Below are positions 1 through 32,852 of a stretch of 32,852 nucleotides of DNA, piece after piece; positions within the stretch are counted from its first letter, which is position 1, and every line of letters starts with the position of its first letter. Source of the DNA: Candidatus Moraniibacteriota bacterium. GTDB lineage: Bacteria > Patescibacteriota > Minisyncoccia > Moranbacterales > GCA-2747515. The stretch lies in contig JALVQA010000004.1 in NCBI GenBank assembly GCA_027031495.1, positions 23,218 through 56,069 of the forward strand. Direction: 5' to 3'. Under the pieces are notes generated by a model that worked only from the letters and a program-made list of their open reading frames with translations, made no database searches and was not told where the DNA came from. Position numbers and translations under genes: made by a program.

Positions 1-127
1 CCAGCTGTACCAGATGAATTGTTTTTGTCAATAATGTCCGTAAGGAAACGTACTGCATCATTGAAGATAAATCGTTGGTTTGTGCCGGCAACATCAAAGG
101 TTGTTGAGCCGTCGGATGTGACTGTTG
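1..127. repeat. Direct repeat copy A (127 bp identical to 907-1033)
   Basis: Read by eye: ccagctgtaccagatgaattg...gtcggatgtgactgttg occurs identically at 907-1033 (offset 906 bp = 302 codons). Confidence 0.95.
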
Positions 128-3100
128 CGGTAAGGTAGTTTGTAAGATCATAGCCAAGTTTAAATTGCGGCGTTGTTGTTGATGTTACGGAGAGACCTGT
201 CGCCTTTACCGTACCGCCAACGTCCAACTTTTCTGTCGGAGATGAAACACCGATTCCAACATTGCCGTCTTTAGAAATTCTCATACGCTCAGCAGATGAA
301 CCGGCACTACCGTCATGTGTGTAAAATGCGATCTCTTCATCATTAGACGATCCGTTCCACGTCGTAAGAATCCTCATGCCTGTTAAATCGCCATTGATAG
401 CCGTACCGAAATCTGTCTCAAGCGTCGATGCACCGATATTTGTATATGTGGCATATTTCGCGCCAATGAACCGCCCACGGTCAATGCGCACATCACCACC
501 ATGTATCTGAAGCATGTCTTGCGGTGCACCTGCCACACCAATCCCAACATTACCACCGCTAAAGATTGTGTTACCACCGCTAAAAGTAAGACTGTTACCA
601 CTCATCGTTACAGACCTGTTACCCGAGAGTGTGCCGTCATGATTGTAGATGTTGTACGTATACGGCGTAAGATTGATGTTTGTTGTCGTACCGGCCTCAT
701 CCGTGTAGTCAAGAGAGTTTGCATTGAGCGCAAGTGACGTTACTGTCTCATAGAGTGATTGTGTTATACCGTCTTCGTTTGAGTAATCTGCAATTTTGTG
801 CTTTGTGACAGAGCCGAGCGCATCTGTGATGTTTGTTGTTGTCTCAAGCGCGGCAATGCTTGTCCACGTTGTACCGAGACCTGCGCCACCGGATGTTAGT
901 ACTTGTCCAGCTGTACCAGATGAATTGTTTTTGTCAATAATGTCCGTAAGGAAACGTACTGCATCATTGAAGATAAATCGTTGGTTTGTGCCGGCAACAT
1001 CAAAGGTTGTTGAGCCGTCGGATGTGACTGTTGTTGTAAAGTAATTTGTACTGTCATAGCCGATACGTGCCTGTGGCATTGTTGTTGAACTGTTTACCAA
1101 CAGACCGCTCATTGTCATGTTGTCAACATTGACAATGTTATTTCCGCCCATATCAAGATTTCCTGTCATGGTTCTACCACCATCGGTTCGCAGGTACTGC
1201 GGATGATCATCATTTGTGAGATCCGTCAATGCGGAGTGTGATGCGACAACGCCTGTTGTGCCATTTGTGCCAAACCCAAACACTCTCTTGAAGTTTGGGC
1301 GCACATCATACAATCTATCCGCAATGGTAATATCACCCTGCTGTGAAACCACAGTTGCAAGATATACCGCGCCGGCATCTATGATAGATTGTGAAATGCT
1401 TGGCAACGGCGCCTTTTTTGCCTCATCTTCCGTAGCGTACTCTGCCTGACCGTAGATGTAGTGCACATTACCATCAAGCGTGCGCAATACGAGATCCTTC
1501 TTCCAATATCCGGCTGTTAATGATACAAGTGCTGATGATTGATTTTGACTTGGATCGTTATAGTGACTTGTAGAAACACGATTTGCATCCGTTGTATCTT
1601 GCACCCATCCGTTATCCGCACTCTTATACCACTTTAAAAAAGTCGTTGCATCCGTCACTGTGAAATCTGATAAGTTTGAATAGATCGTGCCACCCGTTAT
1701 TTTCAATGTACGTGGCGATGTGTCTTCCGATACAAGATTACCGCTCTCTACAAGATTGCCGATCGCCTCACTCACAAACTCATTATTGCGACGCGAATAA
1801 TCACTTGTATAAAAAGGATTTGACGAAAGAAGTCCTATATCCGTATTGCCGGCAACCGTATAAACGTATCCAAGGTAAATGTAGTTATCAAGATTCGCTT
1901 TTGTACTTGTTATATATGGATTGCCGGTGCTATCAATGTAAATAAAGTTGTCGCCGTCATACGGCATTGTTACCGTTTGTGTACTCCATGTTACGTCATA
2001 CAATTTATGTGTTACATCATCAATAACACCTTCACCCGCTGCGATTTGCACCTGATTACCGCCGGCGTCGGAAAGACTGCCACCAGAAACAAGACCGGTT
2101 GACCACCGCGTCGTTGCATTTTTACCAAGCGTAATCAGCGCAGCTTCCACATCATCGGTCACATAGTAGTTTGCACCATCTTGAATCGGTATGTCACTTG
2201 CCGACACCTGATTTGCACCTGTTCCCCATGCAATTTTTGCATCCGTTATGCTACCGTCTTTTACGTATAATTGGTTTGAACCATTGACGCCAATTGTTAT
2301 GTTGTCAAAAGAGGTAGAAAGTGACCCACTATTTAATACAAGACCACTTCCCGTCAAGTCGGTAAATGTCTCGCTATTGATATTGACACCGGCATTGAGC
2401 GTTGCAAGACCTGTTGTCGACAACGTACCGGCAATACTCGTATTACCGAAAGTATCTGCTGTGAAATTCGTATTTTCCACCCACGATGTGCCATTCCACC
2501 GCAGTGTTGCGTTTGCTGTTGTGCCAGTACCAACTGTTGCAATCGTTACCCAATCTGTTGCTGTGCCCGTCGATGTAAGTACTTGCCCACTACTTCCAAC
2601 GTCACCATCCTTATCCCTAAGCGCCGACAAAAGCGTCACGTCCCCCGTAAACCTGCCGGTCCCCGCAACATCAAGCTTGTATGATGGCGCGCTCGTCACA
2701 CCAATGCCAATGTTGCCACTGCCACCAAAAACGAGATTATTACCACCAAGTACAACAGTTCTATTACCGGCAAGTGTTCCATCTGCCGAATAAATGTTCG
2801 ATGTTGAAATGGTAGATGGTACCCAGTTTGTACCGTTATAGGCAAGTGCTTGCCCGCTGGATGCGCCGGTCGTTGAGACGTCGCTAAGATTGCCGAGTGT
2901 CGCATTGAGCGAGAATATGTTGCCACTTAGCGATAAACCTGTGCCGGCTGTGTACGACACGCTTGCCGGCGCCCAATTCGTACCATTCCATACGAGCGCA
3001 TAACCATTAGATGCACCGGTTGTCACAACATTGTTCAAGTCATTAAGCGATGCATTGAGCGAGAATATGTTGCCACTTAGCGATAAACCTGTGCCGGCTG

Positions 3101-3764
3101 TGTATGTCGTGCCGCCGCCGGCGCTGCCCGGTACCCAGTTTGCGCCATCCCACTTGAGAAACTGCCCTGTAGTAGGCACAGTTGTCGCTGTATCAACATC
3201 AGCCAATCTGTTGATGAAAAGCGAATTGTCCGCAATTTTCTCTTGTGTAATACTACCATCTTCTATTTTTGTAGGTAAACCGGAAAGGTCAACACTGTGC
3301 GACTTCTTTTTGTCCCTCTGGAGAGAGATTTTCAATACACCATCGTCAGAAAGAGAGAATTTCGTTATTTTCTGATGATCTCTATCTTCCGGTTTTTTCC
3401 ACACAATGCGCGTTCCGCCGGCAGATGTCAGCACTTCCCCCTCATTGCCCGGTGGCAACGAAAACGCTTCTTTCTCCTCGCCACTGCTATCAGAAAGATG
3501 TTGCAGTGATGAAAGCGCCACACCATCACCACCATCACCATCTGCAGATGCAGCCGATGTGTCTGTACGCGTATTGTCTGACTTTGCAGTATCATCTTTG
3601 TGTGCATTGTCACCCTGCACTGACTCGTGTGTCTGTTGCTGACACGCATCACCACTGCACACAGACTCATGTACAAAAAAAGAATCACTCTTCCACAAGA
3701 AAAAGAGCACAGCAATAAGTGCAAGAGCGGAAACGGTAAAAGATGTTAGAGAAAACGACCTCAT
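1..3764 (-). CDS. Very large membrane-anchored surface protein with phage tail-fibre-like repeats (partial; continues past the left edge)
   Basis: Continuous minus-strand frame from ATG (revcomp of 3762-3764) to position 1 with no stop in my translation: MRSFSLTSFTVSALALIAVLFFLWKSDSFFVHESVCSGD...; repeated tail-fibre-style segments such as YTAGTGLSLSGNIFSLNA, GNVGIGVSSPTEKLDVGGTVKATG, LTNDDHPQYLRTDGGRTMTGNLDMGGNNI. Absent from the supplied ORF track, probably because it has no stop in the window. Confidence 0.85.
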   Translation of the reverse strand, partial: MRSFSLTSFTVSALALIAVLFFLWKSDSFFVHESVCSGDACQQQTHESVQGDNAHKDDTAKSDNTRTDTSAASADGDGGDGVALSSLQHLSDSSGEEKEAFSLPPGNEGEVLTSAGGTRIVWKKPEDRDHQKITKFSLSDDGVLKISLQRDKKKSHSVDLSGLPTKIEDGSITQEKIADNSLFINRLADVDTATTVPTTGQFLKWDGANWVPGSAGGGTTYTAGTGLSLSGNIFSLNASLNDLNNVVTTGASNGYALVWNGTNWAPASVSYTAGTGLSLSGNIFSLNATLGNLSDVSTTGASSGQALAYNGTNWVPSTISTSNIYSADGTLAGNRTVVLGGNNLVFGGSGNIGIGVTSAPSYKLDVAGTGRFTGDVTLLSALRDKDGDVGSSGQVLTSTGTATDWVTIATVGTGTTANATLRWNGTSWVENTNFTADTFGNTSIAGTLSTTGLATLNAGVNINSETFTDLTGSGLVLNSGSLSTSFDNITIGVNGSNQLYVKDGSITDAKIAWGTGANQVSASDIPIQDGANYYVTDDVEAALITLGKNATTRWSTGLVSGGSLSDAGGNQVQIAAGEGVIDDVTHKLYDVTWSTQTVTMPYDGDNFIYIDSTGNPYITSTKANLDNYIYLGYVYTVAGNTDIGLLSSNPFYTSDYSRRNNEFVSEAIGNLVESGNLVSEDTSPRTLKITGGTIYSNLSDFTVTDATTFLKWYKSADNGWVQDTTDANRVSTSHYNDPSQNQSSALVSLTAGYWKKDLVLRTLDGNVHYIYGQAEYATEDEAKKAPLPSISQSIIDAGAVYLATVVSQQGDITIADRLYDVRPNFKRVFGFGTNGTTGVVASHSALTDLTNDDHPQYLRTDGGRTMTGNLDMGGNNIVNVDNMTMSGLLVNSSTTMPQARIGYDSTNYFTTTVTSDGSTTFDVAGTNQRFIFNDAVRFLTDIIDKNNSSGTAGQVLTSGGAGLGTTWTSIAALETTTNITDALGSVTKHKIADYSNEDGITQSLYETVTSLALNANSLDYTDEAGTTTNINLTPYTYNIYNHDGTLSGNRSVTMSGNSLTFSGGNTIFSGGNVGIGVAGAPQDMLQIHGGDVRIDRGRFIGAKYATYTNIGASTLETDFGTAINGDLTGMRILTTWNGSSNDEEIAFYTHDGSAGSSAERMRISKDGNVGIGVSSPTEKLDVGGTVKATGLSVTSTTTPQFKLGYDLTNYLTATVTSDGSTTFDVAGTNQRFIFNDAVRFLTDIIDKNNSSGTA
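907..1033. repeat. Direct repeat copy B (127 bp identical to 1-127)
   Basis: Same string as copy A, inside the same reading frame. Confidence 0.95.
2902..2954. repeat. 53-bp direct repeat copy 1
   Basis: gcattgagcgagaatatgttgccacttagcgataaacctgtgccggctgtgta, repeated at 3052-3104 (offset 150 bp = 50 codons). Confidence 0.9.
3052..3104. repeat. 53-bp direct repeat copy 2
   Basis: Identical to 2902-2954; encodes the repeated YTAGTGLSLSGNIFSLNA. Confidence 0.9.
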
Positions 3765-3831
3765 AGAGAACGACAGTGTCTATTTGTTATTTCTTTGTGT
3801 TTATAAAAAAGTCACGGCTTTATTTTTGATT

Positions 3832-3840
3832 ATTATAGCA
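3832..3840 (-). promoter_or_regulatory. Extended -10 promoter element (TGCTATAAT) upstream of the large minus-strand surface protein
   Basis: Revcomp reads atatgcTATAATaatc, about 70 nt upstream of the ATG at 3764; the -35 is weak. Confidence 0.5.
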
Positions 3841-3966
3841 TATTTTTATGATTCGCAAAAGATATACGGTAGCACAAGTGGTTTTGTTCTTTTTCTAGAG
3901 GAAATAGTACTTCTATTTGTTGTGTTGCACGTAACGCATCTCAAAATGTATTTAATTTAAAAAGTG

Positions 3967-3995
3967 TTGACATATTATTGCAAGTGTGCTACAAA
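3967..3995 (+). promoter_or_regulatory. Sigma70-like promoter for the OmpA-fusion gene
   Basis: TTGACA (3967-3972), 17-nt spacer, TACAAA (3990-3995). Confidence 0.65.
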
Positions 3996-4046
3996 TTAAA
4001 TCGTGATGCCATGGGGGTATCACATTTTGTTTTTTGAAAAAAACCA

Positions 4047-4064
4047 GCCCCGAGGAGGTGGGGC
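4047..4064 (+). promoter_or_regulatory. Hairpin presenting the Shine-Dalgarno sequence in its loop
   Basis: gcccc (4047-4051) - gaggaggt loop (4052-4059) - ggggc (4060-4064), 3 nt before the ATG at 4068. Confidence 0.6.
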
Positions 4065-4067
4065 ATT

Positions 4068-5933
4068 ATGAAAGGACTACTTCTTTTTTGTCTTTTTATT
4101 CTTATTGCTGGTGGCGCCGGCGCTGCCACGACGACAGCGTCGGTTGACATTACTCCGTTCCTCAACATTAGTGGGGACGGAGTGAAGAATTACATCTACG
4201 CCGGCGAGAATCCGCCGTGGGTGCCGGAGAAGTACTGCGGTACCTTCACGGTACCAGGTACGATAAATGCCGGCGAGGTTGTCATCACGGAGGATGACAT
4301 CGACTTCGGCGGCGGGTCCGTTGTTGTTTGCAACGGTCCGTTTGAGCCGAATGTCGGCTTCGTGCCGTATCTCACCTTCAGCCTCGAGAATGCTCTCGAG
4401 GTCGCGCGCAGTGAAGGAAAATATATTCCTCGTTGCGACGAGGGTGAGGTCTGCACCTACACGGTGCGGATCGGCATGAGGGATGCCGTACCGGAAGAAT
4501 TCTTCCGGGCACACACCAATGAGAACGCACCGCGCGGCGGTGTAAGTATCAATGGTACCACGCCGGAAGAGTTCCGGGTACCGAGGAAATGGCGGCTTGT
4601 AGTCGTCCGCGCGACGTCTGAGTCGCTGACGGTTTCTGTCGGCGATCTCAACAATAACGCCGGCGGCTACTCGCCGCCAGACCTCATTGAGCAGGGCACC
4701 CTGGAGGCCGGTGGTTCCGGCGGGGTGATGATGATCGCGCGCTATGCGCAACTCACCATCACCGTCGAGAAGAAGCCGGAGCCAACGCCGGAGCCGATTG
4801 AGCCGACACCAACGCCAACGCCGACCGTAACGGTGGAGACACCGGAGGGTCGGCTCGTGGCAAACATCGGCGGTGGCAGCATGGGCATGATGCTCTTGCC
4901 GCTGCTACTCGTCGGCAACATTTTCCGCCGACGCGGTGCTGCAACACTGCTGGCGGCACTAGTGTCCTTGGTCGGCGCAGCCGGTACCATGCATGCCGAT
5001 GAGGCGGCAGCTATCAAGCTGTACGCCAACGGCGGTATCGGCGTCGGCTATACGAGGCCCCGAGTAGAAGAGGCAAATGGACGCTTCTTCGAAATTAACG
5101 GCTCCGAGCCGAACGGGCATCTGCTGCCGGCATGGACGCTGGGCGCAGGGATTAAAATGGGTGAACTGGGGAAGGCGTGGCGCGCTGGCGTGCGTTACTC
5201 CGACCTCGGCGCGAACTGCGCCGATGCCGGATGCGTTAACTACGGGCTCTGGACCCTTCATGTGGGGAAAGAGCTCGGGCAATGGCGCATCTCGGCCGGC
5301 GTGACGCGCTGGCAATCGGGGGAGGTGCTTGGCGGCGTCGCTGACACCGCTAATCCCGATCTCAAGGATGGTAGCTACTCCCCCTTCGTGGGGATAAGCT
5401 ACGCCTTCGGCAAGGAGGGTCCTGTCACCCTTGGCGTCAGCGGGCAGTATCATGCCCTGGATGCCAGTGGGGCGTACCTCACCGCCGAGGTGTCATCCGG
5501 CGAGACACGGGAGCCGACGCCTGTCACGCCAGCACCTGCACCAGCGCCGGCCGCAGTGCCGGCGCCACAGCCCACACCTCCGGCGATCGTCGAGGCGCCG
5601 GAAGAGCTTCGCATATTCTTTGGTGTCGAGTCGGCGCAAATCGCGCCGGAAGACATCGAAGAGATGCGGCGGCTCTTTGATGGAGCTGACGAAGTTGTCA
5701 TCAAATGCACTTCCTCGCGGTTCTGGCGCTCAGCCAAGACCGAGAAGGAGATGTATGGAAACAACTTCGCGCTCTCCGATAAGCGGTGCGGGGCGGTCGC
5801 CGACGCGCTCGTCGGTGTTGTGCCAAAGGTAAGACTCATCCCCCGTGGGGCAAAGGATCTCCCCTTCGCACCGCCAACGTCGCAAAAAAATCAGAGTGCA
5901 CATATCATGGAAGAAACAGTGCACTCTGAATAG
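4068..5933 (+). CDS. Two-module secreted/envelope protein: N-terminal secreted domain, GlyGly-CTERM-like tail, internal signal-like segment, beta-barrel-like region, Pro/Ala linker, OmpA-like C-terminal domain
   Basis: N-terminal signal peptide MKGLLLFCLFILIAGGAGA; internal GGGSMGMMLLPLLLVGNIFRRRGAATLLAALVSLVGAAGTMHADEAAAIKLYANGGIGVGYTRP; C-terminus LRIFFGVESAQIAPEDIEEMRRLF...NFALSDKRCGAVADALVGVV...PRGAKDLPFAP matches the OmpA-like layout. Confidence 0.8.
   Translation: MKGLLLFCLFILIAGGAGAATTTASVDITPFLNISGDGVKNYIYAGENPPWVPEKYCGTFTVPGTINAGEVVITEDDIDFGGGSVVVCNGPFEPNVGFVPYLTFSLENALEVARSEGKYIPRCDEGEVCTYTVRIGMRDAVPEEFFRAHTNENAPRGGVSINGTTPEEFRVPRKWRLVVVRATSESLTVSVGDLNNNAGGYSPPDLIEQGTLEAGGSGGVMMIARYAQLTITVEKKPEPTPEPIEPTPTPTPTVTVETPEGRLVANIGGGSMGMMLLPLLLVGNIFRRRGAATLLAALVSLVGAAGTMHADEAAAIKLYANGGIGVGYTRPRVEEANGRFFEINGSEPNGHLLPAWTLGAGIKMGELGKAWRAGVRYSDLGANCADAGCVNYGLWTLHVGKELGQWRISAGVTRWQSGEVLGGVADTANPDLKDGSYSPFVGISYAFGKEGPVTLGVSGQYHALDASGAYLTAEVSSGETREPTPVTPAPAPAPAAVPAPQPTPPAIVEAPEELRIFFGVESAQIAPEDIEEMRRLFDGADEVVIKCTSSRFWRSAKTEKEMYGNNFALSDKRCGAVADALVGVVPKVRLIPRGAKDLPFAPPTSQKNQSAHIMEETVHSE
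5891..5929 (+). repeat. 11-bp perfect inverted repeat at the 3' end of the OmpA-fusion CDS
   Basis: tcagagtgcac (5891-5901) / gtgcactctga (5919-5929), 17-nt loop. Confidence 0.8.
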
Positions 5934-5949
5934 AGGGGGTCGTAAGGAA

Positions 5950-5976
5950 GCGGGTGGCACCAACGGTGCCACCCGC
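5950..5976 (+). repeat. 12-bp perfect GC-rich hairpin downstream of the OmpA-fusion CDS
   Basis: gcgggtggcacc - aac - ggtgccacccgc; no T-tract follows directly. Confidence 0.85.
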
Positions 5977-5986
5977 AGAGAGATAA

Positions 5987-6016
5987 GCGGTATAATGGTA
6001 TATATGCCGCTTTTTT
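5987..6016 (+). terminator. Rho-independent terminator
   Basis: gcggtata (5987-5994) / tatgccgc (6003-6010) stem with one T.G wobble, followed by TTTTTT. Confidence 0.65.
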
Positions 6017-6088
6017 GTATGCCACATTCACATCACTTTCGCATGCATCAGTTTTATGAGGAGTTTGTTGTGGTGTTATACTAAAGAT

Positions 6089-7030
6089 ATGACACTTCGC
6101 GATTACCTTACCGATTACCTTGCCTATTTGGAAATTGAGCGTAACCGCTCACTGGCAACCATTGCAAACTACAGACACTATCTGGAGCGTTTTATTGCGT
6201 GGCTTGCCGACACGACCGGCGGCGTGCATCCAGCGGACATCACATATGAACGCGTTCGTCGCTATCGTCTCTACCTCAACCGTCTCAAAAACGCCGATGG
6301 CACATCGCTAAAGCGTAGCACGCAGAACTACCACATCATCGCCCTTCGCGCGTTCTTGCGCTACCTACAAAAGCGCGACGTTGCAACGCTTTCTGCAGAA
6401 AAAATTGATGTCGGCAGCAATGATGCACGGCACGTTGACTTTCTGGAGCCGGAGGAGATTGCGCGCCTCTTGGCAAGCACAGAAGGTGCAGACATCACCT
6501 CTCTGCGCGATCGCGCCATTTTGGAACTCCTATTTTCCACCGGTTTGCGCGTCTCGGAGCTTGTTAGTCTTGATCGTGATCATATCAATCTTGAGCGGCG
6601 CGAGTTCTCCGTACGCGGTAAGGGCGGAAAGGTGCGCGTTGTTTTTATTTCACAGGATGCCGCCGCCATCATTCGTGCATATCTTGCTAAACGCACCGAC
6701 ATTGATCCCGCGCTTTTTGTGCGCCACGGCACGGGACGGCGTGCACACGCCGATAAAGACTCGCTACGCCTGACGCCGCGTAGCATTCAACGCATTGTCA
6801 AGCGACGCGCAGCTGCCGCCGGCATTACGAAAGACGTCCACCCACATACACTTCGCCATTCTTTTGCAACTGATCTTCTACGCAATGGCGCTGACATCAG
6901 GAGTGTTCAGGCACTCCTCGGCCACGCATCTATTACGACAACACAGGTCTATACACATGTCACAAACAAAAACCTGCGTGACATTCACGAGAAGTTTCAC
7001 AGCAAAAATACTACAGCGCGCACATCATAA
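6089..7030 (+). CDS. xerC/xerD-like: Tyrosine recombinase, XerC/XerD family
   Basis: SAM-like N-domain; catalytic-type motifs STGLRVSEL, HTLRHSFATDLL, LGHASITTTQVYTHV. Start placed at ATG 6089 rather than the track start 6056. Confidence 0.92.
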   Translation: MTLRDYLTDYLAYLEIERNRSLATIANYRHYLERFIAWLADTTGGVHPADITYERVRRYRLYLNRLKNADGTSLKRSTQNYHIIALRAFLRYLQKRDVATLSAEKIDVGSNDARHVDFLEPEEIARLLASTEGADITSLRDRAILELLFSTGLRVSELVSLDRDHINLERREFSVRGKGGKVRVVFISQDAAAIIRAYLAKRTDIDPALFVRHGTGRRAHADKDSLRLTPRSIQRIVKRRAAAAGITKDVHPHTLRHSFATDLLRNGADIRSVQALLGHASITTTQVYTHVTNKNLRDIHEKFHSKNTTARTS

Positions 7031-7064
7031 GTACGCTCTATCTTTATGCTAAATGTGGCGTTTT

Positions 7065-9206
7065 CTACTTCTGCTCCAGACCGTCAAAACTTTTCGCGAT
7101 TTTTTTGATACCGGCACCGGCAAAGGCGATGGTATACGTGTTTTCATCCTGCGCAACAATCAAGCCAGTGCCAAACTGTGGATGCGCAACAGCTGTGCCA
7201 TCAGCAAATGCGTTGAGTGCTGTCTGTTCACGTGTTTTGTGTGCATGATGCGTGTACATACTGTCGTGTACATGAGTATGGTCTTCATGATAAAGTTCTT
7301 TTGGAATGTCCGCCAAAAAGCGGCTCGGCATATTTGCCTGCATTGAGCCAAACACGAGGCGTTGATGTGCGTGTGTAATGTAGAGTTTTTTCATTGCACG
7401 CGTCATGCCAACGTACATCAGGCGACGCTCCTCTTCAAGTTCTTTGACAGAAAGTTGTGAGCGGGCATGTGGCAATAATCCTTCTTCAAGGCCAACTATA
7501 AAGACAATGGGAAATTCAAGGCCCTTTGCGCTATGCAGCGTCATAAGGTGCACAGCATCGTCATCCCGATCAATCGTATCCGTGTCTGCAGCAAGTGATG
7601 TTTGCTCAAGAAACGTTGCAAGCGCTGTAAGCGCATCGCCATCATATTCTTTTGCAATATTGATTAGTTCTCCGATGTTCTCATGGCGTGATTCGTTTTC
7701 GCTCTTGTCTTCACCGCGCGATAACATCTCTTTATACCCTGTTGTGATGTAGACGTCAGCAATAAGTTGCGCCAGTGTTTTTGTTTGTGCCGTATCACGC
7801 ATTTTCGCAATCATTTCACAGAAAGCGGCAATTGCCTTTTTGCGCGCCGCACTCACACCATCCATGACACCGTCTTTTTGCAACAAAAGCCCGGCAGAGA
7901 GCATATCTGTATCGTGCATGAGCGCAAAAGTTTGCCATGCGGCAAATGTTTTTGCGCCAATACCGCGTGGCGGAACATTGATAATCCGCTCAAGCGCTAC
8001 ACGATCAGCGCCATTGAGAATAACGCGCAAATACGCAACAATATCTTTAATCTCCTTACGTTCATAAAACTTCGTTCCACCAACAATGCGGTAAGGGATG
8101 TTTTCACGCATAAGTGCCTCCTCAATAACACGTGACTGCGCATTTACGCGATAGAGTACAACCATGTCACGATAGTGCCACTCGTCTTGGCGGGCTTTTC
8201 TGATCATCTGCGCCACATACCGTGCTTCGCCTCGCTCCGACGGTGCTGCGTAGAGCGTAATCGCTTCACCGCTTCCGTTTTCTGTCCACAAGACCTTATG
8301 GCGTTGGTTTTCATTCTTGTGAATAACTGCCGTTGCGGCATCAAGGATGATTTGTGTTGAGCGGTAGTTCTGTTCAAGCGTGATAATCTTTGCGTGTGGA
8401 TAGTCTTTCTCAAAATTGAGAATATTTGTAATATCCGCCTCGCGGAACATGTAGATTGATTGGTAATCATCGCCGATAATAAAGAGATTTTTGTGCTTTT
8501 GCGCAAGCAGTGTTATGAGGCGATACTGCATGTGATTTGTATCTTGATACTCATCAACAAGGATGTGTTTAAATTGGTGATGGTAGCGCGCTAAAACATC
8601 CGGGTGTTCTTCAAAAAGACGCACAACAAAGACGATAAGGTCATCAAAGTCAAGTGCATTTGTTTGTGCGAGCACTTTTTCATACTCTTTATAAATTTGC
8701 GCGACAACTTCCTCAAAAAAACTGCCGGCATGTGCGGCAAATTGATCAGCTGTGAGAAGTGCGTTTTTTGCGCGTGAAATCGCAGCACGCACCGCTGCCG
8801 GTGCAAATTGCTTTGCATCAATGTTTAAATCTTTGAAAATCCTTTTAATTACACTTATTTGATCGGTGTTGTCTAAGATAGTAAATGAGCGATCTCGCCC
8901 AAGATGATGGATGTCGCGACGCAAAAAACGCACACACACACTGTGAAATGTCCCCATAACAGGCATCTGTACACCGTCGCCAAGCAACTGCGTGATACGC
9001 TCGCGCATCTCATCGGCAGCCTTATTTGTAAATGTCACAGCAACAATAGACGTCGGCGCTTCACCGCGTTTGATAAGGTACGCGATGCGGCGCGTAAGCG
9101 TCATTGTTTTGCCACTACCGGCACCGGCAAGAATAAGGAGTGGCCCATCCGGCGCTGTAACCGCCTCGCGCTGTTTATCATTGAGACCTTTGAGAATCGT
9201 ATCCAT
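7065..9206 (-). CDS. uvrD/pcrA: UvrD/PcrA/Rep-type SF1 DNA helicase
   Basis: LNDKQREAVTAPDGPLLILAGAGSGKT, VAVTFTNKAADEM, ILVDEYQDTNHMQYRLI, LEQNYRST, LMTLHSAKGLEFPIVFIVGLEEGLLPH, EERRLMYVGMTRA. Preferred start ATG 9206 (MDTILKGLNDKQ). Confidence 0.95.
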   Translation of the reverse strand: MDTILKGLNDKQREAVTAPDGPLLILAGAGSGKTMTLTRRIAYLIKRGEAPTSIVAVTFTNKAADEMRERITQLLGDGVQMPVMGTFHSVCVRFLRRDIHHLGRDRSFTILDNTDQISVIKRIFKDLNIDAKQFAPAAVRAAISRAKNALLTADQFAAHAGSFFEEVVAQIYKEYEKVLAQTNALDFDDLIVFVVRLFEEHPDVLARYHHQFKHILVDEYQDTNHMQYRLITLLAQKHKNLFIIGDDYQSIYMFREADITNILNFEKDYPHAKIITLEQNYRSTQIILDAATAVIHKNENQRHKVLWTENGSGEAITLYAAPSERGEARYVAQMIRKARQDEWHYRDMVVLYRVNAQSRVIEEALMRENIPYRIVGGTKFYERKEIKDIVAYLRVILNGADRVALERIINVPPRGIGAKTFAAWQTFALMHDTDMLSAGLLLQKDGVMDGVSAARKKAIAAFCEMIAKMRDTAQTKTLAQLIADVYITTGYKEMLSRGEDKSENESRHENIGELINIAKEYDGDALTALATFLEQTSLAADTDTIDRDDDAVHLMTLHSAKGLEFPIVFIVGLEEGLLPHARSQLSVKELEEERRLMYVGMTRAMKKLYITHAHQRLVFGSMQANMPSRFLADIPKELYHEDHTHVHDSMYTHHAHKTREQTALNAFADGTAVAHPQFGTGLIVAQDENTYTIAFAGAGIKKIAKSFDGLEQK

Positions 9207-9213
9207 ACTGACA

Positions 9214-9219
9214 ATTGTA
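9214..9219 (-). promoter_or_regulatory. -10 element (TACAAT) 7 nt upstream of the helicase ATG
   Basis: Minus strand reads TACAATtgtcagtATG. Confidence 0.5.
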
Positions 9220-9233
9220 CCACACGACATATT

Positions 9234-9262
9234 TTGACATAAACATGTACAAGTGCTACAAT
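9234..9262 (+). promoter_or_regulatory. Sigma70-like promoter of the DHH-like gene
   Basis: TTGACA (9234-9239), 17-nt spacer, TACAAT (9257-9262); ATG at 9291. Confidence 0.75.
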
Positions 9263-9290
9263 TCTGTGATATTTTGACAGCTCCAAGAGC

Positions 9291-10358
9291 ATGGCAGACA
9301 CACATTCTACAACACTCGGTGCACGTACGCCTCTCATTCTTCTCCCGCCGACACCATCACTTGATGCTGTCTGTGCAGCGTATGCGCTAAGTCATTTTTT
9401 TGAGACGCGTACGGCACATCCGGTTATTACGTGTACCGATACAATCCACGATAGCGCCACCTTTCTTAAAAAACCGCAAAAAAGTACAACAACTATCAGA
9501 GGATTGCAAGATTTCATTATTCAGTTTGACACGACACACAACGCCATTGACGATATTGAGATCTCTCGCGAAGAAAAAACAGTACATATTATCATCACGC
9601 CACAAAATGATTTTATTGATCCGCGTGATTTCTCCTTTGCACCGTCACGCCTTCACTACGACGCTATTTTTCTTGTTGGCACAGATACTCTTGAGGCCAC
9701 AAAACTTACAACACCGGAAAATCTTTCACTTCTTGAAGAATTGCCACGTACTGTTTATGTATCGTCACCGAAAGCGCCGATCATAAGCATGCACGTTTAT
9801 GAAGATCTTTGGCGCTTTAGTACAGAAAGTGTTACTGGAGCTGTCGCGCATGATCTTCTTGCGGGCATCGTTGCTGCAACTGACGGCTTGCGCTCCGAAA
9901 CTATTACAGCAGATATTTTCCGTACCGGCAGTACCCTCATGCAATCCGGTGGCGACTTGCAAGCAATTATGCTCGCACTTTACAAAACAGTGTCTTTTGA
10001 TTTTCTTCGCTCGTGGGGTGATGTTCTTGATAAACTTACGCTCAGCCCATCAAAACGTGTTGCGGCGGCATTTGTCACAAAAGACTATGACATACCGCTT
10101 CTCTCTCTTATCCTGCAGAGAACCGCGCAATTTCTTCCACATGTTCATATCTTCGGCATATTCTGGACATTACACACAACACCACAGATAACACAGGGTG
10201 TTATACTTCCGACACATACTATTTCACAAACACTTTTAGAGGACATTTTTTCAACAGTGTCACCGGCACCACATAACTGTTTCTTCGTTACCTCTTCCGC
10301 AAAACCGCAATCCATCATTACACACATCGACGCACACCTCGAAAGACAGCGCGAATAA
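9291..10358 (+). CDS. Degenerate DHH/NrnA-like family protein (hypothetical)
   Basis: PPTPSLDAVCAAYALSHFF resembles the D-x-D motif region and AIFLVGTDTLEA a following DHH-family strand; the DHH triad position reads SSPKAPI, i.e. lost. Confidence 0.5.
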   Translation: MADTHSTTLGARTPLILLPPTPSLDAVCAAYALSHFFETRTAHPVITCTDTIHDSATFLKKPQKSTTTIRGLQDFIIQFDTTHNAIDDIEISREEKTVHIIITPQNDFIDPRDFSFAPSRLHYDAIFLVGTDTLEATKLTTPENLSLLEELPRTVYVSSPKAPIISMHVYEDLWRFSTESVTGAVAHDLLAGIVAATDGLRSETITADIFRTGSTLMQSGGDLQAIMLALYKTVSFDFLRSWGDVLDKLTLSPSKRVAAAFVTKDYDIPLLSLILQRTAQFLPHVHIFGIFWTLHTTPQITQGVILPTHTISQTLLEDIFSTVSPAPHNCFFVTSSAKPQSIITHIDAHLERQRE

Positions 10359-10389
10359 TGGTACAATAGAAAAAAATATCATTTTTTCT

Positions 10390-13300
10390 ATGTTACATCC
10401 ATCATCACTCGGGTCGGGTAATCGCCCACAAATTCAAGCAAAACAAGTTTCGCGCACAATTCGTGAATTGCGTCGCAAATCGGAAGAAGAAAAAACGGCA
10501 GCATTTGCTCACGAAATCGGTGCGCCATATGTCGATCTTAATCTCATGCCTGTTGATGATACTGTCGTACGCCTTATTACGGAAGAAGAAGCACGTACAT
10601 ATGGCATCGCACCGTTTCATAAAGCAGGGCGACTCGTGCGCATTGCGGCAATCAACCCAAAAGATGAAAAAACGAGAGCGTTTATTGCGCAGCGTGCCAA
10701 AGAGATGCGGTGGCGCGTTAATCTTTACGTTGCATCACTTTCTTCCCTCAAAAAAGCATGGCGTGCTTACAAGAAGCCTCTCATCGAAAAAGTTGATGCG
10801 CTCAATCTCACTATTGATCAAGAAACACTATCGGAATCAGCACGCGCTATCAGAAATCTTCGTGAGCTTGTTGATGGCATTGGTGATTTTTCTGTCACAC
10901 AAGTTATGCAGATTATTTTTGCAGGTGGCGTCGCTCTCGGCGCAAGTGATATTCACATTGAGCCAGAGCGCAAACGATTGCGCCTACGCTATCGTATTGA
11001 CGGCATTTTGCACGACGTCGGTGATCTTCCACGACGTCTGTACAATTCCATCATCAATCGCATCAAAGTCATGAGTAACATGAAGGTTAACGTACGCGAT
11101 ATTGCGCAGGACGGACGCCTTTCTATCAACCTTGAGGAGCAGGGACGTATTGATGTACGCGTAAGCACAATTCCCGGCAACTACGGCGAGAGCGTCGTTA
11201 TGCGTCTTCTCATAAAGGACAACAGCATCATTGACCTCTCTGAAATGGGTATTCGCGGCTTTGCAGACGAGCTTCTTCGTAAAGAGTCGGAAAAACCAAA
11301 TGGCATGATCGTAACAACCGGTCCGACGGGAAGTGGTAAAACAACAACGCTCTATGCCCTCTTACGTCGCTTGAATAAGCCTGGTGTAAAAATTATCACT
11401 ATTGAAGATCCGATTGAATATGAAATTGAAGGCATTTCTCAGACACAAGTTTCTCATGATGGCAAATACACATTCGCAAAGGGACTTCGCGCAATCGTTC
11501 GTCAAGATCCTGATATTATTCTTGTTGGCGAAATTCGCGACGACGAAACAGCTGATATCGCCGTTAATGCGGCGCTTACCGGTCACCTTGTTCTCACAAC
11601 TATCCACGCAAATAACGCTGCCGCAACAATTCCACGCTTCCTTGAGCTTGGCGTCAAACCATCGCTAATTGCGCCATCCATGAATGCGCTTATGGCACAG
11701 CGTCTTGTGCGTCGCCTTTGCGTGCACTGCCGCGAAAAATACGAACCAGCAGTCGAGACACTTGATACAATTAAGCGCCTCCTCGCCGTCATTTCACCAA
11801 AGGCAAAAGTAACGATCCCAAAAGATGTTAATACTCTTTACCGCCCAAAGGGCTGCGTGAAGTGTGGTGGCACCGGATACAAGGGACGTATCGGTATTTT
11901 TGAGATCTTTACTATTACGGAAACAATTGAAAAGATCGTGCTTGATATGGGCACAGAAGAGGAAATCATGCGTGCGGCAATGGAGGACGGCATGATGACA
12001 ATGACGCAGGATGGTATTCTCAAAGCGGTAGAGGGTATTACGTCTATGGAGGAAGTGTGGCGCGTCACCGCTGAGGGCGATTTTCTTGAAGACGTCTATA
12101 ACCGCATCATGGAACAATCACTTGCACGCGCCATTGTTGTTGAAAATACAGTTGTCAATGATATTGCAACAATTATACGTGACTCAAAAGCGTTGAGTGA
12201 GCGTATAGCGAAAGCTAATCAAAAAGAGGTTCTTAAGATTATTCTTGCAGCAGGTCTTTTGAGTAATGCTGGCGACATTCACATTGAGCCGGAGGCTGAT
12301 GGCGTTGCCGTTCGCTTCCGCATTGACGGCGTATTGCAGTTTATTGGCAAGATAGCGACCAATGAGTACCCCTCAATGCTCTCAAAACTCAAATTAATCA
12401 GCGGCCTCAAGACAGATGAACGCTATGGCGTTGCTGACAGCCGCTTTTCCATCGTTCTTGATGAACCACTTGGTGATCATGATTCACAACGCGTTGACGT
12501 TCGTGTCTCCTTTATTGTGAGTGGCTTTGGCGAAACTATTGTTATGCGTCTTCTCAATCAGTCTGCAACATCACTTAAACTTGACTCCCTCGGTATTCGC
12601 GAACAAAACCTCAAAAAACTTCTTGATTCTGTAAAGAAGCCATATGGCATTGTTCTCAATACAGGCCCAACCGGCAGCGGTAAAACAACAACACTTTACA
12701 GTCTTCTCTCACACCTCAACAAACCGGAAGTAAAAATTATCACCGTTGAAGATCCGATTGAGTATCAGGTGGACGGCATTTTGCAAACGCAAGTTGATGA
12801 GGACGCTGGGTATACATTTGCAAATGCCTTACGCGCACTCCTGCGTCAGAATCCGGATATCATGATGATTGGTGAAATTCGTGACGAAGAGACAGCGCAA
12901 ATTGCAGTACAGGCAGCTCTTACGGGACATTTAATCCTCTCAACGCTTCATACAAATTCTAGCGCCGTCTCCATTCAACGACTTATGAATATGGGTGTTA
13001 GCGCGGAAGATCTCGCAACAAGTGTTAACGCTTTCATGGCGCAGCGCCTTGTGCGCGTGCTCTGTCCACACTGCAGAAAAGAAGTTACACCAACAAACGA
13101 GGAACGGACAATTCTAGAAAACGTACTTAAAACACTTTCAAAAGCGAGTGGTGTTACGCTACCACAAACTGAAAAAATTTATAAACCAGTTGGATGCGAA
13201 CATTGCCACTTTGGCTACAAAGGACGCACTGTCATTAGCGAGATTCTTGTTGTTGATCAAGAAGTTCAGGATATGATCAGTACAGGAGAACTTGCCATAC

Positions 13301-13416
13301 ATATCATTGAGCATGCTGTCGAAAAAGGTATGATTACAATGACACAGGACGGCGCCCTTAAGGTGTTTGAAGGCATAACGTCCATTGAAGAATTGCAGCG
13401 TGTCACAGAGCTCTAG
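10390..13416 (+). CDS. Tandem (double) GspE/PilB-type secretion/pilus assembly ATPase
   Basis: Two full ATPase cores: Walker A GPTGSGKTTTLY at 11320 and 12664; Asp-box/Walker B DPDIILVGEIRDDETADIA and NPDIMMIGEIRDEETAQIA; His-box GHLVLTTIHANN and GHLILSTLHTNS; two Zn tetracysteines (CVHC/CVKC and CPHC/CEHC). Confidence 0.95.
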   Translation: MLHPSSLGSGNRPQIQAKQVSRTIRELRRKSEEEKTAAFAHEIGAPYVDLNLMPVDDTVVRLITEEEARTYGIAPFHKAGRLVRIAAINPKDEKTRAFIAQRAKEMRWRVNLYVASLSSLKKAWRAYKKPLIEKVDALNLTIDQETLSESARAIRNLRELVDGIGDFSVTQVMQIIFAGGVALGASDIHIEPERKRLRLRYRIDGILHDVGDLPRRLYNSIINRIKVMSNMKVNVRDIAQDGRLSINLEEQGRIDVRVSTIPGNYGESVVMRLLIKDNSIIDLSEMGIRGFADELLRKESEKPNGMIVTTGPTGSGKTTTLYALLRRLNKPGVKIITIEDPIEYEIEGISQTQVSHDGKYTFAKGLRAIVRQDPDIILVGEIRDDETADIAVNAALTGHLVLTTIHANNAAATIPRFLELGVKPSLIAPSMNALMAQRLVRRLCVHCREKYEPAVETLDTIKRLLAVISPKAKVTIPKDVNTLYRPKGCVKCGGTGYKGRIGIFEIFTITETIEKIVLDMGTEEEIMRAAMEDGMMTMTQDGILKAVEGITSMEEVWRVTAEGDFLEDVYNRIMEQSLARAIVVENTVVNDIATIIRDSKALSERIAKANQKEVLKIILAAGLLSNAGDIHIEPEADGVAVRFRIDGVLQFIGKIATNEYPSMLSKLKLISGLKTDERYGVADSRFSIVLDEPLGDHDSQRVDVRVSFIVSGFGETIVMRLLNQSATSLKLDSLGIREQNLKKLLDSVKKPYGIVLNTGPTGSGKTTTLYSLLSHLNKPEVKIITVEDPIEYQVDGILQTQVDEDAGYTFANALRALLRQNPDIMMIGEIRDEETAQIAVQAALTGHLILSTLHTNSSAVSIQRLMNMGVSAEDLATSVNAFMAQRLVRVLCPHCRKEVTPTNEERTILENVLKTLSKASGVTLPQTEKIYKPVGCEHCHFGYKGRTVISEILVVDQEVQDMISTGELAIHIIEHAVEKGMITMTQDGALKVFEGITSIEELQRVTEL

Positions 13417-13445
13417 GATACACTTAACAACAAAATTTGGCATAT

Positions 13446-13471
13446 AAAAAACCTCTACACCGAGGTTTTTT
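13446..13471. terminator. Bidirectional terminator between convergent genes
   Basis: aaaaaacctc (13446-13455) - tacacc - gaggtttttt (13462-13471); A/T tracts on both sides. Confidence 0.8.
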
Positions 13472-13486
13472 TATTTTGATCATTTT

Positions 13487-14677
13487 TTATAACTCAATGC
13501 GATAAAGACGTCCATCAAGGACGTTCGTAAAGAAGAGCGCACTCTCGTCCGGTGCGAGAAAGAGATCAAATGCCTGATATCGTGTACCGGAATTAATAAC
13601 GTCATCAAGATTAAGAATGCGACTTTTCTTATTTGTTGCAACATCAATTTTCCAAAACGTATCGCGATCACCTGTTGGAAAAGCACAGTAAACAATGTGA
13701 CTATTTGATGACCACACACATTTTCGAACGTTCGTTGGAACGTGCAAATTCTTATATTCTCCACCATTAATATTCATAACACCAATCATACGAGCATTAC
13801 TTCCACGATTCTGCGTAGAACTTACAAGAATACGCTCACCATCGGGTGAGAAGAGAAAATCTGCATTGTAATGACCTCTAAAGATCGTTTTTACAACAGG
13901 ATCAGTGTCGAGAAGACTCACAATATTCAGTTCTGTTAATTCATATGGATTTGGCGGACGCCAGAATGCAACACGTGATGACTGTGGGATACTGGTAAAG
14001 CGTGTTCCCTTTGCAACATTTTCCGCAAGAATACGCCACTCACTTCCATCGTATTTTGAAACATTCAATGTTGTTCGGCGTGTTTTCTCATCAAAAAATG
14101 TGTAAAGAATCTGATCGCCAGCCGTCGTCCAATCAACACGATCAATACCACGCTTAAGTTGCTTACCGCGATGTGTACGATGATCGAAAAAATATATGCG
14201 CACACCGTTTTTGTCTGCAAATTTTGTAAGCACACGCTTCTTATCTGGCGCCCACGCTACATATACAAGACCGGGAAGTGACTTATCAGAGAAAACTTTC
14301 TCCGTCCCACCGATAAGAGGCACTTCAAAAACCTTACCCGTATCCCTGTCATAAAAGCGAATAACGCCTTTATCTTTATCAATGGTTGGCGAAATGACAC
14401 GCCGTTTCGTCACGGGAATAATGCGATCATCCTTCTTATTCCTTTGTACAACCTTTTCTTGACGCGCCACATCATCATCGCTTTTTTCCTGTACATCGCG
14501 CGCAACTGCGCTTGTTTTTTTCTCTGATGACGTTTTTGTCGCTCGTTCAACAGTTTCTCTTTTGCTGTTTGTTCGCACACGGTCATCCTTTGCATCGTTA
14601 AATGCAAAGTTGTAAATACCAAGAAAAATAAGAACAACACTTAAAAGAATTGATGATATAATAAATACTTTTTTCAC
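13487..14677 (-). CDS. Membrane-anchored TolB/PD40-like beta-propeller protein
   Basis: N-terminal TM helix (VFIISSILLSVVLIFLGIYNF); repeated YVAWAPDKKRVL, VDWTTAGDQILYTF, DFLFSPDGERILV, CVWSSNSHIVYCA, FLAPDESALFFTN. GTG start. Confidence 0.7.
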   Translation of the reverse strand: MKKVFIISSILLSVVLIFLGIYNFAFNDAKDDRVRTNSKRETVERATKTSSEKKTSAVARDVQEKSDDDVARQEKVVQRNKKDDRIIPVTKRRVISPTIDKDKGVIRFYDRDTGKVFEVPLIGGTEKVFSDKSLPGLVYVAWAPDKKRVLTKFADKNGVRIYFFDHRTHRGKQLKRGIDRVDWTTAGDQILYTFFDEKTRRTTLNVSKYDGSEWRILAENVAKGTRFTSIPQSSRVAFWRPPNPYELTELNIVSLLDTDPVVKTIFRGHYNADFLFSPDGERILVSSTQNRGSNARMIGVMNINGGEYKNLHVPTNVRKCVWSSNSHIVYCAFPTGDRDTFWKIDVATNKKSRILNLDDVINSGTRYQAFDLFLAPDESALFFTNVLDGRLYRIEL

Positions 14678-14710
14678 AGTATTTTGTTTTATTTTCTTAC
14701 AGGGTTATTC

Positions 14711-17700
14711 TTACTGACGTCGACGTGCACTTGGAGAAGTAGAATACCACCAAATGAGCGCCACAATAAATACAACTATGCCGACTGCGAGGAAGATGCG
14801 GAACAAGAAAAGTATTGCCTCTGGACCGTTAATACCAAGTGCCGCAAAGAATGCTGCTGGTGCTGAGAGCGAACCAGCATTAACATCTTCTGCGTATTCC
14901 ACCTGCATATTGCCATCAAAATAGAGCGGTGCAAGTTGTTGATCCGTGTAACTCCAGGCATCTCGCACCAATTGTCGCACATCCACCGGTAACTGAAACA
15001 CTGCTTTTGCCATAACATTTGAGCTTTCACCCGGAAATTTATTTGTTCCATCTACGGTGAAAGCATTACCAGGCGCACCCATCAGCACACCGTTTGAATA
15101 CCAATTTATTTCCGTCATTGGCATAAGCCATCGTGGACGAGGACTCGCAAAAACTGTCGGTGAACTATGTGGCAATGCGAGAAAAACAGTTTTACTATAC
15201 TGTGGGACAGGTCCACCTTTCTCCGTATCACTCTTATACGTTGCAACCTCTTTCTGCACAAGCCCCTTGCACTGTGATGAACCGGTCGTACCATCGTCAA
15301 ATACCTTCCTCTCATCACAGAATGACACGTATGGCTCAACAACAACAAATTTTCGCGTTACCTCTATTGCCTTGCCGCTACCATACTCTCGCTTATCATT
15401 ATCCTTACCATCTTTCTCCCCAATGCTGTTTGCAGAAACTGTTATGATATATTCTGTGCCAGGCTCTCCTGTAACAAAGAAGTAATTACATACTGATTCT
15501 TTTGCATCATCTTCCTTTATACCGGACTCAAAGCACTTGAAACCATCCGGCTTGTAGAGTGGCTCATTATTAATCGCCCATCGATAGTTCATGTACTGCG
15601 CATAACCACTGAGACGTTTATCAAGAGCGAGTTTCAACAACTGCCCCTTTACTATCGGGCACTTTACGATTTGACCAGGCTCATCTTCACATATCACTGG
15701 CGCATCAAGCGACCCAGCGGTTTGCTCCGCCTTATTCACGGAATAAACACGCATTTTATTTGATGCTCTCGCTATGCGGAATGTAATATCAGCACGCCCG
15801 CGACTCACATCATACTCATGAAGCTCATGCGCCGTCAAATCAAAATCTTCTTCAACAAATACACGCACACGCAGATAGGTAAAATCTGAGTCTTCATCAG
15901 GAAACAAACCGTTCGGCGCATCTTCCTTATTTTCCTCTGGCAACTGTGGCATCGGAAGATTATCCGGTATATTCAACTTAAAACTCAATTCGGATAAGCC
16001 ATTACCCTTTAGTGGCGTAACCTCACCCTTGAAACCAATCTCATCATTATCAGCAAACACACCCTTTCCGAGATCAAGATTTCCCGACGATCCTGCAATC
16101 AAACGCCAGTTATCAGGATCAAAATCAGCGGTACCATTCTCACTTCGCCACACAGACCACTTGTAGCGCAATCTATCGCCTTTATATTTTGCATTTGCAA
16201 TTGTTGATTTTATTGTTACAGTGTCACCCATATTGGCATAAAGATCCTTCGTTAAATCAGAGATACTTGGATCGTTCACAGGGTTATTTGGCGAGACGCT
16301 CAAATCAACTTCCAACTTCTTTGCAGCGCCGCCTTGCGCCGGCTTCACAAAGGCATCTTTTGAATGTGTCAGACAGTTGTTAAATGCCGCCTCTGGACCA
16401 CCGGCATCAGCAAAAGAAATCGCCGGGATTTTTACATCATAGCCACGAATTTCTACTTGATAGTGTCCCGTCTGTGATGGAACACCCACTTTCGAGATAC
16501 CGGTATAATCACATGCATTATTTACCGTCGCAAACATGATCATATTCGATGAATCTGGGTGCTTTGTTGCATTCATTGACGTTCCTTCTACGATAACACC
16601 AACTTCATCGCCCGGTGTATAAATCCATGTAAAAGAATCCTGCCCGAGACCAACAATAGTCGCCTCATCATTAACACCATTGTCAGACGTGTCCTGATCG
16701 TAAGGATCTGTATGATAGAACAATTCTCCACTTCCTACGCCAGGCCCACCCTCAAGCTCCCCTCGCGGAAACCCTTCATTGCCTCCATCTTCAGCGCTTG
16801 CACCGGCTTGCTCGCCGTGCGCATCTCGCGGAAAGAGGTGAAAGCGCTGGATATCATCGGCAGTGATTTTCGGTGGAAAACACTCTTTTATAATGTCATC
16901 TTCGTCAAAAATGTGCTTTCCTTCACTTACAACACCGTTGTAATTGCGTCCATACAACTCTGCCTCACACGAATAGTAGTCACTAAGAACGTATGAGTCA
17001 CGATAGAGCGTTATCAATTTCGCATCTATAGCATTCTCTGGGTCCTGTGCTGTATCAGTTTCATCGTCATATACTTGATTTTGTGGTGGCGGCCAGAACG
17101 ACTGTAGCGCTTGAATATCTTTGTCATTACACTGAAAAATTGTAAACTTGCCATCTGGATCAACTACATATCCTCTTTCTGCAGGATCAGCTGGCTTATA
17201 TCGCTCCTGAGCATCGTACGTCCATGCTGGCAGGTCGCCAAGTGCCTTCATGCGTGTGTCAATATCATCTATCGTATACTCAAGTGCATCTTTGTCCACA
17301 CACACAGCAATTTCACCTTCATCGCATTTAACAATCCCTTTGTCACGAAGCGCGCCAAGAAACCCGCCAGCATCTTGACTAACGAGCGACTTACATGTCG
17401 GCTGACCTGTGACAGCACAAATATTAAAAATGTTTGATGTTCTGTTAATGTTTGTTATAAATGACCCGTGCGAATCTCTTTTCACAGCACCGCCTTCACC
17501 GCCTTTCCCGCCTGCGCCACCGGCACCGCCAGAACCACCGGCACCGCCACCACCGGCGCCTGCGCCACCGGCACCGCCTTCACCGCCTTCACCGCCTTCA
17601 CCGCCCTCAACATCCAATTCCTTTTCTCGTTCAATTCTATCGCTTATCTGATACGCCGGACACTCAAGTTCCTCATTCCGCACACATACCGGCACCTTAC

Positions 17701-18394
17701 CTTTGTCGGCACACTTTGGGTATATGTGTTGCTGATCAACATTATCAACAATTTCGTAATTTTTACCGGAATTAAAATCATGGATGTAGTAATAGTATGG
17801 TATTGATTTCTTGGAAGCACTGCGCTTGTTGTCACCACCCGGAAATGCCACATAACCGTCATTATCAGCATCTTCATCAGGATCGCCACCTTGATCACTA
17901 TACCGAACGTCAAAACCACCGCTTGCGATAATACGTGCAGCCTCAATTTTCATATCATTAATGTCATAAACATCGTTCCCATCATAGTCACACCCCCTGG
18001 CAGGCGCATTTTCAACCGTGCCATTGATCTCCACTAATGATTGATCTTCGTTAACACACTTCGCACGCTTTAGATACCATGTAAAGTAAAGGGAATCTGC
18101 AGTATTTGTAAAGAATTGCGCAAAAGCACGTGCTGTAATTTTCTTCCCCGGCTGTGGATCCTGTGGTGAAAACATAATACGCACCTCTGGCGCAAAACCC
18201 TTATTTGCCGAAACGTTGAGTGTTTCACCCATATTCTGCGCCGCCTCTTTATCAATGTGGTAACGACGCTCAATCTTTCCAGCACTTGGTTTGCCAAAAA
18301 TGGCCCCCACTGCGCTATGACCACCACTAAGCACAAATACTTCAAAAGAAATAAAAAGGATAATAGCAACTTTTTTCAAAACTTTTTTTCTCAT
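14711..18394 (-). CDS. Large (1227 aa) secreted, C-terminally membrane-anchored surface protein with a Gly-rich linker and acidic repeat-like motifs
   Basis: Signal/TM N-terminus; GGEGGEGGEGGAGGAGAGGGGAGGSGGAGGAGGKGGEGGA tract; Asp-rich Ca-binding-like motifs DYDGNDVYDIND, DPDEDADNDGYVAF, DPYDQDTSDNGVND; C-terminal TM AILFLFRIFLAVGIVVFIVALIWWY. Confidence 0.8.
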   Translation of the reverse strand: MRKKVLKKVAIILFISFEVFVLSGGHSAVGAIFGKPSAGKIERRYHIDKEAAQNMGETLNVSANKGFAPEVRIMFSPQDPQPGKKITARAFAQFFTNTADSLYFTWYLKRAKCVNEDQSLVEINGTVENAPARGCDYDGNDVYDINDMKIEAARIIASGGFDVRYSDQGGDPDEDADNDGYVAFPGGDNKRSASKKSIPYYYYIHDFNSGKNYEIVDNVDQQHIYPKCADKGKVPVCVRNEELECPAYQISDRIEREKELDVEGGEGGEGGEGGAGGAGAGGGGAGGSGGAGGAGGKGGEGGAVKRDSHGSFITNINRTSNIFNICAVTGQPTCKSLVSQDAGGFLGALRDKGIVKCDEGEIAVCVDKDALEYTIDDIDTRMKALGDLPAWTYDAQERYKPADPAERGYVVDPDGKFTIFQCNDKDIQALQSFWPPPQNQVYDDETDTAQDPENAIDAKLITLYRDSYVLSDYYSCEAELYGRNYNGVVSEGKHIFDEDDIIKECFPPKITADDIQRFHLFPRDAHGEQAGASAEDGGNEGFPRGELEGGPGVGSGELFYHTDPYDQDTSDNGVNDEATIVGLGQDSFTWIYTPGDEVGVIVEGTSMNATKHPDSSNMIMFATVNNACDYTGISKVGVPSQTGHYQVEIRGYDVKIPAISFADAGGPEAAFNNCLTHSKDAFVKPAQGGAAKKLEVDLSVSPNNPVNDPSISDLTKDLYANMGDTVTIKSTIANAKYKGDRLRYKWSVWRSENGTADFDPDNWRLIAGSSGNLDLGKGVFADNDEIGFKGEVTPLKGNGLSELSFKLNIPDNLPMPQLPEENKEDAPNGLFPDEDSDFTYLRVRVFVEEDFDLTAHELHEYDVSRGRADITFRIARASNKMRVYSVNKAEQTAGSLDAPVICEDEPGQIVKCPIVKGQLLKLALDKRLSGYAQYMNYRWAINNEPLYKPDGFKCFESGIKEDDAKESVCNYFFVTGEPGTEYIITVSANSIGEKDGKDNDKREYGSGKAIEVTRKFVVVEPYVSFCDERKVFDDGTTGSSQCKGLVQKEVATYKSDTEKGGPVPQYSKTVFLALPHSSPTVFASPRPRWLMPMTEINWYSNGVLMGAPGNAFTVDGTNKFPGESSNVMAKAVFQLPVDVRQLVRDAWSYTDQQLAPLYFDGNMQVEYAEDVNAGSLSAPAAFFAALGINGPEAILFLFRIFLAVGIVVFIVALIWWYSTSPSARRRQ

Positions 18395-18399
18395 AATGT

Positions 18400-19017
18400 T
18401 TATTTTAGAAAAGCGAGAGCAATGCCATTAATAATTAGCGTACTAAAAATGAAAAATGCCAACGAATAATAAAGGGAGCGACTGTAGTGCGCTATCGCAG
18501 TTGCGAAAACCACGCCGATATACGCATCAATTATTACAATACTAAAACCATTTATTATAGCGAAAAGAGAAACTGTTAAGAGCATGCTCACTATGAGACC
18601 GCTTTGCACACCATTAACAACAAAGCCCATCAGAAAATAATTATATATCAGCGCATAAATCGTCATGAGCAAAGCATACAATATAAACATGCCAAAACTT
18701 TCCCTTACAATCTGCGGAACACTTTCTTCAAGAAATGACGTGCCAATAAAATGCGCAAGCAGAAGAAATGCGACAATAAAACTACCGAGCGATAACGTTG
18801 CCAAAAGTACACCCGTCATTTTTTGTCCTGCTCTAAAACCAAAATTCTCCAACTTTTCGTGCAGAACAAGACGCGCACATGCCATTGGCGCAACAACAAG
18901 AAATCCTATAGCTGAAATGATATCTTGAAAAATTCCCTCATGCGGGAAAAACCTATACAATAGCGCACATGCAAACGCTACTCCTATAATCAATAATGAA
19001 CGTCGTGTATAAATCAT
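18400..19017 (-). CDS. Polytopic membrane protein, possible catalytically degenerate CPBP-like protein
   Basis: Multiple TM segments; ALIYNYFLMGFVV aligns by eye with the CPBP EExxxR region but lacks E/E/R. Confidence 0.5.
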   Translation of the reverse strand: MIYTRRSLLIIGVAFACALLYRFFPHEGIFQDIISAIGFLVVAPMACARLVLHEKLENFGFRAGQKMTGVLLATLSLGSFIVAFLLLAHFIGTSFLEESVPQIVRESFGMFILYALLMTIYALIYNYFLMGFVVNGVQSGLIVSMLLTVSLFAIINGFSIVIIDAYIGVVFATAIAHYSRSLYYSLAFFIFSTLIINGIALAFLK

Positions 19018-19102
19018 GTATTTTTACTCTTCTCTTATAGATAAAAGAGTGTGCCTATTCTCTCTTAGTATACCACATTCTATATATCGTGCGCCATACT
19101 TT

Positions 19103-19981
19103 TTAATGTACAAAAATATCCTGTGTCTTTTTGCGTGCGATATAGTACCGTAATGCAAGCGTTGCAAGACCCGTTGTGTGCGCATTTGACATTTCTTCAT
19201 CTTTGTATGCCCACCCGCCATCTTTTTTCTGCGCATCAATGATTTTCTGCATCCACGCATAAGAAATGTGGTCGCCATGACCAGCCCAGTACAACACAAC
19301 AACACGCTCGGCAAAGAGATCGCTAAATTCCTGCGGCTTATCCTGCGCCTTTATAATACGATTTGCGGTTTCTATAATATGCGCATCAATATCATTACCA
19401 CCACAACCATTTCGCTTTAGCAAAATAAATGCAATGAGTTGATGTGTATCAATATAGCCTCCCATACCATCACGCGCGACTTTTAGAAGCGCATAGTCGG
19501 CATCGGTATAGTCAAAATCACAATATAGTGCACGAACAAGTATGTCATCGTACACATCAGTAATATTTTTTTGCGTCTGCGCGTCAAATGCATAAAATGC
19601 ATGATCCAATTCTGTGCCAAATTGACGAAAATACCATGGAATATCGCGCACTTCTCTAATAAAAGTTCCTATTACTTTTGGTCGCATACTTACATCATGC
19701 ATATCAACAAGACGACGGAATACATTATCTTTCTTTAAGCATCTGTAAGCGTAATTACGTCCGTATATGTGCGCGAAAAGAATACATTCATCACTTTTAA
19801 GTGTGCGTACAACATCATCTGTATAAAAACTGCGCGCATGCATCGCATGTATCAAAAGAGTATAGTGTCTTACAGCAGAAAAAATAATACTGTTTTGCGG
19901 TCTTATAACAAAAAGAGCAATATCGATGCATATAGACGCAATTGCCACAAAAACAAGACCTCTTCGCCATCGTAAAGTCAT
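19103..19981 (-). CDS. Membrane-anchored protein with a prenyltransferase/terpenoid-cyclase-like alpha-toroid motif
   Basis: TM GLVFVAIASICIDIALFVI; C-terminal WMQKIIDAQKKDGGWAYKDEEMSNAHTTGLATLALRYYIA. Start placed at ATG 19981, next to the upstream stop. Confidence 0.55.
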   Translation of the reverse strand: MTLRWRRGLVFVAIASICIDIALFVIRPQNSIIFSAVRHYTLLIHAMHARSFYTDDVVRTLKSDECILFAHIYGRNYAYRCLKKDNVFRRLVDMHDVSMRPKVIGTFIREVRDIPWYFRQFGTELDHAFYAFDAQTQKNITDVYDDILVRALYCDFDYTDADYALLKVARDGMGGYIDTHQLIAFILLKRNGCGGNDIDAHIIETANRIIKAQDKPQEFSDLFAERVVVLYWAGHGDHISYAWMQKIIDAQKKDGGWAYKDEEMSNAHTTGLATLALRYYIARKKTQDIFVH

Positions 19982-19982
19982 T

Positions 19983-20423
19983 TTACACAGCCATATTATA
20001 CATGTAATAGAAAATGCGTTGCTTCTCTTGTTCAATTTTTCCAAGTAATTTTTTTGCCTTATTTCTCTTTCTGCGCGCGTGATTCCACATCAAAAAAATA
20101 ACAAAAACATTACCAAACCATATCATCGATATAATCGGAATGAAATCAATCAATAAAATAAGAAAGCGTATAATCTTTGCGCGCAGAGCACCAAATCTGA
20201 AGTTGAAAATAATCATATAGATGGTAAGCGGCAAGACAAGAAACGCAAAGATTATACCGATTATCGGTATAGCTGTAAATAAATCGGCAATTGTGTCAAG
20301 AAAAATGGCTATTGTAACTGGAATAAACCATATTGTTTTCTCAAAATGCGCAATATCCCTCCGCGCCTTCTTTTCAATCTCTTCAAGTCGCGCCAATTCC
20401 GCTCTGTACGGTATCTGCGACAT
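19983..20423 (-). CDS. Small polytopic membrane protein (hypothetical)
   Basis: 146 aa; coiled N-terminus and three hydrophobic segments; embedded in the operon. Confidence 0.65.
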   Translation of the reverse strand: MSQIPYRAELARLEEIEKKARRDIAHFEKTIWFIPVTIAIFLDTIADLFTAIPIIGIIFAFLVLPLTIYMIIFNFRFGALRAKIIRFLILLIDFIPIISMIWFGNVFVIFLMWNHARRKRNKAKKLLGKIEQEKQRIFYYMYNMAV

Positions 20424-20450
20424 AATTTTTTCTCTCTACTAACTATTGAT

Positions 20451-22268
20451 TTATATTTCGTCATTCTCCTTTCTCCTCTTAATACCCAAAATCTGCTCTG
20501 GGTTTGATGTAACAATTTGATCTTCGCTATAAGATGCAACAACTTTAATAGCAACATGCTTTGTGCCGGCAAAAAGAATACCCTCACCAACACTACTTTC
20601 GAGAAGAAGAAACTTTTCATGGTCAGTCAGAAAAAATGTTTCCTGCACCGTTTCAATCGATGCCGGCGACTGTTTTAGGAGAAGTTGCAGTGATGAGTTT
20701 GTTACAATTGGTCGCCCATATTGCGAGCCCATAAAATCGGAGATGTCCTGCGTAATTGTCGTAAGTCCTGTATAGTACTTACGACACCGTTTTGCAATAC
20801 CAAAAAGAAAACTTGCAGCATCCTCTTTCTGCATCATCACCCACGCCTCGTCAACAATGACAAGACGGCGGCGCAACTCTGCGCGCATTTTGTCCCATAT
20901 AAACTGCAGAGCAATGTACATTGCAATCGGTCGCAATTCGTCTTCCAAGTCGCGAATATTAAACACTATCAGCTCACCGTTTACTTTAACATTTGTATGA
21001 TTATTGAGAAAGCCAGAAAATATTCCGCGCGTATACTTCTCAAGACGCGCCGATAGCGACTCGGCACCCTCCATATTTTCCAAAACTTGCCCGAGATCGG
21101 CCATTGTCGGATAGGTCTCCGGTGACAATTTACTGAAATCAGTATCCTCCGTTATATCACGAATCGCATATGTTTCTCGCAAAGCGCTATCTAAAATAGA
21201 ATCCTCTTCCGGCGTTGTTGAACCAAGCATAATGCGCAAAAGACCGATAAGCATCGCTATATTGGAACGAAGAACCTCTGACGGACTCTCGTCTTCGCCA
21301 ACCGATGGCAAATCAAATGGATTGATAAACGATTTTGACTTCAATGACAATTTAATAAATGTGCCGCCGACTGTATCGCAAAGATATTTGTATTCATTTT
21401 CAGGATCAATCACAAAAATCTGCGTCCCCATCATCATCGATCGCAAAATTTCCAACTTCACAGCGTAGCTCTTACCGGCACCGGATTTTGCAAAGATGAC
21501 CATGTTTGCATTCGGCTGTTTAAAACGATCAAGAATAACAAGAGAATTATTATGACGATTGATACCATAAAGAATACCGTCATTCGATGAAAGTGTTGAT
21601 GATACAAAGGGGAATGTTGTTGAAAGTGGCTGTGTATTAAGATTGTTGCCAACATCAAGCTCGTCATTTGCAAGTGGCAATGTTGATGAAAAACCCTGTT
21701 CCATGCGCAAAACAGCCGGCTTAATGAAGACAAGTTGCGCCTCAAGCATTGATGTAATTTCCTTTTCAACTTTTGATAATTTTGCCTTGTCCTCAGCGTA
21801 AATTGTGATATACAATCCAAAACGAAAGAAATGTTCTGTTCCTTGTAATAATCGATCGCGCAATTCTTCAATATTACGTAAAGCTGTTTCAAGAACAGGG
21901 TTGCGTACCTTACCCTCTTCTCGCTCAATATTAATCTGCGATTGCACTTGCGTTACACTTCGCCGTAACTGTTTAACAACATCACTTGTCCTCATTGGAT
22001 GGATAAAGTACGCAATATCCATTGGCAAATCAAGGTTGATTATCGGCGAAAACCAGTTTGTCTGTAGGTAGCGAGGATACGCTGTTATAAAAAGTGTTTT
22101 TGCATAAACCTCACCTATCTCCAAAAACATTGGCGAGATACGCATAGCGCTCGGCGCAATCAATCCGCGCACAGTTGCAACGCCACGCTGATAGATATTC
22201 TCAGCCTCGAGAAGATCATCAGCATTCATTACAGTATGTGTTTTTTCTTTTTTTGCAAAAAGGCTCAT
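20451..22268 (-). CDS. virB4-like: VirB4/TraC-type type IV secretion ATPase
   Basis: Walker A VIFAKSGAGKSYAVKLEIL, FVIDPENEYKYLCDTVGG, Walker B RRLVIVDEAWVMMQ, ITQDISDFMGSQYGRPIVTNSSLQLLLKQ. Confidence 0.92.
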   Translation of the reverse strand: MSLFAKKEKTHTVMNADDLLEAENIYQRGVATVRGLIAPSAMRISPMFLEIGEVYAKTLFITAYPRYLQTNWFSPIINLDLPMDIAYFIHPMRTSDVVKQLRRSVTQVQSQINIEREEGKVRNPVLETALRNIEELRDRLLQGTEHFFRFGLYITIYAEDKAKLSKVEKEITSMLEAQLVFIKPAVLRMEQGFSSTLPLANDELDVGNNLNTQPLSTTFPFVSSTLSSNDGILYGINRHNNSLVILDRFKQPNANMVIFAKSGAGKSYAVKLEILRSMMMGTQIFVIDPENEYKYLCDTVGGTFIKLSLKSKSFINPFDLPSVGEDESPSEVLRSNIAMLIGLLRIMLGSTTPEEDSILDSALRETYAIRDITEDTDFSKLSPETYPTMADLGQVLENMEGAESLSARLEKYTRGIFSGFLNNHTNVKVNGELIVFNIRDLEDELRPIAMYIALQFIWDKMRAELRRRLVIVDEAWVMMQKEDAASFLFGIAKRCRKYYTGLTTITQDISDFMGSQYGRPIVTNSSLQLLLKQSPASIETVQETFFLTDHEKFLLLESSVGEGILFAGTKHVAIKVVASYSEDQIVTSNPEQILGIKRRKENDEI

Positions 22269-22291
22269 GAACTTTTTTAGATTAAAAAATG

Positions 22292-22984
22292 TTACAGTCC
22301 CTCTACGTCTACACGTGACAGTTCCGAAAGTGATGTGCTCGTAAAGAGTGATGGGTTATATGCGTTATACAGTAGCTCAAGTATTTCCTCTGTATCGAGT
22401 AATACACCACGAACACCAGTGCCGGAAAGCGCCATTGTTATATGATCAACGCGCTGAAAGAGCTGATTTTTATATGTTTCAAATTTTTCGCGCCTTGCGC
22501 TAATAACGTGTTCCGGATGAAATGCCGCCATCATGCGTGCAAAGAAACCAGTTTCCTTACTCTCTACCGGCGAAAACGGCACAACAACATAGAAAAATTT
22601 TGACATGATATTTGTTACATCTGTCAATTCTCTAATGAATAAACGATATTCTGCAATCTGCGTCCGTATTGCCTCGCTCTCCGTACGTCGCTCACGATCA
22701 TTGAGCATTTCTATATATGGTTCAATATTAAGTTTACGCGAGCTGATAAGTATCTGAAGTGGAAAATCAAGTGAATTGAGAAAATTTTGATACTGCACAA
22801 TAATAGCATCTTGCTCTTCTGATGATTTGAGATCAAAATTGATCGATGACATCATTACAATAGCCCGCAGTGAGCCATTGCGCAAAACAATGACACTATC
22901 ATGTACTTCGGCAACATCAACATACTTCAGCGTACTCGCACCTGATGCGCCGGATGCTAATTTTTTCTCATGTAATCGCTCCAT
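22292..22984 (-). CDS. TraC/VirB4 N-terminal-like protein (separate ORF)
   Basis: VAEVHDSVIVLRNGSLRAIVMMSSINFDLKSSEEQDAIIVQYQNFLNSLDFPLQILISSRKLN is typical of a VirB4/TraC N-terminal domain; directly upstream of the ATPase ORF. Confidence 0.75.
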   Translation of the reverse strand: MERLHEKKLASGASGASTLKYVDVAEVHDSVIVLRNGSLRAIVMMSSINFDLKSSEEQDAIIVQYQNFLNSLDFPLQILISSRKLNIEPYIEMLNDRERRTESEAIRTQIAEYRLFIRELTDVTNIMSKFFYVVVPFSPVESKETGFFARMMAAFHPEHVISARREKFETYKNQLFQRVDHITMALSGTGVRGVLLDTEEILELLYNAYNPSLFTSTSLSELSRVDVEGL

Positions 22985-23015
22985 AAAATCTATATCTCTT
23001 TTTGTTTATATCAGT

Positions 23016-23483
23016 TTACTTTTTATTCTTTGTTGCATGACTTTCAAGTATCTCAATAGCACGATCAGTTCTGTGGTGCCCCTCGCTATCTAATACATCA
23101 GCCAACACAGCAATATCTTCAATGGTCATTGAAGCACTTTTTTTATAAAATTGCGCATCATATTTATCGCGTTTCTTTGTAATCTTTTTCTTTTGCCAAC
23201 CAACCGGACGACGCCATACGTAAATTTTTGGCTGGATAAGAAACGTGAGTGCATATCCAACAAACGTGACAAGTGATACGCCATGTGGTTTATAAAACGC
23301 AAATGCGCCAAACAAAAGGAATAGGAAAAACGCAACAACATAAAACGTTGCCTTATTATCAAAGAGATTCCACAATACAATTAATACAGCCCCGAACGCA
23401 AGCAACCATAAAAACTGTCGCGCCGTCAACGGACCGGCAATCTTGTCCTCAACATCAATATATTGCGGTACACTAAAAAGCAT
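23016..23483 (-). CDS. prgI-like: PrgI family membrane protein (T4SS-associated)
   Basis: SVPQYIDVEDKIAGPLTARQFLWLLAFGAVLIVLW..., two TMs, KPHGVSLVTFVGYALTFLIQPKIYVWRR. Confidence 0.85.
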   Translation of the reverse strand: MLFSVPQYIDVEDKIAGPLTARQFLWLLAFGAVLIVLWNLFDNKATFYVVAFFLFLLFGAFAFYKPHGVSLVTFVGYALTFLIQPKIYVWRRPVGWQKKKITKKRDKYDAQFYKKSASMTIEDIAVLADVLDSEGHHRTDRAIEILESHATKNKK

Positions 23484-23492
23484 ACGATTTCT

Positions 23493-24551
23493 TTATTTAT
23501 ATCCTACAGATGCGGAGTTATTGGCACGCATTTGTGCAGACTCCTTTTCCTGTGCGAGTTTTTGTCCAGATGAAAACGTCACATACCCCATTGGTTGCCC
23601 CTTATCTTCCACTGCCTCATGAGCATTTTCATTCTTCTTTTTTAGTATAGCATCTTTTTGCATCGTGCGCGTGTGCTGATGCTGATTGCTGTGCATGCCC
23701 TGTATTTGTTTGCTATTGTTATCAGCCGTCCGCATATCGCCATGTGCATTACGTTGCTCACTATGACGACCTTCCCGTTGAGAAAAAGTAGATGGTTGAG
23801 TGTTTTTTACGCCAGTACGACGTGGTACTTTTTGCGCTACAGGAAAGACAACTTCCTCGCGCTCAATATCAACGACCAACGGCATATTCTCGTCAATAGA
23901 TTTTAACACCATTGCCACACGTTGCCGTTCCTCTGCGCTCAGCGATCGCGTATTGCGTCCATGAAACAAGTAATTACCACGCTCAATCGCCGTGTGTTTT
24001 CCTTGTCCAACAGAAAGACGGTAATCAGTAATCCAATTACCGATTGTGCCAGGGCTATATTTTTGTGTGCCAGCAACCATGATATTTGACTTTGTAATGA
24101 TCTGATTTTTTACACTCTTAAAGCGCTCAAGTGTTTCACGCAATGTCATGCGCACTTTTGTTTCCCTTGCCGGCTTCTTTATAATTTGCTCAGTTAGAAT
24201 GCGTGCTATATCTTGTGCCTTCAGTGGTGCAATACCAAGATTTTCTATAAAGTAGTCGGCAAATTTCTCAAGTGGCAGTTCGCCAAAATAATAAAGACGT
24301 ATTGCGCGCGCAAGAACAGCCATTTCTTCCAAACTGAAACCAGCACGCTCACCAATACGCTGAATGATCCGCATTGTTCTTTCATCCGCCATAATACTCT
24401 TTACCTTCTCCGGTAGTGCGTAAAAACGTCGCCAACGTGCGCGCCACTGCCGCTCTGTCTCTCCAATATCAGGCACAATCATTGGCAAAGTAAATTTCTG
24501 CACAATGATTGGATCTATTTCTTGTATTGATTTTTGATATGATTGCGTCAT
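23493..24551 (-). CDS. Hypothetical cytoplasmic protein of the T4SS-like operon
   Basis: 352 aa; helical N-terminal half (FSLEEMAVLARAIRLYYFGELPLEKFADYFIENLGI), disordered Q/H/N-rich C-terminus. Confidence 0.65.
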   Translation of the reverse strand: MTQSYQKSIQEIDPIIVQKFTLPMIVPDIGETERQWRARWRRFYALPEKVKSIMADERTMRIIQRIGERAGFSLEEMAVLARAIRLYYFGELPLEKFADYFIENLGIAPLKAQDIARILTEQIIKKPARETKVRMTLRETLERFKSVKNQIITKSNIMVAGTQKYSPGTIGNWITDYRLSVGQGKHTAIERGNYLFHGRNTRSLSAEERQRVAMVLKSIDENMPLVVDIEREEVVFPVAQKVPRRTGVKNTQPSTFSQREGRHSEQRNAHGDMRTADNNSKQIQGMHSNQHQHTRTMQKDAILKKKNENAHEAVEDKGQPMGYVTFSSGQKLAQEKESAQMRANNSASVGYK

Positions 24552-24584
24552 ATTTTCTCACTTTTTTACATACACTCTACATCC

Positions 24585-26669
24585 CTATGTACCAGATCCC
24601 CTGTTTCTCTCCCTGACAGCGCGCTGAACATCAGCATCAGTTGCGTGTGTAATAATATTAGAGCCACTACCAGTTTGAACATTATTGTTATCTACTGTAT
24701 TTGCACTGACATTTGCATCAGCTGTTGTTGCGCTACCACCAGTATTAACATTAACATCTGTTCTGACATCATTGTTAATAGTAAAATCCATCCCCTCAAT
24801 ACCTCTTCTAATATTATCACTCACATCTCTCAATACTTCCGCATTACCACCTTTTAGGGCATCACGCACCATCTGCGCATCAAGCACAACACTATTGTCA
24901 ACATGCTCCTTAAGCATTTCGCGAGCATTACTATGAAGCGCATCAAATCTCTTCTGTTTACCAAGCTCTTCCGCACCAATTCTAAATTCATCTCGAATAA
25001 TTTCTCTCATCTTAACATCATCACCGCGTGCTTCTCTGTCAATTCTATACGCTGCCACAACATCTCTGCGACCATCGTTGCGCACATTTCTTTGAATCTC
25101 CTTTGCGAAATCTTCCCGCAAATTCTCCGGTACAAGAGCTCTCTCAATTACCTTACCTCTTTCATCCGTCCTACCTTCAATAAGGGACATCGCTGTATTC
25201 ATCCTTGCAACGCTATCAATCATGCCCTTCTGTGCAGCTAAGCGTGCAGCGGCAACACGACGTTCTTTTGATTCCCCTTTATCTTCCATTACCTTAACCA
25301 ACTGTGAACCGGTTAAGCCAAGATCTTTCAATTCCTTCTCCGCTGCTGCAAGAGATTTTGCAAAAGACTCTAATTGCACCTTACTTCTACCAATAATTGC
25401 CCTCTGTGCAGACATTTGCTCTGCGTAAGCATTTGCTTTTTGCTCAAAGCGATCTCGCCGCCGCTGTGCACTCACTTTAAACGAGCGAGCAAATCCTGTG
25501 GCACGTGCCGCGCCAGGCATTGCCTTTAATGTTCCAATAGATGCATACTTACCACCCGTTGCCAATGCTCTACCGGTTTTCCTTGCCATACCCTGACCAA
25601 AACGTGTCACCATTTGTGATGCCCCATCCGATGTTGCATTAGTCATAATAATGCCGGCCCATAAAATTACAATTGGAATCATGAGAAAAACAAGATTGGT
25701 CATATTACTCGCTTGCGCCTCATTTGTTGTCGCTGTTTCTGTCGGATGCATAACGCTATTCACACTCGTAGGATCAAACGCCACCTTATGTACATAATGC
25801 ATGTATGACATGGAAAAAAACAGCATAAACACAAGAATAGGACCGGTAAAGGCATACTTAAAGAGATTTTGCCACCATTGTTGCGCATATCCTTGCGTGG
25901 ACGGTAAAATCGCACCAACAAAGCCAATCGGTGAAAAGATCATCAGTATAGCAAGTGCAACGAGACGCACAACGAGTAAACCGGCAATGGTTATCATTGA
26001 TATGCCATAGAAAAATGCAAAGATAATTGCCATGAAAATATAAGATGTTTCTTGATTAGCAACTTCTCTCTTTGGAATAAAGACGTCAACGATGTTCATA
26101 GATTTCCCGAAAATTTCCAGAATCTCAAATCCGTTTTCCGTCTTTGGAAAAAGATTATTCACAAAGAAGTACATTAGAATATTTGATGCATCAATAATAA
26201 CTTTTGCAATTGGCAGACTAAAATTTACCAAAAGTGCCATAATGATCAGACGCGTAAGCACATTACGCAAATGATAACGCTCAATCTGAAAAATTGTCGC
26301 AAAAGCACTAAAAAGCAAAATCAATATGAATGAAAGATTCAACACATCACGCACAATCGTCCAGATCAGATCAATTACTTTATTGCCAAGAATTTCTTTA
26401 ACATTATTCGTATCCAGTACATAGGTAAAAAGTGTCGCACCAGCAACGCCAAGTAACCCAAACATTTGCGCAACATAGTAAAGAAACCAATTAATAGCAG
26501 AAGTAAACGCTTCTTTTATAGATGCTGCATGCGCCGTCGCAAAATTAAAACCACTATCACTGTAAAAAAAGTGACCCGCTACGACGAATGCAAAAAATAC
26601 TCCCACGCCCACTTGTAACCACTGTTGTATTTTCCTTTTTTCTACGCAAAAAAACTTCCGCACACGCAA
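24585..26669 (-). CDS. VirB6/TrbL-like polytopic membrane protein
   Basis: Signal-like N-terminus, at least six hydrophobic segments including VVRLVALAILMIFSPIGFVGAILP...WWQNLFKYAFTGPILVFMLFF, long charged helical C-terminal tail. The ORF caller uses a TTG start. Confidence 0.8.
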   Translation of the reverse strand: MRVRKFFCVEKRKIQQWLQVGVGVFFAFVVAGHFFYSDSGFNFATAHAASIKEAFTSAINWFLYYVAQMFGLLGVAGATLFTYVLDTNNVKEILGNKVIDLIWTIVRDVLNLSFILILLFSAFATIFQIERYHLRNVLTRLIIMALLVNFSLPIAKVIIDASNILMYFFVNNLFPKTENGFEILEIFGKSMNIVDVFIPKREVANQETSYIFMAIIFAFFYGISMITIAGLLVVRLVALAILMIFSPIGFVGAILPSTQGYAQQWWQNLFKYAFTGPILVFMLFFSMSYMHYVHKVAFDPTSVNSVMHPTETATTNEAQASNMTNLVFLMIPIVILWAGIIMTNATSDGASQMVTRFGQGMARKTGRALATGGKYASIGTLKAMPGAARATGFARSFKVSAQRRRDRFEQKANAYAEQMSAQRAIIGRSKVQLESFAKSLAAAEKELKDLGLTGSQLVKVMEDKGESKERRVAAARLAAQKGMIDSVARMNTAMSLIEGRTDERGKVIERALVPENLREDFAKEIQRNVRNDGRRDVVAAYRIDREARGDDVKMREIIRDEFRIGAEELGKQKRFDALHSNAREMLKEHVDNSVVLDAQMVRDALKGGNAEVLRDVSDNIRRGIEGMDFTINNDVRTDVNVNTGGSATTADANVSANTVDNNNVQTGSGSNIITHATDADVQRAVRERNRGSGT

Positions 26670-26694
26670 AAATATTTATGTAACACTACTTTAT

Positions 26695-26700
26695 AGTATA
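26695..26700 (-). promoter_or_regulatory. -10-like TATACT upstream of the T4SS-like operon
   Basis: Minus strand ctgtggTATACTataaag ~25 nt upstream of the first ORF; -35 not convincing. Confidence 0.4.
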
Positions 26701-26746
26701 CCACAGATAAAAACGTATTGCACAACCGCTACTACTCGCCTGCAAC

Positions 26747-27133
26747 TTATAAAAATATGTCTTCCAAAAAACGCACATGCGCTTTCTTTTCTCGTGGATA
26801 AATAGTAATTGCCAAGGCATCAAAAACATATGTTACACCAGAGCATGCCTTCTCTTTTAAGTATATTTGCGCAGTACGATTAAGCGCCTGTATTTTACTG
26901 CGTGTTATCTGCGTTTCCGGCGGGTCAACAATATCACCACTGTGTACAAAGCGCGTTTTTACTTCTATAAAATGTATAATATTGCCCTTTTGCGCAATAA
27001 TATCTATCTCACCACGCTTAATGCCACGGGACGGCATATAATTACATGCAAGAATAGTAAATGCGCGCTCTTCCAAGTAGCGACGTGCTATCTTCTCACC
27101 ATAATCACCACGCTTTTTTGTTGTTACAGACAT
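26747..27133 (-). CDS. yraN: YraN/UPF0102 family endonuclease-like protein
   Basis: KRGDYGEKIARRYLEERAFTILACNYMPSRGIKRGEIDIIAQKGNIIHFIEVKTR: GEID and EVK motifs. Start placed at ATG 27133. Confidence 0.92.
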   Translation of the reverse strand: MSVTTKKRGDYGEKIARRYLEERAFTILACNYMPSRGIKRGEIDIIAQKGNIIHFIEVKTRFVHSGDIVDPPETQITRSKIQALNRTAQIYLKEKACSGVTYVFDALAITIYPREKKAHVRFLEDIFL

Positions 27134-27159
27134 TTGTCTTACTAACAATATTAGCAAAG

Positions 27160-27430
27160 TATAAAAAAACAGCCTCTCGGCCCTTCTTACATCACTTATA
27201 TCCTCTCATCCTCCATACATAACCCGGTTACTAACACAACAATTAAGGTGTGTGTCACCGGGCGCAATAACGCCCTTGATAATATATTTGGCTCATGCGC
27301 CCGGCGGATACGGGCAACATGTTTCGATCACGCTTGATACTCGGGTGAAATAAATATCAAGGATCTCGTCACATGCAATGTGTCGCATCCTGTATCCTGT
27401 CGTTGCAGAATACCGACTGTGAGAAATTGT
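27160..27430 (-). ncRNA. Candidate structured RNA (unidentified), ending in a weak hairpin plus T7 tract
   Basis: Several nested or alternative stems: ccgggcgca (27258-27266)/tgcgcccgg (27296-27304); ccttgata/tatcaagg; gggcg/cgccc; 3' end on minus strand gccgagaggctgttttttt. Confidence 0.4.
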
Positions 27431-27559
27431 ACTATCTTTTTTCTTTACAACTTCTCTATGCTCCCCGTCCGCGGGTTTGCCCCCTCTTTATTCAAGGTAC
27501 TATTCACACTTTTCTCTTTGTTTTTGTTTTAGAGTTTGTGTTTTTTTGTTTTTGTTTTT

Positions 27560-27742
27560 TTATACGATCACTATCATTTTTATAATGAATTTTGATCGCT
27601 CTTTATACGGACAGTAGAGACGTTCCAACTGTGAATAGGGGGACTTCACAGTTGGAACGTCGCCACCGTCTCGGAGCAATTTGTCTTGTAAATGTACAAA
27701 CACCATAATTCTTCCCCTCCCCTCATCACATTCCATATTCAT
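27560..27742 (-). CDS. Candidate 60-aa small protein
   Basis: MNMECDEGRGRIMVFVHLQDKLLRDGGDVPTVKSPYSQLERLYCPYKERSKFIIKMIVIV; preceded by GAGGTGG and by a strong promoter. Confidence 0.35.
   Translation of the reverse strand: MNMECDEGRGRIMVFVHLQDKLLRDGGDVPTVKSPYSQLERLYCPYKERSKFIIKMIVIV
27619..27661. repeat. 17-bp perfect inverted repeat (hairpin)
   Basis: gacgttccaactgtgaa (27619-27635) - tagggggac - ttcacagttggaacgtc (27645-27661). Confidence 0.95.
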
Positions 27743-27765
27743 TGCCACCACCTCAGTACACACTT

Positions 27766-27794
27766 AGTATACCAATCAAGATACACTCGGTCAA
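27766..27794 (-). promoter_or_regulatory. Strong sigma70-like promoter reading leftward into the intergenic region
   Basis: Minus strand TTGACC (27794-27789), 17-nt spacer, TATACT (27771-27766). Confidence 0.75.
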
Positions 27795-27875
27795 TATGTT
27801 TTTCATATTACCCCTTGTTTAAGGGATAAAAGAGATGTGTAGTAATGAAATGCAACATACTTTGTATTTTACATT

Positions 27876-27900
27876 TAAAAAAAGAGTCATTCTTTTTTTA
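27876..27900. repeat. 10-bp AT hairpin
   Basis: taaaaaaaga (27876-27885) - gtcat - tcttttttta (27891-27900). Confidence 0.75.
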
Positions 27901-27904
27901 ATAA

Positions 27905-27938
27905 AAACTGTGGATAACTCATTAGTTATCCACAGTTT
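27905..27938 (-). terminator. 15-bp perfect hairpin, likely terminator of the 27988-29349 gene; its arms contain two DnaA boxes
   Basis: aaactgtggataact - catt - agttatccacagttt; on the minus strand it is followed by the T-rich cagTTTTTATT. Confidence 0.7.
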
Positions 27939-27965
27939 CATTTATTTTGCCACAAGTTATCCACA
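27909..27965. promoter_or_regulatory. Cluster of three perfect DnaA boxes (TTATCCACA)
   Basis: 27909-27917 (minus), 27926-27934 (plus), 27957-27965 (plus). Confidence 0.6.
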
Positions 27966-27987
27966 ATGGATACTTGCATGTGCTCAT

Positions 27988-29349
27988 TTACGGCTGCCAC
28001 CCCGGCTCTGCGCCAGGTGGCGGTACATGTGCACCACTTGTTTCTGCGCTGCCATTTTGCATGTCAGTTACATTGCCACTATCGCCATTGCCAGTCGCTG
28101 GCGCCACGGTCACCGATGGTGTTGTTTGTGTCATATCCACTGCTTCTTTGTTTTTGCGCACAATATCGTCATGTGCAAAAACAAGATTCATCATTGCATG
28201 CATTGTTGCACGACTTGTCCCGAAAAATACGTGACTGTAGTGTATAGCGTAGTCAATGGATTGCGTTGCGTCCTGCACAAAGTTGTGAAAACGAATTGGC
28301 ACACCACTCTCATGAACGGCGTCTTCAAATACATTGTCCTTTTGCAGGGGCGGTGAGAAGAGATAGATCGGTTTAAACCCTTTTATAAGTAGTGGCTCCG
28401 CCTCACGCAGATTACTTCGCGTGTTATCAGGATCCGACGAATACGTGTGTATCCCAATGCGCCTCTCGCCATTATCAAGAAACACGTGGATCTGGAGAGG
28501 TTGATCAAGTTCAGTAAGGACAGAAGCTGGCATATCTGGTAAAAACCTCTTTATAAACACGGCAAACGGCATTGGTTCACCATCTTCACCAAGAACATCA
28601 ATAGTAATCGGTATAGTATGCGTACGCACAACATCCTTAATTTTCTCAATAACATCTGCAATCGTCGCTTGTTTCGTAATTTTGATTGCTGTATCCGCTG
28701 GCAGATAACGATCATCATGATCGTAAGGCTGCGTAGCTACAACACTTGTTTCTTTTTCATAATCAGCGCCGTTCATATCACCAGCAATCAATGACGCACT
28801 ATCTTGCATGTTATCACCATCATGCGTAATAACATGCGTCTCTTGTCTCACAAAGCGATCCATTATATTATCAATTATGCCGACGCGCCATGCAAATACA
28901 ACTGCGCCACCGATCGCAAGGATGAGGATAATAATAACAATCCATATAATAATAATTTTTCGTGACTTTGGCGGGGAAGATGGTGTCACGCCTTGAGGTG
29001 ATCGTACTTGTTGCTGTTGCGTCGCTTGTCCATTCCTAATAGGAACCGTTGTTTGTGTTTGCTGTGTACTAATACCGCTTTTTTGTGCATCGACATTATC
29101 CTGCAAAAATGGGCTCTGCTGTGTGCTACTCTGCCGAGATGAACCTTGCTGTTGCGCTTGCTGCGACACATCTTTTTCATGCAGAGTAACGCCTTGTTGC
29201 GCGCCACTTTGTTGTGGTTGTTGGACAATACCCTCCTTCATATCACTCTTCATTGTATGTACAATGAGTGGCTGTGTTGGTGGCACACCACTTTCTTGCG
29301 TGTTATTGCTATCCGTAATGATTGTATTTTGTGTTTTTTTGCCAAACAT
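27988..29349 (-). CDS. Membrane-anchored protein with Q/S-rich disordered N-terminus (hypothetical)
   Basis: 453 aa; Q-rich N-terminus, TM IIIIWIVIIILILAIGGAVVFAWRV, structured C-terminal domain, PPPGAEPGWQP tail. Confidence 0.75.
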   Translation of the reverse strand: MFGKKTQNTIITDSNNTQESGVPPTQPLIVHTMKSDMKEGIVQQPQQSGAQQGVTLHEKDVSQQAQQQGSSRQSSTQQSPFLQDNVDAQKSGISTQQTQTTVPIRNGQATQQQQVRSPQGVTPSSPPKSRKIIIIWIVIIILILAIGGAVVFAWRVGIIDNIMDRFVRQETHVITHDGDNMQDSASLIAGDMNGADYEKETSVVATQPYDHDDRYLPADTAIKITKQATIADVIEKIKDVVRTHTIPITIDVLGEDGEPMPFAVFIKRFLPDMPASVLTELDQPLQIHVFLDNGERRIGIHTYSSDPDNTRSNLREAEPLLIKGFKPIYLFSPPLQKDNVFEDAVHESGVPIRFHNFVQDATQSIDYAIHYSHVFFGTSRATMHAMMNLVFAHDDIVRKNKEAVDMTQTTPSVTVAPATGNGDSGNVTDMQNGSAETSGAHVPPPGAEPGWQP

Positions 29350-29397
29350 TGTTTTTTCTCTTCACATTTTGTTTTATTGTACCACAAAATAACGTCG

Positions 29398-30372
29398 TCA
29401 TCCACTTTCTTTCAACGTATTCCGACAAACATCTTTCCACAGTACCATCATATCACCAGGAATACTCGCACAAAATACCCACAAGTGTCCTCCATACCAA
29501 AATGATAATTGCGCACTGTGGAGGGCATGGCGATCTATTTTGTGCATCAATAATCTATCTTTTCTCTTATAGAGAGTATCACCAACTAATGGACACTTTT
29601 TTGCATGCATATGTACACGAATTTGATGTGTTCGCCCTGTTTGTGGTTGCAGGCATACAACACTCATCTTACCATTACTGCAAAGCACCGCATAATGCGT
29701 TAGTGCCTGACGAATAACGCCTTTATGCTTATCTCGCTCCGTACGGAGCGCAACCCATCGATCACCGCGTACGCTGCGCGCAAGCGGAAATGTGATTGTT
29801 CCACGTTGTTTGTTTAGTGTGCCATAAACAATAGCATAATATGTTTTTTTAATATGCCTTTCTTGAAACATTCTTTTTAGACAAACAAACGCCTCTTGCG
29901 TCCGTGCAACAACCATAACACCAGATGTTTCTCGATCCAAACGATGCACTATCCCCGGACGCATTACATCTTCACCAACAGTAGCAATCTCTGGATAATG
30001 TGCAAGTAAACCATGTACAAGTGTTTGCGTCGTGTCACCGGGATGTACAGGATGCACCAAAAGGCCGGCCGGCTTATTGATAACAATAAACGATGTATGA
30101 ACAAAGAGCGTGTCAAAAACAACAGCTTTATCAGGTACAAGAGATTTTGCGGTACGAAAAACCTCTTGAGAAACGACAATTCGATCACCTACACACACTC
30201 TGTAGTGTGATTTTACGCACATACCGTTTACTGTGACAAGACACTTCTTTATTGCGCGACTGATTGCATTACGCGACAATGCCACACTACCATCCGCCAA
30301 TACATGCGTAGCGATAAAACGATCAAGACGTTCCCTCTCGTTTGCGTTGCTAACAATAATTTCTTTCACCAT
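29398..30372 (-). CDS. rluD-like: RluD/RluA-family 23S rRNA pseudouridine synthase
   Basis: S4-like N-terminus; NKPAGLLVHPV, RPGIVHRLDRETSGVMVVA, TYYAIVYGTL, LQPQTGRTHQIRVHM. Confidence 0.93.
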   Translation of the reverse strand: MVKEIIVSNANERERLDRFIATHVLADGSVALSRNAISRAIKKCLVTVNGMCVKSHYRVCVGDRIVVSQEVFRTAKSLVPDKAVVFDTLFVHTSFIVINKPAGLLVHPVHPGDTTQTLVHGLLAHYPEIATVGEDVMRPGIVHRLDRETSGVMVVARTQEAFVCLKRMFQERHIKKTYYAIVYGTLNKQRGTITFPLARSVRGDRWVALRTERDKHKGVIRQALTHYAVLCSNGKMSVVCLQPQTGRTHQIRVHMHAKKCPLVGDTLYKRKDRLLMHKIDRHALHSAQLSFWYGGHLWVFCASIPGDMMVLWKDVCRNTLKESG

Positions 30373-30424
30373 AGTACAACACTAGCATAGAGCACCATGT
30401 TGTGAAAGTTTTTTCTGCGTTTCA

Positions 30425-31468
30425 TTAAAAATCCCAACTTCCATTCATACTTGAAGACTGCGTATAATTCACAACCGTCGTCTCAAAGAAGTTGCCCTTA
30501 TCACTATTTGGATCCTGAAGACGCTCAAGGTGCTTATATGGATTTTCAATCGCCTCGGGATAAAGCGGTGCAATATTAAGCATTTCAAGACGCTGATTTG
30601 CAAGCCACTGCGTATAGGCACGTGTCGTATCACCATTAATGCCCGGTATACGATCACCAAGAATGTGCGTACTCCACTCGATTTCTTGCTTCACGGCTGT
30701 TCTCATCATATCACGTATTACTTTCTCATCATAGATTTCTGGGAACTCACGTTCAATTTCGCGAATAATGTTTGCAAAAATTGTTACATGCGTCAACTCA
30801 TCACGACGAATATAAGCAATCATGCGCCCTGTTGCCATCATCTTTCCATGGTCAACAAGGGTGTCAAAAAATGCAAAACCATTGTAGAAATAGAGCGATT
30901 CCAACAAAAAGTTTGCAATGATGCCACGGAAGAAATTTTTATCCGTTGGATCATCAATAAAATCTTGGTAAATTTGACCGATATACTTATTACGATTAAG
31001 GAGGGTCTTGTCTGTTCGCCAGAAATAGTAGATCTCCTCGCGCTCTTTTGCGTCAACGACTGCCTCAATGATTGTCGCATATGACTGCGAGTGAATAGCT
31101 TCCTGATATGCCTGAATAGAAAGAATGAGGTTGACCTCAGGACTTGTAATATAGTCGTTAAAGTGTGGCAAATTCACTGTCTGAATTGAATCAAGGAATG
31201 TAAGGAAGGATAGGATTCCTTTATATGCCTTTTGTTCCTCTGGCGTTAAATCTGATTGAAACATGCGCGCATCATCTTTGAGGCCAGAAACTTTCTCCGG
31301 TACCCAAAAGTTACCAATCATTACCTGGTAGAGCGATTTTGCCCACTGATACTTTACGTCATTGAGATTAAATAATCCTGTTGTATTTCCTTTGATAATT
31401 GTTCTCGCACTAACCTGATCATTACCTTTTGGATTAAAAATCAAGTTCTGCTTCATTTCTTCTGTCAT
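30425..31468 (-). CDS. nrdB: Class I ribonucleotide reductase, beta (small) subunit
   Basis: TFLDSIQ, QEAIHSQSYATII (Glu/His ligands plus radical Tyr), NFLLESLYFYNGF, IRRDELTHVTIF. Confidence 0.94.
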   Translation of the reverse strand: MTEEMKQNLIFNPKGNDQVSARTIIKGNTTGLFNLNDVKYQWAKSLYQVMIGNFWVPEKVSGLKDDARMFQSDLTPEEQKAYKGILSFLTFLDSIQTVNLPHFNDYITSPEVNLILSIQAYQEAIHSQSYATIIEAVVDAKEREEIYYFWRTDKTLLNRNKYIGQIYQDFIDDPTDKNFFRGIIANFLLESLYFYNGFAFFDTLVDHGKMMATGRMIAYIRRDELTHVTIFANIIREIEREFPEIYDEKVIRDMMRTAVKQEIEWSTHILGDRIPGINGDTTRAYTQWLANQRLEMLNIAPLYPEAIENPYKHLERLQDPNSDKGNFFETTVVNYTQSSSMNGSWDF

Positions 31469-31507
31469 ATATTTCCAGTTATATTATGATATTTATCAAT
31501 TTAATCT

Positions 31508-32852
31508 CTACCCACTACAACTCACACATACATTTTGGTCAATTTCACCGGAAAGTGATCGTACATAGTACACCGTTTTAATGCCCTTTTGCCATGCACG
31601 CAAATAATAACTATACAGCTGTGCCGGCGATGTTTGTGATGGATCAATCATCCATTCAAAACTGATTGACTGATCAACCCACTGATACACTATACTGATC
31701 ATATCAATCACGTCTTTCATATCCATTGAAATGTACTCTTTATAGTACCAGAAGTTATCCTTGTTAAGTTTTGGTGCTACACGCACGGTCGGCGCTGAGA
31801 GATTTGTTTCCATGAAGTAACGTTTATAGATTGGCAACAGTGCCGCCGTTGTGCCAACGATACCTGACGTTGATGTGTTTGGCGCTGGTGCTGTATGGTA
31901 TCCAAAACGAATACCATACTTCTTCATATCATCAAAAAGTTTTGTCCATCCAACGCGACGTTTTTCATTTTTCTCAATAAACCATTGCGCATTATGACCA
32001 AGAATACGTCCTTTGCTGTATTCGCTACCAGGATAGAGCGCGTATGCACCACGCTCCCGCGCAAGATCCACCGATGCGCGATATGTATGAAACGTGTAAC
32101 GCTCAAAGAGCATGTCAACTTTTGCACGCGCCTCCTCGCTTTCGTATGCCAACTTTCGTGTCGCAAGATATTCTGCCAAACCAAGATACCCAACGCCAAC
32201 GCTGCGATAACGCATTGCCGTTCGCTCTGCCTCCTTAATAGGATAGAAATTCAGTGTAATCACATTATCAAGAATGCGCATAATAACGGGAAAGACTTTC
32301 TTGATCATCTTTTCCTCATATACTTTTGCTATATTTATTGACGCAAGGTTGCATACAACAAGATCGCCAGGCTCATAGCGAATAACAATCTTACCATCTT
32401 CAATTGTTTCTTCTTTGAATTTTGTCGGCGATGTGTTTTGACAGATTTCCGTACACAGTTGTGTTGAATAAATATTGCCAGCGTGTCGATTTGCATTATT
32501 GCGATTAACCGTGTCGCGGAAGAATACATACGGCATACCTGTCTCCACCGTCGTTTTAAGAAAACGCTTAAACAGCTCCTTTGCTTTTACAGAACGTCGC
32601 ATAACAAGTGATGCATCTTTCTCGAGTTTGCGGTAAAACGCATTAAAATCTTTATCAAAATAATCTTGCAACGACTTGCCGTATTTTGTCTTGATCTCAT
32701 GCGGATCAAAAAGCGTCCATTCCCCGTCTTCCTGCAAACGCTGCATAAAGAGATCGGGAATCGACACTGCAGGAAAGACATCAAAGGCTTTTGAACGAAT
32801 GTCGCCCGTTTCTGTCTGCAGGTCAAGAAAATCATATATATCATAGTGCCAT
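31508..32852 (-). CDS. nrdA: Class I ribonucleotide reductase, alpha (large) subunit, C-terminal part (partial at right edge)
   Basis: Frame stays open past the track start to the edge: WHYDIYDFLDLQTETGDIRSKAFDVFPAVSIPDLFMQRL...; YVFFRDTVNRNNANRHAGNIYSTQLCTEI, GYHTAPAPNTSTSGIVGTTAALLPI, C-terminal CVSCSG. Confidence 0.94.
   Translation of the reverse strand, partial: WHYDIYDFLDLQTETGDIRSKAFDVFPAVSIPDLFMQRLQEDGEWTLFDPHEIKTKYGKSLQDYFDKDFNAFYRKLEKDASLVMRRSVKAKELFKRFLKTTVETGMPYVFFRDTVNRNNANRHAGNIYSTQLCTEICQNTSPTKFKEETIEDGKIVIRYEPGDLVVCNLASINIAKVYEEKMIKKVFPVIMRILDNVITLNFYPIKEAERTAMRYRSVGVGYLGLAEYLATRKLAYESEEARAKVDMLFERYTFHTYRASVDLARERGAYALYPGSEYSKGRILGHNAQWFIEKNEKRRVGWTKLFDDMKKYGIRFGYHTAPAPNTSTSGIVGTTAALLPIYKRYFMETNLSAPTVRVAPKLNKDNFWYYKEYISMDMKDVIDMISIVYQWVDQSISFEWMIDPSQTSPAQLYSYYLRAWQKGIKTVYYVRSLSGEIDQNVCVSCSG

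Follow-up and report, generated by a model that had tools for sequence, protein, structure and literature searches.

A compositionally foreign gene with the anatomy of two exported proteins in tandem in a Patescibacterium

How does a gene that ends like an outer-membrane protein come to lie in the genome of a Patescibacterium, when the absence of an outer membrane has been proposed for these bacteria (PMC12102498)? The question is raised by ORF 4068-5933, on the forward strand of a 32,852-nucleotide stretch of DNA (hereafter, the window) within the 189-kb contig C4 of a 1.00 Mb genome (21 contigs, 98.2% complete, 0.6% contaminated). This genome belongs to Patescibacteria, as a sequence-only reading of the window had guessed, and its XerC finds its best matches in Moranbacteria and other Patescibacteria. 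We propose, with a probability of roughly 55%, that the ORF is a horizontally acquired gene of diderm, probably proteobacterial, type, coding for a single polypeptide in which two exported proteins follow one another, in a Patescibacterium that lacks an outer membrane.

ORF 4068-5933 is a real, continuous coding sequence. On inspection, its reading frame runs for 621 codons with zero internal stops, which random sequence of the same composition would achieve with a probability of about 1e-9, and there is no N across 3.7-6.4 kb of the window. GC at the three codon positions (0.64/0.50/0.68) differs between positions as in real genes. Continuity of the contig, on which the sequence-only reading had made its case depend, is likely from the assembled sequence: the frame is open, the ORF lies well inside the contig and codon usage is common to both halves. 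The parts of the ORF and its flanks are the following.

3967..3995, + strand: promoter-like TTGACA-17-TACAAA with TG before the second hexamer, a putative site read from the sequence
4047..4064, + strand: short GC hairpin GCCCC-GAGGAGGT-GGGGC, 3 nt ahead of the ATG; its loop contains the ribosome-binding site
4068..4124, + strand: signal peptide MKGLLLFCLFILIAGGAGA, from hydropathy
4125..4770, + strand: N-terminal secreted domain of no recognisable family (no match in Pfam, NCBIfam or PHROG)
4771..4868, + strand: Pro/Thr/Glu linker, from the sequence
4869..4934, + strand: internal GlyGly-CTERM-like segment GGGSMGMMLLPLLLVGNIFRRR (TIGR03501, 14.8 bits, 22/22 positions)
4935..4997, + strand: second signal-like segment GAATLLAALVSLVGAAGTMHA, from hydropathy, with putative cleavage
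4998..5504, + strand: predicted eight-strand barrel-like region (strand amphipathicity p 0.018; no family match in Pfam, NCBIfam or PHROG)
5505..5612, + strand: Pro/Ala linker, from the sequence
5613..5930, + strand: OmpA-like C-terminal domain with core NFALSDKRCGAVADAL, from profile scores and a signature pattern
5891..5929, + strand: 11-bp inverted repeat that spans the final codons (fold z-score -7.7)

This succession of signal peptide, secreted domain, P/T/E linker, CTERM-like, second signal-like, barrel-like and OmpA-like segments upholds the two-proteins-in-one anatomy that had been claimed from the letters. Hydropathy gives three helical hydrophobic stretches, at residues 1-26, ~263-287 and ~289-310, the last two separated by RRRG; beyond them there is a single weak hydrophobic stretch at residue 575. 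Single-sequence structure predictions reached mean pLDDT values of 42 and 39, and both fold searches were discarded as meaningless at pLDDT ~40.

Signals for expression surround the frame. The promoter-like site sits in AT-rich, host-like DNA, and is missing from the automatic scan because its second hexamer lacks the final T. At the other end, three successive hairpins (5891-5929, 5950-5976 and 5985-6012), with a T run after the last, likely form a terminator region. These signals bear on the idea that the ORF is dead weight, that is, a decaying transferred fragment whose frame is open only owing to recent transfer. The lack of any homolog, the divergent OmpA core and the missing partner machinery would all fit such decay, but 621 stop-free codons, a strong period-3 signal in both halves and the presence of promoter-like site, ribosome-binding site and terminator hairpins make it improbable. 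A match to Rfam BTH_s19 was rejected, being far under the cut-off, antisense and in the linker.

The first of the two proteins resembles a family whose tail is a sorting signal. In GlyGly-CTERM proteins the signal peptide is the only helix that precedes the tail, a simple topology that leaves the basic cluster inside (PMC3237569), and those recognised by TIGR03501 are processed by rhombosortase (PMC3237569, PMC6219818). Like them, the ORF has a signal peptide, a secreted domain, a Gly/Ser motif, a hydrophobic helix and a basic cluster, with no other helix ahead of the CTERM-like segment. The resemblance noted earlier holds in that all 22 positions align, and falls short in that the score of 14.8 bits lies under the 15.5-bit cut-off of TIGR03501 (GlyGly_CTERM); the segment is nevertheless the genome's only match to this model at E <= 1. 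Unlike in the known proteins, it is not C-terminal: it occupies residues 268-289 of 621 and has 332 aa behind it. Unlike in GlyGly-CTERM systems, the genome has no rhomboid match.

The second protein recalls OmpA-type outer-membrane proteins, which combine an eight-strand barrel with a PF00691 domain. Like E. coli OmpA, this half has a signal peptide, a barrel-like region of ~170 aa, a Pro/Ala linker and the core NxxLSxxR...V...L. The barrel, also claimed earlier, stands as a tendency: residues 311-490 contain more amphipathic strands than their own shuffles (p 0.018), but the pattern is weaker than in E. coli OmpA, whose barrel was equalled in 0/1000 shuffles, while five control segments gave 0.50-0.97.

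For the end of the chain, family profiles stay under their cut-offs. PF00691 OmpA gives 13.0 bits on the excised C-terminal segment, against a cut-off of 27.2, and no match in the genome scan; TssL-OmpA (17.9 bits) and MotB (12.3 bits), both sub-cut-off, fall on overlapping residues. In fact, the eukaryotic family FAM60A outscores OmpA here (E 1e-4), so such sub-cut-off scores prove little; FAM60A itself, a eukaryotic nuclear family, was dismissed as matching by chance. The signature is more telling. The OmpA core lies at residues 566-581, in the right place and order, and among 1,179 screened ORFs the pattern N..LS..R...[VIL]...[LIVF] was found only in OmpA-domain proteins and in ORF 4068-5933; it arose in 17/100,000 shuffles. 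A custom OmpA model ranked the C-terminal segment first against 2,000 shuffles and the other ORFs of the genome, by a narrow margin, and the final codons, KNQSAHIM, may be aligned by hand to the KNRRVEIv end of OmpA. Because the signature core NFALSDKRCGAVADAL is exact and absent from the non-OmpA ORFs among the 1,179, we lean towards an OmpA-like domain. The earlier assignment is in this way sustained by a specific core and by weak signals that repeat, and left short by the profile score. Function is another matter. When the peptidoglycan-binding residues are compared with those of E. coli OmpA and of Patescibacteria OmpA domains, the Arg is aligned and the Asp is not, in a part where the alignment is uncertain. 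Unlike in OmpA-type proteins, then, the diaminopimelate-binding TD motif seems to have been replaced and lost; the apparent loss of its Asp makes wall binding doubtful, and an OmpA function of the domain looks doubtful from its sequence. Two further differences from these proteins are the other secreted domain upstream in the same chain and a genome without an Omp85 match.

Does such a domain speak for an outer membrane? The sequence-only reading had called a barrel plus OmpA domain unexpected in Patescibacteria, and the hint of such a membrane that this implies does not survive the genome searches. In the 98% complete genome, rhomboid PF01694 had no match at E <= 1 (14/14 control genomes gave matches), nor did Omp85 PF01103 at E <= 1 (controls positive), so that CTERM sorting and insertion of an outer-membrane barrel by known routes are unexpected. 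Across the class, OmpA domains occur in 15/387 genomes and Omp85 in 3/387, all three in one family. Several of the OmpA matches appear by eye to be fusions of a substrate-binding protein to OmpA, and others, in G002 (short contigs, 30-33% GC) and G181, look like contaminants. An OmpA-like domain is thus uncommon but not unheard of in Patescibacteria, and OmpA-like or barrel-like genes found there are no proof of an outer membrane. The ORF, likewise no evidence for one, makes most sense as a borrowed gene. The three Omp85-like matches (L154, L155 and L156, frames of 994-1136 aa, from three Patescibacteria genomes of family f17) possibly represent outer-membrane-type barrel machinery in that lineage.

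The main clue to borrowing, absent from the sequence-only reading, is that the ORF stands out as an island of foreign composition. Its GC is 61% and its GC3 0.68; the genome has ~44% GC, and the mean GC3 of its larger ORFs is 0.41 (sd 0.09). GC climbs just past the signal-peptide codons and drops within the last codons. Codon usage of each half correlates at 0.28-0.34 with the genome background and at 0.57-0.83 with three other GC-rich genes, which are set between host genes: NhaD and a lipoprotein on contig C1 and a TAXI-type gene on C8. This single composition across both halves speaks against a mid-ORF join of two unrelated organisms.

Of these companions, the NhaD sodium:proton antiporter (L053:2338-3735; GC3 0.75) is 70% identical to that of Sulfuricella denitrificans; it is a likely proteobacterial transfer, and we count it as support for an inflow of proteobacterial genes. 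The lipoprotein-like gene (L053 703-1875) adjoins it. The TAXI-type TRAP binding protein (L060:14041-15042; GC3 0.72; family score sub-cut-off) lies beside a nusG-like gene and was found in 0/383 other Patescibacteria genomes. The foreign NhaD gene is also preceded by a leader, GCCCCATGGAGGTGGGG, similar to the hairpin of the ORF; the leader was rejected as a genome-wide motif, since apart from the variant at NhaD the genome has a single copy of the 21-nt form with up to 3 mismatches. Elsewhere on C1, a dCTP deaminase-like gene, named by eye (L052:18767-19312; GC3 0.79), has the most foreign codon usage among the sampled ORFs.

Foreign composition could also betray an assembly or binning chimera, in which a piece of DNA from a co-occurring, GC-rich bacterium ended up in a Patescibacteria contig. 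GC does shift sharply at both ends of the ORF, and the gene is missing from every relative searched. However, AT-rich DNA of host type reaches over the promoter and into the first codons, the compositional borders coincide with the start and the terminators of the ORF, host DNA lies on both flanks within a single 189-kb contig, other contigs bear further foreign-looking genes, each alone amid host genes, and reported contamination is low (0.6%). We consider a chimera improbable.

Where, then, did the gene come from? No homolog of the ORF was found among 97 relatives, in genome contigs searched by peptide words, or, for the whole protein or its parts, in viral contigs, phages or plasmids; matches in the 387 class genomes were discarded, being low-complexity hits that fall mostly on the Pro-rich linker. 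Since no donor homolog was found, in searches that reach distant proteobacterial chromosomal genes poorly, we infer transfer of the ORF from composition and analogy. The genome also contains a GC-rich prophage (G000 contig C6, ~111.9-139 kb; L182, L183) with genes for integrase, terminase, portal, head protease, major head, head-tail adaptor and tail proteins. Its GC3 is similar to that of the ORF, which leaves room for a virus or another Patescibacterium as donor. The ORF could also be a surface protein of Patescibacteria's own, or virus-borne, that came to look CTERM-like and OmpA-like by convergence. Sub-threshold family scores, the prophage and the 520-620 aa OmpA-domain fusions of other Patescibacteria point that way; the last resemble the ORF in size, probable export and OmpA-type end. 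These fusions, most of them substrate-binding-like plus OmpA by eye, nevertheless differ in having a binding-protein-like N-terminal part and clear OmpA scores, and in lacking the CTERM, second signal and barrel; none of them resembles the ORF. The OmpA signature core is moreover highly specific, and a PHROG match is absent. Convergence therefore strikes us as unlikely.

Under the borrowed-gene reading, two exported proteins would have become fused, and the product would now be exported and anchored at the membrane or wall. The first signal peptide would export the N-terminal domain until translocation is halted at the GlyGly-CTERM-like helix, whose RRR cluster would stay in the cytoplasm. The second signal-like helix would then restart export, bringing the barrel-like and OmpA-like part outside too, either tethered via a helix hairpin or released through signal peptidase cleavage behind TMHA, with the OmpA-like domain coming to rest at the cell wall. 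With rhombosortase and signal peptidase, two separate surface proteins would result; here, where no rhomboid was found, the first would stay anchored. This topology, with its cleavage and wall binding, is predicted from sequence features, and the architecture of internal CTERM and re-export that they suggest is unusual. A bolder proposal, and in our view a long shot, is that the arrangement works like a polyprotein, the internal CTERM-type stop-transfer helix and the second signal peptide letting one chain deliver two surface proteins. The Patescibacterium, living as an epibiont, would have retained this architecture and put it to use, perhaps in imitating or engaging a diderm host's envelope.

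If the borrowed-gene reading is true, a diderm envelope gene has entered a Patescibacterium without the machinery for it, and the ORF, NhaD and the TAXI-type gene become concrete markers with which to follow genes passing from likely hosts. The internal CTERM followed by a second signal offers a testable topology.

The ORF has notable neighbours. Divergent from it (window 3-3764, - strand, and the part of C4 immediately ahead of the window) lies a large, repeat-rich, tail-fibre-like adhesin gene, with a run of N, possibly an assembly gap, inside it at the left edge of the window. An integron or cassette, suggested by the adjacent XerC, was rejected, as the XerC-UvrD neighbourhood recurs in relatives. 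Farther along (window 20451-26669, - strand) are genes recognised by eye as VirB4-like and VirB6-like components of type IV secretion; such genes have been described for Patescibacteria (PMC12102498).

Follow-up and report, generated by a model that had tools for sequence, protein, structure and literature searches.

A tandem GspE/PilB-type motor protein with two diverged ATPase cores in one chain, encoded away from the pilus genes of a Patescibacterium

The stretch of DNA that we analysed, hereafter the window, comprises 32,852 nucleotides and carries on its forward strand a single open frame for a 1008-aa protein with two GspE/PilB-type ATPase cores (Table 1). Pfam finds two T2SSE (PF00437) stretches in the product, scoring 763 bits summed, with core 1 at about residues 169-558 and core 2 at about residues 616-1006; our own T2SSE profile puts them at about 175-561 and 617-1007. 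The sequence-only reading had described two complete cores in one chain, with an N-terminal domain before the first alone, and both points are borne out by Pfam and the motifs: the sole MshEN (N1) domain precedes the N2D of the first half, matching the domain order of GspE and PilB. Each half (H1 and H2) carries a Walker A motif, a catalytic Glu (residue 381 in H1, 829 in H2), an Asp box (338-344 and 786-792), a His box (399 with 406, and 847 with 854), two Arg fingers and a tetracysteine zinc motif, and in H1 the leader and N2D segment contains R224, Q240 and R243 together with the Arg fingers R257 and R272. The two halves are 48% identical, and the repeat unit extends to the leader of about 48 residues (563-610), whose predicted secondary structure is like that of the segment before the N2D in H1. 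Since these motifs are intact, both halves look catalytically competent, as had been proposed, and simple decay of H2 can be rejected for the window protein.

Table 1. Features of the tandem ATPase gene and its surroundings (positions in the window)
Feature	Position	Strand	Remarks
DHH-like protein, 5' of tandem gene	9291..10358	+	355 aa; 31-nt gap
Tandem GspE/PilB-type ATPase gene	10390..13416	+	one open frame, 1008 aa; Pfam
MshEN (N1) domain, single copy, first half only	10519..10773	+	aa 44-128; Pfam PF05157
H1 leader and N2D	10804..11211	+	aa ~139-274
H1 C-terminal ATPase domain (CTD)	11242..12075	+	aa 285-562
H1 Walker A, GPTGSGKTT	11320..11346	+	aa 311-319; sequence
H1 tetracysteine site	11719..11865	+	C444, C447, C489, C492; sequence
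Junction / H2 leader	12076..12219	+	aa 563-610; frame open throughout
H2 N2D	12220..12555	+	aa ~611-722
H2 C-terminal ATPase domain	12586..13413	+	aa 733-1008
H2 Walker A, GPTGSGKTT	12664..12690	+	aa 759-767; sequence
H2 tetracysteine site	13063..13206	+	C892, C895, C936, C939; sequence
Intrinsic-terminator-like hairpin, 3' of tandem gene	13446..13471	+	hairpin count near shuffle expectation
VirB4/TraG P-loop ATPase	20451-22268	-	T4SS-like group
PrgI	23016-23483	-	T4SS-like group
TrbL/VirB6-like	24585-26669	-	T4SS-like group

An extended -10-like element, TGGTACAAT (window 10359-10392), ends about 22 nt 5' of the start codon of the tandem gene, and no Shine-Dalgarno sequence is visible in the same interval; a very short leader on the transcript is possible. 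Separate translation of H2 from an internal start was considered and rejected, as the candidate starts with Shine-Dalgarno sequences at the junction were scattered, each occurring in at most 5 of 32 genes.

The tetracysteine zinc motif is absent in PilT and FlaI, and its cysteines, together with a pilT_fam score of 346 bits against 899 for GspE, led us to reject a PilT/PilU-type retraction ATPase; a VirB11/TraG-type secretion ATPase was likewise set aside, as its match to the VirB11 profile, at 106 bits, falls short of the cut-off of 250. The whole-protein NCBIfam scores of 899 and 890 bits each sum two stretches, so that passing the equivalog cut-offs is not independent proof of the assignment. 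In trees of the cores, computed without PilT and with other PilB/GspE proteins as outgroup, both H1 and H2 fall in a 66-row clade (support 99) nested among PilB/GspE sequences. The usual one core per chain of GspE/PilB is replaced here by two, but this trait is not strictly defining, and the tandem protein is thus a variant of the GspE/PilB family and not a new kind of system. We found no description of tandem or fused PilB/GspE (T2SSE) cores in the open-access literature, subscription papers being outside the search.

Among characterised relatives, PilB of Geobacter metallireducens and G. sulfurreducens (PDB 5tsg, 5tsh, 6olj, 5zfr) shares its fold and motifs with the tandem protein, is about 44% identical to it in structural alignment, and likewise has the MshEN-N2D-CTD order and a tetracysteine zinc site, but it has one core per chain and forms a homohexamer with a C2 cycle (PMC5424180). 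The GspE/EpsE/PulE proteins of type II secretion (PDB 1p9r, 4ksr, 4pht) also share fold, motifs and zinc site, with R210 and R225 equivalent to the Arg fingers of the tandem protein; they too differ in having one core per chain and in being homohexamers.

The fusion is widespread. An H2 profile (E below 1e-150) matches 118 of the 131 genomes of the order, Moranbacterales, and most of the matching frames are about 1000-1060 aa long. At that cut-off five near-complete genomes (G042, G044, G046, G114, G124) have no match, so the tandem gene is probably dispensable. Tandem frames also occur elsewhere in the class (families f40, f53, f25, f44, f23 and part of f58), where most other members have a single homologue of 550-600 aa. 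Outside the class, at least three families (f206, f213, f233) have them as well. The survey of related genomes that the sequence-only reading had suggested therefore places the same architecture in well over 100 independently assembled genomes, which excludes chance and assembly error; the sequencing error that might have undone the earlier claim did not materialise. Given also that H1 and H2 form separate lineages, we regard the joining of two adjacent genes by an assembly or sequencing artefact as ruled out for practical purposes.

Both cores have been conserved as engines in nearly all of these proteins. In a motif table of 67 tandem proteins, the Walker A Lys, the catalytic Glu and the R257 finger are present in all 67 H1s and in all 66 of the H2s that cover them, and the R272 finger and His-box H406 are each present in 67/67 H1s and in 64 H2s. 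The exceptions are few: in genus g17 (L169:3319-6405 and L192) H2 has decayed, with H406 replaced by Gln, R272 by Lys and an altered Asp box; the H2 zinc cysteines are lost in family f23 only (L163-L165); and the lone deviation in an H1 Walker A (L182) lies in a gene cut by the end of its contig or stretch. Among relatives H2 diverges slightly faster than H1, with mean pairwise identities of 57% and 61%, respectively.

The genomic context sets the gene apart from the type IV pilus genes. The source genome, a 1.0-Mb MAG that is 98% complete, carries on contig 15, a different contig from that of the tandem gene, a pilM-(two unassigned ORFs)-pilB-pilT-pilC operon, and encodes one PilC (with two T2SSF domains), one canonical PilB and one PilT; given this canonical pilB, the tandem gene encodes an additional PilB-type motor. 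Adjacency to the platform gene is typical of GspE/PilB, if not defining, and pilC adjoins 33 of 41 canonical pilB/gspE loci but none of 89 loci of the tandem gene's family, which makes the tandem protein an orphan motor. No pil genes lie near the tandem gene. Relatives generally have as many canonical PilBs as PilCs, which leaves the tandem protein without a platform of its own, and its putative tie to PilC and pili comes from homology only. In another Patescibacterium, Saccharibacteria TM7x, the main pilus set is likewise accompanied by a second assembly ATPase, PilB2, which, in contrast to the orphan tandem protein, comes with its own pilC2, pilM2, pilN2 and pilO2; that source mentions no tandem or fused ATPase (PMC12206443).

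Attempts to read a function from the neighbours were uninformative, as these are a DHH-like protein and housekeeping genes: tsaE, ruvB and yebC are usual, with the DHH-like gene directly upstream. The DHH-like cluster is present in 26 of 46 loci compared, usually in that upstream position; the copy in the window has no Pfam match and no DHH signature that we could see by eye, and so may be a non-catalytic member. At several loci (L064:6814, L065:6919, L073-L079), of tandem and single-chain members alike, it is replaced upstream by a protein of about 340 aa, which has no Pfam match in the L076 copy and by eye is probably a membrane protein. Convergent with the tandem gene, a T4SS-like gene group occupies window positions 14711-26669 on the reverse strand and includes, besides the genes in Table 1, several unassigned ORFs, one of them of 1227 aa.

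In trees of separate cores, all H2 sequences, those of distant families included, form one clade (SH-aLRT 99), while the H1 sequences are interleaved with single-chain homologues. Some of these singles (L184 in the order itself; L166, L167 and L172 in family f58; L168 in family f44) adjoin the H1 of organisms closely related to their own. Given the monophyly of H2 and the singles among the H1s, the simplest reading of these trees would be one ancient duplication-fusion followed by repeated loss of H2 (in L184 and in L166-L168). The old duplication would have fused a leader, N2D and CTD to the C-terminus of a normal PilB-like protein of N1-N2-CTD architecture. An AU test does not reject a duplication as deep as the base of the family (p 0.167); in the best tree one H1 group falls outside H2 on a short branch, so that the exact branching order is tentative. 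To judge by its repeated loss and its decay in one genus, H2 appears to be dispensable. One further protein, L172 (743 aa), whose family also has tandem members, has a single core with a tail of about 180 residues behind it, possibly a remnant of H2.

Where the two halves differ is in the N2D. As a reference we took 82 positions, 61 of them in the CTD, whose conservation across 102 single-chain cores is 93% or more. H2 has lost four of the 82 (R224, Q240, G242, P262) and H1 one (R243); all five lie in the N2D, none of the 61 CTD positions being lost, and the bias of the H2 losses towards the N2D has a Fisher p of 0.003 with positions treated as independent. Among the controls, none of the conserved positions is lost in the order's canonical PilBs and one is lost in far PilB/GspEs. 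Single-chain members of the tandem family lost 4/92 positions relative to canonical sequences, with E235 and R237 in the a2-b4 loop, and as this change is common to single-chain relatives, part of the change in that loop predates the tandem. R243 has been lost in 47 of 67 H1s, against 2 of 23 single-chain relatives, and one of the latter two, L184, nests among tandem H1s. The window protein lacks the residues matching R224 (K666 instead), Q240, G242 and P262 in H2 and retains R243 in H1, so that the reciprocal pattern of loss is a trend of the family.

By alignment to the crystallised protein, R243 corresponds to R257 of G. metallireducens PilB; where the interface is open and holds ATP, that Arg forms a bridge to the Glu of the ASP box (PMC5424180). 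In the predicted structure R224 sits within helix a2, and Q240 where the a2-b4 loop ends; an AlphaFold model with 6:3 stoichiometry has the N2D of PulE docking PulF through the surface formed by a2 and this loop, and the N2D in GspE has been modelled as contacting the membrane platform (PMC10790770). These sequence comparisons show that H1 and H2 have specialised in the N2D.

How such chains might assemble can be considered in the light of the platform. According to reports or models, PilC/PulF is a trimer in which each chain has two cytoplasmic domains. Tandem chains arranged in a C3 ring would fit it site for site, and a hexameric ring made of three tandem chains, as already proposed, is plausible. 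We lean, with modest confidence, towards the overall reading that an orphan tandem motor arose by one duplication-fusion and that three of its chains form an alternating pseudo-hexameric ring on a shared trimeric PilC. Three chains would close into one ring with H1 and H2 alternating; every H1 and H2 subunit would hydrolyse ATP, and only the three H1 subunits would bear N1. The C3 ring would sit under a PilC trimer offering six docking sites (three chains with two T2SSF domains each), for different positions of which the N2Ds of H1 and H2 would be specialised, and for want of a pilC of its own the protein would act on the platform of the main type IV pilus, either as an alternative motor or as an auxiliary one. 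The more specific claim that subunits are covalently fixed in non-equivalent alternation, as a C3 trimer in which the six N2Ds pair one by one with the two kinds of cytoplasmic domain that alternate in a PilC trimer, we regard as doubtful enough to be put forward tentatively. The sequence-only reading had further linked the tandem to the two-fold cycling of PilB, and this link is not supported: alternation of H1 and H2 would give C3 symmetry with subunits i and i+3 unlike, so that a two-fold cycle does not fit, whereas the PilB model pairs equivalent opposite subunits (PMC5424180). PilT also adopts C3 alternating states, the function of which has been called unclear (PMC6858323).

Other arrangements were weighed against the alternating ring. 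Were the working ring to consist of H1, alone or together with canonical PilB, and H2 to be a regulatory or stabilising domain that binds ATP and need not hydrolyse it, one would understand why it is H2 that is lost, decayed or stripped of its zinc cysteines and that diverges slightly faster, while H1 is intact save for the deviating Walker A of L182 at a contig end; yet in most lineages every catalytic residue of H2 is conserved like its counterpart in H1, which one would not normally expect of a domain limited to ATP binding, and we think this rather unlikely. Six chains might instead stack an H1 ring on an H2 ring, giving twelve ATPase domains as in double-ring AAA+ proteins, and the helical leader of about 48 residues between two complete cores could permit such stacking. 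AlphaFold does not decide the matter, the full chain (pTM 0.45) showing no confident packing between the halves and a piece comprising the H1 CTD and H2 N2D (pTM 0.64) no confident packing either. Against stacking, we know of no T2SSE protein that forms stacked rings, and H2 retains its own N2D, Arg fingers and T397, as expected of a subunit within a ring; moreover, in the solved PilB/GspE hexamers the N2Ds lie on one face and touch the CTDs of neighbouring chains in a single ring (PMC5424180). We accordingly judge stacked rings improbable.

It is also conceivable that the tandem protein drives another envelope machine, for DNA uptake or a T4SS-like secreton, and not a pilus, since its gene is always away from pilC and in the window adjoins the VirB4/PrgI/TrbL-like cluster. 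That cluster was not seen beside the tandem gene in the relatives compared, where the neighbours are the housekeeping genes, and the protein scores highest with GspE/PilB models and far lower with VirB11, so we give this explanation little credence.

The ring ATPases PilB, PilT and VirB11 are homohexamers, and the symmetry of their cycling (two-fold, three-fold or other) is a matter of dispute; because the rings are homohexameric, subunits at chosen positions cannot be mutated. With two diverged cores in one natural chain, a mutation can be placed in every second subunit, and whether the subunits of a ring motor do equal or unequal work becomes directly testable. R224, Q240, G242 and P262, lost in H2, and R243, lost in many H1s, are concrete residues for such a division of labour. 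If the C3 trimer reading is true, it implies that a motor of the PilT/PilB family can do its work in the C3/alternating state (PMC6858323). In members of the order, small-celled and probably host-dependent, motor ATPases outnumber PilC platforms by one, a point relevant to their use of pili.

Two double matches in Omnitrophota (L103:7824-11262 and L111:1-2934), considered as tandems, proved to be separate adjacent genes. These gspE-gspE pairs place two full-length cores side by side, like the tandem gene, but as separate, almost touching genes beside pilC (in L103 also pilT) and outside the tandem clade; such an adjacent gspE/pilB pair is an unfused counterpart of the tandem gene. The g17 proteins L169 and L192, with an intact H1 beside the decayed H2, are natural one-engine tandems.
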